The notes under the pieces: model-generated
Databases searched by the model: none
The model's input: the letters and a program-made list of their open reading frames with translations, nothing else
What the model was told of the DNA's origin: nothing
Translations under genes and position numbers: made by a program
Source: Halorussus litoreus
Lineage (GTDB): Archaea > Halobacteriota > Halobacteria > Halobacteriales > Haladaptataceae
NCBI RefSeq assembly: GCF_003382685.1
Contig: NZ_KZ859503.1
Location: 34,181 to 98,180 of the forward strand
Reading direction: 5' to 3'
Length of the DNA stretch: 64,000 bases
Shown here: one piece after another, positions 1-64,000 of the stretch
How the letters are laid out: each line of letters begins with the position of its first letter
Numbering within the stretch: position 1 is the first letter of the stretch

Positions 1-242
1 GCGAGTCGGCGGCCGCGGTCGTCGCAACGACCGCGGCCGCCGACTCGGCCGGCAGTGGGATTTCCAGTTCCGACTCGCCGGTCGGTGACACTACCGACAC
101 CGACGTCGGCGCAGCCACCCGAGAGGCAGCCCGGAGCGTCGGCGGCACCGGCGGCGGCACCGCTCGACGGGGGTACGCCCGCTTCGATTCCGAAACGGAC
201 GCGACCGAGTTCGTCTCGGCGTTCCGGGAGGCCTCGACATGA
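1..242 (+). CDS. C-terminal end of a DHH/RecJ-like exonuclease (partial)
   Basis: The window opens inside a reading frame that ends with TGA at 240-242. Its last ~45 residues contain a glycine-rich stretch (GGTGGGTARRGYARF) resembling the DHHA1 nucleic-acid-binding end of archaeal RecJ-like DHH phosphoesterases. The stop overlaps the start of pcc1 (ATGA), so the genes are translationally coupled. From knowledge of haloarchaeal gene order, a RecJ-type single-strand exonuclease commonly precedes pcc1 and rps3ae. The upstream linker is Ala/Ser/Thr rich and contains a perfect inverted repeat. The catalytic DHH half lies outside the window, so the assignment rests on the tail and the neighbours. 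Confidence 0.55.
   Translation, partial: ESAAAVVATTAAADSAGSGISSSDSPVGDTTDTDVGAATREAARSVGGTGGGTARRGYARFDSETDATEFVSAFREAST
2..47. repeat. perfect inverted repeat, 21-bp arms, inside coding sequence
   Basis: Arms 2-22 and 27-47 are exact reverse complements separated by the 4-nt loop cgca. The repeat lies in the Ala/Thr/Ser-rich linker of the DHH-protein tail and is translated there as low-complexity sequence. A 21-bp perfect stem is hard to explain by GC bias alone. It may be an inserted palindromic element or a cruciform/hairpin-forming site. Confidence 0.85.
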
Positions 243-541
243 CCGACGATTGCGCGACTGCTGGCGACCCCGGCTCGCGCTCGGCGACCATCCGGACCGA
301 GGTCGACGACGCGGCGGTGCTCGCGGGGTCGGTCCGCCCGGACAACACGTCCGAGATCGACACGCGGGTCGAGCGCGACGATGGGCGTTCCGCCGTCGTC
401 ACGACAATCGAGCGCGACACGACCGGCGGTCTCCGAACCACGGTCGACGACTACGTCGTCAACCTCGCGGTGGCCCAGGAAGTCGTACAGATCGCCAACC
501 GACACGCAGATACGCAGACCAACACTACACACGACAAATGA
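239..541 (+). CDS. pcc1: KEOPS complex subunit Pcc1
   Basis: A 100-residue protein with the compact fold signature of Pcc1/Cgi121-associated KEOPS subunits (IRTEVDDAAVLAGSVRPDN near the start, LRTTVDDYVVNLAVAQEVV in the second half). KEOPS transfers threonylcarbamoyl to A37 of ANN-decoding tRNAs (t6A), and Pcc1 is the dimerisation subunit that binds Kae1. The start overlaps the preceding stop and its own stop overlaps the rps3ae start (ATGA both times), so all three are probably co-translated. Length and position before S3Ae fit the haloarchaeal arrangement. The short N-terminal acidic lead is typical of halophiles. Confidence 0.8.
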   Translation: MTDDCATAGDPGSRSATIRTEVDDAAVLAGSVRPDNTSEIDTRVERDDGRSAVVTTIERDTTGGLRTTVDDYVVNLAVAQEVVQIANRHADTQTNTTHDK

Positions 542-1173
542 GCGAACGATCAGTATCCAAGCAGAAACAGGAGAAGCGCTGGTACACCATCCACGCGCCC
601 CAGGAGTTCGACCGACAAGAGCTGGGCGGGACGCCCGCCGACGAGCCCGAGAAGGTCGTCGGCCGGAACATCGAGACCACGCTGGGCGAACTCAAGGGCG
701 ACGCGAGCGAGAACAACACCAAGCTCACGTTCAAGATCGACGACGTGGGCAGCGACTCAGCCTACACTGAGTTCATCAAGCACGAGCTCACCCGCGACTA
801 CCTGCGGAGTCTGGTGCGCCGCGGTGCCTCGAAGATCGAAGCGTACGTCACCGTACTGACGACCGACGACTACCGCGTCCAGATCCAGCCGGTCGCGTTC
901 ACCACCAAGAGCGCGGACGCGAGCCAGGAGAAGGCCATCCGCAACACGATGGTCGACATCGTCGAGGAGGCCGCCGAGGACCGCACGTTCGAGGACCTCA
1001 TCGACAGCGTGGTCGAGGGACGGCTCTCCTCGGCCATCTACGGCGAGGCCAAGACCATCTACCCGCTCCGCCGGGTGGAGATTCAGAAGGCGACGATGGA
1101 AGCCCGACCCGAGGAGGTCGCCGCCGAGGAGGAGACCTCCGTGGACGTCGACGAGGAAGAAGTCGAAGTCTGA
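538..1173 (+). CDS. rps3ae: 30S ribosomal protein S3Ae (eS1)
   Basis: A 211-residue archaeal/eukaryotic-type small-subunit ribosomal protein that starts MSERSVSKQKQEKRWYTIHA and keeps the family's KRWYTIHAP N-terminal segment and the RRGASKIEA block. It ends in an acidic tail rich in Glu and Asp (last ~20 residues), as is usual in haloarchaea. The ATG at 538 overlaps the pcc1 stop. A longer in-frame extension reaches back to position 55, but it runs through pcc1 and is not credible. T-rich tracts follow immediately and probably end the transcript. Confidence 0.97.
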   Translation: MSERSVSKQKQEKRWYTIHAPQEFDRQELGGTPADEPEKVVGRNIETTLGELKGDASENNTKLTFKIDDVGSDSAYTEFIKHELTRDYLRSLVRRGASKIEAYVTVLTTDDYRVQIQPVAFTTKSADASQEKAIRNTMVDIVEEAAEDRTFEDLIDSVVEGRLSSAIYGEAKTIYPLRRVEIQKATMEARPEEVAAEEETSVDVDEEEVEV

Positions 1174-1179
1174 GCGCGG

Positions 1180-1206
1180 GTTTTTCGTTTCGGTTCGATT
1201 TTCGTT
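1180..1206 (+). terminator. T-rich tracts after rps3ae
   Basis: Directly after the S3Ae stop come several T runs (five Ts at 1181-1185, then TTT and TTTT tracts up to about 1206). Archaeal termination uses such T-rich runs on the coding strand without needing a hairpin. Confidence 0.5.
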
Positions 1207-1306
1207 CCGTGATGTCGTCTCGTTCGTCACCGCCGGATCCGGTCTGCTTCCGAGGCCGACCGCGAAGAAACGCTGCGAGGTAGCCGGCGTGAACCGACGC
1301 GACCAT

Positions 1307-1576
1307 TCAGGAGGACGAGGTATCGAGTTTCCAGCCGGGGTCGTATCCCGTGCGGTCGATGTGTTCGGCTCGACACGCCGGGCAGTAGTCGGGCGTCCCC
1401 GTGACGCTCCGGGGGACGTAGACCGCGCCGTTACACTCCACGCACGCATCGGCAACGACGGTCGCGCACTCGACGCAGACATTGAAGTCGTCGACCGTGA
1501 GTTCGCGCAGGGGTTCGAGTTGTTTGTCCAAAGTGTACTCGTCGATGACCGCCTGACAGTTTTGGCACGGTTTCAT
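1307..1576 (-). CDS. small zinc-ribbon-like protein
   Basis: An 89-residue protein (counting from MKPCQNCQ) with eight cysteines in pairs: CQNC, CVEC, CVEC and CPAC. These look like two treble-clef or zinc-ribbon sites. The frame can be extended 11 codons upstream, but the internal ATG at 1576 gives the conserved-looking start. It lies convergent with rps3ae. No enzymatic motif is present. Haloarchaea encode many such small uncharacterised zinc proteins, so a role in protein or nucleic-acid binding is only inferred. Confidence 0.7.
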   Translation of the reverse strand: MKPCQNCQAVIDEYTLDKQLEPLRELTVDDFNVCVECATVVADACVECNGAVYVPRSVTGTPDYCPACRAEHIDRTGYDPGWKLDTSSS

Positions 1577-1674
1577 GGCGATGCACTCGGGACCATGCGA
1601 CCGCCCCACATAGGACTACCGCCTCCAGCAGTCCCATCGTCGTTTCGACTATCGGTTGTCCGAGAGCGAAGTCC

Positions 1675-2103
1675 CTATTCCGTCACCACGACCTGTCCGA
1701 CCATCCCCGACGGTTCGTGCGGGATGCAGAAGTAGTGGTAGGTTCCCGGCACCTCGAAGGTGTGCTCGAAGCGCTGACCCGAGTCGATGCGCCCCCCGAA
1801 CTCCTCCTGCCACTCGTCCAGGGCGGCCTGCTCGGCGTCGAACCCGCCGGAGGCGAAGTAGTCGGCCTCTTCGGGAATCTGGTCCTCGTAGGCGGTGACG
1901 GTGTGGGCTCGGTTGCCGGTGTTTCCCCAGACAACCGTCTCGCCCACTTCGACCTCGATCTCGGTGGGGCGAAAGAACGCCGCGCCCATGCCCACGTCGT
2001 ACTCCCCACCCGCGCTCGCGCTTCCACCCAGAAACGCGTTGCAGCCGGCGAGGCCGACCGAGGCGAGCGCCGCGCCCGAAGCGAGGAACGTTCGGCGGTC
2101 CAT
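1675..2103 (-). CDS. halocyanin-like blue copper lipoprotein
   Basis: A 142-residue plastocyanin-fold protein. The N-terminus MDRRTFLASG...GLAGC is a Tat signal with lipobox, so the mature protein should be exported folded and lipid-anchored at Cys21. All four type-1 copper ligands are present: His67 (RAHTVT), Cys126 (YFCIPHE), His129 and Met134 (SGMVG). It is expected to carry single electrons on the outer face of the membrane. Halocyanins usually have this length and layout. The frame continues 49 codons upstream, but the Tat motif fixes the start at 2103. It is divergent from the RecJ-like gene at 2253. Confidence 0.92.
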   Translation of the reverse strand: MDRRTFLASGAALASVGLAGCNAFLGGSASAGGEYDVGMGAAFFRPTEIEVEVGETVVWGNTGNRAHTVTAYEDQIPEEADYFASGGFDAEQAALDEWQEEFGGRIDSGQRFEHTFEVPGTYHYFCIPHEPSGMVGQVVVTE

Positions 2104-2218
2104 GGTCGACACTCGGGAGGCAAACGATATATGCCTCACGAAACGTCCGACGGCGATACTCGTCGACTCGCGCTCGCCGAATCCGACTCCGCTACGCTCT
2201 CGCGACCAGTTGCAAACC

Positions 2219-2226
2219 CTTAAAAT
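2219..2226 (+). promoter_or_regulatory. TATA box for the RecJ-like gene
   Basis: The AT-rich octamer cttaaaat lies about 27-34 nt before the ATG at 2253. That is the spacing expected for a leaderless haloarchaeal transcript. Confidence 0.6.
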
Positions 2227-2252
2227 CGGTCGAACCGAATCCCCCGACAAGA

Positions 2253-4154
2253 ATGACTGCAGATAGCTCCGACGATGGCGGGCCGCCCGTAGTGTACGAC
2301 CTCGACCCCGACTGCACGGTCGAGGACGTGGCCGAGGGCAACTACTACCGCGCCACGGTCAACGGCGTGGTGGACTACGGCGTGTTCGTGGACGTTTCGA
2401 GTTCGGTCTCCGGGCTCGCCCACGAGTCGACCTACGACGGCAGCTACGAGGTCGACGACGACCTCGTGGTCGAACTCACCGAGATCCGCGAGAACGGCGA
2501 CCTGAGTTTCGAGCCCGTAGAGGTCGGCGACTACGAGACCCAGCAGGTCGGCCACGACTACGACGTCGCGGACGCGGGCGAACTCGGCGACCGGATCGGC
2601 GCGACCGTCCACCTCGAAGGCGAGGTCGTCCAGATCAAGCAGACCGGCGGCCCGACCATCTTCCACGTCAGCGACGAGACGGGCGTCATCCCCTGTGCGG
2701 CGTTCGAAGAGGCGGGCGTCCGGGCCTACCCCGAGGTCGAGATCGACGACGTGGTCCGGGTCACCGGCGACGTCGAGGAGCGCGACAACGCCCTGCAGGT
2801 CGAGGTCGACAGCCTCGACGTGCTGGCTGGCGAGGAGGCCGAGACCGTCCGCGGGCGACTCACCGACGCACTCGACGAGCGCGCCGAACCCAACGAGGTC
2901 GAACCGCTCGTGGAGTGGCCGGCGCTCACCCAGATGTTCCCCGACCTCGAAGAGGTCGCTCGGCAACTCCGCCGGACGGTCCTCGAGAGCCGACCCATCC
3001 GCGTGCGCCACCACGCCGACGGCGACGGGATGTGCGCATCCATTCCGGTCCAGCTCGCGCTCGAAAAGTTCATCGAGGAGACCCACCACGACCCCGAGGC
3101 CAAGCGCCACCTGTTCAAGCGCCTCCCGAGCAAAGCGCCGTTCTACGAGATGGAGGACGTGACCCGCGACCTCAACTTCGCGCTGGAGGACCAGGCCCGC
3201 CACGGCCAGAAGCTCCCGCTCCTGTTGATGCTCGACAACGGCTCGACCGCCGAGGACGTGCCCGCCTACGAGAACCTCGCGCACTACGACATCCCCATCG
3301 TCGTGGTCGACCACCACCATCCGGACCCCGAAGCCGTCGAGCCGTACGTGGACGCCCACGTCAACCCGTACCTGTACGACGAGGACTACCGCATCACGAC
3401 CGGGATGATGTGCGTCGAACTCGCGCGGATGATCTGGCCGCCGATCACCGAGGAACTGCGCCACGTCCCCGCGGTCGCGGGTCTGTGCGACCGCTCGAAG
3501 GCCGACGCGATGACTGACTACGTGGAGCTCGCCGAGTCGGAGGGCTACGAGGAGTCGGTCCTCCGGGACGTCGGTGAGGCGCTCGACTACGAGGCCCACT
3601 GGCTCAAGTACGATGCGGGGCGCAACCTCATCAACGACGTACTGAACGTCGGCGGCGACGAACAGCGCCACCGCGAACTCGTAGAGTTCCTCTCCGATAC
3701 CGCTCGATCGGAGGTCGACGACCAGCTCGACGCCGCCATGCCCCACGTCGAGCACGAGCGACTCGACAGCGACGCTCACCTCTACCGCATCGACGTGGAG
3801 AACCACGCCCACCGGTTCACCTACCCCGCACCGGGAAAGACCACCGGCGAGATCCACGACCGGAAGGTCCAGGAGACCGGCGACCCCGTCATCACCATCG
3901 GCTACGGCCCGGACTTCGCGGTCCTCCGAAGCGACGGCGTCCGCCTCGACATCCCCCAGATGGTGTCGGAGCTCGACGAGGAGATCGTCGGCGGCGGCGT
4001 CTCTGGCGGCGGTCACCTCGTCGTCGGCTCCATCAAGTTCGTGCCCGGCATGCGCGAGGAGGTCCTAGACGCGCTGGTCGAGAAGATGGCCGACGCGGAA
4101 CTCGACGAGGAGCTCCAGAGTACCGTGGTCGGTCACGAGCAGGACGACGACTGA
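2253..4154 (+). CDS. RecJ-like DHH phosphoesterase with S1 and OB domains
   Basis: A 633-residue soluble protein. Residues ~20-80 form an S1-type RNA-binding domain (NYYRATVNGVVDYGVFVDV). Residues ~110-195 form an OB-fold (VHLEGEVVQIKQTGGPTIFH). A DHH catalytic core follows, with motif HHADGDGM (His253, Asp256, Asp258) and the family motif Asp353-His354-His355. A DHHA1 domain with GGGVSGGGHLVVG ends the protein. This architecture is the archaeal RecJ-like family thought to degrade single-stranded DNA or RNA 5' to 3'. The combination with S1 makes RNA a plausible substrate, but the sequence alone does not decide this. A TATA box suggests a leaderless transcript from its own promoter. Confidence 0.9.
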   Translation: MTADSSDDGGPPVVYDLDPDCTVEDVAEGNYYRATVNGVVDYGVFVDVSSSVSGLAHESTYDGSYEVDDDLVVELTEIRENGDLSFEPVEVGDYETQQVGHDYDVADAGELGDRIGATVHLEGEVVQIKQTGGPTIFHVSDETGVIPCAAFEEAGVRAYPEVEIDDVVRVTGDVEERDNALQVEVDSLDVLAGEEAETVRGRLTDALDERAEPNEVEPLVEWPALTQMFPDLEEVARQLRRTVLESRPIRVRHHADGDGMCASIPVQLALEKFIEETHHDPEAKRHLFKRLPSKAPFYEMEDVTRDLNFALEDQARHGQKLPLLLMLDNGSTAEDVPAYENLAHYDIPIVVVDHHHPDPEAVEPYVDAHVNPYLYDEDYRITTGMMCVELARMIWPPITEELRHVPAVAGLCDRSKADAMTDYVELAESEGYEESVLRDVGEALDYEAHWLKYDAGRNLINDVLNVGGDEQRHRELVEFLSDTARSEVDDQLDAAMPHVEHERLDSDAHLYRIDVENHAHRFTYPAPGKTTGEIHDRKVQETGDPVITIGYGPDFAVLRSDGVRLDIPQMVSELDEEIVGGGVSGGGHLVVGSIKFVPGMREEVLDALVEKMADAELDEELQSTVVGHEQDDD

Positions 4155-4172
4155 GCGTCCTCGGCTCGCCCG

Positions 4173-5882
4173 TCAGTTCTCGAACGCGACCTCTCGTTTT
4201 GCAAATGCTATCGCCGCGAGTGCGCCGACCGCTACCGCGACGAGCAGGCCGACCGGAATCCGATTGCCGTCGTCAGGCCCACCCTGACTCGCTCGCCAGT
4301 CGGCGTCGAACGCGTCGGCGTAATACGAACCGACCTCACGGCCGCGTAAGACGACCGCGACCTCCCGGTTGTCGCGCGCGGAGTTGTTGTTCCAGTTCAA
4401 ACTGCCGACCACGGCCGCGTCGCCGTCCACGACCACGCCCTTGGCGTGGATCTTCTCGTAGCGCCCCCGGGGATTCGCGAGGCGGGCTTCGAGGGGCAGG
4501 TTCTCGCGCTCCGCGCGGTCGTTCAGCCACTCGACTAACGCACGGTTCTCCTCCTCGGCGTACCACGCGCTGCTGAGCAGAATCCGAACCTCGACGCCCC
4601 TGCGGGCGGCCCGGAGGGTTGCGCGGAGGGGTGGGAAGCTCCGGCTGCCGATGCCGACCTGCTGGACCCGGATCGACTCGTTGGCCGAGTCGAGCAGCGC
4701 GACCAGATTCGACTCGGCGTTGTCCGGCGCGACGAGCAGTTCGGCCGAGTCGACGCTGACGTTCTCGGGCGCGAGCTTCGAGGGGTAGCGTCCGTCCGAG
4801 GCGTTCGCGGTCTCGAAGCTCTCGCCCCGGCTGAACTCGTCCCACGGCGTCGCGCCGCGCCAGTCCGCGTCGGCGCGGAACACCGCCGCGAGGCGGTCGG
4901 CGGTCCCCTCGTCCCGGACGACGACGCCCCAGCCGCGACTCCCGTGGCCACCGGTCCCCGCGGGCTTCCAGTTCTCGGTCAGCACGAGCGCGCGGTCGTC
5001 GGCGACCGCGTACTTCGGGTGGTGGAACTCGTAGCGGGCGAGCGAGTGGCCGAGGACCCGGACCTCGACGCCGCGTGCGACCAGCGAGTCGAGCACGTTC
5101 GCCTCGCGGCGGGTCAGCCCGCCGACCGGTCCGGCGTCGACGAGCAGCCGGACGGCCACCCCGCGGTCGGCCGCGGACGCGAGCGCGTCCGCGGCCCGCG
5201 AGGAGGTGAACGTGTAGCCGGCGACGAGCAGTCGCCGGTCGGCCGTTCGGAGCGTTTCGATGGGGGCGCCGGGCGCGTCCGGGAGCACGAACGCCCGGGC
5301 TTGTGCGGGCTCGGACCGGACGGCCTCGAAGTCGGTCGCGCCGAGCGGGGTCCACTGCCAGTCGGCTTCGCCTCCGCCTTCGGAGCGGTGCCAGCGTTCG
5401 GCCTCGGGCGCATTCTTGTAGGTGACGGTCGCGGTGACTGCCCCGTCGCTGGTCAGCCGAACGGTCTCGCCGGTGTTCGCAAGCGAGAGGTCGCTCCCGA
5501 GTCCGAGGACGCGGTGATCGGTTCGATTCCGAGCCGCGGTGGGGTCCGAGGAGATCGCGACACGGCCCGAGACGGTCGTGTTCGGGAGGCGAGCGGTCGC
5601 GTCGTCGTCGGCCAGCGACCACCCCGAGAGGTTCGTCGCGTTCGGAAACCGGGCGACGACGAACTCCCCGGCGTCGCGGTCGGCCGCGGGGTTCGGGTAG
5701 ACTGCGACGATGTCGGGGCTGCCCGTATCGCCGACACCGGCCGCGCTCGCTGAGTCGTCGTCGGCCGGCGAATTTCCGGGAGCAGGTGCTGTCGCGGGAG
5801 TAACCGCGGGCACCGCCGAGAGAGCCATGACGACGGCAAGGGCGAGTCCGACGACCGGAGGAACCGAACTGGAGCGGGACAC
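4173..5882 (-). CDS. exported lamin-tail and phospholipase-D-like protein
   Basis: A 569-residue protein with an N-terminal hydrophobic export signal (VGLALAVVMALSAVPAV), a lamin-tail-like domain at about residues 50-135 (DIVAVYPNPAADRD, LSGWSLADDDA), and two PLD domains. Both HKD-type motifs are complete: HPKYAVADD near residue 287 and HAKGVVVDGD near residue 478, each followed by the usual Asn (TENW, GSLNWNNN). A C-terminal membrane segment (VGLLVAVAVGALAAIAFA) ends in a basic anchor. It should be an envelope-anchored phosphodiesterase facing outward, acting on DNA or lipid. Lamin-tail domains are often paired with secreted nucleases, which favours DNA. It is convergent with the RecJ-like gene. 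Confidence 0.85.
   Translation of the reverse strand: MSRSSSVPPVVGLALAVVMALSAVPAVTPATAPAPGNSPADDDSASAAGVGDTGSPDIVAVYPNPAADRDAGEFVVARFPNATNLSGWSLADDDATARLPNTTVSGRVAISSDPTAARNRTDHRVLGLGSDLSLANTGETVRLTSDGAVTATVTYKNAPEAERWHRSEGGGEADWQWTPLGATDFEAVRSEPAQARAFVLPDAPGAPIETLRTADRRLLVAGYTFTSSRAADALASAADRGVAVRLLVDAGPVGGLTRREANVLDSLVARGVEVRVLGHSLARYEFHHPKYAVADDRALVLTENWKPAGTGGHGSRGWGVVVRDEGTADRLAAVFRADADWRGATPWDEFSRGESFETANASDGRYPSKLAPENVSVDSAELLVAPDNAESNLVALLDSANESIRVQQVGIGSRSFPPLRATLRAARRGVEVRILLSSAWYAEEENRALVEWLNDRAERENLPLEARLANPRGRYEKIHAKGVVVDGDAAVVGSLNWNNNSARDNREVAVVLRGREVGSYYADAFDADWRASQGGPDDGNRIPVGLLVAVAVGALAAIAFAKREVAFEN
5169..5196. repeat. perfect inverted repeat, 13-bp arms, inside the PLD gene
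   Basis: Arms 5169-5181 and 5184-5196 are exact reverse complements around the dinucleotide ag. The repeat lies within coding sequence between the lamin-tail and first HKD regions. It is short enough that GC bias could explain it. Confidence 0.6.
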
Positions 5883-5961
5883 GGGGGGCTTTCGTCCCGC
5901 TTTCGGACTTAAACCTTCGGGGACCGGTGGCTTTTTGCTCGACAGGTTCGCCGACTTGGAT

Positions 5962-6204
5962 ATGGTGGACTTCGTGCTGGCACTCGAACTTGCTGGCTAC
6001 GCGCTCGGCGCGCTCGGAGCGTCGCTGGTCTTCTTCGAGTTCTTCCAGATCCCGAGCTACGTCGAGTACAGCGAGGAGTACAACGACTACAGCGTCGACA
6101 TCTCGCCGATGGAGGTGACCGAACACACCTGGATCGGCCGCGTGGGCGCGTTCCTCATCGCCGTCGCGTTCGCGTTGCAGTTCGTGGCGGCGCTACTGGG
6201 CTAA
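5962..6204 (+). CDS. small two-helix membrane protein
   Basis: An 80-residue protein with an N-terminal membrane helix (FVLALELAGYALGALGASLVF), a central polar stretch rich in Tyr and acids (YVEYSEEYNDYSVDISP), and a C-terminal helix (VGAFLIAVAFALQFVAALLG). The ATG at 5962 is chosen because the longer in-frame extension overlaps the divergent PLD gene in reverse. No family is recognised. It looks like a conserved haloarchaeal membrane protein of unknown role. Confidence 0.7.
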   Translation: MVDFVLALELAGYALGALGASLVFFEFFQIPSYVEYSEEYNDYSVDISPMEVTEHTWIGRVGAFLIAVAFALQFVAALLG

Positions 6205-6212
6205 GAGGACGG

Positions 6213-6368
6213 CTATTCGGTCGACGGGTGGACCACGTTCCGGCAGTCGGGACACTCGGCGAAGCGGGCGGGGCGTCCCCCGGACTCGTACTCGATGAGG
6301 AGGAAGTCCCTGGCTATCTCGTTGCCGCATTCCGGACAGTAGCCGAGCGTTTTCGCGTTGAGCGACAT
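6213..6368 (-). CDS. 51-residue CPxCG zinc-finger protein
   Basis: A very short gene starting at the ATG at 6368 and ending with TAG at 6213. The peptide has two zinc knuckles, CPECGNE and CPDCRN, spaced about 25 residues apart, and begins MSLNAKTLGY. It is convergent with the small membrane-protein gene and leaves an 8-bp gap. The CxxC pairs and length match the haloarchaeal class of tiny CPxCG-type zinc-finger proteins, which are often missed in annotation. Function unknown; regulatory or protein-binding roles have been proposed for the class. Confidence 0.75.
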   Translation of the reverse strand: MSLNAKTLGYCPECGNEIARDFLLIEYESGGRPARFAECPDCRNVVHPSTE

Positions 6369-6543
6369 GCGAAGTACACGTATTACAAAAGGACAACCAC
6401 GTCTTTGTTATTTAAGGGATACTCGGGGGCAGTGATCCGGTATCGTCACACTAATCGCGTCGCTACGGGGTCAATGTAGCACTGAAAATCGATAGTCGGC
6501 GATTACGTGGCGACGAAGTGATGCGACGGGAGCCGAAGCGACC

Positions 6544-7839
6544 CTACGCGGCCGGTTCGACGTCGGCCGTCGCTTTCTCGGCCTCGGACTGAACGAGGTA
6601 CGCCCGGTCGTTGGCGAACGGTCGGACTGCTTCGAGCGCGCGCTCGGTGCCGATCTGGTTGAGCCCCCACGCCGCGCTGGCCCGGACCTCATCGGCCTCG
6701 TCGTCTTCGAGTACGTCCGCCAGCGGGTCGATGGCGCGGGTATCACCGATGAGTCCCAGCGCGCGGGCGGCCCGGCTCCGGACCGAGGCGTCCTCGTCGT
6801 CGAGTCGGTTCGCCACGTCCTGGGTCGCCTCCTCGCTGCCGATCTCACCGATGGCCTTCAGCGCGGGCTTGGCGAGGCCGGGGTCGGAGTCGGCGTACTC
6901 CAGCACGGCGTCGAGGCCCTCCTCGTCGCCGATCTTGCCGATGATCTTGATGGCGTCCTCGTCGCGCCGCCCTGCGCGCTCGACCATGGTGTCGAGCGAC
7001 TCGGCGTTGCCCATCCGAGCGAGCGCGTCGAGGCAGTGCTCCTCCATGAAGTTCGAATCCATCTTCTCCAGCGCGAGCAAGACCATGTCGGCGCGGTCGC
7101 GCTTCTCCCAGACCTTGAGCGCGTGCCACTCCGGCGGGTAGTCCTTGCGGTGGTCGAGCACGTCGAAGTAGCCCTCGGCCTGCAACTGCTCGCGGACGGT
7201 GAGGTCGTCCCACTCCTCGGCGTCGTCGACGCCCGCCGTCAGTTCGTCGGTCGCCGCCACGAGGTCGGCGATGGTGTCGGCGTCGTCGTCCGGGTCGAGG
7301 TCGGCCTCGCCGATGGCGACGGCGGCCTCCTCGATGGCTCCGGCGAGGTCCTCGACCTCGGTCGTGACGGTCACGCCGAGACTGGTGCCGAGTGCCTCGT
7401 CCACGTCCGCGACGAACGCTTCGACGGTCTCGGCGAGTTCCTCGCGCCCGAGGTCGGTCCACTCGGTGTCCTCGACCGTCTCTCCGGCCGCGCTGGCGTC
7501 CTCGACCACGTCCTCGGCGTACGGACCGCGGGCCTCTTCGAGGTCGCCGCGGAGTTCCGAGAGCCGGTCTTCGAACTCCTCGCGGGGCCCCGCCTCGTCC
7601 TCGTCGTCGGGTTCGGGCAGGTCGGCACGCTCGACGTGACCCTCGATCTCGTCGAGATGACTCTCGACCTCGTCGAGGTCCGCCTCGGTCTCGGCGGCCT
7701 CCAGTTCGGCTTCGGCCTCGTCGAGTTCGGCCTCGATCTCCTCCTCGGAGAGGACGGGCTCGACCGCCTCTTCCTCGGCGGACGCTTCGGCCGCCTCCTC
7801 CTCGGTGGTCTCTTCGGCGTCGGTCTCCTCGTCGCTCAT
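6544..7839 (-). CDS. acidic coiled-coil and HEAT-repeat protein
   Basis: A 431-residue protein starting MSDEETDAEETTEE. The first ~200 residues are extremely acidic and helical (runs of Glu/Asp/Ala), probably an extended or coiled region. Residues ~225-425 consist of five or more HEAT/PBS-lyase-like repeats (for example EEGLDAVLEYADSDPGLAKP, DARAIGxIGxE-type turns, and DEDASVRSRAARALGLIGDT). HEAT repeats form curved protein-binding surfaces, so it is likely a scaffold rather than an enzyme. Similarity to CpcE-type phycobilin lyases is only through the repeat. The frame starts three codons earlier at 7848, but MSDEE is the more natural start. Confidence 0.85.
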   Translation of the reverse strand: MSDEETDAEETTEEEAAEASAEEEAVEPVLSEEEIEAELDEAEAELEAAETEADLDEVESHLDEIEGHVERADLPEPDDEDEAGPREEFEDRLSELRGDLEEARGPYAEDVVEDASAAGETVEDTEWTDLGREELAETVEAFVADVDEALGTSLGVTVTTEVEDLAGAIEEAAVAIGEADLDPDDDADTIADLVAATDELTAGVDDAEEWDDLTVREQLQAEGYFDVLDHRKDYPPEWHALKVWEKRDRADMVLLALEKMDSNFMEEHCLDALARMGNAESLDTMVERAGRRDEDAIKIIGKIGDEEGLDAVLEYADSDPGLAKPALKAIGEIGSEEATQDVANRLDDEDASVRSRAARALGLIGDTRAIDPLADVLEDDEADEVRASAAWGLNQIGTERALEAVRPFANDRAYLVQSEAEKATADVEPAA

Positions 7840-8017
7840 TCGTCCCACCCCGCTTCGCTTGCCGGACTCATATGGTCGAAACTCCGTGCGTACGCTTCAA
7901 GAGCGTTTCCCTTCCAACTCGGACGGTACTCGATTGAAGTCGTGAGAAAATCCCTTCCTGTCCTCGAAACGTGTAAACGCTTGGAGCTGACTGCTCGTAG
8001 AGATGCAGTTTCTTTTC

Positions 8018-8190
8018 CGAAAGCCCCCGGTCGCTCGCGGTCGCTCAGCGGGATATCTGGCGCGCGCAGTGCTGCGCTCGCCGTCAGAGGCAAGCTCTGA
8101 CGAGCCTGTGCTCGCTTCGCTCGCGCAGACGCCAGATAGTGGCCGCGCTGAGACGACTGAACTGAACGCGAGCGACCGGCCCCTTTCAGT
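8018..8190. repeat. imperfect long inverted repeat enclosing a two-hairpin unit
   Basis: The left arm (8018-8062, containing ccggtcgctcgcg and atctggcg) is complementary to the right arm (8131-8190, containing cgccagat and cgcgagcgaccgg), with a few unpaired insertions. The enclosed centre carries the 51-nt unit at 8083-8133. No transposase or terminal duplication was seen. Confidence 0.65.
8083..8133 (+). repeat. two-hairpin unit, copy 1
   Basis: Hairpin 1 is gtcagag / ctctgac (7-bp stem, loop gcaag, 8083-8101). Linker gagcct is at 8102-8107. Hairpin 2 (gtgctcgcttcgctcgcgc, 8108-8126) has an outer stem, a symmetrical tc/tc internal loop, a 2-bp inner stem and a ttc loop. The tail agacgcc is at 8127-8133. 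Linkers, ttc loop and internal loop are shared with the copies at 40591, 53978 and 54028, while stem bases differ but mostly stay paired. Confidence 0.8.
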
Positions 8191-8242
8191 CCCACCCGAT
8201 AGCTTGCGTCACCGAGTGATTCCGGAGAAAGAGTCACCTGCC

Positions 8243-9091
8243 TCAGTCGCCGCTGCTGGCCTCGGGGTCGGGGGCCTCGGATTTGCGGGCTTCCGACTCC
8301 CGAGTTTCGGATTCGCGACTCCCTGATTCACCAGCTGACTCACGAGTGTCCGACCCGCGGTCGTCGCCGGCCGACGCGCCGGTGTCCGGCGCGTCGGCGG
8401 GCGACTCGTGGACCTCCCGCCAGTAGAACCGCGGCGCGAGCAGGAGGTACGCGAGCGCGGCCGCGAGCAACGCCGTGGGGAACGCCCGCCCGAGCGCGAG
8501 CGGGGCCGCCACCGCGAGCGCCTGGAGACCGCCCATCACCAGCGCGTCGCGGGCGAACAGATCCGGGTAGGTCACGCCGGTCACCATCAGGTACGCGAAC
8601 GCCCCCGTCGCACCGAGCACCACCGCGGCGTCGGTCACGCCCGCGAGCACCGCGGCGGCGATAAGCGTCGCCGCGAGCGTGGTCTGGACGCCCTCGGTGT
8701 GGTCGTTGCCCACGTCGTAGGCGGTGTACAGCGCGAGTCGGACGACCGCCATCGCGACGTACAACGCGGGAATCGCGAACGTCGCGGCCGCGGCCGCCGA
8801 GGGCTCGGCGAGTCCCCACTGCTGGCGCGCGAGGACGAACGCCAGCACGGCGGGCGCGACCCCGAACGAGGCCACGTCCGCCAGCGAGTCGAGGTGTTCG
8901 CCCGCGGGCGTGCTCCCGAACTTCCGGGCGACCACGCCATCGAGCCCGTCAGCGATGGCGGCGAGCAGGACGAGCCGGGCCGCCAGCTCCGGATCGACCG
9001 TCGCCGCGACGACCGCGAGAAAGCCCAGCGCGGCGTTCGTCGCGGTCACGGCGTCGGCGAGGCCGAGCCGACCCACGAACCGGGGTTGCAT
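8243..9091 (-). CDS. pssA: CDP-alcohol phosphatidyltransferase, archaetidylserine synthase type
   Basis: A 282-residue membrane protein with the complete CDP-alcohol phosphotransferase motif: Asp48, Asp51-Gly52, Ala55-Arg56, Gly64, Asp68 and Asp72. The segment HLDSLADVASFGVAPA is typical of the serine-specific (PssA) branch. It joins CDP-archaeol to serine in phospholipid synthesis at the membrane. About six hydrophobic helices follow up to residue ~225. The last ~50 residues form a low-complexity Ser/Glu/Arg tail (SGESGSRESETRESEARK) that is not part of the enzyme fold and contains an inverted repeat. Choice of serine over another head group is inferred from motif similarity. Confidence 0.85.
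   Translation of the reverse strand: MQPRFVGRLGLADAVTATNAALGFLAVVAATVDPELAARLVLLAAIADGLDGVVARKFGSTPAGEHLDSLADVASFGVAPAVLAFVLARQQWGLAEPSAAAAATFAIPALYVAMAVVRLALYTAYDVGNDHTEGVQTTLAATLIAAAVLAGVTDAAVVLGATGAFAYLMVTGVTYPDLFARDALVMGGLQALAVAAPLALGRAFPTALLAAALAYLLLAPRFYWREVHESPADAPDTGASAGDDRGSDTRESAGESGSRESETRESEARKSEAPDPEASSGD
8370..8398. repeat. perfect inverted repeat, 13-bp arms, in pssA tail
   Basis: Arms 8370-8382 and 8386-8398 are exact reverse complements around tgt. The repeat encodes part of the disordered C-terminal tail, another example of a palindrome in a dispensable protein segment. Confidence 0.65.
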
Positions 9092-9151
9092 ACCTACCCG
9101 GTGTGCGACCGCGGTCTTACGTCTTTATACTCGGAAGGGCGTCGAAGCGGA

Positions 9152-9487
9152 CTACTCGCCTCCGACTTCCGATGGGTCGTCGTCCGTCGCCTCGGTTATC
9201 GCCGTCGCCACGACGACGAACGCGACCAACCCCCAGAGGAGTACCGGATGGAAGTACGGCGTCGACTGGAGGTACCAGTGGGCGAGGCCGCCGAGGAAGA
9301 ACAGCGTCACCGTCGTGAGCAGGACGGTGTCGTGCTCCCGGAGTGCGGCCCCGAGCGAGATTCGTCCGGAGTCGTGACTGTGCGCAGTGGCGCTCGCCCG
9401 CCGTCGCATCTCGTCGCCGACCAGATAACCGATGGACAGCACGCCCGAGAGGAGGGAGATCAACGGGGAGAGCTGTTCGAGGTTCAT
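9152..9487 (-). CDS. membrane protein of unknown function
   Basis: A 111-residue protein with about three hydrophobic helices: near residues 8-24 (LISLLSGVLSIGYLVGD), 54-72 (TVLLTTVTLFFLGGLAHWYL) and 80-98 (HPVLLWGLVAFVVVATAIT). It ends in an acidic tail. It lies in the same direction as, and upstream of, pssA across a ~60-bp gap. No recognised family. Codon use matches the neighbours, so the gene is likely real. Confidence 0.7.
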   Translation of the reverse strand: MNLEQLSPLISLLSGVLSIGYLVGDEMRRRASATAHSHDSGRISLGAALREHDTVLLTTVTLFFLGGLAHWYLQSTPYFHPVLLWGLVAFVVVATAITEATDDDPSEVGGE

Positions 9488-9763
9488 GTGCCACCGGAGA
9501 CGTGTCGCTCGGATGTCTTAAATCGTCTCGTTGTATCCGAACGCGACGGGACGTCGTCGCATCTGGACTCCTGACAGTGGTGCGGATCTGCGTCGTCGTT
9601 CGCCCGAGTCGACTGGCGCGACGGCCGAGTCGAATCCTGAAGCCACGACGGGAACCGAAACGGGAGTATCGACTGGTCGGCAGGCGAAACGTCCCGGACA
9701 TCATCACCGGGCGATGGCGGGCGGTTCGCAACCTTTAGAACGCGCCCGACCGGAAGTGAGTCC

Positions 9764-10270
9764 ATGCGGCTGTTCCGGTCGAGCGAGATACTCGGCATCG
9801 CCGAGGACGCCCTCCAGTTCGCCCTCGCGGCGTCCGAGGACGCCCACCCCCACGAGTACATGGGCTTCCTCCGCGGGGAGGACGCCCACGCGCTCGGGCT
9901 CGACCAAGACGGCACCGTCATCACCGACGTGCTTGTCATCCCCGGCACCGAGACCAACCCCGTGAGCGCGACCGTCAAGACCAGTCAGGTCCCGAACGAC
10001 TTCAACTCGGTCGGGTCGGTCCACTCGCATCCCAACGGCGTGCTCAAGCCGAGCAAGGAGGATCTGGCGACGTTCGGGCGCGGGAAGGTTCACATCATCA
10101 TCGGCTATCCCTACGACCGCGGGGACTGGAAGGCGTTCGACCGGACGGGCGAACGCCGGGAGCTCGACGTGCTCGACGTGTCGCTGCCGGAGGGCGAATC
10201 GTTCTTCGACTTCACGCAGGCCGACATCGACGCCGAGATGGATTACGACTTCGACGAGGACACACGATGA
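9764..10270 (+). CDS. JAMM/MPN+ metalloprotease (desampylase-like)
   Basis: A 168-residue single-domain Mov34/JAB1 protein. The JAMM zinc motif is complete: Glu31 (HEYMGF), His87 and His89 in VHSHPNG, Ser97 and Asp100 (PSKED). In haloarchaea such enzymes remove ubiquitin-like SAMP modifiers from proteins or thiolation partners. Which substrate this one uses is not visible. The Shine-Dalgarno-like ggaagtgag precedes the ATG. Its stop overlaps a tiny 25-codon frame that in turn overlaps ribL, implying one transcript. Confidence 0.9.
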
Positions 10271-10344
10271 GACGCGACGCCAACTCCGACGAGACGCGAG
10301 GACCGACGACGAGACGCGGGAACGGAACGGGGCAGGTGGCATGA
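10267..10344 (+). CDS. possible 25-residue coupled ORF between the JAMM gene and ribL
   Basis: An ATG at 10267 overlaps the JAMM stop (ATGA), and the frame ends in TGA at 10342-10344, which overlaps the ribL ATG at 10341 (ATGA again). The 25-residue product is basic and polar (starts [10 protein letters not shown]), unlike the acidic neighbours, and the DNA has repeated gagacgcg segments. It could be a translational relay that carries ribosomes to ribL, a true small protein, or chance. Confidence 0.35.
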
Positions 10345-10784
10345 CGGCAGACGACGCGACCCACGTCGTCGCACAGGGGACCTTCGACCTGCTCCACCCC
10401 GGCCACGTCCACTACCTCCGGGACGCCGCGGCGATGGGCGACCGGCTGACCGTCATCGTCGCGCGCCGGGAGAACGTCACCCACAAGGAGACGCCCGTCC
10501 TGCCGAATCGCCAGCGCCGGGACGTGGTCGCCGCAATCGACGCGGTGGACGACGCCCGCGTGGGCCACCCGGCGGACATCTTCGCGCCCATCGAGGAACT
10601 CGACCCGGACGTGATCGCGCTCGGTCACGACCAGCACCACGACGAGGCCGCCATCGAAGACGAACTCGCTCGGCGGGGGGTCGACTGCGAAGTCCGGCGT
10701 TCGGGGGCTCGCGAGCCCGAGTACGAGGGCGAACTGCTGTCCACCGGCCGGATCATCGACCGGATTCTCGAAGAGCGGGGATAG
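10341..10784 (+). CDS. ribL: FAD synthase, archaeal RibL type
   Basis: A 147-residue cytidylyltransferase-fold protein. It has the nucleotide-binding motif [14 protein letters not shown] at residues 13-26 (HxGH type) and the C-terminal motif [10 protein letters not shown] (ISSTxIR equivalent). Archaeal RibL adenylylates FMN to FAD and is of this size. Glycerol-3-phosphate cytidylyltransferases share the fold, but the TGRIIDRI ending and haloarchaeal context favour RibL. It is translationally coupled to the upstream small frame and therefore to the JAMM protease gene. Confidence 0.85.
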
Positions 10785-10975
10785 CAGTAGTTAGCAGTTC
10801 GATTTCGTTGGTGGACACTGCTCACGGAACTCGCAGTAAGTACAGAGCGTGGCTGTATCACGCATAGAAGGCGTGAGTTCTATTGATCTCTTCCTTGACC
10901 GACGGAAGATGTACTGTAGGAAACACCTCGATGAGCAGAACACTCTATAAGACAATTATCGTACGTTACGCGAAC

Positions 10976-11782
10976 TCACATCTCTAGTATCATTGCTAAG
11001 TCGAGGCGGTCAGACTCGTCTCGATAGCCGTCATACAGCGATCTGGCCCACGACAGAACAGCGGGGGTTTCAGTAACCACGATTCCCCGTATCACGCGAT
11101 CTTCGTCCAACGTTTCACCCATCCAGATTACAACTTGGGTGTCGAAGATGTGCATGTTAATCGGGACCTCACCATCATACGTCCAGACTTCATCTCGGTC
11201 TACTCGCGCTCGCCAGAGCGAGATCTGTTCCGGTTTGTCATCGATATCGGCAAACCAGTCTGCTTGAATGACGAGTTCCGCATCTAATTGTCCAGCTTCT
11301 GCCTGTTCGTGGATGATTTCTAAGTATCGCCCCATCGCGAGTTCTACGAGTGAACGCACTTCGGTCGCAGTACGCAGCATCTCCGCCACGTAATCAAACG
11401 GTTTGGACGGCGTCGGCGGAGTCGGGGTGATGATCTCGGCGTCGCGGAAATGACGGAAGTCGAGTTCGTGGGCAGGCGATGGCAGCCACGCGATGGCCTT
11501 CCCGAGATGTTGTACACCTTCGAGCGTTTCTTGGTAGGACCGAAACTCCTCGATCATGACCGCTCCCATTTCCGTGAGTTCGTACTGGCTACCTTCGGAG
11601 TCGATCCACCCTCTTGATTCACCTTTATCGAGAACCCGCGCGACGGTTGACCGTGAGGCTTCGGTTTGCTCTGCGAGGGCACGACTCGTTGTCGATCCGT
11701 CAGTGAGTACCTCGAACACGCGTACGCTGTTTGCTGAATTCGCGAAGAACTGGATCGCATCCAGTGTCGCATCCATGGTCAT
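10976..11782 (-). CDS. winged-helix regulator with FilR1-type domain
   Basis: A 268-residue regulator. Residues ~8-70 form a winged helix (SRALAEQTEASRSTVARVLDKGESRGWI as recognition region). The rest resembles the FilR1 middle/C-terminal sensor domain found in many haloarchaeal HTH proteins (AEMLRTATEVRSLVELAMGRY; VPINMHIFDTQVVIWMGE). The ligand is unknown. It may start at 11782 or two codons later. Base composition is distinctly less GC-rich than flanking genes. It is divergent from the TTHB210-like gene across 172 bp, which suggests that gene or itself as its target. Confidence 0.8.
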   Translation of the reverse strand: MTMDATLDAIQFFANSANSVRVFEVLTDGSTTSRALAEQTEASRSTVARVLDKGESRGWIDSEGSQYELTEMGAVMIEEFRSYQETLEGVQHLGKAIAWLPSPAHELDFRHFRDAEIITPTPPTPSKPFDYVAEMLRTATEVRSLVELAMGRYLEIIHEQAEAGQLDAELVIQADWFADIDDKPEQISLWRARVDRDEVWTYDGEVPINMHIFDTQVVIWMGETLDEDRVIRGIVVTETPAVLSWARSLYDGYRDESDRLDLAMILEM

Positions 11783-11954
11783 TGGTAACTCACCACAGAG
11801 ACTCCGTATTGTACGCTACCTACGTGAGGTCGCTAATAGCTTTTGCAGGGGGTGGGAACGTTCGCAGAGGACCGGATACGTCCTATCGAATAGGACTATG
11901 GACCGATCAGGCGTTACACGATAGCAGGGTCCATTGCGGGCCCGGGGAAAACCA

Positions 11955-12836
11955 ATGGGACGACCATCGAAGCACGAAAGCTGTATCGACCGACGAACGT
12001 TTTTGAGGACTGGAACGACTGTTGCATGTGAAAGTCTCGTAACAGGAATTGGAAGCGCGAGTCGAGACGTGACGACGGTTCCGAAACGTCGTTTTGAGAT
12101 GGGGGACTCGTTTGCAGTCGGAGACGGAAGAGTGACGGCGTACGCTACCACCAACTCGGTGACAGAGGTTACGTCGCTCGGTTTGCACGTCGATAACGGC
12201 GCACTCGACGCATTGGGCAACGAGGAAGTGACAACGAGATTGTCATTTCCGTTGGAAACGACTGCTGGCGACGCCATCGACCTCCATCAGTTCACATTCC
12301 TACAGTTCGACTACGTACCGGAAGGACATTGGCCGGAAGGCGTCTACGACACGCCCCACTTGGATATCCAATATTTTATGCTCGACCGATCTATCGTCGA
12401 AAGCATCACGCAACGACCGGCGACCTACTCGATTCCGAAGGCCCAGATGCCTGCGGACCACATCCGACCTAACGTAGTCGATACAGACGACGACGGAAGT
12501 CCCGATACGCCGATTGTCGAGGCCGGGCGGGGCGAACCGATTGCCGACCCGAGTTCGTCGGAGCATCAGGAGGACGGGGAGTTCACGCACACACATATCT
12601 ACGGAGCGTCCGACCCCGACGGTGACGGCGTAGGACAGCTCACACTATTTGAGCCGATGGTGACCGTCGACTTCGCCGATCGACTAGATACGGTGACGGA
12701 TGTCAAATTGAACACGCCAGCAGCGTACGCCGCTGCCGACAAGTATCCGACGTCGTACGTGCTCCAACCCGAGGGTAACGGCGGAATCTACGTCTCGCTG
12801 ACCGACTTCGAGTCGTTTCCAGGGCCGAGTAGATAA
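11955..12836 (+). CDS. Tat-exported TTHB210-like domain protein
   Basis: A ~293-residue protein with a Tat-type N-terminus (CIDRRTFLRTGTTVA). Landmarks of the TTHB210-like domain are visible: LHQFTFLQFDYVPEGHWPEG, the GVYDTPHLDIQYFML segment, then PADHIRPN and FTHTHIYGASD with LTLFEPMVTVDFADR. Several conserved histidines (HW, PHLD, THTH) suggest a metal or ligand site, but the family has no settled function. A TTG seven codons upstream (11934) is an alternative start. Composition is lower in GC than the window average, and it pairs divergently with a FilR1-type regulator. Confidence 0.7.
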   Translation: MGRPSKHESCIDRRTFLRTGTTVACESLVTGIGSASRDVTTVPKRRFEMGDSFAVGDGRVTAYATTNSVTEVTSLGLHVDNGALDALGNEEVTTRLSFPLETTAGDAIDLHQFTFLQFDYVPEGHWPEGVYDTPHLDIQYFMLDRSIVESITQRPATYSIPKAQMPADHIRPNVVDTDDDGSPDTPIVEAGRGEPIADPSSSEHQEDGEFTHTHIYGASDPDGDGVGQLTLFEPMVTVDFADRLDTVTDVKLNTPAAYAAADKYPTSYVLQPEGNGGIYVSLTDFESFPGPSR

Positions 12837-13066
12837 ATGCACGGCCGAACGCAAGCGGACACGTAGAAGTAGCTAGCATTCAAACAAACGACTGCGAAAG
12901 CCATGTCGCTCACACCGCTGTCAGCAGAAACAGCGGCTATTGCGTTCCAACACAGCGGTGAGGGACCATCTATTACATTTGCACCGCGTACTCAGCGAAA
13001 CGGCGTTCCACTGTTACACCGTAGCTGAACGATGGGCCAAAATACCAACTACCGGGACGACAACTC
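12837..13066. other. 230-bp intergenic region with palindromic fragments
   Basis: This convergent gap contains agtagctagc (12868-12877), matching the core of the three large palindromic elements, and an inverted repeat caccgctg / cagcggtg at about 12911-12960. A 41-codon frame at 12903-13028 spans that repeat but has no recognisable features. The region looks like a decayed repeat plus transcription ends. Confidence 0.4.
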
Positions 13067-14233
13067 CTACAGCGAGTCCCACGCAGTCAGCGCGCGCGGC
13101 CACGAGGTGAGGCCCGCGATCCAGCGCGCGGCGACGAACTTCTTGAGGAACTTCGCGGGGTAGGAGTTGAAGGTCCGGATGGGGACCGTGACGGGACCGG
13201 CGCTCACGTCGTGAGCGATGGCCTTCTCGCCGATGGAGACGAGCGTCCCCTTGTCGTCGTACGTCCACGTCTCCAGCGGGCGGCCCTCGATGGTGCGCGC
13301 GACGTTCTCGCCGGCGACCTCGGCGGCCTGCCACGCGGCCTGCGCGGTCGGCGGCGCAGGGTTGTCGCCCTGATCGACGACGGCCGAGTCGCCGATGGCG
13401 AACACGCGGTCGTCGCTCGTCCGGAAGTCCGACTCGCAGGTGACCCGGTTGTGTTCGTCGTCGAGACCGCAGTCGTCCATCGCGTCGCGTCCGGTGATAC
13501 CCCCGGTCCAGACGAACACGTCGTACTCCAGCGGGTCGCCCTCGTCGAAGTGGATGGCGTCCTCGTTGGCCTCCGTGATGGGGTCGTCGGTCATGATCTC
13601 CACGTCGGCGTCCTCCAGACGCTTGCGGACCGCGCCCTGGAGTTCCGAATCCTGGCCCGGCATGATCTCGTCGAGCGCCTCCACGAGGTAGACGTCGATG
13701 GGCGCGCGGCGCTCGTCGCGGAACCGTGCGACCTCGCCCGCGCTCTGGATGCCAGACAGACCAGCGCCGCCGATGACGACCTGCGCGGGGTCGTTCCGGG
13801 ACGCTTGGCTCGCAGCTTCGGCGACCTGCTCGTGGATGTCGAGCGCGTCGTCGAGGCTCTTGAGCGTCAGCGCGTGCTCCTCCATTCCCGGGATGCCGTA
13901 GTAGGCGGTCTGGCTCCCGAGAGCGACCAGGAGGTAGTCGTACTCGACCGTTCGGCCGTCGAGTTCGACCACCTGCTCGGCGGTGTCGACGCCCTCGACG
14001 GTCGCCTTCACGAACTCCGTGCCGGGCGAAGCGATCTGGCCCACGGGAATCGTGATGTCGTCCTGCACCCCTGGGTCCCTGATCGCGCGGTGGGCCTCGT
14101 GGAGGACGAGATGGTAGTCGTTGTCCGAGATCCACGTCAGATCCGCGTCCACCCGCTGTAGCTCCGTCTCCAGCTTCTGAATCGCGCCAGCACCGGCGTA
14201 CCCCGCGCCGAGCACGACGACCTTCTCAGTCAT
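13067..14233 (-). CDS. ndh: type II NADH dehydrogenase-like flavoprotein
   Basis: A 388-residue FAD/NAD(P)-dependent oxidoreductase. The N-terminal FAD-binding motif is VVVLGAGYAGAGA. The second dinucleotide site is VVIGGAGLSGIQSAGE near residue 150. VFAIGDSAVVDQGDNPAPPTAQAAWQ is the C-terminal FAD-contact motif typical of NDH-2 and sulfide:quinone reductases. The disulfide cysteines of sulfide:quinone reductase are not evident, so NADH:quinone oxidoreductase is preferred. It would pass electrons to the quinone pool without pumping ions, complementing the Nuo complex further along. It is transcribed alone. Confidence 0.85.
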   Translation of the reverse strand: MTEKVVVLGAGYAGAGAIQKLETELQRVDADLTWISDNDYHLVLHEAHRAIRDPGVQDDITIPVGQIASPGTEFVKATVEGVDTAEQVVELDGRTVEYDYLLVALGSQTAYYGIPGMEEHALTLKSLDDALDIHEQVAEAASQASRNDPAQVVIGGAGLSGIQSAGEVARFRDERRAPIDVYLVEALDEIMPGQDSELQGAVRKRLEDADVEIMTDDPITEANEDAIHFDEGDPLEYDVFVWTGGITGRDAMDDCGLDDEHNRVTCESDFRTSDDRVFAIGDSAVVDQGDNPAPPTAQAAWQAAEVAGENVARTIEGRPLETWTYDDKGTLVSIGEKAIAHDVSAGPVTVPIRTFNSYPAKFLKKFVAARWIAGLTSWPRALTAWDSL

Positions 14234-14427
14234 ACCGAAACCTCAGGAGGCCTCCGATACAAAGGCTTTGAAACCCTGTTCGGGTGGGTGTGAGTGCCTA
14301 ACACGGCCAAACGCGCCCGCAAGACTTGCCGGCGCGCGATAGCTTCGGCATTGTCGACCCGTGAGCGACGAATGTAGCGAGACGAAAGGTGCAGCGAAAA
14401 CTGGGTTTCAGCGCTCGCGGGGAGGCC

Positions 14428-14961
14428 TCAGTGTTCGGGCTGCTCGGCGGGCGCTTCCATCGACTCGATCTTCAGGATGAGGATGTTGCTGGTGTCGTCC
14501 TTGCCGTCGACGGTGCCGGTGATGGCCAGCTTCGACAGCGGCGTGGGACCGACCTCGACCTTGTCGCCCTCGTGGAACTCCCGAACAGAGCCGCGGAGGT
14601 GGAGTTCGGCCCGGCAGAGCTCGGGGTGGTAGACGCTGGTGAGCGAGATCTCCTCGACGTTGGCGTCCTCGACCGGCTCGCCCTCGTGGGTGAGCCCGAC
14701 CTCGGCCTCGTTGTCCATGTCCTGCACGCCGAGCGCGTCGAACGCTTCGGCGGTGGGCTTGTAGCCGCCCTTCGGACCGGGGACGCCTTCGACCAACTGG
14801 AGGGCCTTCAGACTCTGCATCTGGTTGCGGATGGTGCCGGGGTTGCGGTCGACCTGCTCGGCGATGTCCTCGCCTTTGACCGCGTCCTCGGTCTCGCGAT
14901 GGAGATTTACCAGAGCGGTGAGGATCGTCTTCTGACTCGCGGTCAGCTCGATGGAAGCCAT
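14428..14961 (-). CDS. winged-helix regulator (Rrf2/TrmB-like HTH)
   Basis: A 177-residue protein starting MASIELTASQKTILTALVNL. Residues ~5-70 form a winged helix (GEDIAEQVDRNPGTIRNQMQSL as helix-turn-helix). The C-terminal half is a small beta-rich domain (SLTSVYHPELCRAELHLRG; GDKVEVGPTPLSKLAITGTV) that could bind a ligand or nucleic acid. The frame extends 26 codons upstream, but the ATG at 14961 lies at the natural start. It is divergent from the epimerase gene. Assignment to a specific regulator family is uncertain. Confidence 0.7.
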   Translation of the reverse strand: MASIELTASQKTILTALVNLHRETEDAVKGEDIAEQVDRNPGTIRNQMQSLKALQLVEGVPGPKGGYKPTAEAFDALGVQDMDNEAEVGLTHEGEPVEDANVEEISLTSVYHPELCRAELHLRGSVREFHEGDKVEVGPTPLSKLAITGTVDGKDDTSNILILKIESMEAPAEQPEH

Positions 14962-15039
14962 TGTGGGGAGGTTGGCAAGGGGCGGCCTTAAATGCGACGA
15001 ACCGCCCAACGACGGCGTTAGTTGCCACGAATGCGTCAC

Positions 15040-15165
15040 CGTACCGTGGTACGCAACCCCGTTCTGTCGGGGAGGCCCATAGGTTGCGCCCGCTCAGGAC
15101 AGTCCGCCTTCCCCTCCGAAGGCAGAACGGAGCGACACCGATTTGGCGGTGTAGGCGGAGTTACG
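15040..15165 (+). ncRNA. possible structured RNA between divergent genes
   Basis: The 126-bp stretch upstream of the epimerase has several short complementary pairs: ccccg / cgggg, gcaacc / ggttgc, gccttc / gaaggc, acaccg / cggtgt, and an outer pair ccgttctg / cagaacgg. Together they could fold into a branched structure on the plus strand. It matches no RNA family known to me: the conserved cores of RNase P RNA, SRP RNA and tRNA were looked for and not found. It might be a 5' leader or simply GC-rich promoter DNA. Confidence 0.25.
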
Positions 15166-15169
15166 AACC

Positions 15170-16099
15170 ATGCAAGGCAAACGCGTCCTCGTCACCGGCG
15201 GTGCCGGATTCATCGGGTCGAACCTCGCGAACGCGCTCGCAGCGGACAACGAGGTGCTCGCGGTCGACGACTGCTACCTCGGCACTCCGGCAAATCTGGA
15301 CGACAGCGTCGAGTTTCACGAGACGAGCGTGCTCGACGACGACCTCCCGACCGATGGGGTCGACGTGCTCTACCACCTCGCCGCGCTGTCCTCGCTCACG
15401 ATGCACGAGGAGAGCATCGCCGGGCTCCGGCGCGGCGCACGAGTCAACGTCGAGGGGTTCGCCAACGCGGTCGAGCAGGCTCGACAGGACGGCTGCGAGA
15501 CGGTGGTGTACGCCTCGACCTCCTCCATCTACGGCGACCGGTTCGAGCCCTCGCCCGAGGAGATGGACGTGGAGGCCCGCACGGGCTACGAGGCGTCGAA
15601 ACTCGCTCGCGAGCGCTACGGCGAGTACTTCGCGAACGCCCACGAGATGAGCGTCGCCGGGATGCGCTTTTTCTCCGTCTATCAGGGCTACGGCGGTTCG
15701 GAGGGCCACAAGGGCGAGTACGCCAATATCATCTCGCAGTTCGCCGACGACGTCGCCAGCGGCGAGTCACCGGTCATCTACGGCGACGGCACCCACGCGC
15801 GGGACTTCACCCACGTCGACGACATCGTCCGGGGGCTCGAACTCGCGGCCGACCACGAACTCACGGGCATCTACAACCTCGGCACCGGCGAAGCGTACAC
15901 CGCCAACGAGGTCGTAGAGCTGCTCAAGGCCGAACTCGACTCGGACGTCGAACCCGAGCACGTCGAGAACCCCATCGACGACGACATGTTCGTCCAGGGG
16001 ACGATGGCCGACCCCACAAAGATGTGGGAGGCGACCGGCTGGGAGCCCGAGATTAGCTTCGAGGAGGGCATCGCGGAGGTCTGCGCGCAGTACGAGTAA
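15170..16099 (+). CDS. NAD-dependent sugar-nucleotide epimerase/dehydratase
   Basis: A 309-residue short-chain-type enzyme. It has the Rossmann motif TGGAGFIGSN at residues 9-18, LYHLAALSS near residue 70, the STSSIYG segment before the catalytic site, and the catalytic YEASK (Tyr-x3-Lys) near residue 140. The substrate is probably a UDP- or GDP-sugar, as in UDP-glucose 4-epimerases. Such enzymes supply sugars for S-layer and archaellin glycosylation in haloarchaea. No glycosyltransferases lie nearby, so the exact sugar cannot be inferred. Confidence 0.85.
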   Translation: MQGKRVLVTGGAGFIGSNLANALAADNEVLAVDDCYLGTPANLDDSVEFHETSVLDDDLPTDGVDVLYHLAALSSLTMHEESIAGLRRGARVNVEGFANAVEQARQDGCETVVYASTSSIYGDRFEPSPEEMDVEARTGYEASKLARERYGEYFANAHEMSVAGMRFFSVYQGYGGSEGHKGEYANIISQFADDVASGESPVIYGDGTHARDFTHVDDIVRGLELAADHELTGIYNLGTGEAYTANEVVELLKAELDSDVEPEHVENPIDDDMFVQGTMADPTKMWEATGWEPEISFEEGIAEVCAQYE

Positions 16100-16187
16100 C
16101 GACCCCTCGGACGGCACACTGTTCTCGCAATTCTCTCGGCAATCGGAAATCACGACTTCTTTACACCGGGTCGCCGAACGCTCACAC

Positions 16188-17111
16188 ATGAACCGACAGG
16201 TGCGGATCATCGGCGCGCCGATGGACCTCGGCGCGAACCGACGCGGCGTGGACATGGGACCGTCGGCCATCCGATACGCTGGCCTCGCGGCGGAACTCGC
16301 GGACGCGAACGTCGAGTCGACCACCGACGCGGGCGACCTGACGGTCCCACGCGCGGAGGAGCGCGACCCCGACGCCGAACAGCCCGCCGAGGGGTCGGCC
16401 AAGTTCCTGCGCGAAACCGCCGACCTCTGCACTCGGCTCGGCGACGAGGTGGCCGACGCCATCGCGGACGACGCCTTCCCGCTGGTGCTCGGCGGCGACC
16501 ACTCCATCGCCATCGGAACCGTGACCGGCGCGGCCCGGAACGCCGAACTCGGCCTCGTCTGGTTCGACGCCCACGGCGACTTCAACACACCCAAGACCTC
16601 ACCGTCGGGCAACGTCCACGGGATGCCGCTGGCCGCAGTCCTCGGAATCGGCGACTTCGCCGACACCGAGTGGGCCAACGCGCCGAACCTCCGCGAGCAG
16701 AACGTCGCCATGGTGGGCCTCCGGAGCCTCGACGACGCCGAGCGCGAGGCCATCCGCGGGAGCGACGTGACCGCGTTCACCATGTCGGACATCGACGAAC
16801 GCGGGGTCAAACCGGTCGTCGAAGACGCCCTCGACGTGGCGACCGCGGGCACGGACGGCATCCACGTCAGCCTCGACGTGGACTGGCTCGACCCCAAGAT
16901 CGCGCCGGGCGTGGGCACGCCGGTCCGGGGCGGTGTGGTGTACCGCGAGGCCCACTCCGCGCTGGAGACGGTCGCCGAGCGCGACGAAAAGGAAGACATC
17001 CTGCGCTCGCTGGAGGTCGTCGAAGTGAATCCGATCCTCGACGAGTCCAACGAGACCGCGGAACTGGCGACCGGACTGGCCGCGAGCGCGCTGGGGAAGC
17101 GGATCCTATAG
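16188..17111 (+). CDS. rocF: arginase
   Basis: A 307-residue ureohydrolase. The manganese-binding motifs are intact: LGGDHSIAIGT, WFDAHGDFN, GNVHGMPLA and SLDVDWLDPK. The N-terminus (VRIIGAPMDLGANRRGVDMGP) and the SGNVHGMP segment match arginases better than agmatinases. It hydrolyses arginine to ornithine and urea in the cytoplasm. A TATA-like ttctttacacc lies ~30 nt upstream. It stands as a single gene, convergent with the bacterio-opsin-activator type regulator. Confidence 0.9.
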   Translation: MNRQVRIIGAPMDLGANRRGVDMGPSAIRYAGLAAELADANVESTTDAGDLTVPRAEERDPDAEQPAEGSAKFLRETADLCTRLGDEVADAIADDAFPLVLGGDHSIAIGTVTGAARNAELGLVWFDAHGDFNTPKTSPSGNVHGMPLAAVLGIGDFADTEWANAPNLREQNVAMVGLRSLDDAEREAIRGSDVTAFTMSDIDERGVKPVVEDALDVATAGTDGIHVSLDVDWLDPKIAPGVGTPVRGGVVYREAHSALETVAERDEKEDILRSLEVVEVNPILDESNETAELATGLAASALGKRIL

Positions 17112-17248
17112 AGATCTGTTAGCTATATTCTTATTTGGCTGGGAATTACGTGATTTCTCGAACCACCGAACGAAACCCGGATCGAAGTAAGTCGATATGA
17201 AGCCGACCGACCGACGCCGTAGGCCCCGTCCTCCACTGTTTCTTAGTT

Positions 17249-17917
17249 CTACATCGAGTCGAATCCGTCGAGGGTTGCACCCACGAGCTTGGCCTCGGCC
17301 TTCCGGAGATGCTCGCCAGCCGTCTGTGGAGTACAGCCGAGTTCGTCCGCTACGTCCGCGTGGGTTGCGCGTCTCGGATGGTCATAGTAACCCACCTCGC
17401 GGGCGCATTCGAGCGCCTCGCGTTGGCGATTGCTAAGTTTGGACTCGGGCGCGGACTCGTCCGGCACGGACTCGATTTCGTCGACTTGGACACGGACGCC
17501 CGGTGGGGCGTCGTCGAGTGCCGTCTGTAGCGGTTCGGGGTCGCCGACTATCTGAAATGACATCGTGCCCTTGCGGTAGACTATCGGTTTCCGGACGACC
17601 AGTCCCGTCTGGGCGCGTGCCTCTCGAATCGCAGCGAACATGTGTGATTCGAGTGGTCGCATCACCGCCAGCGCGTAGGTGGGGCCGTTCTTGCGTGTCG
17701 AGAACTCGACGGACTCGATGGCCGGGGCGTCGTCTGCACCCTCGACGAAGGCCGCCGGGTCCCCGTCGATAGCGAAGAGGACCGTCTCTCGCTCACCAAC
17801 AGTCGTGTTCCACTCTAGGACGCGGGTCTCCACGATGGTGGGGTCGTGAGCGAGAAGCGTGAAAAACGTCGGTGCGCGCTCGGCGTCGACGTGAGCGGTC
17901 ACTCGGAGATGTTTCAC
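17249..17917 (-). CDS. bacterio-opsin-activator-type HTH regulator
   Basis: A 222-residue protein with an N-terminal BAT-associated sensor domain (VKHLRVTAHVDAERAPTFF) and a C-terminal HTH_10 domain (LSNRQREALECAREVGYYD; ATHADVADELGCTPQTAGEH). The GTG at 17917 is chosen because a TATA box lies 24 nt upstream, as for a leaderless transcript, and family members begin at this point. An ATG at 17959 lies upstream of that TATA box and is unlikely. It is divergent from the cupin gene, a probable target. Confidence 0.85.
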   Translation of the reverse strand: MKHLRVTAHVDAERAPTFFTLLAHDPTIVETRVLEWNTTVGERETVLFAIDGDPAAFVEGADDAPAIESVEFSTRKNGPTYALAVMRPLESHMFAAIREARAQTGLVVRKPIVYRKGTMSFQIVGDPEPLQTALDDAPPGVRVQVDEIESVPDESAPESKLSNRQREALECAREVGYYDHPRRATHADVADELGCTPQTAGEHLRKAEAKLVGATLDGFDSM

Positions 17918-17940
17918 ATATCGGTTCTCGGGGGATTGCC

Positions 17941-17948
17941 TTTTAAAT
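17941..17948 (-). promoter_or_regulatory. TATA box for the BAT-type regulator
   Basis: On the minus strand the octamer atttaaaa lies 24 nt before the GTG at 17917. This fits a leaderless transcript and decides the start codon. Confidence 0.65.
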
Positions 17949-18003
17949 CCGCCTTCCATGCAACGCAAAATCCCCATTCCCGACGGGGCCGTCATCTCCA
18001 CCA

Positions 18004-18711
18004 ATGACTGCCACACCGGAGGAATCGACCTTGCGAGTTGGGCGACCGCTGAACGACAGACGGGAACCGAAAGCGGAACCAGTCCTGACACTCGACCCCG
18101 ACGGACGGCCCGCAAGACTGTTGCGAGAGTCTCCGTACCCTCTCGCGTCGAGTCCGGGCGGGGAAACGTGGGCCGCATTATTAGAGCGCCCCGAAGACGG
18201 GAAATCTGATCGTCCGGTCTTACTCCAGTGGCTCGGCCCCGAGGGTACCGAACCGCCGAGCCACGTCCACCCGACGACGGAGACCTTCGAGGCCATCGAC
18301 GGCGAACTCACAGTCACTGTTGCGGGGGAGACGCGACGACTCGGACCCGGCGAATCCGTGACTGTCCCAGCCGAAACGGAACACGCCTTTCGTAACGACA
18401 CGGACGATGTTGTGGCGTTCAGGGCCGAACTCCCCTCGATGCGGACCGTCCACTCGTTGTTTACTGTCTGGGGGTTGGACCACGAGGGTGCGTTCGGCGG
18501 CGAAGACGAGTACGGTGAGCCGGGCCCGATACAGGGCCTCGTGCTGGCCGAGGACCTCTACGACGAGACTCGGATGACGATGGCACCGCTCGTCGTCCAG
18601 CGACTGCTGTGGGCCACCATCGGCCGCGTCGCCCGTGCGGTCGGCTATTCGGGGATCGACGAGCAGTACGTCGATTCGGTGTTCTGGGAGCGCCACGTCG
18701 AGCAACTGTAG
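18004..18711 (+). CDS. cupin-domain protein
   Basis: A 235-residue protein with a cupin barrel at about residues 60-140. It shows the motif-1 region PPSHVHPTTETFEAIDGELTV (two His plus Glu) and motif-2 region GPGESVTVPAETEHAFRN (His). These are the usual metal ligands. The C-terminal ~90 residues are helical and unrecognised (VQRLLWATIGRVARAVGYSG). The reaction cannot be deduced; small cupins include dioxygenases, isomerases and sensors. It is divergent from a BAT-type regulator 87 bp away. Confidence 0.75.
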   Translation: MTATPEESTLRVGRPLNDRREPKAEPVLTLDPDGRPARLLRESPYPLASSPGGETWAALLERPEDGKSDRPVLLQWLGPEGTEPPSHVHPTTETFEAIDGELTVTVAGETRRLGPGESVTVPAETEHAFRNDTDDVVAFRAELPSMRTVHSLFTVWGLDHEGAFGGEDEYGEPGPIQGLVLAEDLYDETRMTMAPLVVQRLLWATIGRVARAVGYSGIDEQYVDSVFWERHVEQL

Positions 18712-18784
18712 ATCGTATCGTGAATAGCGAGTAAAGGAAAATAAACCGATACTATCAAGTTCGCGGCCCGCTCCCTGAAAGCAA

Positions 18785-19465
18785 ATGCCCGACTACGACG
18801 CGGTGCTGTTCGACAACGACGGCGTGCTGGTCGAACCGCCGGGAGACGAGGCCCTGCGCGAGGCGGCCGAATCGGCGTTCGCGGCGGTGGGAGTCGAGAA
18901 TCCGACCCCAGACCACGTCGTCGACGTGATTCGCGGGGTCACGCCCGACCTGCTGGCGGAGGTCTGCGGGACCTACGGCGTCGACCCCGAACCGTTCTGG
19001 AAGGCACGGGATCGCCACGCCTCCGACGCCCAGCTCGCGGAGTTCCGGGACGGGAGTCGGGACCGTTACGACGACGTAGCGGCGCTCGCGGACCTCCGGC
19101 ACGGCCTCGACCACGGCATGGGCGTGGTGAGCTCGAACCAGCACGCGACCGTCGAGTTCATCCTCGACCGCTACGAGTTCGGCGACCACTTCGAGACCTA
19201 CTACGGCCGCGGGATGGGCGTCGAGGACCTCCGCCGGAAGAAGCCCGACCCCCACTTCCTCGACCGCGCGATGGCCGACCTCGGGGCCGACTCGGCGCTA
19301 TTCGTCGGCGACAGCGAGAGCGACGTGGCGGCCGCCCACAACGCGGGCCTCGATTCGGCGTTCGTCCGGCGCGAGCACTGCGCGGGGGTCGAGTTGTCGG
19401 TCGACCCGGACTACGAGGTCGCAGACCTCTGGGACGTCGCAGAAATAGCGACCGGCCAGCGGTGA
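18785..19465 (+). CDS. HAD-superfamily hydrolase (phosphoglycolate phosphatase-like)
   Basis: A 226-residue haloacid dehalogenase fold protein. Motif I is FDNDGVLVEPP (nucleophile Asp10, acid Asp12), motif II is VVSSNQHATV, motif III includes the KKPDPHF lysine, and motif IV is FVGDSESDVAAA. A helical cap lies between motifs I and II (subfamily IA). These enzymes dephosphorylate small metabolites such as phosphoglycolate or sugar phosphates; specificity is not visible. Its 3' end is duplicated in frame across the stop codon. Confidence 0.85.
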   Translation: MPDYDAVLFDNDGVLVEPPGDEALREAAESAFAAVGVENPTPDHVVDVIRGVTPDLLAEVCGTYGVDPEPFWKARDRHASDAQLAEFRDGSRDRYDDVAALADLRHGLDHGMGVVSSNQHATVEFILDRYEFGDHFETYYGRGMGVEDLRRKKPDPHFLDRAMADLGADSALFVGDSESDVAAAHNAGLDSAFVRREHCAGVELSVDPDYEVADLWDVAEIATGQR

Positions 19466-19484
19466 GTTTCCAGCCAGCGGTGAG
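19455..19484 (+). repeat. tandem duplication spanning the HAD stop codon
   Basis: The 12-mer gccagcggtgag occurs at 19455-19466 and 19473-19484. The period is 18 bp, so the second TGA is in frame with the first. A weaker third copy (gagccgtgag) follows. The result is a double in-frame stop. Confidence 0.65.
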
Positions 19485-19503
19485 GTAATCGGCGAGCCGT
19501 GAG

Positions 19504-22035
19504 TTACTCGGCAGGCTCGTCGGTCCCGGTCGGCTCCTCGCTAGTCTCGGTCGATTCCTCGTCGCTCGCTGCCGACTCTTCTTCGGTCGTGGCCGGAATC
19601 ACGTCCACGCTCGCCACGCCGTCATCGCCTTCGAGTTCCATCACAGTTACGCCCATCGTGTTCCGGCCGAACTCGGAGATGTCGGCCGCGCGGATGCGCA
19701 TGATCTGACCGTCCTCGCTCATGATGACGAGGTGATCGTCGGGGGCGACCGCCTTGACCGACGTGACCGACCCGTTGCGGTCCTCGGTCTTGATGTCCGT
19801 GAGCCCGTATCCGTACCGCGACTGCGTACCGTACTCGTCGAGCGGCGTCCGCTTGCCGTACCCGCGCTCCGTGACCGTCAACAGTGACCGCTCGTCGTCG
19901 TCTGTAGCGGTTACCATGCCCGCGACCGCGTCGCCGCCGCGGAGCTTCACACCGTTGACCCCCTTCGTCCGCCGACCGGTCGCGGTGACCTCGGACTCGT
20001 CGAATCGAATCGCCATCCCGTTTCGGGTGGCGATTACGAGGTCGGTCGTGCCGTCGGTCACCTGTACGTCGACGAGTTCGTCACCGTCTTCGAGTTTCGC
20101 CGCGATGATTCCGGTCGAGAAGATGTTGTCGAACTCCGAGGCTTCGGTGCGGTTGACCATGCCGTTGCGAGTCGCCATCGTCAGGTACTCCCCGTCCTCG
20201 AAGTCGTCGGTGTTGACGACCGCAGTGATCTCCTCGGCGTCGTCGAGGTCGAGCAGGTTGACCGCGGACTTGCCGCGGGCCGTGCGGGACATCTCCGGAA
20301 TCTCGTAGGTCTTCAGCCGATAGACCTGCCCCTGATTCGTGAAACAGAGCAGGTAGTCGTGGGTGTTCGCTCGGAACACCTTCGACACCCGGTCGCCCTC
20401 CTTGATGTCGCCGCCGATGATGCCCTTCCCGCCGCGGTTCTGGGCGTCGAACTGGGCGACCGGCATCCGCTTGACGTAGTCCTGCTCGGTCACGACCACG
20501 ACCACGTCCTCCTCGGGGATGAGGTCCTCGCGAGTGACCTCGTTCGTGTTCTCGATGAACGAGGTCCTGCGCTCGTCGGCGTACTCGTCGCGGACTTCGA
20601 GGAGTTCCTCCTTGATGACCGCGAGCAGTTCGGACTCGGAGGCCAGAATCTCTTCGAGGCGCTCGATGCGGGCCTGGACCTCGCCGTACTCGTCTTCGAT
20701 CTCGGCGACCTCCATCGACGTGAGGCTGCCCAACTGCATCCGGACGATGTGGTCGACCTGCTCCTCGGAGAAGTCGTAGGCCGCCCGCAGCTCGGTCTTG
20801 GCCTCGTCGCGGTCCTCGGCGTCCTGGATGATGTCGACCACGTCGTCGGCGTTCTCCAGCGCCGTGAGCCGGCCTTCGAGGATGTGGGCGCGATCCTCCT
20901 TCTCGTCGAGTTCGTACTGGCTCCGCCGCCGGACGACCTCCTTGCGGTGGTCGAGGTAGTGTCGCAGCGTCTCCGTGAGCGACAGCACCTTGGGCTCGCC
21001 GTCGACCAGCGCGAGGTTGATGACGCCGAACGTCTTCTCGAGGTAGCTCTCGATGAGCTGGTTCTTCACGACCTCCGTCATCGCGTTGCTCTTGAGTTCG
21101 ACCACGACGCGGATGCCGTCGCGGTCGGACTCGTCACGGAGGTCACGGATGCCCTCGATAGAGCCCTCGTTGACCGAATCGGCGATCTTCTCGATCATCC
21201 GGGCCTTGTTGGTCTGGTAGGGGAGCTCCGTGATGACGATGCGGTCGCTCTCGCCGTCGCGCTCCTCGATCTCGAACTCCGCGCGGACGCGGACGCGCCC
21301 CCGACCGGTCTTGTACGCCGCGTGGACCGCGTTCCGGCCCACGATGTTCGCGCCGGTCGGGAAGTCCGGCCCCTTGACGTGCTCCATCAGGTCCTCGACC
21401 GTCGCGTCGGGATTCTCGATGAGTTCGACCGTGGCGTCGATGACCTCGCCGAGGTTGTGCGGCGGGATGTTCGTCGACATGCCGACCGCGATACCCGACG
21501 AGCCGTTGACCAGCAGGTTCGGGAACGCCGAGGGCAGCACCTCGGGCTCCTGGAGCCGGTCGTCGTAGTTCGACTGCCAGTCGACGGTGTCCATGTCGAT
21601 GTCGGCCAGCAACTCCTCGGCGATGGGGGCCATCCGGGCCTCCGTGTACCGCATCGCGGCGGGCGGGTCGCCGTCGACGCTCCCAAAGTTCCCCTGGCCG
21701 TCGATCAGCGGGTAGCGCATCGAGAAGTCCTGGGCCATCCGGGCCAGCGCGTCGTAGATCGACTGGTCGCCGTGGGGGTGGAAGTCACCCATCGTGTCGC
21801 CCACGATGTTCGAGGACTTCCGGTGGCTCGCGCCGCTGGTGATGCCCGACCGGTGCATCGCGTAGAGGATGCGCCGGTGGACCGGCTTCAGCCCGTCGCG
21901 CACGTCCGGAAGCGCGCGGCCCGCGATGACCGACATCGCGTAGTCGATGTAGCTCTGTTCCATCTCGTCCTCGACGCGGACGTTCCGTACTCGCTGTGCG
22001 ACCTCCTCGGGGAGGTCGGATGAATCCGTGCTCAT
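19504..22035 (-). CDS. gyrA: DNA gyrase subunit A
   Basis: An 843-residue type IIA topoisomerase breakage-reunion subunit. The N-terminal core has [20 protein letters not shown] and the active-site Tyr130 in [10 protein letters not shown]. The C-terminal half is a six-bladed GyrA pinwheel that wraps DNA (repeated [23 protein letters not shown]-type blades). The residue aligned with E. coli Ser83 is Gln91 ([10 protein letters not shown]), while the Asp87 equivalent is Asp95. The tail is Ser/Glu/Thr rich and acidic. It lies 42 bp after gyrB, surely in one operon. Together they introduce negative supercoils. Confidence 0.98.
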
Positions 22036-22077
22036 GCTGTGTGTCGAATTGTGTGTCTCAGATGTCGACCGTGGCTC

Positions 22078-24550
<2,473 letters not shown>

Positions 24551-25546
24551 ATGGTATACACTCGCCGAGAACGGACGGTGTCCGACGACGAGCGCCGGGA
24601 GTTCCTGAAGGCGCTCGGGGTGGGCGGCGCGGTCGCCGCCGGGGGCGCGACGCTCGACGGAGTTCGGGAGGCCGTGGAGACGGCCGGAGCGGGGGAAACG
24701 GCCCAAGCCGGCGAACTCGCGACCGTGGGCGAGGCCATCCGGGCCGACCTGTCGGGCAGCCTCGACGCCGAACTGCTCGCGTCCGGCCACGCCGGCCTCG
24801 CGGAAGCGGCCGCCGAACTGACAGCGGTGCCCCAGCGCGGCCCGCCGGGGTTCGGCGACGGACCGCGCGAGGAATTCGCGGCGGTCGCCGAGGCGGCCCG
24901 CCCTGCGTTCGACCACCTCGCAGCGGTCGGCTTCTTCGAGAGCACGACCGAGCGACTGCCCGAGTTCACGCCCGAGTTCGTCGAGGAGAGCGTCCGCAGG
25001 TTCGTGGTTTCGGAGGGACTGGCCGGGTCGCTGGCCGACCTCGACTTCTCCCAAGCGGAACTGGTCGACCTGCTGGCGACGGTGGTGAGCCACCGCGAGC
25101 GACTCGGCGACCGCCACTGGATCGCCACCGACGAACTCCCACGCGAGCAGTTGGCGTTCGCCGAGCACGTCCCGCCGATGACCAAGGCCGCGGCGGGCGG
25201 CGCGATGCTGTGGCTCGAAGACCTCGACGACCACCTCTGGACGAACGCGGTCCTGCTGACCGACGAGATTGTCGCGGACGCGACGTGGGACGCCCGCGCG
25301 ATGGCCGCGGGCTTCGACCTGATGCTCGACGGCGCGCGTCGCATCTCGGGAGGGGAGGCCGCTGCGGGGGCTGGAGCCGCAGACGAACCCGGCGACGCCA
25401 CCGCGGACGACGAACTCGCCGGCCTGCTGTCGAGCGGGTTCGCGCTACAGGCCGTCGCCCAGAACCGGCTCCCACGGGACGCCTACTGGATCGGCGAGGA
25501 GATGCGCGCCGAGCGAGAGACGACCGTCGACATTCCGAGAACCTAA
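24551..25546 (+). CDS. Tat-signal protein linked to the quinoprotein dehydrogenase
   Basis: A 331-residue protein with an N-terminal Tat-like motif (DERREFLKALGVGGAVAAGG). The rest is Ala/Glu-rich and mainly helical, with no motif I can assign (PPGFGDGPREEFAAVAE; FVVSEGLAGSLADLDFSQ; an Ala/Gly linker near residue 275). The stop lies one base before the ATG of the cupredoxin-quinoprotein gene, so the two are almost certainly co-translated. Because the dehydrogenase lacks a signal of its own, this protein may be the partner that carries it through the Tat system. That role is inference. Confidence 0.7.
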   Translation: MVYTRRERTVSDDERREFLKALGVGGAVAAGGATLDGVREAVETAGAGETAQAGELATVGEAIRADLSGSLDAELLASGHAGLAEAAAELTAVPQRGPPGFGDGPREEFAAVAEAARPAFDHLAAVGFFESTTERLPEFTPEFVEESVRRFVVSEGLAGSLADLDFSQAELVDLLATVVSHRERLGDRHWIATDELPREQLAFAEHVPPMTKAAAGGAMLWLEDLDDHLWTNAVLLTDEIVADATWDARAMAAGFDLMLDGARRISGGEAAAGAGAADEPGDATADDELAGLLSSGFALQAVAQNRLPRDAYWIGEEMRAERETTVDIPRT

Positions 25547-25547
25547 C

Positions 25548-27650
25548 ATGACCGCGGACATCGACCCCGAGACCGAGGAGATCGAACCGGAGGAGCGACC
25601 GCACTACATCGACACCGGGCCGGAGGCCCGCGGCGAGGACGAGCACGTCCGCTTCGACGTGCAGGACTTCGCCACCGAATTCGCCTTCGGCGGCGCGATT
25701 TCCGGATGGACCGGCCGCGCCCCCTCCAGCATCGAGGGCCAGAACAACCCGACGATGGAACTGGAGGCCGGGAACCAGTATCAGGTCGTCTGGGAGAACG
25801 TCGACGGCGCGCCCCACGACTTCGTCATCCAGGACGCCGACGGCAACCGACTGATGGGGACCGACGTGTACTCCTCGCAGGGCGAGACGTACACGCTGAC
25901 GTTCCAAGCGACCGAGGAGATGGCCCAGTACATCTGTAGCGTCCACCCGAACTCGATGGTCGGCGACATCGAGGTGTCGGGCGAAGGCGTGAACGGTGGC
26001 GGCGGGACCGAACAGCAGCAGCAGCCGCCCGGCCCCGGCGCGGCCGACGAGGAGATGCCGAAACTCTCCGTCTCGACCGAGATGCTCCGCGAGGACGCCG
26101 AGCGCCGCGACTCGTGGCTGAGCTACGACAAGGGGCTGGGACAGGTCGGGTACACGCCCGCCGACCAGCTCGACGCCGACGACGTCTCCAGCCTCGAACG
26201 CAAGTACACCATCCCGACCGACAGCGCGGGCATCGAGACCAACCCGATAATCGTGCCGTCGGACCCGCCGGTGATGTACTACACGACCAGCAACCTCGCC
26301 GTCGTGGCGGCCAACGCCCGCACCGGCGAGAAGTACTGGCAGTTCAAGTACGCGCTCCCGAAGAACGCGGCTGGCCAGACCGGCCGCAACCGCGGCGTGG
26401 CGGTGTGGGACGACAAGGTGTACTTCGCCACGACAGATTCGTATCTGGTCGCGCTGAACCGCTACACCGGCGAGAAGGAGTGGGAGACGCTGATGCTCAC
26501 CGACGAGCAACTCGATGAGATGGACCAGCCCCGCCGGATGTCCATCTCGCAGGCTCCCATCGCGTACGACGGTCGGATTCTCGTCGGCATGAGCGGCGAC
26601 TTCGGTGGCTGGTGTTACGCCTCCTCGGTCGACGCGGAGACCGGCGAGATAAACTGGCAGGTCAATATGGCACCGAAGGACGCGTGGATCGGTGACAGCT
26701 GGCGGTTCGCCAGCAACGCACCGTGGATGAGCCCCGCGTTCGATCCCGAGACGAACAACGTCTTCTACGCGGTAGGCAACCCCTGTCCGATGATGAACGG
26801 CATCGTCCGGCCGGGGCCGAACAAGCACTCGAACTCCATCGTCGCCATCGACCTCGACACGGGCGACATCGAGTGGGCGAGCCAGCAGCTCGCACACGAG
26901 CTCTGGGACTACGACAGCCACGACACCCCGACCGTCTTCGACCTCGAAGTCGACGGCGAGACGCGCCGCGCGGTGTCGACCGACCAGAAGGCCGGCTGGA
27001 CGTACGTGTACGACGCCGAGACGGGACGACTGCTCGAACGTACCGCGGCGTGGACCAAGCAGGACCACGAGTGGGCCGACCACTTCCTCGCGCTGCCGCC
27101 CCGCGGCGAGGAGAACGCCGGGACGTGCTGGCCGGGCACCATCGGCGCGACAGAGTGGCCGCCCTGCGCGTACGACCCCGAAAGCGGGATGCGCTACGTC
27201 GCGGCGGTCGACGCCGCCCAGCGCGTCTCCTACGACCCGGACTGGGAGTACGACACGGAGGGCGACATCTCGCTCGCGGAGGGCGGCTCGCGGCTGGCTT
27301 CCGAGGACACCTCTCACACGGCGTTCGTGCAGGCTGTCGACCCCGCGACCGGTGACCTCGCGTGGCGGACCGACCTCCCGGACGTGGACTCCTCGTGGTC
27401 CCACTGGCGCATCTGGCCCGGTGGCACGACCGCGACCGGCGGCGGGGTCGTGTTCGTTCCGTCGTCGGGCGGCCACGTCTACGCGCTCGACAGCGAGACG
27501 GGCGAGCGCATCTGGAGCGCGAACACCGACGCCGACCGGATCACCCCCGCGCCCGTGGTGTGGGACGACCCCGTCGAGCAGACCCAGTACCTCGCGGTCG
27601 CGGTCGACGACGAGATCACGGTGTGGTCCTCGGGCGGCTTTGAAGAGTAG
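25548..27650 (+). CDS. cupredoxin fused to PQQ-type beta-propeller dehydrogenase
   Basis: A 700-residue fusion. Residues ~35-145 form a blue-copper domain with all type-1 ligands: His90 (APHDFV), Cys130 and His133 (YICSVHPNSM), and Met137. A Gly/Gln/Pro linker follows. Residues ~165-700 form a quinoprotein beta-propeller with repeated tryptophan-docking motifs (TGEKYWQF, TGEKEWET, TGDIEWAS, TGDLAWRT, TGERIWSA) and the WPPCAYDPESGMRYV segment typical of PQQ alcohol dehydrogenases. No CxxCH haem motif is seen, so copper may replace cytochrome c as electron acceptor. There is no signal peptide. Substrate unknown. Confidence 0.85.
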   Translation: MTADIDPETEEIEPEERPHYIDTGPEARGEDEHVRFDVQDFATEFAFGGAISGWTGRAPSSIEGQNNPTMELEAGNQYQVVWENVDGAPHDFVIQDADGNRLMGTDVYSSQGETYTLTFQATEEMAQYICSVHPNSMVGDIEVSGEGVNGGGGTEQQQQPPGPGAADEEMPKLSVSTEMLREDAERRDSWLSYDKGLGQVGYTPADQLDADDVSSLERKYTIPTDSAGIETNPIIVPSDPPVMYYTTSNLAVVAANARTGEKYWQFKYALPKNAAGQTGRNRGVAVWDDKVYFATTDSYLVALNRYTGEKEWETLMLTDEQLDEMDQPRRMSISQAPIAYDGRILVGMSGDFGGWCYASSVDAETGEINWQVNMAPKDAWIGDSWRFASNAPWMSPAFDPETNNVFYAVGNPCPMMNGIVRPGPNKHSNSIVAIDLDTGDIEWASQQLAHELWDYDSHDTPTVFDLEVDGETRRAVSTDQKAGWTYVYDAETGRLLERTAAWTKQDHEWADHFLALPPRGEENAGTCWPGTIGATEWPPCAYDPESGMRYVAAVDAAQRVSYDPDWEYDTEGDISLAEGGSRLASEDTSHTAFVQAVDPATGDLAWRTDLPDVDSSWSHWRIWPGGTTATGGGVVFVPSSGGHVYALDSETGERIWSANTDADRITPAPVVWDDPVEQTQYLAVAVDDEITVWSSGGFEE

Positions 27651-28085
27651 CTGTCTCGGGGGATAACCGATTCGAGAAGGAGTCGGGGCGAGCAGGAATC
27701 GGGTCGAGAGGTAATTCGTCGGTTTCGCGGTTCGCAGCGCAGTCGCGACGGAGCGGGGCGGCCACGGTCGCTCGTCGGTCTCGGCAGTAGCTAGCTTTGT
27801 ACCGTCTTTCGCTATACGAAACAGCATCGGAGCCAGCGAACACCAGTAACCGCACACCTAACCGGGTCACGCCCGCACGCGCCCGCTAGAAGTGGAACGG
27901 ACAACCCGCGCTAAGCGTACTCCCAGAGCGGCCGGAAGTCCGGAATACCCTGCGTTACGTCCGCGATAACCTCCGACCCCCGACCGAAATCTCGGGTGGA
28001 GCGTGAAACGGTTCGCACGGTCGCTCGGGGCCGCGGGAAACGGAGTCGGTCGTTTATCCCGCGCCTCGGCGTAGCGGGCCGCGGA
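27651..28085. other. 435-bp intergenic region with a repeat-core remnant
   Basis: No gene is supported. It contains gcagtagctagctt (27784-27797), a 14-nt match to the core arm of the large palindromic elements, but the opposite arm is degraded. A TATA-like cgtttatccc near 28050 precedes the Thr/Glu-rich protein gene by about 30 nt. Confidence 0.5.
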
Positions 28086-29156
28086 ATGACCGAGAGAACG
28101 ACAGCGACCGCATTGCTCGCGGCGATAGCCGTCCTCGCGGCGGGGGCCGTCGTCGGAGCCGGCGCGCTCGGAGTCGGGGCGACCGGCTCCGCCGGCGACG
28201 CGTCGCCAGCGGTCGCTCAGGATACGACGGAGACCCAAGAGACGACCGAGGCCGGGGAGACGCCGACCGAGGCCGAGGAAACGACGGCGGAAGCCCAGCA
28301 GACCGAACCGGAGGGCGAGGGAACCACGACGCAAGCGGGCGGGAACGAGACGGCGACGAACGACACCGCGGCCGCGGCTGACGCGACGAACCTGAGCGTC
28401 CGGAACGTCACGGTCGAGCGACTGGTGCTCCGGAACGTCACCCTGCTCGACGCGCAGTTCGACGACCTCACGGTGGAGAACGCGACGGGCGAGGACAACG
28501 CGAGCAACGAATCGTACAGCGGCGTCAGCGTCGAGCAGGTCGAGGCGACCGGCGAAGCGACCGACGTGACGCTCACGAACGTCACCATCCGCGACGAGTC
28601 GCTGGCCGACGCCCTGCTGAACGAGACCGGGAACCTCGACGTCCAGACCCGACTCGTCATCGACCTCGCGGTCCTCCAGAACCGGACAGTGAACGGACTC
28701 GCGGTCGAGAACGCGACCGTGAGCGGCGATGCGGTCGAGAACGTCTCGACGGCGGCGTCCGAGAACGAGGAGGACGCTGCGGAGGACAACCAGTCAGAGG
28801 AAGACGAGCAAGCCGACTCCGACCGGCCCGCGATGAGCGCCGACACTGCGGAAGTCGAGGGGATGAATCTCACCGAGGTTTCGGTGTCTGGCGTCTCGGC
28901 CGGTGAGACGCTGGAAGACGCACCTGCGACGGAGGAGACGACTGTCGGGGACGAGACGACCGCAGAGGGGCCGACTACCACCGAAGAGACCGCGGACGGT
29001 GGAACGGCGACTGCCGACGCGGCCGACGACGAGACCACCACGACCGAGACGACGAAGGCCGAAGCGCGAAGCGGCGCGACCGACGAGGGGACGACGACCG
29101 ACGACGGAACTGCCGAGGGAACGACCACGACTGACGAGGAATCCGACGAGTCCTGA
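28086..29156 (+). CDS. Thr/Glu-rich secreted surface protein
   Basis: A 356-residue low-complexity protein. Its N-terminal signal helix (ALLAAIAVLAAGAVVGAGAL) is followed by a Thr/Glu-rich region, a central segment of pentapeptide-like alternation (LSVRNVTVERLVLRNVTLLD, FDDLTVENAT), and a long Thr/Glu/Asp tail. Many Asn-x-Ser/Thr sequons suggest heavy N-glycosylation, and the Thr runs suggest O-glycosylation. No C-terminal anchor is visible. It may be a surface or matrix protein. The start at ATG 28086 follows a TATA box and gives a proper signal peptide. Confidence 0.75.
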   Translation: MTERTTATALLAAIAVLAAGAVVGAGALGVGATGSAGDASPAVAQDTTETQETTEAGETPTEAEETTAEAQQTEPEGEGTTTQAGGNETATNDTAAAADATNLSVRNVTVERLVLRNVTLLDAQFDDLTVENATGEDNASNESYSGVSVEQVEATGEATDVTLTNVTIRDESLADALLNETGNLDVQTRLVIDLAVLQNRTVNGLAVENATVSGDAVENVSTAASENEEDAAEDNQSEEDEQADSDRPAMSADTAEVEGMNLTEVSVSGVSAGETLEDAPATEETTVGDETTAEGPTTTEETADGGTATADAADDETTTTETTKAEARSGATDEGTTTDDGTAEGTTTTDEESDES

Positions 29157-29279
29157 TTATCGGTTGACTCGCGCCTTCGAGTACCGATGGACTCCCGATT
29201 CGCTCACACTATTTTACCGCTGGACGGCCCCGTCCGCCCGAACCATTATACGGCTGACAGCCGTGGTCCCTACGGAAAC

Positions 29280-30425
29280 ATGGGGGAGACACGACGACAG
29301 TTCCTTCGCGCGACAGGTGCGGGTGCAGTCGGACTGACGGGGGCGGCCCGACTCACGGGTGCGGTCGGCGTCACGGCGGGCCAGGACGACGGCGTCAGCT
29401 TGCTGCTCAACTGGAAGCCGAACGGGCTACACGTGCCCTACTACGCCGCGCAAGCTCGGGGGTTCTACGAGGAGGCGGGCGTCGAGGTGACGAACATCGA
29501 GAGCGGTCAGGGGTCGGACTTCTCGGCCAAGCAGGTCGGGCTCGGCAACACCCCCCTGGCGATCACGAGCGCCGACCAGTTGCTGAACGTCAACACCCGG
29601 GGGCTCTCGCCCACGGCGGCCGGCGTGGTGATGCAGCGCAGCCCGGTCGTGGTGTTCACCACGCGCGAGACGTTCGGCGGGGAGTTCACCAGCGTGGACC
29701 AGCTCGCGGGCAAGACGGTCGGTACGGGTCCCGGGATGGTCCGGATTCTCACGAGACTACTGCTGGAGCGCCGCGGCGTGCTCTCGGACGTGGAACTCGT
29801 GGACTCGGGATTCGACACGGTCCAGCAGCTTCTCGCCGGGGACATCGACGCGGCGGGCGGCGTCTTCGGCGACGCGGTGACCGCAGGGCAAGACGCCAGC
29901 GAGGTGTTCTCGATTCCGGTCGCGGACGCGATTCCGTCGTACGGCCACGTGGTCGCCGCCAACGACGACTTCGCCGACTCGAACCCCGACGCTGTGCGGG
30001 GCTTCCTGCGCGCGACCGCCCGCGGCGCGGCGTGGGCGACCGAGAACCCCGGCGAAGCTACGGACCTGCTCGTGGAGGCCAACTCCTCGCTCGAACAGTC
30101 GGCAGAAGTCGAGCGCGCGAAGTGGGTCGAGATGGCCAACGGCTACGTCCTCTCGGAGGCGGTCCGCGAGCAGGGCTGGGGCTGGAGCGAATCCGAGCCG
30201 TGGGCGACCACCTACGAGGCGCTGCTCGACGCCGACCTGCTCGGCGGTGAGGTCGACCCCGAATCGGTCTGGACCAACGAGTACCTCGATCCCGACAGCG
30301 AGTACGTCGGCGACTACGCCTCGCGGGTGTCGATCGGCGAGACCACGACCACCGGCGGTGGAGGTTCGACCACGACAGCCGGCAGTGGGAACGACGAAAC
30401 CACCACCGCGGGAGGCGGCAACTGA
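29280..30425 (+). CDS. THI5/NMT1-type ABC substrate-binding protein
   Basis: A 381-residue solute-binding protein. A Tat signal (GETRRQFLRATGAGAVGLTG) precedes an NMT1/ThiY-like domain (LLLNWKPNGLHVPYYAAQAR; GFYEEAGVEVTNIESGQGSD; LAGKTVGTGPGM). These bind pyrimidine precursors of thiamine or similar compounds. No lipobox cysteine is present. Unusually, a Thr/Gly/Ser-rich tail (TTTTGGGGSTTTAG) lies at the C-terminus rather than near the N-terminus. A TATA-like cattata lies ~30 nt upstream. The permease gene begins 4 nt after the stop. Confidence 0.88.
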   Translation: MGETRRQFLRATGAGAVGLTGAARLTGAVGVTAGQDDGVSLLLNWKPNGLHVPYYAAQARGFYEEAGVEVTNIESGQGSDFSAKQVGLGNTPLAITSADQLLNVNTRGLSPTAAGVVMQRSPVVVFTTRETFGGEFTSVDQLAGKTVGTGPGMVRILTRLLLERRGVLSDVELVDSGFDTVQQLLAGDIDAAGGVFGDAVTAGQDASEVFSIPVADAIPSYGHVVAANDDFADSNPDAVRGFLRATARGAAWATENPGEATDLLVEANSSLEQSAEVERAKWVEMANGYVLSEAVREQGWGWSESEPWATTYEALLDADLLGGEVDPESVWTNEYLDPDSEYVGDYASRVSIGETTTTGGGGSTTTAGSGNDETTTAGGGN

Positions 30426-30429
30426 CTCC

Positions 30430-31338
30430 GTGACCTCGCGCTCGTCGAAGTCGCGCTCGTCGTCGAGTTCGTCGGAGTCGGGCCCGAGCGCGCGCCTGTC
30501 CACGGATACGGCCGAGCGACCGTCCACAGAACCGGGCGCGCGCTCGGGTTCGCACGCGTTCGCGGCCCGGAGCCGCGAACGCGTGCGAACCCGAGCGGCA
30601 GGGCTGGCGGGGCGGACGCTCCCGCCGCTCCTCGTGGCCGGAGTCGTACTGCTCGCGTGGTGGCTCGCCGCCCGGCGCTCGACGCTCCCGGCCGTCGTCT
30701 TCCCGGGTCCGGGCGACGTGGCTGCCGCGTTAGCGACTCACTGGCCGACGATGCTCGACGCGGCCGGGGTGACCGCGGCGACGGCGGGGCTCGGCCTCCT
30801 CGCGGGCGCGCTCGTCGGCGGTCTGCTCGCGGGGGCGATGGCCGCCTCGGACACGACCGCGACCGTGGTCCGGCCCTACGTGGTCGCGCTCCGAGTGGTC
30901 CCCGTCATCGCGGTCGCGCCGCTGGTGTTCCGGTGGTTCGGCGACGGGATGGGAGCTCGCGCCCTGCTCGCGGCCGCACTCGCGACCTTCCCGGTGACCA
31001 TCGCGACGTATCAGGGGTTGGGGACTACGCCGGAGGAGTACGTCGCGCTCGCGCAGTCGGTCGGGGCCTCCACGGTCCAGCAGTTCCTCCAGGTTCGACT
31101 GCCCGCTGCCGCGCCCCACGCCTTCGCGGGGCTGAAGATCGCGGCCGCGGCGTCGGTCGTCGGGGCAGTCGTCGCGGAGTTCCTCACCCTCGACGCGGGC
31201 ATCGGCTACCGGGTATTCCGGGCCTCGACCTACCTCCAGACCGCTCGAATGGTCGCCGCACTCGGCGTGCTGGCGCTACTGGGCGTCGGATTCTATCTGC
31301 TTCCAGCGCTGGCCGAGCGCCGGTTCGACTGGGGATGA
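30430..31338 (+). CDS. ABC transporter permease (first of two)
   Basis: A ~302-residue inner-membrane permease of the nitrate/taurine/THI5 class. It has about six helices and the EAA-like cytoplasmic loop (EYVALAQSVGASTVQQFLQVRLPAAAPHAFAGL). It probably starts at GTG 30430, four bases after the binding-protein stop. The first ~65 residues are low-complexity Ser/Arg/Glu and partly encoded by a perfect inverted repeat at 30542-30596. An in-frame GTG at 30637 would give a conventional short N-terminus. It works with the ATPase encoded on the opposite strand at 32613. Confidence 0.8.
   Translation: MTSRSSKSRSSSSSSESGPSARLSTDTAERPSTEPGARSGSHAFAARSRERVRTRAAGLAGRTLPPLLVAGVVLLAWWLAARRSTLPAVVFPGPGDVAAALATHWPTMLDAAGVTAATAGLGLLAGALVGGLLAGAMAASDTTATVVRPYVVALRVVPVIAVAPLVFRWFGDGMGARALLAAALATFPVTIATYQGLGTTPEEYVALAQSVGASTVQQFLQVRLPAAAPHAFAGLKIAAAASVVGAVVAEFLTLDAGIGYRVFRASTYLQTARMVAALGVLALLGVGFYLLPALAERRFDWG
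30542..30596. repeat. perfect inverted repeat, 25-bp arms, in permease coding region
   Basis: Arms 30542-30566 and 30572-30596 are exact reverse complements around ccgga. The repeat encodes part of the atypical N-terminal extension of the permease. A 25-bp perfect stem so close to the start codon could also block translation if folded in mRNA. Confidence 0.9.
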
Positions 31339-31357
31339 CGGCGAGGCGGCCGACCGC

Positions 31358-31807
31358 TCAGTCGTCGCTCGCGACTTCCTTCCGGCCGGTGAGACGCTCC
31401 GGAACGAGCCGGAACTGGCGGAACGGCACCTCCTTGGGTGGTCGCTCGAACACGTCGACTTTCGGGATGTCGACCGCCCACATCCCCTGGACGGCGGTCG
31501 CGTCGTAGTCGGCGTCCGTCAGGTCTTCGAGTTCGCCGGTGGCGACCACGCTCCGCCACCCCCGGTCCGTTCTCGCGTGGACGACGAACGTGACGGGGCT
31601 GTCCACCACGTCCGCTTTCCCGCTGTCCGGCGGAAACGCGAGTTTGAAGTAGAAGCTCCCACCGCCGGCGTCGTACCCGTACGACACCGGCAGCGAGAAC
31701 GGCGGTTCCGACGCGTCCGTCGAGAACGAGAGGACTCCCGTGCCGCCCGTCCCGAGGAACTCGTCCAGTTCCGAATCACCCAGTTGTACCCACCGAAGCC
31801 CCTCCAT
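31358..31807 (-). CDS. pyridoxamine 5'-phosphate oxidase-family flavin-binding protein
   Basis: A 149-residue split-barrel protein (starts MEGLRWVQLGDSELDEFLG) of the PPOX-like class. It has the characteristic GVLSFSTDASEPPFSLPVSYGYD strand pair and VTFVVHARTDRGWRSVVATGELE. Such haloarchaeal proteins usually bind FMN, F420 or haem and protect against or sense redox compounds; the substrate is unknown. It lies convergent with the first permease and in the same direction as the second permease and ATPase genes. Confidence 0.8.
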   Translation of the reverse strand: MEGLRWVQLGDSELDEFLGTGGTGVLSFSTDASEPPFSLPVSYGYDAGGGSFYFKLAFPPDSGKADVVDSPVTFVVHARTDRGWRSVVATGELEDLTDADYDATAVQGMWAVDIPKVDVFERPPKEVPFRQFRLVPERLTGRKEVASDD

Positions 31808-31863
31808 GCGTACGTGTCCCACCCGAGGATAGAAAACGACTGTGGTGATCGCGGGCCGCCGAC

Positions 31864-32616
31864 CTACCACGACACCCAGTTCTCGACCGCCGCGACCGCT
31901 CCGTACACCGCCAGCCCTTCGACGAACAGCACGACCACGGCAGCGACGACCACGTCGGTCTGGACGTTCTCCGCGCCGACGAGCACGAGGTAGCCCAGTC
32001 CCTCGTCGGTCAGCACCCACTCGGCGACCACGGCTCCGACGACCGCGAGCGCCGCCGATTGTTTGAGGCCGGCAAAGACGGCGGGGAGCGCGGCCGGAAG
32101 CCGGACAAAAACGAACGTCCTGACCGGCCCCGCGTCGACCGACCGGAGCAGGTCGAGGTGCGCCTCGGGCGTGGCTCGGAGTCCGCCGGCCGAACTCACG
32201 AACGTCGGGAAGAAGGCCACGAGCGCGACGAACGTGACCGCGGTGCCACTGCCGGTGCCGAGATACACCAGCAGGAGCGGCGCGACCGCGACCTTCGGCA
32301 GCACGCGCGCGGTGACGAGATACGGGTAGAGCGCACGCCGGAGGAACGTCGAGTGGGCGACCACCGCGGCCATGCCGAATCCCGCGAGGACGCCGGCGAG
32401 TCCGCCCGTCGCGATGGTCCGGAGAGTGACCCACGCGTTCCGGAGGTAGAGGTCGGGGCTGACGAGAAGCCGGTCCGCAACCGCTGCGGGCGTGGGGAGC
32501 AGGTACGGCGGGAGGTCGAGCAGCGCGACCACCGCCCACCACGCCAATACGCCGGTTGCCAGTGCGGCCGCGGGGAGCGAGAGGCGGGCGGCCGGCACCC
32601 GGTCGGCGTAGCTCAT
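31864..32616 (-). CDS. ABC transporter permease (second of two)
   Basis: A 250-residue permease with about six helices and the EAA-like loop (AHLDLLRSVDAGPVRTFVFVRLPAALPAVFAGL). It belongs to the same binding-protein-dependent class as the permease at 30430, with clear resemblance across the EAA loop and the VGAVVAEWVLTDEGLGYLVL ending. Its start overlaps the ATPase stop (ATGA at 32613-32616), so ATPase and permease are co-translated. The two permeases may form a heterodimer or alternate as homodimers. Confidence 0.88.
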   Translation of the reverse strand: MSYADRVPAARLSLPAAALATGVLAWWAVVALLDLPPYLLPTPAAVADRLLVSPDLYLRNAWVTLRTIATGGLAGVLAGFGMAAVVAHSTFLRRALYPYLVTARVLPKVAVAPLLLVYLGTGSGTAVTFVALVAFFPTFVSSAGGLRATPEAHLDLLRSVDAGPVRTFVFVRLPAALPAVFAGLKQSAALAVVGAVVAEWVLTDEGLGYLVLVGAENVQTDVVVAAVVVLFVEGLAVYGAVAAVENWVSW

Positions 32617-33542
32617 GGTCCTTCGTCGAGAGAACGGCGTCGCTCGTACCCCTCGTGGAGCGCGGTCCGGACCGCGGCGACCTGCTCCTGGAACGCCTCG
32701 GTGCCGTACACCGACTCGTCGCGTGGCCGGGGTAGGTCCACGTCGAACACGCCCTCGATCTCGCCCGGCGCGTCGCTCATCACCACGCACCTGTCCGCGA
32801 GAAAGACGGCCTCCGAGACGCTGTGGGTGACGAACAGCACGGTCTTGCGCCGCTCGCGCCACACCCGCCGGACCTCAACGCCCATCTCCTCGCGGGTGAG
32901 TTCGTCGAGTTCGCCGAACGGTTCGTCCATCAACAGCACGTCCGCGCCGAGGTGGAGCGCCCGCGCGATGGCGACCCGCTGGGCCATCCCGCCGGAGAGT
33001 TCGGCCGGTCGCGACTCCTCGAACCCCGCGAGGCCGACCGTCCCGAGCAGTTCGCGAGCGCGCTCGCGGTCGGCGGACTTGCCGGCCATCCGCCGGAGGA
33101 AGACGACGTTCTCCAGCGCGGACTTCCACGGCAGGAGCGCGTGCTGTTGGAACACGAAGCCGAACTCACCGCGTCGCCGGGCGCTGTCGGGCGACTCACC
33201 GTCGACGCAGACGCGTCCGTCGGTCGGCTCCTGAAGTCCGCCGACGGTCCGGAGCAGCGTGGTCTTGCCACACCCCGAGGGCCCGATGACGGTGACGAAC
33301 TCGCCGGAATCGACCCGGAGGTCCACGTCGCGCAGCGCTCGGACGGCTTCGAAGTCGACCGTCAGGCCGTCGATTGCTATCGCAGTCTCCGGTTTATCGC
33401 CGCCAATAGCGGGTTCACGCCGATTGCCGCGCCGTTCTATTTTCGGCTCGGTGTCGCTCTCGCCGGTCGGCTCCTGTGACCCTCGGGCGCTCGTCCGGGT
33501 CCCGACGCTCGAATCCCCTTCGGTCTTCTCGTCCCCCACCAT
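32613..33542 (-). CDS. ABC transporter ATP-binding protein
   Basis: A 309-residue ATPase. All motifs are present: Walker [11 protein letters not shown]-loop FVFQQ, signature LSGGMAQR, Walker B VLLMDEPF, and H-loop THSVSEA. It belongs to the nitrate/sulfonate/THI5 family. The ~55-residue N-terminal lead before the fold is acidic and low-complexity. The start is taken at the ATG at 33542 ([10 protein letters not shown]); the frame continues upstream into the top6B promoter region. It should energise both permeases for the binding protein at 29280. Confidence 0.9.
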
Positions 33543-33696
33543 CGCGTTCGTGGGTCGTACGGCGGGGAGCCATAGGTGGTTTACGCCCGGCGGGGCCGAT
33601 AGGTGGGTTTCGCTCGCGGAATCGAGCGGCCGGATTCGATACACGGGAGGCCGTTCGTTCTCCACTTTCACTTTCACTCCGGTCTACCGAGACACC

Positions 33697-33703
33697 TTTA
33701 AAT
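33697..33703 (+). promoter_or_regulatory. TATA box for top6B
   Basis: The heptamer tttaaat ends 27 nt before the top6B ATG at 33730, which fits a leaderless transcript and decides that start over the longer upstream frame. Confidence 0.7.
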
Positions 33704-33729
33704 GTGCCGTCGTTACCACTCTCCACAGA

Positions 33730-36138
33730 ATGCCATCGATCCAGTCGACACTCGGCGACGAGGAGGAAGAGGGGATCGCCGAGGAGTTGGCCGAGAGCCA
33801 GCGACAGATCTCCATCGCCGAGTTCTTCGAGAAGAACAAGCATATGCTCGGGTTCGACAGCGGGGCCCGAGGGCTGGTCACGGCCGTCAAGGAGGCGGTG
33901 GACAACGCGCTCGACGCGACAGAAGAGGCGGGCATCAAGCCCGACATCTACATCGAGATCGACGACGTGGGGGACTACTACACCCTCGTCGTCGAGGACA
34001 ACGGGCCGGGCATCACCAAAGAGCAGGTGCCCAAGGTGTTCGGGAAGCTGCTGTACGGCTCGCGGTTCCACGCCAGAGAGCAGTCCCGCGGTCAGCAGGG
34101 GATCGGTATTTCAGCGGCTGTACTGTACTCGCAACTGACTTCGGGCAAGCCCGCGAAGATCACGAGCCGGACGAAGGGCAGCGCCGACGCCGAGTACTTC
34201 GAGTTGGTCATCGATACCGACGACAACGAGCCCGAGATCAGACACTCGGAGACGACCTCGTGGGACCGAACCCACGGGACCCGAATCGAACTCGAGATGG
34301 AGGCCAACATGCGGGCGCGTTCCCAGCTCCTCCAGTACATCAAGCATACCGCGGTCGTCAACCCCCACGCCCGCATCACGTTCAAGGAGCCGAGCATGGA
34401 CGAGGCCGAGCAGTTCGAGCGCGCCGAGCGCGCCGACCTCCCGGCCGAGACCGAGGAGATTCGCCCGCACCCCCACGGCGTCGAACTCGGTACCCTGCTC
34501 AAGATGCTCGCGGCGACCGATTCCCACAGCGTCTCGGGGTTCGTGCAGTCGGAGTTCACCCGCGTCGGGAAGAAGACCGCCGACTCCATCCTCGACGAGT
34601 TCCGCGACCGCCACTTCGGCCGCGAAGCCGCGTGGAAGCCGCCGGGGAACCACGAGAAGTCGAACCTCGCACGCGCGGTCGCCGGTGCGGTCGCCAACAA
34701 GGGCAAGGACGCGACCGCCGCGTTCGGCGACGAGGTCGCCGACAAGGTTTGTAGCCGGAACCGCGTCGCACACAGTGAACTAGTCGACATCGTCGCCGAG
34801 ACGGCCGACGAAGTCGGCGAGGACCACGACACCACGTTCGGCGACACGGTTCAAGAGAACGCGGTCGAGGCCGCGTGGGCCGAACTCACCGCCGAGCGAA
34901 CGAGCGACCTCTACGGACTGGTCGACAAGGCCACCAGCACTCGGAAGGACGACGAGGCCATCAACGGGTTGGCCGAACGGCTCGCCAAGCGGTTCGAGAA
35001 GGGCCGCGAGCGCGACCGGGCGACCCACGCGGAACTCGTCGAGTACGTCGACCGCGCGGCCGACCAGACCGAGGAGTACGACGACGCCACGTTCGGCGAC
35101 ACCGCGCGCGAGAACGTCGTGATGGAGGTGTGGGCGACGTTGGTCACGGTGCCAGACGAGGTGCCGAAGGTCCGGGCGTTCGTCGACGACCGCGACGTGG
35201 CGAGCGACCTGCTGGAGGCGATGAAGGAGACCGACATCATCGCACCGCCGACCAACTGCCTGTCGCCCATCACGGACGAACTCGTCGAGGCCGGGCTGAA
35301 GAAGGAGTACGAGGCGGACTTCTACGCCGCCTCGACCCGCGACGCCGACGTTCACGGCGGCGACCCGTTCATCGTGGAGGCTGGCATCGCCTACGGCGGC
35401 GACCTCGAAGCCGAGGGACAGGCCGACGTGCTGCGCTTCGCGAACCGGGTGCCGCTCGTGTACCAGCGCGGGGCCTGCGCCACGACCGACGTGGTGAAGT
35501 CCATCGGCTGGCGCAACTACAACCTCGACCAGCCGGGCGGCTCGGGCATCCCGAACGGCCCGGCGGTCATCATGGTCCACGTCGCGTCGACCAACGTCCC
35601 GTTCACCAGCGAGAGCAAGGACGCGGTGGCGAACGTCCCGGAGATCGAAGACGAGATCGAACTCGCCATCCGGGAGGCCGCGCGGGAGCTCAAGTCGTAC
35701 CTCAACAAGCGCAAGTCGATGCAAAAGCGCAAGAAGAAGCAGAACGTCATCGCCTCCATCCTGCCGAAGATGGCCGAGAAGCTGGCCGACGTGACCGGCG
35801 AGGGCGAGCCCGAGTACGGCGACGCGATGGCCCGCATCATGAACAACGTGCTCGTCGAACGCGAAGTCGAGGACGGCGAGGTGCGACTCGTCGTGGAGAA
35901 CCACACCAGCACGAACGAGTCGGTGGAGCTGACCGACATCGTGAGTAGGGAGCCGACGAACCTCTCGGACGGCGCGACCGCGGTCGACATGGACGGCGAG
36001 TGGTTCGTGAAGTGGTCGCCGACGGTCGACAGCGGCGACGAGGCCGTCCTGGAGTACGAGGTCGACGGCGAGGCATCGTTCGACGTCAGCGTCGAAGGAA
36101 TCGAGGACGCGAAACTCACGACCAACACCGAATCATGA
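33730..36138 (+). CDS. top6B: DNA topoisomerase VI subunit B
   Basis: An 802-residue GHKL ATPase subunit. It has the ATP site ([53 protein letters not shown]), an H2tH and transducer region, and a C-terminal Ig-like domain ([20 protein letters not shown]). Between about residues 345 and 470 there is an insertion with two copies of a ~40-residue motif containing AHSELVDIV / THAELVEYV and [12 protein letters not shown] / [12 protein letters not shown]. This accounts for the extra length over ~530-residue crenarchaeal subunits. It is coupled to top6A by an ATGA overlap. Confidence 0.97.
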
Positions 36139-37226
36139 GCGCAGACAACGAAGCGGAGGCCCAGGAGAAGCTTATCGACCTCGCCGCGAACTTCTACGAC
36201 CAGTTCCAGCGCGGCGAGATCCCCGAGATGTCGGTCCCCACGCGGACCAAGAGCAACATCGTCTTCGACGAGGACGAGAACGTGTGGGTGTACGGCGAGC
36301 GCGAGAGCACGCGGAGCGCCAACAGCGTCCGGGGCGCGCGCAAGCTCCTGAAGGCGGTGTACACCATCGACTTCCTCGAAGAGCAGCTCGAACAGGATCG
36401 GTCGTCCACCCTGCGTGAACTGTACTACCTCAGCGAGAGCTGGGACGTCGACGAGGCCCAATTCACCTCGCAGGACGAGTCGAACCAGCTGGTCGAGGAC
36501 CTCGAAATCGTCTCGGAGGTCACCCGCGAGGACTTCCACATGCGCCCGGAGGAGTCGGGCGCGAAGGTGATGGGCCCGCTGCTCATCCGCGAGCAGACCA
36601 ACCGCGGCGACAGGGAGATCCACTGTCAGGACGACGTCGGCCAGGGCGGCTACCAGATTCCGAACAACGTCGACACCATCGAGTTTCTCGACAACGACGC
36701 AGACTTCGTGATGTGCGTGGAGACGGGTGGTATGCGCGACCGACTGGTCGAGAACGGCTTCGACGACGAGTTCGACTGCATCGTCGTCCACCTCGGCGGC
36801 CAGCCCGCCCGCGCGACCCGGCGTCTGACCAAGCGCCTCCACGACGAGCTCGACCTCCCGGTCACGGTGTTCACTGACGGCGACCCGTGGTCCTACCGCA
36901 TCTTCGGCTCGGTGTCGTACGGCTCCATCAAGTCGGCCCACCTGAGCGAGTATCTGGCCACGCCGGAGGCCGAGTTCATCGGCATCCAACCCGAGGACAT
37001 CGTGGAGTACGACCTGCCGACCGACCCGCTCAGCGACTCGGACGTGAACGCGCTGGAATCGGAACTGGAGGACCCGCGCTTCCAGACCGACTACTGGGAA
37101 GAGCAGATCGAGATCCAGCTCGACATCGAGAAGAAGTCCGAACAGCAGTCGCTGGCATCTCACGGGCTGGACTTCGTCACGGAGACGTATCTGCCGGAGC
37201 GACTGGACGAGATGGGCGTGCTGTAA
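36135..37226 (+). CDS. top6A: DNA topoisomerase VI subunit A
   Basis: A 363-residue Spo11-like cleavage subunit. The catalytic tyrosine lies in [16 protein letters not shown]. The Toprim acidic residues are in VMCVETGGM and [12 protein letters not shown]. It makes 2-nt staggered double-strand breaks and, with Top6B, relaxes and decatenates DNA. The start overlaps the top6B stop. Length matches other haloarchaeal Top6A proteins. Confidence 0.97.
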
Positions 37227-37329
37227 GTCCGGGAGCTAACTGCGGCCGCCGAATCTTCTCACGACGTTTTCGAGTCGACCAGTGCGTACGCTTGATTCAC
37301 CTTCCACTCCGGCGCGTGCTGGCGCGAGT

Positions 37330-37627
37330 TCATCTCGCGCCAAATCGCGCGAGGGCTGAGGACCGCAGGCCGGAGGCCGAGGACCGCAAGCGGTTGGGGA
37401 GGACGAGGTTGTCGCGGTGCGGTCGCAGTGCTGTGCGGTTTCTCATATGCCTCGGGAATAGCTAGCTTCACCCCAACGAAATCGGAAATCAGAAGCTCAG
37501 TGGAGCTAGCTACTGCCTCGACATATGAGAACCGCAACCGCTACAGCGAGCCTCACACCTCCCCAGCCTCCTCACTCCCTCGCTGCGCTCGGTCGTTCGT
37601 CCCTCGCGCGCGTTGCTCGCGCGCGCC
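37330..37627. repeat. large palindromic element, copy A
   Basis: An imperfect ~300-bp inverted repeat. The inner arms are cggtttctcatatgcctcgg at 37437 and the matching run ending at 37534, flanking a core with agctagcttcac and gagctagctactgc. The outer arms contain ggttgggga (left) and ctccccagcctcctca (right) plus gcgcgcg ends. It shares layout and core with copies B and C. No coding potential and no transposase; it resembles a MITE-like structured repeat. Confidence 0.8.
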
Positions 37628-37630
37628 AAC

Positions 37631-37694
37631 CGCAAACCGTGAGATAAGCATCGACCGCAAACGTGAGATAAGCATCGACCGCAAACAGTGAAAT
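37631..37694 (+). repeat. tandem repeat, 24-25-bp unit
   Basis: Unit 1 is 37631-37655 and unit 2 is 37656-37679. They differ by one deleted base and share gtgagataagcatcgac. A partial third unit runs to about 37694. The repeat directly follows palindromic element A. Confidence 0.85.
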
Positions 37695-37775
37695 GAATCC
37701 GTCCGAGAATCCGCGTACAGAGCACCGAAAATTTCGGCGCAAACCCTTTTCACGCAGTTCGTCGTACCGCGGGCG

Positions 37776-37985
37776 ATGGCACTCAGCGCACGCAACCGAC
37801 TCGCGGGAACCGTTAGATCGCTCGAAACCGAGGGGCTGATGGCCGAAGTCGTGGTCGAAACCGACGACGGACAGGAGGTCACTGCGATCATCACCAGCGG
37901 TTCGGCCGACCGCCTCGGCCTCGAAGAAGGTGCGGAGGTGAACGCGGTCGTCAAAGCGACCGAGGTGATGGTCGAGAACAGGTAG
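37776..37985 (+). CDS. TOBE-domain (molbindin-like) protein
   Basis: A 69-residue single Mop/TOBE domain: SARNRLAGTVRSLETEGLMA, a variable loop, then VTAIITSGSADRLGLEEGAE and VNAVVKATEVMV. Such proteins bind molybdate or tungstate oxyanions as oligomers, storing or sensing the metal. Domain length and ending match. It stands alone, with no molybdate transporter gene in the window. Confidence 0.88.
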   Translation: MALSARNRLAGTVRSLETEGLMAEVVVETDDGQEVTAIITSGSADRLGLEEGAEVNAVVKATEVMVENR

Positions 37986-38002
37986 TCGGCCCGGAGCCCG
38001 AC

Positions 38003-38935
38003 TCAGTACTCTACTTGCGCCTCGCCGTCGTTCGCGTCCACGTCGCTCGCGCCGACACTGCTCTCGGTGAACGGGTCGCCCTGCGCGCACGACCGGCAGT
38101 AGCCGTTCGTGCCCTTCTCGTCGCGCGTGATCGGAAGCCCCGCGACGTAGAACGTCTCGTGGAACGTCCGCCCGACACCGGTGCCGATGGGGCGCGAACA
38201 CACGTTGCACGGCGTGTCCGGGGCGTCGACGACCCACTCGTCGGTCGAGCGCACCCACCCGAAGGTAGTGACCGACTTGCGCTCGCGGAATCGCGCGCGG
38301 AACGGCGGGAACGAGTATAGCGAGAGCAGGAGGAAGACCCCGGCGAGGAACACTCCCGGGATGTCCGTCGCGCTGCCGAGCACGGTGAACCCGATCAGCG
38401 CGAGGAACGCGGCCCCCGCGATGCTTCCCGGGGTCTCGACCGGCTCGTCGGCGTGATCGGCGCGGCCGGTTCGCCCGTCGTCCGTGCCGCCGTCTCGTCC
38501 GGCCTCGGTGCTGTCTCGCCAGTCGTCGGTGCGGCCGTCTCGACCGGAGAGCCAGCGGACCGTGCCTTCGGCCCGGAGTTCGACGCGCTCGGCTCCCATC
38601 GTGTAGCTGTAGACGGCGTAGAGGAGATTGACGAACCCCAGCGTGAACACGAACAGGATCAGGTGGGCTGGGACGGACCCGAAGCCTCTGTCGGCCAGCA
38701 CCACTCGGTCGCCGTAGTCGTGCTCGACCTCCCAGCCCTCGACCGTCAGGTCCCGAACCTTGCGACGGAACGCCGACTGGCTACTCGGCTCGGACTCGCC
38801 GCGTTGCTCGACACCGGACGACTTGCGGTCGGACTCGCCGCGTTGGCCGACGCTGGTACCGCACTGCGAGCAGAACGCGTCGCCGGGCGACAGCGACGCG
38901 CCGCACTGCGAACAGAAGTTGGGGACCGAACCCAT
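38003..38935 (-). CDS. zinc-ribbon membrane protein
   Basis: A 310-residue protein. The N-terminal double zinc ribbon has FCSQCGASLSPGDAFCSQCG (residues ~6-26). A polar linker follows, then a membrane region (HLILFVFTLGFVNLLYAVYS), a second pair of helices (IAGAAFLALIGFTVLGSATD; VFLAGVFLLLSLYSF), and a C-terminal zinc site (CNVCSRPIGTG; YCRSCAQGDPF). The linkers are Asp/Arg/Gly-rich. Zinc-ribbon membrane proteins of this kind are common and uncharacterised in haloarchaea. The start at the ATG at 38935 puts the ribbon at the N-terminus. Confidence 0.75.
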   Translation of the reverse strand: MGSVPNFCSQCGASLSPGDAFCSQCGTSVGQRGESDRKSSGVEQRGESEPSSQSAFRRKVRDLTVEGWEVEHDYGDRVVLADRGFGSVPAHLILFVFTLGFVNLLYAVYSYTMGAERVELRAEGTVRWLSGRDGRTDDWRDSTEAGRDGGTDDGRTGRADHADEPVETPGSIAGAAFLALIGFTVLGSATDIPGVFLAGVFLLLSLYSFPPFRARFRERKSVTTFGWVRSTDEWVVDAPDTPCNVCSRPIGTGVGRTFHETFYVAGLPITRDEKGTNGYCRSCAQGDPFTESSVGASDVDANDGEAQVEY

Positions 38936-39029
38936 GTGTCGGACTACTGGCGCGCGGAACAAGTAGGTTGCGCAATGTGTGAAGCCACGGAGGCGAAGCG
39001 GGGACGGTCATCGCTTGAACCCAACGCCA

Positions 39030-39467
39030 TTACTCCTCGAACCACGACTGCAGCACGGTCTCGACCGCGCGGTCCTGTGCGCGGACGTGCTCGCGCTCGG
39101 GGTCGCTGCGGAAGTCGAGTCCGCGCAGGGTGTCGACCGCGACGCGCTCGGCGCGCAGTTTCGCGGCTGCGACAACCTTCCGGTCGTCCAGTTCGAAGGA
39201 GTCGGCCCGGCGGCCGGCGTCGTCGGCGAGCAGCGTCGTAGCCTCGTCGAGCGCGTCGACGCCGTCCGTCCAGCAGTCCCTACAACACCGGAATCGGAGC
39301 GTGCCGCCGTAGTCGCCAATCTCCGTCGGCGCGAGTCCGCCCTGCATCGCCGCGCCCCAGACCAGTCCGAGCGTGTCGACCGCGACGAACCGGTGGTCGT
39401 CGCTCCCACAGGCGGCGCAGTCGGTGGCCTCGTCGGCGTAGGGCCAGTCGTCGGGAACCGCGGTCAT
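39030..39467 (-). CDS. cysteine-containing protein of unknown function
   Basis: A 145-residue acidic protein. CAACGSDDHRFVAVD near residue 20 and FRCCRDCWTDGVDAL near residue 60 may together bind one zinc. The C-terminal half is helical (KVVAAAKLRAERVAVDTLRG). Nine codons upstream of the chosen ATG are in frame but less likely. No family is recognised. The position between zinc-ribbon and membrane genes gives no clue. Confidence 0.6.
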   Translation of the reverse strand: MTAVPDDWPYADEATDCAACGSDDHRFVAVDTLGLVWGAAMQGGLAPTEIGDYGGTLRFRCCRDCWTDGVDALDEATTLLADDAGRRADSFELDDRKVVAAAKLRAERVAVDTLRGLDFRSDPEREHVRAQDRAVETVLQSWFEE

Positions 39468-39572
39468 GGGTCGAACGTCATGCCGACCCGACATATACGT
39501 ACCTCTTCGGCGTCGTGCGGGATGGGTTCGATGCTGTCAACCGAACAGCCTCTAACGACCAAGCTCCACTCA

Positions 39573-39908
39573 TCACCCGAGCAACATCGCCAGCCCGACC
39601 ACGTCCCAGACTACGAGCCCGATCCCGTAGAACAGCAGTTTGGCGCGCAGGGAGTGGTTTCCCGACCCGGGAACCATCTCCATGCCCTCCGTGAGTCCTT
39701 CCTCGCCCCCGTTCTCGGCATCCGCGAAGCCAGAGGCGGGTGCGGCACCGGCCTCCCCAGCACCGAGAGCGATGAGGAGGAGGCCAGCGCCGGCGAGTAG
39801 GAGCAGCGGAAGCCCCGAACCGACGAGGAGGTACGCCGCGGTAATCGTGACGATGGCCGCGAGGAGGGAGTAGCGGACGAGCGGGTCGACCAGAGCGGTC
39901 CAATTCAT
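39573..39908 (-). CDS. small membrane protein of unknown function
   Basis: A 111-residue protein with three hydrophobic segments: LVRYSLLAAIVTITAAYLLV, LPLLLLAGAGLLLIALGAGE and LLFYGIGLVVWDVVGLAML. An acidic loop lies between helices 2 and 3. The start at the ATG at 39908 gives a compact membrane protein; the upstream extension overlaps intergenic DNA. No family assignment. Confidence 0.65.
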   Translation of the reverse strand: MNWTALVDPLVRYSLLAAIVTITAAYLLVGSGLPLLLLAGAGLLLIALGAGEAGAAPASGFADAENGGEEGLTEGMEMVPGSGNHSLRAKLLFYGIGLVVWDVVGLAMLLG

Positions 39909-39996
39909 GCCCACCACTACGACGCCTGACAGATAAAACGTAGGGATTGGAACGACTCCTATCGAGACTCGACCGCAGACGGGTTCCCCCACTCGT

Positions 39997-40824
39997 TCAC
40001 CTCTCGTCCAGTACCACGGGGACCCCACGACCTGCTACGTCTGCCGCGAACGCACCCGAATCCGTCTGCAGCGCCTCGAAGGTGTTGTAGTGTATCGGCA
40101 ACACGAGGTCGGGGTCCAACTCGGCGGCGAGGTCGGCGGCCTCGTGGCGATCCATCGTGAACGACCCGCCGATGGGTGGGCAGAACAGCGAAACGTCGAG
40201 CTCCGCGTGGCCCGGCAAGGCGTCGGTGTCGCCCGGCCAGAACACCGTCACGTCCTCGACCGCGCCGCCGGAAGTTCGACCCGGAAGCGTGACGTGGAAG
40301 CCGACGCCGAAGCCTTCGGGGTGGAACGGCTCGCCGTCGGCACTCGTGTGTGGGCCGTCTGGTTCGTTGTAGGCCGGGACGGTCCGGACCACCACGTCGC
40401 CGAACAGCCGGTCGTCGGCTTCGTCCACGCGGACGACCTCGAACGGCAGGTCGTCGAGGCTCCCGCCTTCGCGGTCGATCTTCGGCGGGTACACCGCCTC
40501 GTAGACGACCACGGTAGCGTCCTCGCCGGCGACTCGACGGATATCGTCCGAATCGTAGTGATGGTCGTGGGTCACCAGTACGAGGTCGGCGTCGGACCCG
40601 CGGTCCGACGAGCCTCCGCTCGCTTCGCTTGCGGAGACGCCGTCCTCTGGCCAGTAGTCCCGCGGTTCGGGATGGCCCGCGCCCGGCGAGTCCGGCGTCC
40701 ACTCGCCCGTGAGGGTGCCGTACCGGCCGGGGTCGAGGTAGACCACCGTGCCGTCGCCCGATTCGAGGCGCAGTCCCGCGTAGCCGAGCCACTCCGCGGT
40801 GATGCCGTCGTGTCGAATCGTCAT
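39997..40824 (-). CDS. MBL-fold metallo-hydrolase (UlaG-like)
   Basis: A 275-residue metallo-beta-lactamase fold protein. The metal motif is VTHDHHYDSDD (His86, His88, Asp90-region, preceded by a hydrophobic strand). Later ligands are in FWPGDTDALPGH and VLPIHYNTFEAL. This set matches UlaG-type or related hydrolases that act on phosphate or lactone substrates; specificity is unknown. Residues 62-78 (GVSASEASGGSSDRGSD) come entirely from an inserted 51-nt two-hairpin repeat lying between an early loop and the strand before the metal motif, and the frame is kept. Confidence 0.85.
   Translation of the reverse strand: MTIRHDGITAEWLGYAGLRLESGDGTVVYLDPGRYGTLTGEWTPDSPGAGHPEPRDYWPEDGVSASEASGGSSDRGSDADLVLVTHDHHYDSDDIRRVAGEDATVVVYEAVYPPKIDREGGSLDDLPFEVVRVDEADDRLFGDVVVRTVPAYNEPDGPHTSADGEPFHPEGFGVGFHVTLPGRTSGGAVEDVTVFWPGDTDALPGHAELDVSLFCPPIGGSFTMDRHEAADLAAELDPDLVLPIHYNTFEALQTDSGAFAADVAGRGVPVVLDER
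40591..40641 (+). repeat. two-hairpin unit, copy 4, in frame inside the MBL gene
   Basis: Hairpin 1 is gtcggacccgcggtccgac (40591-40609, stem gtcgga / tccgac). Linker gagcct is at 40610-40615. Hairpin 2 is ccgctcgcttcgcttgcgg (40616-40634) with the same ttc loop and internal-loop geometry as the other copies. Tail agacgcc is at 40635-40641. The unit is 51 nt, exactly 17 codons, and on the minus strand it is read as Gly/Ser/Asp-rich sequence. Confidence 0.85.
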
Positions 40825-40891
40825 GGCAGTAGGTTGGGTCGGGCGCGCCTAAACGGTTCGGCATTCACTCGACTCTTTTTCATTCGACTCC

Positions 40892-40970
40892 GATGCGGCG
40901 CTTCTCCCTCCAATTCCGGTGCGGCGCTTCTTCCCTCCAATCCGGTGCGACCGTTCCTCATTCAATCTCG
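40892..40970 (+). repeat. tandem repeat, ~26-bp unit, three degenerate copies
   Basis: Units 40892-40918, 40919-40944 and 40945-40970 follow the pattern gtgcggcgcttcttccctcc then aatccg. The third is the most diverged. They end where palindromic element B begins. Confidence 0.75.
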
Positions 40971-41236
40971 GCGCGCGCGCGAGACGAACGACCGAGCGCA
41001 GCGAGGGAGAGGAGGCTGGGGAGGAGGAGGTTGCAGTGCGGTCACGCCGAGGCGCAAGCAGTAGCTAGTTTCACAGTCTCGATAGAAAACGAAGTTACCG
41101 TGAAGCTAGCTACTGCCGAAGCATATGAGAGACCGCACAGCACCGCGACCGCACAGCAACGCGACCGTACCGCAACCGCGAGCCTCACGCCTCCCCAGCC
41201 TCCTCGCTCGCTACGCTCACTCGTCCCTCGCACGCT
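40971..41236. repeat. large palindromic element, copy B
   Basis: The clearest copy. The core arms gcagtagctagtttcac (41058-41074) and gtgaagctagctactgc (41100-41116) are reverse complements with one change, around a 25-bp AT-rich loop. The outer arms pair ggaggctggggagg (left, ~41010) with cctccccagcctcct (right, ~41190), and gcgagggagaggagg with its complement. The ends are gcgcgcgcg-rich. Three A/C-rich accgc repeats lie in the right arm only. Confidence 0.85.
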
Positions 41237-41334
41237 AGGGCGCGGCGCGTTCGTGCGCCGCGCCCAAACGCGCGCCAAGTGTGGACTGATGAGATCAATC
41301 CGAAGACGCCATCCAGAGCGACGATCAGACCCAA

Positions 41335-41392
41335 TATCGAACGTTGGCCGAGCGCCCCCGGACTATCGAACGTTGGCCGAGCGCCCCCGCAC
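41335..41392 (+). repeat. tandem repeat, two 29-bp units upstream of exchanger gene
   Basis: Units 41335-41363 and 41364-41392 differ at one base and begin tatcgaacgttggccgagcg. They lie 31 bp before the ATG at 41424, so they may sit in the promoter of the membrane exchanger gene. Confidence 0.9.
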
Positions 41393-41423
41393 TTTTCCCT
41401 CTCGCCGGTGAATCCGGTCGCGC

Positions 41424-42512
41424 ATGGTCGCCTCGCCGGTCGTTCCGGTCGCGCTGTTCCTCGTCGGCATCGGAATCGTGGTGTGGAGCGTCGAGGAGTT
41501 CGTCGAGCACGTCGCGGAAGCCGCGGTAGGCATCGGCGTCTCGACGTTCCTGCTTACGGTGGTACTCGCGGGCGTCGACCTCGAAAACGCGGTGCTGGGA
41601 ATCGCGGCCGCCGCTGGCGACCTCCCGGACGTGGCGCTCGGGACGGTGTTCGGCGAGGCGCTGTTCGTCCTCGGCGCGGCGGTCGGCCTCGCCGGCGTGG
41701 TGTCGCCCTTCGAGACGGAGACGCCCCGCGGGTACCTCGCGCTGACGGCGATCTCGCCCGCTCTGCTGCTCGCGCTGAGCGCGGACGGCCTGCTCTCGCG
41801 ACTCGACGGGGTCATCCTCGTGGTCGCGTTCGTCCCGCTGCTCTGGGCCGTGTATCGCTGGGAGTCCCAGCAGTCGACCCGGTATCTCGAACCCGAAGAA
41901 GTCGACGAGATCGAGGAGGTCAAGGAGGAGCAGGAGGGGGAGACGGCAGTCGGCGGTGATGGAGACAGCGACGGTCGCCGGGACGGCGATTCCGAGACCG
42001 GCGACTCCGATCCGGGTTCCGGTTTGGACTCCGCGAACGACGTGGGCGACGAACCCGACGAGGACGATGATGCAGGACTCCGGGACCTCGGCGTCGTCCT
42101 GCTCACAGTAGTCGGGATGACGGTGGGCTCGGAGCTGGCGGTGATGGGTGCGCGGGACATCCTCGACGCGTTCGACCTCGTGGGACTGGCCTTCGGCGCG
42201 ACCGTGATGAGCTTCGTCGCGAGTCTGGAGGAGCTACTGCTCACGGTCGAACCCGTCCGCGAGGGCCGCCCGGAGGTCGGCGTCGGCAACGTGGTCGGGA
42301 GCGTGCTGTTCTTCGTCACGGCGAACGCGGGCGTGGTCGCGCTCGTCCACCCGCTCGCGCTCTCGCGAGCCGTCACGGTGGTTCACTGGCCCTTCTTTCT
42401 CGTCTCGCTCGCTATCGTGCTCGGCGTGCTGTTCCGGGGGAAAGTCGGGCGCTTCGAGGGCGTCGTCCTGCTGGCGGTGTACGCGGGCTACTGGGTGGCG
42501 AACTACGCCTGA
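41424..42512 (+). CDS. Ca2+/Na+ exchanger-like membrane protein
   Basis: A 362-residue membrane protein with two homologous halves. Alpha-repeat 1 contains VSTFLLTVVLAGVDLENAVL and AAAAGDLPDVALGTVFGEAL. Alpha-repeat 2 contains LAFGATVMSFVASLEELLLT and RPEVGVGNVVGSVLFF. This inverted two-repeat plan is that of cation/Ca2+ antiporters. A long acidic Glu/Asp/Gly loop (residues ~155-215) joins the halves. The classical GNxxGS of repeat 2 is present as GNVVGS. In repeat 1 the equivalent acidic position is retained but the motif is diverged, so the transported ion is uncertain. Confidence 0.8.
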   Translation: MVASPVVPVALFLVGIGIVVWSVEEFVEHVAEAAVGIGVSTFLLTVVLAGVDLENAVLGIAAAAGDLPDVALGTVFGEALFVLGAAVGLAGVVSPFETETPRGYLALTAISPALLLALSADGLLSRLDGVILVVAFVPLLWAVYRWESQQSTRYLEPEEVDEIEEVKEEQEGETAVGGDGDSDGRRDGDSETGDSDPGSGLDSANDVGDEPDEDDDAGLRDLGVVLLTVVGMTVGSELAVMGARDILDAFDLVGLAFGATVMSFVASLEELLLTVEPVREGRPEVGVGNVVGSVLFFVTANAGVVALVHPLALSRAVTVVHWPFFLVSLAIVLGVLFRGKVGRFEGVVLLAVYAGYWVANYA

Positions 42513-43077
42513 ACGGCAACCGACGCGTGAACTCGGACGATTGTAGGTAGAGCAGTCGAATGCGATTCTTCGTGAAGCGACTCCGAATCTGGAAGCGGCT
42601 CTAAACTAATTTAGTCGGTGCGCGCGAGCGACGCGCACGCGAAAAAGACCCACTTAATCCGGCACCAGTTCGAGAGCGGAGGGTCGGCGAACGGACCCCC
42701 GAAAACGACACCGCTGACGAGTGACCGTATTCCGCCGTTTCGTCGTCGGTTGTACGATTGGGTCGGCGTAACGTCGACCGGCGAATCGCGCCGTCGATAT
42801 TCGGAGCGGACGCGTTTCGGTCCAGTGGCTCCGTCCCGACGAAATGATTCCTTTCCCGATAGCATTTGCGGGTCCGGCGAACGACGACTCGACGCGCTCG
42901 GATTCGACCGAATCGCCGGAATCAGGCCAGTGCGTCTCCGGCGCAGCGTCGCTTTCCGAGACCCGTACGCTACCATTACTCAGAATCACGTCTAACCAGT
43001 TATAACCGCTCGCAGACGCACAAATCAACGCTTATAGGGGTGCGCTCATAATCCCCCGATGGTAGGAGAATATCCGT
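42513..43077. other. 565-bp region upstream of the nuo operon
   Basis: No gene is supported; short frames on both strands lack any recognisable feature. It has lower GC than average, a hairpin gtgcgcg / cgcgcac near 42618-42638, and the nuo promoter at its 3' end. It may hold regulatory sites for nuo transcription. Confidence 0.5.
43031..43068 (+). promoter_or_regulatory. nuoA promoter and ribosome-binding site
   Basis: A TATA-like cttatagg lies at 43031-43038, and a Shine-Dalgarno-like taggag at 43063-43068 is 9 nt before the nuoA ATG. This suggests a short leader, unlike the leaderless genes elsewhere in the window. Confidence 0.55.
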
Positions 43078-43491
43078 ATGAATCCATGGATAGCGATTGG
43101 CGCGTTGGCGCTGGTGGGGCTGTTGATACCGCTCGGGATGATGGCGGTTTCCAGCCTGCTCCGGCCCACCGTGCCCGAGAAAGGAAAAACTGCCACGTAC
43201 GAGAGTGGCGAGATCCCGACCGGCGGGACCCGGATTCGTTTCAACATTCAGTACTACATGGTCGCGCTGCTGTTCCTCGTCTTCGACATCGAGACCGTCC
43301 TCATCTTCCCTTGGACGGTTATCTACCGGCGAGCCGTCTCGATGGAAGGCGTCGGACTGACCGGGGCGTTGCTGCCGATGCTCGTGTTCGTCGGCATCCT
43401 CGTCGTCGGTCTCGCCTGGGCGTGGCGGCAGGGCGCCGTACAGTGGGTCCGCAATCCCACCGAATCCCAACGGAGCGTCGATAGACAATGA
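43078..43491 (+). CDS. nuoA: NADH-quinone oxidoreductase-like subunit A
   Basis: A 137-residue membrane subunit with three helices and the conserved acidic segment YESGEIPTGGTRIRFNIQYY followed by FLVFDIETVLIFPWTV. It belongs to the hydrophobic base where quinone meets the arm. It is the first gene of an 11-gene operon; the stop overlaps nuoB (ATGA). Confidence 0.95.
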   Translation: MNPWIAIGALALVGLLIPLGMMAVSSLLRPTVPEKGKTATYESGEIPTGGTRIRFNIQYYMVALLFLVFDIETVLIFPWTVIYRRAVSMEGVGLTGALLPMLVFVGILVVGLAWAWRQGAVQWVRNPTESQRSVDRQ

Positions 43492-44195
43492 GCAACGAAC
43501 CACGGGACGCGATCACGGGAAGCAAAGAGCCACAGACCAAGACCCGCGAGGCCAGAATCGGGACGGGCGGCGTCGACAACCGCTTCAACTCCAAGCTCCG
43601 CGAGGCGTTCGGCTCGACGCCGTTCATCCTCACGAAGTTCGACAAGTTCATGAACTGGGTGCGGGGCTCCTCGATGTTCATGCTGCAGTTCGGGATCGCC
43701 TGCTGTAGCATCGAGATGATGCACACGTACGCGGTCAAGCACGACCTCGACCGGTTCGGGTCGGGCGTGCCCCGCGCCTCGCCCCGGCAGGCCGACGTGA
43801 TGATCGTGCCGGGCACCATCGTCTCGAAGTTCGCGCCGCGGATGAAGCGCGTGTACGACCAGATGCCCGAGCCCAAGTTCGTGGTCGGCATGGGGTCGTG
43901 TACCATCTCCGGCGGCCCGTTCCAGGAGGGCTACAACGTCATCAAGGGTGCCGAGGAGGTCATCCCGGTCGACATCCACGTCCCGGGCTGTCCGCCCCGA
44001 CCCGAGGCGCTCATCTACGGCGTCGTGAAGCTCCAGGAGAGCATCGCAAACGGCGAGACCAGCCCCGTCACGGTCAAGCCGTACGAACTCGAGCAGTTCG
44101 GCGACCTCCAGCGCGACGAACTGGTCGAGAAGCTCTCGGAGGACATCGACGAGGAGACGCTCGTCATGCGGTACAACTGGGCTGATTCACCATGA
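43488..44195 (+). CDS. nuoB: NADH-quinone oxidoreductase-like subunit B
   Basis: A 235-residue peripheral subunit carrying the terminal 4Fe-4S cluster N2. Cysteine ligands are in GIACCSIEMM, MGSCTISGGP and VPGCPPRPEA. It reduces quinone together with the D domain of NuoCD. A ~55-residue N-terminal lead is polar and specific to halophiles. The stop overlaps nuoCD (ATGA). Confidence 0.96.
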   Translation: MSNEPRDAITGSKEPQTKTREARIGTGGVDNRFNSKLREAFGSTPFILTKFDKFMNWVRGSSMFMLQFGIACCSIEMMHTYAVKHDLDRFGSGVPRASPRQADVMIVPGTIVSKFAPRMKRVYDQMPEPKFVVGMGSCTISGGPFQEGYNVIKGAEEVIPVDIHVPGCPPRPEALIYGVVKLQESIANGETSPVTVKPYELEQFGDLQRDELVEKLSEDIDEETLVMRYNWADSP

Positions 44196-45862
44196 GTTCC
44201 CAGGAGAAAGCACCGGAGGGCGACCTCCCGGAGACCCACGGCGTCGACTACGACGCGCTGGAAGAACTGCTCGGCGACCGCGTGATTCGCCGCGAGTCCC
44301 ACCTCAACGCCGAGGGGTTCGTCATTCGCCCCGACGAGGTCGCCGGCGCGCTCGACCTGCTCCGCAACGACGCGGGGTTCGATCACCTCTCGATGGTCAC
44401 CGCGCAGGACTACGAGGACCGCTACGAGAGTATCTACCACCTGACCAAGTACGACGACCGGACCCAGGAGGTCAGCGTGATCGTCCCCACCGACCTCGAG
44501 AACCCGACCAGCGAGTCGGCCGCGTCGGTGTACAAGACCGCGGAGTGGCACGAGCGCGAGGCGTACGATCTCGTCGGAATCGACTACGAGAACCATCCGG
44601 ACCTGCGGCGCATCCTGCTGCCCGAGACGTGGCAGGGCCACCCGCTGAGTTCGGACTACGACCAGGACAAGCCGCAGGTCGTCACGCTCGAAGAGCACGT
44701 CAACCCGGTGGCCGAGAGCCAGGAGGACCCCGACTCGGACACGATGTTCCTCAACATCGGGCCCCACCACCCGGCGACCCACGGCGTGCTCCACGTCAAG
44801 ACGGTGCTCGACGGCGAGCAGGTCGCCGACGTCGAGCCCGACATCGGCTACCTCCACCGCTGCGAGGAGCAGATGTGCCAGCAGGGCACGTACCGCCACC
44901 AGATCATGCCGTACCCTGACCGGTGGGACTACTCGTCGGCGGGGCTGCTCAACGAGTGGGCGTACGCCCGCGTGGCCGAGGACCTCAACGACATCGAGGT
45001 GCCCGAATACGCCCAGATCATCCGGACGATGAGCGCCGAACTCTGTCGTATCGCGGCGCACATGCTGGCGGTCGGGACGTTCTGTCTCGACATCTACGGC
45101 GACTTCACCGCCATCTTCATGTACGCCATGCGCGACCGCGAGAAGACCCAGAACATCCTCGAAGATCTGACGGGTCAGCGCATGATGTTCAACTACTTCC
45201 GGCTCGGCGGCGTCGTCTGGGACCTGCCCGAACCTCGCGACGAGTTCTTCGAGAAGATCCGGGACTTCATGGACGACCTGCCGGGGACGCTCGAGGAGTA
45301 CCACGACCTCATCACGGGCAACGAGATCTTCCAGAAGCGGACCATCGGCACGGGCGTCATCGACGCCGAGACGGCCAAGCAGTACGGCTGTACCGGCCCG
45401 GTCGCCCGCGCGTCGGGCATCGACTACGACCTGCGGCGCGACGACCCGTACGGCTACTACGACGAGCTCGACTGGGACGTCGTGACCGAGGACGGCTGTG
45501 ACAACTTCGCGCGCCTGCTCGTCCGGATGCGCGAGGTCGAGGAGTCCGCGAAGATCATCAAGCAGTGCGTCGACCTGCTCGAAGACTGGCCGGAAGACGA
45601 ACGCAACATCCAGAGCAACGTCCCCCGGACGCTCAAGCCCGACGCGGACACGGAAGTGTACCGCGCGGTCGAGGGTGCGAAGGGCGAACTCGGCATCTAC
45701 GTCCGGTCGGACGGCACGGACAAGCCCGGACGATTCAAGATCCGGAGCCCCTGCTTCAACAACCTCCACTCGCTGGAGGCGATGGCGGAGGGCGAGTACG
45801 TGCCCGACCTGGTCGCGGCCCTGGGTAGCCTCGACGTCATCCTCGGGGAGGTGGATCGGTGA
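44192..45862 (+). CDS. nuoCD: fused NADH-quinone oxidoreductase-like subunit C/D
   Basis: A 556-residue fusion. Residues ~25-165 form the 30-kDa C domain (TAEWHEREAYDLVGIDYENH; ETWQGHPL). Residues ~185-556 form the 49-kDa D domain (NIGPHHPATHGVLHVKTVLD; YLHRCEEQMCQ; DRWDYSSAGLLNEW). The fusion is normal in haloarchaea. With NuoB it forms the quinone-reducing module. The end overlaps nuoH. Confidence 0.96.
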   Translation: MSSQEKAPEGDLPETHGVDYDALEELLGDRVIRRESHLNAEGFVIRPDEVAGALDLLRNDAGFDHLSMVTAQDYEDRYESIYHLTKYDDRTQEVSVIVPTDLENPTSESAASVYKTAEWHEREAYDLVGIDYENHPDLRRILLPETWQGHPLSSDYDQDKPQVVTLEEHVNPVAESQEDPDSDTMFLNIGPHHPATHGVLHVKTVLDGEQVADVEPDIGYLHRCEEQMCQQGTYRHQIMPYPDRWDYSSAGLLNEWAYARVAEDLNDIEVPEYAQIIRTMSAELCRIAAHMLAVGTFCLDIYGDFTAIFMYAMRDREKTQNILEDLTGQRMMFNYFRLGGVVWDLPEPRDEFFEKIRDFMDDLPGTLEEYHDLITGNEIFQKRTIGTGVIDAETAKQYGCTGPVARASGIDYDLRRDDPYGYYDELDWDVVTEDGCDNFARLLVRMREVEESAKIIKQCVDLLEDWPEDERNIQSNVPRTLKPDADTEVYRAVEGAKGELGIYVRSDGTDKPGRFKIRSPCFNNLHSLEAMAEGEYVPDLVAALGSLDVILGEVDR

Positions 45863-46944
45863 TGTTCGTCCCCCTCCAGTCCGACCCCGTGTTGCTCCCC
45901 GAAACCATCGGACGCGTCCTGTTCGGCGGCGAGATAGCCATCTGGCAGGAGGCCGTCGCGGGGTTCATCGCGGCGTTCGTCATCGCCAACGTCATGCTGG
46001 CGAACGCCGGCGTGGCGGGACCGTGGGCCAAGCGGAAGATCACCGCGGCGTTCACCGACCGCATCGCGGTCGACCGCGTGGGCCCGGCCGGGCTGCTCAT
46101 CATCCCGGCCGCGGCTGTCCAGTTGATGGCGAAGGAACTCATCATCCCGGACGGTGCCGATCGGCCCGCGTACGACATCGCTCCAATTCTGCTCGCGCTT
46201 TCGGCGCTCATCGGCTTCGCGGTCATTCCGATGGGATCAATCTTCGGGATCAACCTCCAGATGGCCGACCCCGAGACCGGGCTCGCGTACGTGTTCGCGG
46301 TGGCCTCCATCGCCACGCTCGCGCTCACGATGGGCGGCTACGCGTCGAACAACAAGTACTCGCTGATGGGCGGTCTCCGGGCCATCGCGCAGAACATCGC
46401 CTACGAGATCCCGCTCATCGTCACGGCGGCGTCGGTGGTCATCTTCACCGGCACGCTCCAGACCAGCGAGATCGTGGCCCAGCAGGCCGAACCGCTGGTG
46501 ACCATCGCCGGGATCACCATCCCGTCGTGGTTCGCGTTCGTGAACCCGTTCGCGTTCGTGCTGTTCATGGTGGCGAACCTCGCGGAGGTCGGACGGAACC
46601 CGTTCGACATCCCCGAGGCACCGACCGAGATCGTCGCCGGGTACATGACCGAGTACTCCAGCATCTACTTCGTCCTGTTCTACATGGGCGAGTTCATCCA
46701 CATCTTCCTCGGCGGCGCAATCGTCACGACGGTGTTCCTCGGCGGCCCGGCCGGACCGATTCTGCCGGGCTTCGTCTGGTTCCTCGTCAAGATCTGGGCG
46801 GTCTTCCTGTTCACCCAGTGGGCGCGGTCGGCCGTGCCGCGCGTCCGCATCGACCAACTCATCGAGATCGGCTGGAAGGGCATGCTGGTGCTCTCGTTCG
46901 CCAACCTCGTCCTCACGGCCGTCATCGTCGGGGTGATGCTCTAA
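45862..46944 (+). CDS. nuoH: NADH-quinone oxidoreductase-like subunit H
   Basis: A 360-residue subunit of about eight helices that lines the quinone chamber. Landmarks are VGPAGLLIIPAAAVQLMAKE, NPFAFVLFMVANLAEVGRNP and FDIPEAPTEIVAGYMTEYSS. GTG at 45859 and ATG at 45862 are both possible starts; the ATG is preferred and overlaps the nuoCD stop. The end overlaps the nuoI start by one base. Confidence 0.95.
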   Translation: MFVPLQSDPVLLPETIGRVLFGGEIAIWQEAVAGFIAAFVIANVMLANAGVAGPWAKRKITAAFTDRIAVDRVGPAGLLIIPAAAVQLMAKELIIPDGADRPAYDIAPILLALSALIGFAVIPMGSIFGINLQMADPETGLAYVFAVASIATLALTMGGYASNNKYSLMGGLRAIAQNIAYEIPLIVTAASVVIFTGTLQTSEIVAQQAEPLVTIAGITIPSWFAFVNPFAFVLFMVANLAEVGRNPFDIPEAPTEIVAGYMTEYSSIYFVLFYMGEFIHIFLGGAIVTTVFLGGPAGPILPGFVWFLVKIWAVFLFTQWARSAVPRVRIDQLIEIGWKGMLVLSFANLVLTAVIVGVML

Positions 46945-47405
46945 TGATCGGAGTCCTCAAGTCAATGGCGACGACGCTGAAGCACGCACTGGACGGGTCC
47001 ACGTTCACGGTGGAGTATCCGGACGTGGCACCCGAAGTAAGCCCGCGATTCCGCGGCGTTCACAAGTTCAGCCAGGAGCGGTGCATCTGGTGCCGTCAGT
47101 GCGAGAACGTCTGTCCGAACGACACGATCCAGATCGTGCAGGACGACCAGCGCAACGGCGAGCAGTACAACCTCCACATCGGACAGTGCGTCTACTGTCG
47201 GCTGTGCGAGGAGGTCTGTCCGGTCGACGCCATCATCCTGACGGAGAACTTCGAGTTCACCGCGGACACGAAGGACGACTTCGTGTACAACAAAGAGCAG
47301 TTGAAGAACGTACCGTGGTACAAAGACATGGATCCCCTCGAATCTCGCGAACCCGACCGCAGCGCGTGGGTCGGCGAGGGCGAGGGCGAGGTGGACTACC
47401 AGTAA
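46944..47405 (+). CDS. nuoI: NADH-quinone oxidoreductase-like subunit I (2x 4Fe-4S)
   Basis: A 153-residue ferredoxin-type subunit with two complete 4Fe-4S motifs, CIWCRQCENVCP and CVYCRLCEEVCP, that relay electrons to NuoB. As haloarchaea have no NuoEFG in this operon, it is the likely entry point for electrons from an unidentified donor. The start overlaps nuoH. Confidence 0.96.
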   Translation: MIGVLKSMATTLKHALDGSTFTVEYPDVAPEVSPRFRGVHKFSQERCIWCRQCENVCPNDTIQIVQDDQRNGEQYNLHIGQCVYCRLCEEVCPVDAIILTENFEFTADTKDDFVYNKEQLKNVPWYKDMDPLESREPDRSAWVGEGEGEVDYQ

Positions 47406-47457
47406 CTCCGTCTCGAAAGGTTGAAAGGACGATTAAGAGAACTTCAAGGTGACTGAA

Positions 47458-47730
47458 ATGGTATACGAGATGCTCACGTTCGGGCTGTTCGCTCTCGTCA
47501 CGATAGCGAGCAGTCTGGGCGTCGTCCTGGTGCGGGACGTGTGGCACTCAGCGTTACTGCTGGGTGTCGCATTACTCTCCGTCGCGGTTCACTACGTGAT
47601 GTTACAGGCGGAGTTCCTCGCGGCGATGCAGGTGCTCGTCTACGTCGGCGGGGTCCTCATCCTGATCACGTTCGCCGTGATGCTCACGCGCCAGGCAAAG
47701 ACAGATGAAGAGGAGGTGACCAACGTATGA
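47458..47730 (+). CDS. nuoJ1: NuoJ, N-terminal half
   Basis: A ~90-residue protein matching the first helices of NuoJ (LTFGLFALVTIASSLGVVLV; AEFLAAMQVLVYVGGVLILI). The Shine-Dalgarno aggtga at 47447-47452 is 5 nt before the ATG at 47458; a GTG three codons earlier (47449) is the alternative. The stop overlaps the second half gene (ATGA). NuoJ is split into two genes here. Confidence 0.88.
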   Translation: MVYEMLTFGLFALVTIASSLGVVLVRDVWHSALLLGVALLSVAVHYVMLQAEFLAAMQVLVYVGGVLILITFAVMLTRQAKTDEEEVTNV

Positions 47731-48143
47731 GCGTCGACAGGGGCGGCCGAGACGCCGACGTCGACGACCGGAGCCGCAAGTGGCCCGGCGTGGCAGCGAT
47801 CGCGCTGTTCGTCGTGCTCGCCGCGGTGTTCGTCGGCGCGCCGTTCGGCGACGCCGCCGGCGGCTTCGAGGGCGATGCCGGCATCACGGCCAGCATCGGC
47901 TACTCGATGTTCAACATCGACGCGCCCGACGCGATTCCCAGCGAAGGGTTCCTCGTGTCGTTCATCCTCATCGCGGTGGTGCTAGACGCCGCGCTCGACG
48001 GCGCGGTGATGCTGGCGACCCGCGAGGAGGAGGACGAACGCAGCCCCGGACTGGCGTCGGACGCGACCGACCGCGGGCCCGAGCGGGTCCCCTCGACCGA
48101 CGGCGGTCGGCCGGTCGGCGACGGTGAGGAGGTGGACGACTGA
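47727..48143 (+). CDS. nuoJ2: NuoJ, C-terminal half
   Basis: A 138-residue protein with two helices (VAAIALFVVLAAVFVGAPFG; GFLVSFILIAVVLDAALDGA) that complete the NuoJ topology, and a polar acidic tail of ~45 residues. The split NuoJ1/NuoJ2 arrangement is known in haloarchaea. It overlaps nuoJ1 and nuoK by ATGA and one base respectively. Confidence 0.8.
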   Translation: MSVDRGGRDADVDDRSRKWPGVAAIALFVVLAAVFVGAPFGDAAGGFEGDAGITASIGYSMFNIDAPDAIPSEGFLVSFILIAVVLDAALDGAVMLATREEEDERSPGLASDATDRGPERVPSTDGGRPVGDGEEVDD

Positions 48144-48445
48144 TGGTACCCATCGAGTACTACCTCCTGCTGTCGGCCGCGGTGTTCTGCATCGGCGTGT
48201 TCGGCATCCTGACCCGCCGGAACGCGCTGTTGTTCCTAATGAGCGTGGAGCTGCTGTTGAACGCGGCGAACATCAATCTCGTCGCGTTCTCGCGGTTCCA
48301 CGGCAACCTCACGGGACAGACGTTCAGCCTGTTCACGCTGGCGCTGGCGGCCGCGGAGGTCGCCATCGGTATCGGCATCGTCCTGGTGCTGTACCGCAAC
48401 TTCGACGACGTGGACGTGACCGAAGCGACAACGATGAGGTGGTAA
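48143..48445 (+). CDS. nuoK: NADH-quinone oxidoreductase-like subunit K
   Basis: A 100-residue three-helix MnhC/NuoK-type subunit with conserved glutamates in the membrane (FLMSVELLLNAANINLVAF; LFTLALAAAEVAIGIGIVL) implicated in proton transfer. The length is canonical. It is coupled to nuoJ2 and nuoL. Confidence 0.95.
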   Translation: MVPIEYYLLLSAAVFCIGVFGILTRRNALLFLMSVELLLNAANINLVAFSRFHGNLTGQTFSLFTLALAAAEVAIGIGIVLVLYRNFDDVDVTEATTMRW

Positions 48446-48449
48446 AACG

Positions 48450-50516
48450 ATGGCAGCACTCCCCTTCGAACTGGCACCGGCCATCGCGGCCCTACCCTTC
48501 GTATCGTTCCTGATTGCGCTGCTCGTCGGAGCGTTCGCTCCGCGACTGCTGCCGAAAGGCGGAGCCATCCCCGGCATCCTCGCCACGGCGGGCTCCCTGC
48601 TGCTCTCGATCTGGGCGTTCGTCGCGGTCAGCGGTTCGGCCGACGGCATGTACCACGAGTACATCACGTGGGTCGCGGGCGCGGGAGAGGCGACGCTCGA
48701 CCTGCACTTCGGCATCCTGCTCGACCCGCTCTCGACGATGATGTTGATCATCGTCTCGCTCGTGGCCCTGCTCGTCCACGTGTTCAGCCTCGGCTACATG
48801 AACGACGAGGGCGAAACCGGCCTGCCGCGCTACTACGCCGGACTCGGCCTGTTCACCGCGAGCATGCTTTCGTTCGTGTTCGCGAACAACCTGCTGATGG
48901 CGTTCATGTTCTTCGAGCTGGTGGGCCTCTGTTCGTGGCTGCTCATCGGCTTCTGGTTCCGCGAGGAGGGACCGCCGAGCGCCGCGAAGAAGGCGTTCCT
49001 CGTCACCCGCTTCGGGGACTACTTCTTCCTCGTCGGCGTGGTCGGCGTGCTCGCGACGTTCGGCACGTCGATGTTCGTCGGCAGCGAGAACATGGAAGCG
49101 TTCCCGCACATCGCCGAGCAGGTGCTCGCGGGCGAGGGTGCGGTCGAGGTGACGACGTTCCTCGGCTTCGAGCCGCAGGCGTGGTTCGCGGTGCTCGGAC
49201 TCCTCATCCTCGGCGGCGTCGTCGGCAAGTCCGCGCAGTTCCCCCTGCACACGTGGCTGCCCGACGCCATGGAGGGTCCGACCCCCGTTTCGGCGCTCAT
49301 CCACGCGGCGACGATGGTCGCGGCGGGCGTCTACCTCGTCGCGCGCATCTACGGGTTCTACGCCCTGCTGCCGCAGGTGCTGGCGTTCATCGCGTTCGTC
49401 GGCGGCTTCACGGCGCTGTTCGCGGCCACGATGGGTGTCGTGAAGAAGGAGATCAAGCAGGTGCTGGCGTACTCGACTATCTCCCAGTACGGGTACATGA
49501 TGCTCGGGCTGGGCGCTGGCGGCTACGTCGCGGCGAGCTTCCACCTGCTGACCCACGCGTTCTTCAAGGCGCTGCTGTTCCTCGGCGCTGGCTCGGTCAT
49601 CATCGCCATGCACCACAACGAGAACATGTGGGACATGGGCGGGCTGAAGGAGAAGATGCCCGTGACCTACTACGCGTTCCTCTCCGGGTCGCTCGCGCTC
49701 GCGGGCATCGTCCCGTTCTCGGGCTTCTGGTCGAAGGACGAGGTGCTGTACGAAGCATTCGTCCACGGCCTCAACAGTCCGCTGCTGCTCGGTGCGTACG
49801 CGATGGGCCTGCTGGCGGTGTTCTTCACCGGGTTCTACACCTTCCGGATGGTGTTCCTGACCTTCCACGGCGAGCCCCGAACCGACACCGCGCGTGACCC
49901 CCACGGCGTCGGCTGGAACGTGAAGTTCCCGCTGGCCGTGCTGGGGATCCTGGCGGCCGTCACCGGCCTCGTCAACATGGTGCCGGTCCAGAAGCTGCTG
50001 GGCGTCGAGGGGATCGACTTCCTCCACCAGTGGCTCGACGCCGGCCCCGAGGTGCTCTCGGCGCATCACTACAGCACGCTGACTCACGACTTCGCACACT
50101 ACACTGCCGGGACCATCGGCTCGGCCGACCTGACAGTGCTGCTGAGTGCCGGCGTCTCGCTGGGCCTCGCCCTGGCGGGTGCTGGCGCGGCGTGGCTGCT
50201 GTACGACGTGCCCGAGCCCGTCCGGCACACCGACCGGCTGGGCCGGATCAAGACCGTGCTGTTCAACAACTACTACCAGGACGAGTTCCAGGTCTGGCTC
50301 GCGCAGGGGGTCACCCTGCCGGTGGCGAAGGCCGCCGACAAGTTCGACCAGGGCGTCATCGACGGCGTGGTCAACGGCGCGTCCAGCGTCAGCCTGTTCG
50401 GCGGGAGCCGCATCAAGCGCGTCCAGACCGGCGTGGTGTCGAACTACGCCTTCCTGCTGACGACCGGACTGATCGTCCTTCTCGTCGCTTTCGGCATCAT
50501 GGGAGGTTGGTTCTGA
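48450..50516 (+). CDS. nuoL: NADH-quinone oxidoreductase-like subunit L
   Basis: A 688-residue Mrp-type antiporter-like pump subunit with about 16 helices and the long lateral helix at the C-terminus. Landmarks are NNLLMAFMFFELVGLCSWLL, FPLHTWLPDAMEGPTPVSAL, IHAATMVAAGVYLV and VLAYSTISQYGYMMLGLG. It is the distal proton-pumping module. Confidence 0.96.
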   Translation: MAALPFELAPAIAALPFVSFLIALLVGAFAPRLLPKGGAIPGILATAGSLLLSIWAFVAVSGSADGMYHEYITWVAGAGEATLDLHFGILLDPLSTMMLIIVSLVALLVHVFSLGYMNDEGETGLPRYYAGLGLFTASMLSFVFANNLLMAFMFFELVGLCSWLLIGFWFREEGPPSAAKKAFLVTRFGDYFFLVGVVGVLATFGTSMFVGSENMEAFPHIAEQVLAGEGAVEVTTFLGFEPQAWFAVLGLLILGGVVGKSAQFPLHTWLPDAMEGPTPVSALIHAATMVAAGVYLVARIYGFYALLPQVLAFIAFVGGFTALFAATMGVVKKEIKQVLAYSTISQYGYMMLGLGAGGYVAASFHLLTHAFFKALLFLGAGSVIIAMHHNENMWDMGGLKEKMPVTYYAFLSGSLALAGIVPFSGFWSKDEVLYEAFVHGLNSPLLLGAYAMGLLAVFFTGFYTFRMVFLTFHGEPRTDTARDPHGVGWNVKFPLAVLGILAAVTGLVNMVPVQKLLGVEGIDFLHQWLDAGPEVLSAHHYSTLTHDFAHYTAGTIGSADLTVLLSAGVSLGLALAGAGAAWLLYDVPEPVRHTDRLGRIKTVLFNNYYQDEFQVWLAQGVTLPVAKAADKFDQGVIDGVVNGASSVSLFGGSRIKRVQTGVVSNYAFLLTTGLIVLLVAFGIMGGWF

Positions 50517-52049
50517 ATGTGGATCGAAGCACTCATCGCGGTGACGTTGCTGAGCGCGTTCGCTGTGTTCCTTTCGCCCGACGGCGCGGCGGGGAAGCTC
50601 GCGTTCGCGCTCAGTCTGCTCCCGCTCGCCGGGAGCCTCTGGATGTACAGCACGTACGAGGCCAGCGGTAACGCGCTCCTCGCGGGGAGCGAACTGGCCT
50701 TCGAGGAGACGTTCCAGTGGGTCGTGGCCGGCGACTACGCGCTCCAGTGGCACGTCGGGCTGGACGGCATCAGCATGCCGCTGGTCGCGCTGACCACGGT
50801 GCTCACGTCGCTGGCGCTTTTGGCGTCGTGGACGCCCATCGACGAGCGACAGAGCCAGTTCTATGGGCTCATGCTGTTCCTCGAGGCGAGCCTGCTCGGC
50901 GTCTTCTCGGCGCTGGACTTCTTCGTCTGGTTCGTCTTCTGGGAGATGGTGCTCGTCCCGATGTACGTCCTCATCGGCGTCTGGGGCGGCCCGCGCCGGA
51001 AGTACGCCGCCATCAAGATGTTCGTCTACACGAACCTCGCGAGCCTCGTGATGTTCATCGGGTTCGTGGCGCTGGTGTTCGGCCTCGGCGACGTCAACAG
51101 CTTCGACATGCCGACGGTCGCCCAGGCGCTTCGCGGCGGCGAACTCGGTAGTTTGGGTCCGGTCGGTCCGGACGCGCTGAAGGTGGCGGCGTTCGTCGCC
51201 ATGTTCGCCGGGTTCGCGGTGAAGGTCCCGGTGGTGCCGTTCCACACGTGGCTGCCCGACGCTCACGTCGAGGCCCCCACGCCGGTGTCGATCATGCTGG
51301 CCGGGGTCCTGCTGAAGATGGGTACGTACGCGTTGCTCCGGTTCAACTTCACGATGCTGCCGGGCGTCGCGCAGGACTACGCGACCATCATCGCGCTGTT
51401 CGCGGTCGTGAGCGTCATCTACGGCGCGATGCTCGCGCTGGCCCAATCCGATCTCAAGCGCATCGTGGCGTACTCCTCGGTGTCGTCGATGGGGTACGTC
51501 ATCCTCGGACTGGTCGCGTACTCGCTGTACGGACTGGGCGGCGCGACGTTCCAGATGATCGCCCACGGCCTCATCTCGGGGCTGATGTTCATGGCGGTCG
51601 GAGTCATCTACAACACGACCCACACCCGGATGGTGTCGGACATGTCCGGGCTGGCCAGCAAGATGCCGTTCACCGTGACCGTGTTCGTCGCGGGCGCGTT
51701 CGGTTACATGGGTCTGCCGCTGATGGCCGGGTTCGCTGCCGAGCTGTTCATCTTCCTCGGCGCGTTCCAGTCGACGGTGCTCGCGAGCGCGCCGCTGTTC
51801 ACCGCGGCGGCGATGTTCGGCATCGTCATCGTGGCGGGTTACCTGCTGTTCGCGATGCAGCGCACGCTGTTCGGCCCGTTCGAGGTCGAGACCGACTACG
51901 AGGTCGGACACGCGGCGTTCCACGACGTGGCACCGCTCGTGGTGCTCATCCTGCTCGTGGTGGCGCTCGGCGTCGACCCGGGTATCTTCTACGACATGAT
52001 CCAGAACGCAGTCGATCCGCTCGTCAAGACCGCGGGAGGTGGTGCATAG
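50517..52049 (+). CDS. nuoM: NADH-quinone oxidoreductase-like subunit M
   Basis: A 510-residue antiporter-like subunit with 14 helices. Landmarks are WHVGLDGISMPLVALTTVLT, VPFHTWLPDAHVEAPTPVSI, MLAGVLLKMGTYALLRFNF and IVAYSSVSSMGYVILGL. It starts directly after the nuoL stop with no gap. Confidence 0.96.
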   Translation: MWIEALIAVTLLSAFAVFLSPDGAAGKLAFALSLLPLAGSLWMYSTYEASGNALLAGSELAFEETFQWVVAGDYALQWHVGLDGISMPLVALTTVLTSLALLASWTPIDERQSQFYGLMLFLEASLLGVFSALDFFVWFVFWEMVLVPMYVLIGVWGGPRRKYAAIKMFVYTNLASLVMFIGFVALVFGLGDVNSFDMPTVAQALRGGELGSLGPVGPDALKVAAFVAMFAGFAVKVPVVPFHTWLPDAHVEAPTPVSIMLAGVLLKMGTYALLRFNFTMLPGVAQDYATIIALFAVVSVIYGAMLALAQSDLKRIVAYSSVSSMGYVILGLVAYSLYGLGGATFQMIAHGLISGLMFMAVGVIYNTTHTRMVSDMSGLASKMPFTVTVFVAGAFGYMGLPLMAGFAAELFIFLGAFQSTVLASAPLFTAAAMFGIVIVAGYLLFAMQRTLFGPFEVETDYEVGHAAFHDVAPLVVLILLVVALGVDPGIFYDMIQNAVDPLVKTAGGGA

Positions 52050-53546
52050 ATGGCGGCTTTCGAACTGCCGCCGTGGATGGCGCTCGCGCCGGCGCTCACG
52101 TTCGCGCTGACAGCGCTGGTGCTGTTCGTCGTCGACAGCATCGATCCCGACTCGGAGAACCGGACGCTCGTGGCCGGAACCGCGACGCTCGGTTCGCTGG
52201 CCGCAGCTGGCTTCGCGGTCTGGTACCTGTTTGCCGGCACCGGCGAGGAACCCATCGTGCTGTTCGGCGACGCGCTCGTCGTCGACTCGATGAGCCTGTT
52301 CTTCGCCGTCGTGTTCGCCAGCGTGACCACGCTGGTCTGTGTCGCCAGCTACGACTACATGGCCGACCACCACTATCAGGGCGAGTTCTACGCGCTCGTG
52401 ATGCTGGCGGCGACGGGCATGACGATCATGCCCTCGGCCAACAGCCTCGCGATCGTGTTCGTGAGCCTCGAACTGTCGAGCCTGCCGTCGTACGCGCTGG
52501 TCGCCATCCTCAAGAAGAACCGCGGCAGCGTCGAGGCGGGCCTGAAGTACTTCCTCGTCGGCGCGCTGTCGTCGGCCATCCTCGTGTACGGCATCAGTCT
52601 CGTGTACGGCGTCACCGGGTCGCTGTTGCTCCCGGAGGTCGCTAGCGGGATCGCCGGAACCGAACTCAACGGCGTGCTCGGCGTCGGCATGCTCATGATC
52701 ATCGGCGGGTTCGCGTTCAAGACCGCGAGCGTGCCGTTCCACTTCTGGGCACCCGAGGCCTACGAGGGCGCGCCCGCGCCCGTCTCGGCGTTCCTCTCGT
52801 CGGCCTCGAAGGCCGCCGGGTTCGCCGTGGCGTTCCGCGTGCTCACGGTCGGCTTCCCCATCCAGGAGGTCGTGGTCGGCGCGACCGCGAGCGTCGACTG
52901 GGTGCTCGCCGCACAGATCCTCGCGGTGGCGACGATGACGCTCGGTAACTTCGCCGCCGCCACCCAGGATACCGTCAAGCGGATGCTCGCGTACTCCTCT
53001 ATCGGTCACGCCGGCTACGCCCTCATCGGACTGGCCGCGCTGACCGGCGGCAACGACCAGATGGTGCTCGGTGCCAGTATGGCCCACCTGCTCGTCTACG
53101 GGTTCATGAACACCGGCGCGTTCCTGTTCATCGCGCTCGCCGAGCACTGGTCGGTCGGCCGGACGTTCGAGGACTACAACGGTCTCGCGTCGCAGGCGCC
53201 GTTCGCCTGCGTCGCGATGACCGTGTTCCTGTTCAGCCTCGCGGGCCTCCCGCCGTTCGGCGGCTTCCTGAGCAAGTACCTGCTGTTCGCGGGTGCCATC
53301 GGCGCCGGCTTCTGGTGGCTCGCCGCCGTGGGTGCCATCAACAGCGCGCTGTCGCTGTACTACTACTCGCGGGTCGTGAAGGCGATGTGGATCGAGGAGC
53401 CGACCGGCGACTTCGACATCGAGTCCCGACCGGTCGGCATCTACGCCGCGCTGGCTGCGGCCGCGATCATGACGGTGCTGCTCCTGCCCGGCTTCGGTCC
53501 GGTCTGGGAGTACGCCACCGGTGCCGCGGCGGCGCTCGGCGCGTAA
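52050..53546 (+). CDS. nuoN: NADH-quinone oxidoreductase-like subunit N
   Basis: A 498-residue antiporter-like subunit, the last gene of the operon. Landmarks are SLELSSLPSYALVAILKKNR, VPFHFWAPEAYEGAPAPVSA, MLAYSSIGHAGYALIGLAAL and FSLAGLPPFGGFLSKY. It starts directly after the nuoM stop. The operon ends here, followed by repeats rather than nuoEFG. Confidence 0.96.
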   Translation: MAAFELPPWMALAPALTFALTALVLFVVDSIDPDSENRTLVAGTATLGSLAAAGFAVWYLFAGTGEEPIVLFGDALVVDSMSLFFAVVFASVTTLVCVASYDYMADHHYQGEFYALVMLAATGMTIMPSANSLAIVFVSLELSSLPSYALVAILKKNRGSVEAGLKYFLVGALSSAILVYGISLVYGVTGSLLLPEVASGIAGTELNGVLGVGMLMIIGGFAFKTASVPFHFWAPEAYEGAPAPVSAFLSSASKAAGFAVAFRVLTVGFPIQEVVVGATASVDWVLAAQILAVATMTLGNFAAATQDTVKRMLAYSSIGHAGYALIGLAALTGGNDQMVLGASMAHLLVYGFMNTGAFLFIALAEHWSVGRTFEDYNGLASQAPFACVAMTVFLFSLAGLPPFGGFLSKYLLFAGAIGAGFWWLAAVGAINSALSLYYYSRVVKAMWIEEPTGDFDIESRPVGIYAALAAAAIMTVLLLPGFGPVWEYATGAAAALGA

Positions 53547-53559
53547 CGACCGCGAACTC

Positions 53560-53590
53560 GTTTTCGGCGTTTCAGTTTCGGCGTTTCGCA
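53560..53590 (+). repeat. short tandem repeat, ~15-bp unit
   Basis: Two units, gttttcggcgtttca (53560-53574) and gtttcggcgtttcgca (53575-53590), follow directly after nuoN and precede palindromic element C. Confidence 0.65.
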
Positions 53591-53661
53591 GTTTCTCTCG
53601 GAATTCACAAATTCAGAGTACCGACTGGGCTCGTCTCTCAAGCCGAATACGAACTTTCCAC

Positions 53662-53930
53662 ACCGGCGCGCGCGTTGCTCGCGCGCGAGGGATGAGCAAC
53701 GCAGGCCGAATGCCGAGTAGCGCAAGAGGCTGGGGAGGTTTGAGGCCCGGTGCTGTGCCGCTGCGGTCTCTCCGATGCCTCGGCAATAGCTAGCTTCGTG
53801 CTGATTTTGACCGCGACGAGTGAGATAGCTACTGCTTGAGCCTCGGAGAATCCGCACAGCACGGCACCACACCGCACCGCGACCGCAACAGCGGGCTTTC
53901 AGACCGCCCCAGCCTCGGCGGTCACATAAA
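53662..53930. repeat. large palindromic element, copy C
   Basis: The core left arm is atagctagcttcg (53786-53798) and the core right arm is gatagctactgcttgag (53824-53840). The flanking arms are gcggtctctccgatgcctcgg and cctcggagaatccgc. The outer arms pair gaggctggggagg (left) with ccgccccagcctcgg (right). More degenerate than copies A and B. Confidence 0.75.
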
Positions 53931-53977
53931 CGCGAGCGCCTCCCTCGCGCGATGTGGCGCGACACGGAGGTCGCGCC

Positions 53978-54078
53978 GTCAGCGCACGCGCTGACGAGCC
54001 TCGACTCGTTTCACTCGTCGAGATGCCGTGGGAGCGACGTTCCCACAAGCCTGCGCTCGGTTCCCTCGCACAGACGCC
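53978..54078 (+). repeat. two-hairpin units, copies 2 and 3, head to tail
   Basis: Copy 2 (53978-54027): hairpin gtcagcg / cgctgac, linker gagcct, hairpin cgactcgtttcactcgtcg, tail agatgcc. Copy 3 (54028-54078): hairpin gtggga / tcccac, linker aagcct, hairpin gcgctcggttccctcgcac, tail agacgcc. The two copies abut with no spacer. Stem bases differ between copies in a largely compensated way. Confidence 0.85.
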
Positions 54079-54254
54079 AGCACGCGTCGGAAGCAAGGAC
54101 GAGCCAGCACGAGTCAGAGGGAGAGTCAGCAAGCGCACCGACCCGAATACTAGTATCGAGCGAAACCACCTATAAATCGGGCTCTCACGCCGGGTTTCGA
54201 TGATAAACGGTAGACGGTAGACTTTAGGCCGAGCGGCAGAAATCGCGGGTTAGA

Positions 54255-55745
54255 ATGGTCTCGCGGCTCGTGCTGGGCTGTGGAACGGTGGGCCAGAACC
54301 TCGTGGAGGCGATTACCGACCGTCCCGGCAGACTCGTGGTCGTGGACGACGCCGAGAGCCGCATCGAGGCACTCCGCGACGAGAAGGTGTCGGCCAGCCA
54401 CGGGGACCCCACCGAGCGCGAGAGCGTGGCCGGGAGCGTCGAGGACGTAGACGTGGTCGTCGTGGCCGGCGACGACGCGGCCGCGAACTGCCGGGCGACC
54501 GAACTCGCGGCCGACCTCTATCCCGACGCGTACATTCTCGCCTACACCGGAAAGAACCCTACCGACGACCAGCGGTTCGTGCTCTCGGCCACCGCCGACC
54601 GGGTTATCGACCCGACCGACACGGTGGCCGAGCAGGTGCTGACCGCCGCGCTGGGCGAGTACGCGTTCCGAACCGCCACCCTCCGGCGGGTGCTCCGGAG
54701 CATCGACGGGACGCTGGCGGTGTTCATGCACGACAACCCCGACCCCGACGCCATCGCGAGCGCGGTCGCGCTGTGTCGCATCGCCGAGGAGTTGGACGTC
54801 GACGCGCAAGCCTGCTACTTCGGCGAGATCTCCCACCAGGAGAACCGGGCGTTCGTGAACCTGCTCGACCTCGAACTCCGGAACGTCGAGGCCGGGCCCG
54901 ACCTCGACCTCTCGGAGTTCGGCGGCATCGCGCTGGTCGACCACTCGCGGCCGGGCGTCAACGACCAGCTTCCCGAGGACACCCCAGTCGACGTGGTGGT
55001 CGACCACCACCCGCCGAAAGAGCCGCCCGAGGCCCGGTTCGTCGATTTGCGGAGCGACGTGGGCGCGACCTCGACGCTACTGGCCGAGCACACTCAGCGA
55101 CTCGGCGTCGAGCTGACCGAGGACGTGGCGACCGCCCTGCTGTACGGCATCCGAGTCGACACCAAGGACTTCGCGCGCGAGGTCTCGACCGCCGACTTCG
55201 AGGCCGCCGCGATCCTCCTTCCCCTCGCCGACGTGGCGACGCTGGAGCGGGTCGAGAGCCCCTCGGTGTCCGCGGACACGTTCGAGACCATCGCGCGGGC
55301 TATCCGGAACCGCCGGGTCGAGGGCACCGTGCTGGCCTCCTGCGTCGGGAAGCTGGCAGACCGGGACGCCTTGGCGCAGGCGGCCGACCAGTTGCTCGCG
55401 ATGGAGGACGTGTCGACCACGCTCGTGTACGGCTTCCGGGACGGCACCGTGTTCGTGTCGGCCCGCGCGCGGGCGACCGACGTCGACCTCGGCGAGACGA
55501 TGCGGGCCGCGTTCGACCAGATCGGCAGCGCGGGCGGCCACGCCGACATGGCTGGTGCTCAGATTCCCCTCGGACTGCTCGGCGAGGTCGAGGCCGAGGA
55601 GGAGGCGTCGCTGACAACCGTCGTCAGCGAGGTCGTCACCGACCGCTTCTTCGAGACCATCCGCTCGACGCCCGGGTCCGACGCCAGCTACTCACACGGC
55701 GGCGACGCGAACTTCGACGGGACGGTCGTCGAACCCGAGGACTGA
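54255..55745 (+). CDS. RCK-DHH-DHHA1 phosphoesterase
   Basis: A 496-residue fusion. Residues 1-130 form a TrkA-N/RCK Rossmann domain (VLGCGTVGQNLVEAI; VVDDAESRIEALRDEKV). Residues ~150-330 form a DHH domain with HDNPDPDA near residue 159 and the signature Asp250-His251-His252 (VVVDHHPPKE). Residues ~400-460 form DHHA1 (RAAFDQIGSAGGHADMAGAQ). DHH-DHHA1 enzymes cleave nanoRNA, pAp or cyclic dinucleotides. The RCK domain suggests control by NAD(H) or a cyclic nucleotide, and a link to potassium homeostasis is plausible. The 3' end is tandemly duplicated. Confidence 0.88.
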   Translation: MVSRLVLGCGTVGQNLVEAITDRPGRLVVVDDAESRIEALRDEKVSASHGDPTERESVAGSVEDVDVVVVAGDDAAANCRATELAADLYPDAYILAYTGKNPTDDQRFVLSATADRVIDPTDTVAEQVLTAALGEYAFRTATLRRVLRSIDGTLAVFMHDNPDPDAIASAVALCRIAEELDVDAQACYFGEISHQENRAFVNLLDLELRNVEAGPDLDLSEFGGIALVDHSRPGVNDQLPEDTPVDVVVDHHPPKEPPEARFVDLRSDVGATSTLLAEHTQRLGVELTEDVATALLYGIRVDTKDFAREVSTADFEAAAILLPLADVATLERVESPSVSADTFETIARAIRNRRVEGTVLASCVGKLADRDALAQAADQLLAMEDVSTTLVYGFRDGTVFVSARARATDVDLGETMRAAFDQIGSAGGHADMAGAQIPLGLLGEVEAEEEASLTTVVSEVVTDRFFETIRSTPGSDASYSHGGDANFDGTVVEPED

Positions 55746-55775
55746 GTCGAGTCGCTTGTCGAACCCGAGGACTGA
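55728..55775 (+). repeat. tandem duplication spanning the RCK-DHH stop codon
   Basis: The 18-mer gtcgaacccgaggactga occurs at 55728-55745, where it contains the stop codon, and at 55758-55775. The period is 30 bp, so the second stop is in the same frame. Confidence 0.85.
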
Positions 55776-55838
55776 CCCGAATCGAGCGACGCTCGGGTCG
55801 CCCACCAGCTATTCCCGCCGCGACGCCTTCCATCCGCT

Positions 55839-56138
55839 ATGAACATCGAGCAGTCGATGGCGGAGATCGACCGCGCGGTCGAGGAAACCATCAGCGACCC
55901 GCGAAAGTACAGGAACGAGCGGTCCGAGCGGTCCCAGCGGCGTGCCTACCAAAAGTCACTCGAAGCCGTCGACGACCTCGCCAGCGAAGCCGCGGTCGAG
56001 CGGCTCGCGACGTGGATCGCCGACACGATCCGTGAGAAGGAGAAGCTCCCGACGAGCAGACGAGTCCGCAAGAAGGGCGCGGAGATCTGCCGGGACGCCG
56101 GGCACTCGGTGTCGACCAATGACTGGCTCGGATCGTAG
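55839..56138 (+). CDS. small charged protein of unknown function
   Basis: A 99-residue, highly charged, mostly helical protein (MNIEQSMAEIDRAVEETISD; RSQRRAYQKSLEAVDDLASE; LPTSRRVRKKGAEICRDAG). It resembles small conserved haloarchaeal proteins without assigned function. Unlike neighbours it has a fairly high Arg/Lys content in its C-terminal half, which could bind nucleic acid. It lies convergent with acs. Confidence 0.6.
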   Translation: MNIEQSMAEIDRAVEETISDPRKYRNERSERSQRRAYQKSLEAVDDLASEAAVERLATWIADTIREKEKLPTSRRVRKKGAEICRDAGHSVSTNDWLGS

Positions 56139-56176
56139 CTATATCGCGATCAGAAAACCGAAACCGCTCGACCGCT

Positions 56177-58168
56177 TCAGTCCCCGCCGACCTTCTGCTG
56201 GATGTCCTCGACCACGTCGGGGTTTCGGAGCGTCGAGGTGTTACCCAGCTCCTCCTCGTTCGCGATGTCCTCCAGCAGGCGGCGCATGATCTTGCCCGAA
56301 CGGGTCTTCGGCAGTTCGGGCGTGAAGATGACCTGCTCGGGGCGTGCGATGGGGCCGATGGCGTCCTCGACGCCCTGAACGATGCGGTCGCGCATCTCCT
56401 CGTCCTCGTCGTAGCCGTCCTCGGTGATGACGTAGGCGTAGACCGCTTCGCCCTTCACGTCGTGGCTCCCGCCGACGACCGCGGCCTCGGCGACGCCCTC
56501 GACGCCGACGATGGACGACTCGATCTCCATCGTGCCCAGCCGGTGGCCCGACACGTTGATCACGTCGTCGACGCGGCCGAGCACCGTGACGTAGCCGTCC
56601 TCGTCGATCTTCGCGCCGTCCTCGGGGAAGTACACCCAGTCGTCCATGTCGTCGCTATCGGTGTCCGAGTACTCCGCCCAGTACTCGTCGATGAACCGCT
56701 CGTCGTTCTTGTAGAGGGTGCGAAGCATCCCCGGCCACGGCTTGTTCACCGTCAGGTAGCCCGCTCGACCGGCGTCGACCTCCTCACCGGTCGTGTCGAC
56801 GACGCGGGCGTCGACGCCCGGCAGGGGCGGCCCCGCGCTGCCGGGCTTCATCGTGCTGACGCCCGGTAAGGTCGTGACCATCATGCCACCGGTCTCGGTC
56901 TGCCACCACGTGTCCACGATGGGGCAGGACTCGTCGCCGATGTGCTTGTAGTACCACTTCCACGCGCGGGGATTGATGGGCTCGCCCACGGTGCCGAGCA
57001 GGCGCAGGCTCGACAGGTCGTGTTGCTCGGGGTACTGGCTGCCCCACTTCATGAACGCCCGGATGGCGGTCGGCGCGGTGTACAGCTGGGTCACGTCGTA
57101 CTCGTCGACGATATCCCACAGCCGGTCGCGCTCGGGGTGGTCGGGCGTCCCCTCGTACATCACGCTGGTCGTCCCGAGCGCGAGCGGGCCGTACACGATG
57201 TACGAGTGACCCGTGATCCAGCCGATGTCGGCCGAACACCAGTAGGTGTCCTCGGGCTTGACGTCGAGTACGGCCTGGGAGGTCCACGACACCCACGAGA
57301 GGTAACCGCCGGTGGTGTGCTTGACGCCCTTTGGCTTGCCCGTGGTTCCGGAGGTGTACATCAGGAACAGCATGTCCTCGGCGTCTCGGGACACCGGCTC
57401 GACCGCCGCGCCCTCGTGGTCGGCCACGAGGGCGGCGTAGTAGTGCTCCTCGTCTTCGAGGTCGTAGCCGTGGCCGTCGTCGCCGAGCCGGTCGACGACC
57501 ACCACGTCCGACACCTCGTGGTCCACGCCGCCGAGCCCCTCGCGGGTCTTCTCGAAGTGGTCGAGCGCGTCGCCCCGCCGGTAGTAACCGTTCGCGGTGA
57601 CCAGATACTCCGAGTCGGCGCTCTCCATGCGAGTCGCCAGCGCGTCGGCCGAGAACCCGGCGAACACGACGCTGTGTGGCGCGCCGATGCGCGCGCATGC
57701 CAGCATCGCGATGGGCAGCTCCGGAATCATCGGCATGTACATCGTCACCACGTCGTCCTCGCCCACGCCGAGGTCACGGAGCGCGGCCGCGAACTCGTTG
57801 ACCTCGCGGTGCAGCTCCTCGTACGTGTAGGTCACGTTCTCCTCGTCGCTCGGTTCGCCCACCCACTCGATGGCGGCCTCGTCGCCGCGCTCGTCGAGGT
57901 GCCGGTCGAGGCAGTTCGCGGAGGCGTTGAGCGACCCGCCGGTGAACCACTCGTAGAACGGCGGGTCGGAGGCGTCGAGCACCTCGTCGTACTCCTCCTC
58001 CCAGTCGAGCAGGTCGGCCGCCCGCTCCCAGCACTCGGGCCACTCCTCCTCGAACTCCTCGTAGATGGCGTCGTCCGAGACGTTGGCCTGTTCGACGAAC
58101 TCCGCCGGCGGCTCGAACGCGTCCTGCTCCTCCAGCCGCGCTTCGAGTTCCGCGGTATCTTCGGACAT
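56177..58168 (-). CDS. acs: acetyl-CoA synthetase (AMP-forming)
   Basis: A 663-residue adenylate-forming ligase. The phosphate-binding motif is LFLMYTSGTTGKPKG. Later motifs are WWQTETGGMMVT, WVYFPEDGAKIDEDGY with VDDVINVSGHRLGTMEIES, and the C-terminal PKTRSGKIMRR whose Lys is the usual acetylation target. It makes acetyl-CoA from acetate, ATP and CoA. Length and the N-terminal ACS domain (YEWFTGGSLNASANCLDRHL) are canonical. It is transcribed alone. Confidence 0.96.
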   Translation of the reverse strand: MSEDTAELEARLEEQDAFEPPAEFVEQANVSDDAIYEEFEEEWPECWERAADLLDWEEEYDEVLDASDPPFYEWFTGGSLNASANCLDRHLDERGDEAAIEWVGEPSDEENVTYTYEELHREVNEFAAALRDLGVGEDDVVTMYMPMIPELPIAMLACARIGAPHSVVFAGFSADALATRMESADSEYLVTANGYYRRGDALDHFEKTREGLGGVDHEVSDVVVVDRLGDDGHGYDLEDEEHYYAALVADHEGAAVEPVSRDAEDMLFLMYTSGTTGKPKGVKHTTGGYLSWVSWTSQAVLDVKPEDTYWCSADIGWITGHSYIVYGPLALGTTSVMYEGTPDHPERDRLWDIVDEYDVTQLYTAPTAIRAFMKWGSQYPEQHDLSSLRLLGTVGEPINPRAWKWYYKHIGDESCPIVDTWWQTETGGMMVTTLPGVSTMKPGSAGPPLPGVDARVVDTTGEEVDAGRAGYLTVNKPWPGMLRTLYKNDERFIDEYWAEYSDTDSDDMDDWVYFPEDGAKIDEDGYVTVLGRVDDVINVSGHRLGTMEIESSIVGVEGVAEAAVVGGSHDVKGEAVYAYVITEDGYDEDEEMRDRIVQGVEDAIGPIARPEQVIFTPELPKTRSGKIMRRLLEDIANEEELGNTSTLRNPDVVEDIQQKVGGD

Positions 58169-58346
58169 AGGTTCGTGCTAATACTCACTAAGGGGAGCAA
58201 TAAAGGTTGGCGAGTTCTCCCACACTCGAATCCCCCGAAAGAACGTCGTCCCGTCCGAGCAGGGCCGGTAATCACCGCTTATGCGAGGACGACGTGACAG
58301 CGACGCCGGACATCAGGTCCGCGCATCAACCCCATCCGCGAGGACG

Positions 58347-58565
58347 TCAGTTCAGCGCGTCCACCTCGTCCGCGAGGTCGTCGGGGCCGTCGACCGGGCC
58401 GTTGACGAACAGTCCGTGCGCGATGACGGCGACGGCGATCAGCCCCGCGCCCGTCACGGCGGTCGGAAGCGCGACCGACGTGAGCAAGTCGACGCCCGCG
58501 CCGAGCGCCATCGTTCCGAAGATGACGGCCAGCACGAGATCGTAGTACTGTACGGTGTAGTTCAC
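58347..58565 (-). CDS. small two-helix membrane protein
   Basis: A 72-residue protein read from a GTG at 58565 (VNYTVQYYDLVLAVIFGTMA). It has two hydrophobic segments and a short acidic C-terminus (GPDDLADEVDALN). It lies near the start of acs with its own short spacing. Family not recognised; such proteins are common in haloarchaea. Confidence 0.6.
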   Translation of the reverse strand: MNYTVQYYDLVLAVIFGTMALGAGVDLLTSVALPTAVTGAGLIAVAVIAHGLFVNGPVDGPDDLADEVDALN

Positions 58566-58664
58566 ACTGGAGTGACGGCCCGCCGCCGGAAGAAGCTTGG
58601 GCAACGGTCGGTTTCCGCCCACCGAAAACGCCGACTCGAAGCGCCGGCGCAGTCGGTCGTCGGT

Positions 58665-59268
58665 TCAGTACGCGTTGACGAGATCGACGAAGTAGTCCCA
58701 ATTCCAGTTCGCACCGGGGTCGGTGTGGTTGCTACCCGGGACCTGGTCGTGACCGATGATGCCGCCGGTGGGGTTGTCCCACGCGTTACTTGGTACCCAG
58801 GTGGCGCGCTGCTTCGGGATGTCGTACTGCTCGCAGAGGAACGCGGCGAGGTCGGCCGACTTCTGGTACTGGGCGTCCTCGTAGGTGCCACTGACGTAGC
58901 CACCGTGCTCAATGCCGACGGAGGTGTCGTTGTAGCTTCCGTTACCGGCGTGCCAGCCGATGTTGATCTCCGAAAGGCTCTGGTAGAGGTAGCCGCTCTC
59001 AGCGACCGTGAAGTGGGCACTCACGTTTGCGTCGGGGTTCTGGAACCAGTTGACCGCGCCGCTGGCCGACCCTTGGACCGTGTGGATGATGATCCCAGTT
59101 GATCTCGCTCGCACCGCGGTTCCCACTCGTGTAGTTGCTGGGATCGGCCGGCTCCCAGTCGACCTCCGGCATTCCCACCGAGACGGAGCCCGATAGGGCT
59201 GCAGTCCCTGCGACTCCCGCTGTACTTGCTGCACCGAGCTTCTTCAGTACGTCTCGTCTGGATTGCAT
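58665..59268 (-). pseudogene. frameshifted exported N-acetylmuramoyl-L-alanine amidase (PGRP/Amidase_2)
   Basis: The start at 59268 encodes a Tat signal (MQSRRDVLKKLGAASTAGVA) and about 58 residues up to SEINW. The frame is then shifted by one base at the ccc run near 59094-59096 (plus strand). The next frame continues directly with IIIHTVQGSASGAVNWFQNP and a complete Amidase_2 domain. Zinc ligands are the His in IIIHT, the later His in SNHTDPG and the Asp two residues after it. The corrected product is ~199 residues. It may be inactivated, or this may be a sequencing error. Confidence 0.85.
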
Positions 59269-59278
59269 TGCCTTCCAC

Positions 59279-59346
59279 GATATTAACCCATTATTAATAT
59301 TATTCTTCTATATTAAATTTATGATTCTGTAGTTTATAATAATACC
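59279..59346 (-). promoter_or_regulatory. AT-rich upstream region of the amidase gene
   Basis: About 68 bp of very AT-rich DNA (several ttaatat and tttataat runs) lie directly upstream of the amidase start. This is extreme for the window and suggests a strong or silenced promoter, or recently acquired DNA. Confidence 0.5.
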
Positions 59347-59424
59347 CTGTACGGACTCACGCGCGAATAGCGGTGCGACTGTTTGCTGTCGAAATTGCGC
59401 CGCAAAACTGGTGAATCGGCCGGG

Positions 59425-61125
<1,701 letters not shown>

Positions 61126-61150
61126 GTCTACACCGTAGGTCCGAAGAATC

Positions 61151-61158
61151 ATTAATAT
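61151..61158 (-). promoter_or_regulatory. TATA box for the mutase gene
   Basis: The AT-rich octamer attaatat at 61151-61158 lies 26 nt before the ATG at 61125. It supports a leaderless transcript and decides that start codon. Confidence 0.6.
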
Positions 61159-61212
61159 GGTTGGATTCGGTCCCCGAAGCGACCACCGACGAGTTCAGCT
61201 CGGCACCTCGCG

Positions 61213-62040
61213 CTACTGCAGCCGCTTCGTGGTCTCGACGAGGGGATGGCGCGCGTAGTCGACCACGTCGATGTCTTCGAGCGTCTCCAAGCCCTCCTTC
61301 TCGGCGGTCTCGGCCATGCCGAGGTTCACGTCCTCGTCGACGAGGATGACGTAGGCGTCCATCTCGTCGAGGTCGATGCGGTCGGCCGCCATCACGCGGT
61401 GGTGGCCGTCGGCCAGCAGCAGGTCCTCTCCCTCGCTGTTGGGCGCGCAGTCGATGACGACCAGCGGCTCCGCGAGGCCGCGTTCGAGTTCGTAGGTCCG
61501 GCCCTCCAGTTCGTCGGCGTACACCTTCCCCTGCGTGGGGGTCAGGTCGTCGAGCGACACCTCGCGGCGGGTCTGCTCGACCTCGGTGTCGTGAATGGAT
61601 TCGAGGGTGCGCATCAGCTTGCCGACCTTCTCGGGGGTCGCGCGCTCGATCTGCGAGCGGATCACGTCCGTGTTCGTGATGATGCCCACGAGGTTGCCCG
61701 CGTCGTCGACCACGGGGAGCTTCTGGATGCCCGACCGAAGGATGACCCGCGCGGCGTCGTCGACCTTCATGTCTGGGTGTGCGACGATGAGGTCCTGGGA
61801 CATCACCTTGAAGATGGGCTCGTCGGGGCCCTCCAACAGGAGGTCGCGCGCGCTCACGAACCCCTCGACCCGCCGCCCGTCGCAGACCGGGTAGCCGTTG
61901 TGCTCGTCGCTCTCGACGATGCGCCGGGACACTTCCTCGACGGTGGCGTCGGGCGAGACCGTCGCCACCTCCCGGGTCATGTAGTCGCCGACCTTGGCCT
62001 TGCCGTCGGCCATACCGCCGTCCGGTGCCGCCACGTCCAT
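61213..62040 (-). CDS. CBS-pair and ParB-like protein
   Basis: A 275-residue protein. Residues ~15-130 form two CBS domains (VGDYMTREVATVSPDATVEE; SGIQKLPVVDDAGNLVGI), which usually bind adenosine nucleotides. Residues ~165-260 form a ParB/Srx-like fold with LLLADGHHRVMAADRID. The ParB-like domain binds CTP or acts as a nuclease in other families. The combination suggests nucleotide-controlled DNA or nucleotide handling; its role here is unknown. The ATG at 62040 is preferred over one at 62067. Confidence 0.8.
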   Translation of the reverse strand: MDVAAPDGGMADGKAKVGDYMTREVATVSPDATVEEVSRRIVESDEHNGYPVCDGRRVEGFVSARDLLLEGPDEPIFKVMSQDLIVAHPDMKVDDAARVILRSGIQKLPVVDDAGNLVGIITNTDVIRSQIERATPEKVGKLMRTLESIHDTEVEQTRREVSLDDLTPTQGKVYADELEGRTYELERGLAEPLVVIDCAPNSEGEDLLLADGHHRVMAADRIDLDEMDAYVILVDEDVNLGMAETAEKEGLETLEDIDVVDYARHPLVETTKRLQ

Positions 62041-62200
62041 GGCCCCACGAACGAACGCGGTCGTCAAAAGGCTTCCCGCTTCACGGAACGGCCCCGTGCG
62101 TCACGGAACGACTTCCAGCTTCGCGGGGTTCGTTGGCGGACCACTCGCGGCGACGAGACTCGCACTTTTTTCGCGCCGTCGTCCCTCGTACCCACCGGAA

Positions 62201-62207
62201 TTTATAT
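62201..62207 (+). promoter_or_regulatory. TATA box for the acyl-CoA ligase gene
   Basis: The heptamer tttatat ends 26 nt before the ATG at 62233, typical of leaderless haloarchaeal transcription. It supports that start over the long upstream frame. Confidence 0.65.
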
Positions 62208-62232
62208 CATCAAAGTCGATGAACGACGGGGT

Positions 62233-63891
62233 ATGCACAAACCCCTGCTCGTGACCGACTTCCTCGATAGAGCGCGGGAGTACTACGGCGACGAGGAGGC
62301 AGTCGTGGCGACCACCGGCGAGCGATACACCTACGACGAGCTCGGCGACCGGGCCGACCGGCTCTCGGCGGCGCTGGCCGCGCGCGGGATCCGGAAGGGC
62401 GACCGGGTGGCCGTGCTCGACCCGAACACCCACTATCACCTCGAAGCCGCCTACGCCATCTTCCAGCTCGGCGCGGTCCACACCCCGCTGAACTACCGAC
62501 TCACGCCCGACGACTTCGAGTACATCCTGAGCGACGCCGGCGTGGACGCGGTAATCGCCGACCACGAGTACGCCGAGAAGATCGAGGCGGTCCGCGATTC
62601 GGTGCCGACAGAGGTGTTCATCTCCAACGACGCCGAGCAGACCGAGAGCGAGGCGCGACGCGCCTCGGACGCGTCGAGCGGGCAACCGCGAGACGGCGAC
62701 TGGGAGGACTTCGAGGCGGTGATCGCGGAGAGCGACCCGGACTACCACCGCCCGGAGATGGCCGAGGACGAGGTGATCACCATCAACTACACGTCGGGAA
62801 CCACCGGCGACCCGAAGGGCGTGATGCGAACCCACCGGACCGAGACGCTCCACGCCTACCTCATCTCCATCCATCAGGAACTCCGCGACGACGACGTCTA
62901 CCTCTGGACCCTGCCGATGTTCCACGTCAACGGCTGGGGCCACCTCTACGCCGTCACGGGGATGGGTGCGACCCACGTCTGCACGCGCGGGGTGGACGCC
63001 GCCGAGATTTTCGAGACGGTCGCCGCCGAAGACGTGTCGTACCTCTGCTGTGCGCCAACGGTGCTGAACCGACTGGTCGACTACTTCGACGAGCACGGCC
63101 CCGAGACGCGAGGCGACAACGACGTGCGGGTCGCGACCGCGGGGTCGGCCCCACCGGAGGCCACCATCCGTGCGGTCGAAGAGGAGTTCGGCTGGTACCT
63201 CAAGCACGTGTACGGCGCGACCGAGACCGGACCGCTCATCACGACCTCGGACGCTCGCAGGCTCCTACCTAAGGGAGAGGAGCGATTCGCCCTCAAGAAG
63301 CGACAGGGCATCCCGTACCTCGGCACCGAGGTCGCGGTGGTCGACGAGGACGGCGAGGCGGTCCCGCGTGACGATTCGACCATCGGCGAGATCGTGGTCC
63401 GGGGCAATCAGGTGATGGAAGGCTACTGGGAGAAGCCCGACGCGACCGACGAGGCGTTCTCGGACCGACGAGAGGGCTGGTACCACACCGGCGACCTCGC
63501 GGTCGTGGACGACAAGGGCATGCTCGCCATCCAGGACCGCAAGAAGGACATCATCGTCTCGGGCGGCGAGAACATCTCCAGCATCGAACTCGAAGACACC
63601 CTCTTCGAACACGAGAAGGTGGCCGACGTGGCCGTGATCCCCGCGCCGAGCGACGAGTGGGGCGAGACGCCCAAGGCGTTCGTCGTCCCGGATTCGGGCG
63701 ATTCGGACGCTGCCGGCGTCTCCACCGAGGAACTTCGGGAGTTCGTCCGCGACAGGGTGGCCTCCTACAAGGCGGTCCGGCGCGTCGAGTTCGTCGAGGA
63801 GTTGCCGACCACCGCGACCGGGAAGATCCAGAAGTACGAACTCCGCGAGGAGGAGTGGGACGAACAGGATCGGATGGTGGGAGAGGGATAA
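62233..63891 (+). CDS. acyl-CoA synthetase (long-chain fatty-acid-CoA ligase type)
   Basis: A 552-residue AMP-forming ligase. The P-loop-like motif is ITINYTSGTTGDPKGVMRTH. Next come the VYGATETGPL motif, the hinge and DRKKDIIVSGGENISSIELE, and the C-terminal catalytic lysine in TATGKIQKY. It activates a fatty or aryl carboxylic acid to its CoA thioester. Residues ~140-157 (TESEARRASDASSGQPRDGD) form a linker insertion containing a 19-nt palindrome. The 3' end with the stop codon is repeated four times in tandem. Confidence 0.93.
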   Translation: MHKPLLVTDFLDRAREYYGDEEAVVATTGERYTYDELGDRADRLSAALAARGIRKGDRVAVLDPNTHYHLEAAYAIFQLGAVHTPLNYRLTPDDFEYILSDAGVDAVIADHEYAEKIEAVRDSVPTEVFISNDAEQTESEARRASDASSGQPRDGDWEDFEAVIAESDPDYHRPEMAEDEVITINYTSGTTGDPKGVMRTHRTETLHAYLISIHQELRDDDVYLWTLPMFHVNGWGHLYAVTGMGATHVCTRGVDAAEIFETVAAEDVSYLCCAPTVLNRLVDYFDEHGPETRGDNDVRVATAGSAPPEATIRAVEEEFGWYLKHVYGATETGPLITTSDARRLLPKGEERFALKKRQGIPYLGTEVAVVDEDGEAVPRDDSTIGEIVVRGNQVMEGYWEKPDATDEAFSDRREGWYHTGDLAVVDDKGMLAIQDRKKDIIVSGGENISSIELEDTLFEHEKVADVAVIPAPSDEWGETPKAFVVPDSGDSDAAGVSTEELREFVRDRVASYKAVRRVEFVEELPTTATGKIQKYELREEEWDEQDRMVGEG

Positions 63892-63960
63892 TCCGATGGT
63901 AGCAGAGGGATAACCCGATGGTGGGAGAGGGATAATCCGATGATGGGTGAGGGTTGATCT
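63873..63960 (+). repeat. 22-bp tandem repeat spanning the acyl-CoA ligase stop codon
   Basis: Four units start at 63873, 63895, 63917 and 63939. Units 1 and 3 are identical, unit 2 differs at three positions, and unit 4 is more diverged. Unit 1 contains the last codons and the TAA at 63889-63891. Because 22 is not a multiple of 3, successive copies place their stops in different reading frames. Confidence 0.9.
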
Positions 63961-64000
63961 CGGACGCGGTCGCCCCGCTACGCCATCGTGACGTGCTGGC

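Follow-up and report, generated by a model that had tools for sequence, protein, structure and literature searches.

The window, a stretch of 64,000 nucleotides from the Halorussus litoreus genome, carries between positions 53,978 and 54,078 two copies of a short structured repeat unit that follow each other head to tail, as the sequence-only reading had described and as we confirmed. The pair occupies the spacer between a gene for an NADH-quinone-oxidoreductase/antiporter-type subunit (52050–53546, nuoN-like) and a TrkA-N/DHH/DHHA1 gene (54255–55745). This spacer measures 711 bp in the host genome versus 112–650 bp in 16 other Halorussus in which both flanking genes could be placed. None of these 16 has a unit there; their spacers contain arms of the mosaic described below in some cases and lack the mosaic in others. 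Directly upstream of the TrkA-N/DHH/DHHA1 gene, a AGACGGTAGACTTTAGGCCGCGCAACAGAAAGCGCGG-like leader is kept in nearly all Halorussus orthologues, also in those whose remaining spacer differs, and is possibly a promoter or a 5′ leader structure. Two further units lie elsewhere in the window, and an alignment recovered all four with the positions and anatomy reported earlier (Table 1). Three things had been overlooked: the copy at 40591 is intragenic, copies in genes share one frame and orientation, and the tandem pair sits inside a larger palindromic mosaic.

Table 1. Repeat units, mosaic elements and host gene in the window (positions are those of the window).
Feature	Positions	Strand	Remarks
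Intergenic unit in a different composite hairpin element	8083–8133	+	sequence and genome match
Unit-free junction	37309–37341	−	GGCGCGAGATGAACTCGCGCC joined straight to AGCACGCGCCGG
Second mosaic element, without unit	37309–37627		
Host gene of the insert at 40591	39997–40824	−	275-aa metallo-beta-lactamase-fold hydrolase; PF13483, E=9.8e-17; 13-row protein alignment
Intragenic unit	40591–40641	+	51-nt in-frame insert; minus-strand reading is VSASEASGGSSDRGSDA
Third mosaic element, without unit	40966–41275		
Whole palindromic mosaic element	53663–54090		centre 53795–53823; outward arms begin GCTAGCTACTGC-like; ends CGCGCCGG/CGCGTCGG
H0 hairpin, GGCGCGAC..GTCGCGCC	53956–53977	+	directly precedes the tandem units; insertion context
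Tandem unit 1	53978–54027	+	H1 53978–53995, linker GAGC, H2 54000–54022, tail ATGCC; genome match C3:88176
Tandem unit 2	54028–54078	+	H1 54028–54046, linker AAGC, H2 54051–54073, tail ACGCC; genome match C3:88227

The class-wide consensus of the unit is RCC-[H1]-GAGC-[CT NNN C TC G N TTC N C TC G NNN AG]-ACNCC. The first hairpin (H1) varies in length, mostly between 16 and 25 nt, and the whole unit measures ~46–57 bp. The second hairpin (H2) is built of a stem, a TC/TC internal loop, a 2-bp inner stem and a 3-nt loop, an order already proposed from the window copies and found to hold across the class. Across copies, TC/TC in the internal loop and the linkers GAGC and ACNCC hardly vary. TC/TC was retained in ~50 of the 52 best genome matches (≤1 mismatch) in a search that left the internal loop free, so the search pattern does not impose it. 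Two details of the earlier description needed revision. H2 had been given as 19 nt preceded by a gagcct or aagcct linker; the linker core GAGC/AAGC stands, but the CT (5′) and AG (3′) beside H2 pair with each other and extend the outer stem. The loop had been called fixed as TTC, which is true of all four window copies, but other copies have TCC, GTC, TGC and others. The outermost T-A pair of H2 is replaced by C-G, G-C or A-T in other copies. One copy (G000:C38:5902–5933) has its inner hairpin inverted, with GAGCGGAGCGAG in place of CTCGCTCCGCTC, as template-switch inversion predicts.

The wider search suggested by the sequence-only reading was carried out with a sequence pattern, and it established that the units are not coincidental. 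In the host genome (3.84 Mb, 75 contigs), the core pattern at ≤3 mismatches gave 77 matches and its reversed control 0, counts that rest on the pattern and so miss diverged copies. With the internal loop left free, there were 80 matches, compared with 13 for the reversed pattern. Among 194 evenly drawn haloarchaeal genomes from 65 genera, 74 genomes and 32 genera have at least one match. Most genomes hold 0–12 copies, against about 74–77 in the H. litoreus host. The genera among the matches listed include Halorussus, Halococcus, Haloferax, Haloarcula, Halosimplex and Halostella, along with Haloarchaeobius, Natrialba, Natribaculum, Natrarchaeobius, Halomarina and Salinibaculum; none of the non-archaeal matches inspected among those listed folds into the hairpins. 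Eight haloarchaeal plasmid records match the pattern, and 0 copies were found in IMG/VR (exact pattern) or in GenBank phages. Rfam 15 gave 0 matches in the window. Open-access full text contained no earlier description of the unit, of its peptide or of a haloarchaeal in-frame repeat; a prior report in the subscription literature is possible. In several genera, units seemingly adjoin the 5′ end of a tRNA gene (L017, L059, L065, L072, L102), by eye a tRNA-Gly-like gene on the other strand, which would place these units in the pre-tRNA leader.

The stems covary while the linkers stay fixed, as had been noted for the four window copies. In 125 distinct cores, the variable H2 stem columns pair in 79–94% of cases, whereas shuffling leaves 46–50% for the three outer NNN pairs. 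When each genus or lineage contributed a single sequence (n = 33), mean pairing over five pairs is 0.90 versus 0.63, the top of 300 shuffles being 0.72. The covariation of H2 is thus real, also at one sequence per genus. The strand that folds is probably the complementary one. It gains two base pairs and has a GAA loop and tandem GA/GA mismatches, its RNA fold is more stable, and its RNA folding z-score reaches −3.3. We favour this strand because of its two extra pairs, GA/GA mismatches and GNA-type loops, which are the only pointers; G-U wobble in the variable stems favours neither strand (20 versus 26). The GCGAAGC motif is unusually stable, and the inner part of the unit's complementary strand looks alike. 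Mini-hairpins of this sequence have been used for stabilising DNA aptamers (PMC4686876). Stability of the GCGAAGC type may be relevant to the unit.

The mosaics, which have many copies genome-wide, share a variable centre, GCTAGCTACTGC arms and hairpin ends. In the one at 53663–54090, the two arms point outward; behind their GCTAGCTACTGC starts come blocks of the CCGCACAGCACC and CCTCCCCAGCCTC types, then hairpins and CGCGCCGG-type ends. One such mosaic has 74 BLAST matches genome-wide, its arm blocks occurring as inverted pairs. Beyond the mosaic end on the 3′ side, many mosaics have short imperfect tandem repeats, CCAGCGCACGCCGAGTGGAAAGA (in L018 after 1532, for example). In the filled junction, ...CGCGCC is followed by the unit and then by AGCACGCGCCGG. 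The empty junction, ...CTCACGCC joined to AGCGCGCGCCGG, is present in L255, with an equal form in L249 and L254, and empty junctions also exist within the host genome (L025) and at 37309–37341 of the window. In all of these cases, the H0 hairpin ends where the empty junction lies. The unit at 8083 has another home, a composite hairpin element at ~8012–8196 (CCGAAAGCCCCCG ... CCCCTTTCAGTCCCACC); the host genome carries this element once more at C12:19981 (L004), and a relative lacking the unit lies in the nuoN-like spacer of another Halorussus (L243).

The intragenic copy in the metallo-beta-lactamase-fold gene is a clean in-frame insert of 17 codons, and exactly these codons are missing in 16 of 16 alignable Halorussus orthologues. 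The empty site reads GAG GAC GGC GAC CTC and the filled site GAG GAC GGC GTC TCC ... TCC GAC GCC GAC CTC. One example of the insert peptide stretch from Halorussus is ...YWPEDGVSASEASGGSSDR. The AlphaFold model of the host protein is of low confidence, its mean pLDDT of 43 being too low to place the insert loop. Searching the PDB with the insert peptide returned no meaningful match.

Copies inside other genes follow a strict rule. All 24 haloarchaeal copies flanked by coding sequence on both sides have the same orientation, are in register and share the same phase. For this test, the reading frames of both flanks were picked independently of the unit, and a 25th match (L132) was left out as a chance pattern match with unpaired stems. 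The 24 copies are spread over ~13 gene families, and for one of six readings to be taken by chance in each of these families would be vanishingly rare. Their product is GVSAS-[E/D/G/A]-ASGGS, to which H1 adds a stretch rich in Ser, Asp and Gly. In coding copies, H1 is 16, 19, 25 or 31 nt long, all 1 mod 3, whereas lengths in non-coding copies are mixed; this comparison is to some extent circular, since coding copies were recognised by means of the element's own frame, and the value of 30 for L041 is a mis-measured 16. The H2 stem TCCG/CGGA, which yields Ser and Gly codons, occurs in 16/28 coding copies versus 6/118 non-coding ones. Together, the single frame and the codon-favouring stems imply that protein-level selection acts as a filter on intragenic copies; the pairing of the hairpins persists in coding and non-coding copies alike.

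The hosts identified by Pfam are GatB/Yqey-domain proteins (GatE), MetG, ETF (EtfA), archaeal helicase (Hel308), HMG-CoA reductase, TsaD/Kae1, cobalamin-independent methionine synthase, AMP-binding acetyl-CoA synthetase (Acs), HhH-GPD glycosylase and ATP-dependent DNA ligase. Further hosts, outside the Pfam result, are presumably BirA, ScpA and beta-CASP proteins, names we assigned by reading the sequences. In GatE, an empty GAC GGC GTC GAC contrasts with a filled GAC GGC GTC-[insert]-GAC GGC GTC GAT. For GatE and HMG-CoA reductase alike, the insert is found in few lineages and is missing from the great majority, and the comparisons include the worn remnants GVAVSDSSGGPSDG (L226) and GEVSASGDSSERSSDG (L181). 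Two more in-frame copies lie in annotated plasmid genes for an S9 peptidase and an FAD-dependent oxidoreductase (CDSs WP_253484632.1 and WP_318570887.1). A Haloferax BirA-like gene (L075, L087, L115) has a single in-frame unit or relic, or two in succession, and species differ in this respect. Insertion sites kept across genera, as in HMG-CoA reductase, EtfA, MetG and Kae1, could represent old inherited inserts rather than repeated mobility.

These results lead us to regard the unit as probably a non-autonomous palindromic mobile element of haloarchaea that has coding potential and works in the manner of Rickettsia palindromic elements (RPEs). The unit is an insertion: precise filled and empty orthologous sites exist in the metallo-beta-lactamase-fold gene, GatE, HMG-CoA reductase and the nuoN-like spacer. 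The suggestion of a small mobile or amplifying structured element, already made from the window copies, draws support from this presence and absence in orthologues, the tandem copies, the class-wide spread and the covariation. CC flanks the unit on the left in 106/124 copies and on the right in 118/124, and the flanking bases common to both ends stop there. Single examples had suggested a 3-nt target duplication; overall, the data lend it no support, the outer trinucleotides being identical in only 7/25 coding cases.

As we envisage it, the unit would insert right behind an RCC trinucleotide, so that CC stands at either end, and tandem copies grow at its own tail, which can serve as the next target. 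In intergenic mosaics, it would land behind the H0 hairpin. An enzyme acting in trans would recognise the hairpins in single-stranded form, probably on the strand with the GA tandem and GAA loop, and move the units. In genes, the one orientation and phase that persist encode Gly-Val-Ser-Ala-Ser-x-Ala-Ser-Gly-Gly-Ser, a flexible, acidic linker that ends close to a Gly codon, and purifying selection against harmful frames may have produced the 24/24 pattern. The host genome has no Y1 transposase (PF01797), and over the 194 genomes the presence of the unit is unrelated to that of Y1 (49/25/83/37; Fisher p = 0.75). Tentatively, we extend this proposal to a haloarchaea-wide element that may spread by an undescribed, non-Y1, hairpin-recognising insertion and may repeatedly have supplied acidic Ser/Gly/Asp linkers to essential proteins, among them MetG, GatE, HMG-CoA reductase and DNA ligase.

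Matched stems could also arise without any dedicated mobility, if replication template switching (quasipalindrome correction) and local recombination made and kept the hairpins and the covariation were a mutational by-product. The stems are indeed near-perfect palindromes with fast compensatory change, which speaks for such a process, and the frequent tandem copies, the inverted inner hairpin at C38:5902 and the failure to find a mobilising enzyme, whether as a Y1 gene in the host or as an association over the 194 genomes, agree with it as well. Palindrome correction should, however, erase the TC/TC internal loop, yet TC/TC, GAGC and ACNCC are near-invariant with the loop left free in the search. 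The presence of the whole unit at unrelated loci of many genera and the single clean gain of 51 nt also argue against this explanation, which we consider unlikely, and template switching likely contributes to keeping the stems matched.

That the units are copied for a function in transcripts, as a structured RNA element such as a processing site, an RNA-binding-protein site or a regulatory hairpin pair, seems to us quite improbable. The stems covary, and the strongly folding complementary strand is the mRNA strand in the gene copies, both in keeping with an RNA element, but the unit is missing from most orthologues of each gene examined in detail, most genomes have few copies compared with ~75 in the host, and no Rfam match was obtained. 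Moreover, the folding strand is antisense to both genes flanking the spacer at 53978. A recurring binding or processing site had been offered in the sequence-only reading as well, and we found no supporting evidence for it. We give very little credence to a REP/REPIN-like element whose mobilising Y1 (RAYT-type) transposase has been lost from the host or operates from elsewhere. Such elements likewise combine small palindromes with short conserved unpaired tags in tandem and mosaic arrays, and many members of the class have Y1 genes (132/194 genomes); against this, the genome richest in units lacks a Y1 gene, units and Y1 do not co-occur, and there is no GTAG tag. Mobilisation by a Y1/RAYT enzyme resident in the host is excluded by the lack of PF01797 and the Fisher test over the 194 genomes.

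The small palindromic mobile element that we favour has its closest counterpart in the RPEs (Ogata et al., 2000), described as transposase-less small palindromic repeats found in intergenic regions and in-frame within conserved protein genes (PMC2229807, PMC10969869). Like RPEs, the unit is a repeated palindrome at unrelated sites with in-frame inserts missing from orthologues, which makes it a member of the same functional class. By contrast, it is ~50 bp long, has two separate hairpins, is archaeal and class-wide, and uses one peptide frame. RPEs are given there as 105–146 bp, mainly with one long stem-loop (PMC2229807); the size and two-hairpin architecture of the unit rule out membership in the RPE sequence family. 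The same source mentions, for Methanocaldococcus jannaschii, palindromic repeats that have become part of protein genes (Suyama et al., 2005; PMC2229807). Both are archaeal and gene-fused; those repeats were reported from a single methanogen and not from haloarchaea.

Among tagged palindromes, CGTC-tagged REPs are short, have no associated transposase, are in part intragenic and include RPE-4 and RPE-6 (PMC3733652). They occur in bacterial phyla and have uninterrupted stems of 8–9 bp starting with A-T, loops of 4–5 nt and a CCA tail (PMC3733652), so the TC/TC internal loop, 3-nt loop and other ends of the unit rule out this assignment. BIME/REPIN modules with RAYT transposases combine into larger mosaics (PMC2817692, PMC3116915). 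Mosaic-building is common to the palindromic intergenic elements here, but the units are arranged head to tail, not as inverted pairs, and a GTAG REP/REPIN with RAYT is ruled out by the host without a Y1/RAYT gene and the missing association over 194 genomes. PATEs are longer than the unit and tied to IS families. The haloarchaeal MITEs/PATEs of Haloquadratum are described as non-autonomous palindrome-bearing elements (PMC3119063). They are not known as in-frame inserts, whereas the shorter unit occurs in-frame in genes. Measured against MITEs, the ends of the unit share CC alone and it has no terminal inverted repeats.

The units make it possible to ask what moves transposase-less palindromic repeats, and at what rate mobile DNA yields new protein loops and whether these are neutral or useful in salt-adapted proteins. 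They also carry a warning for annotation: where haloarchaeal proteins show GVSASxASGGS, the stretch stems from inserted DNA and is not a conserved domain. To our knowledge, in-frame invasion of essential genes by small palindromes was formerly a curiosity of Rickettsia and of one methanogen report. Compared with those cases, the family described here ranges across an entire class of archaea that can be cultured and, in part, manipulated genetically; both filled and empty sites are available, the frame rule is strict, and one genome alone has >70 copies.
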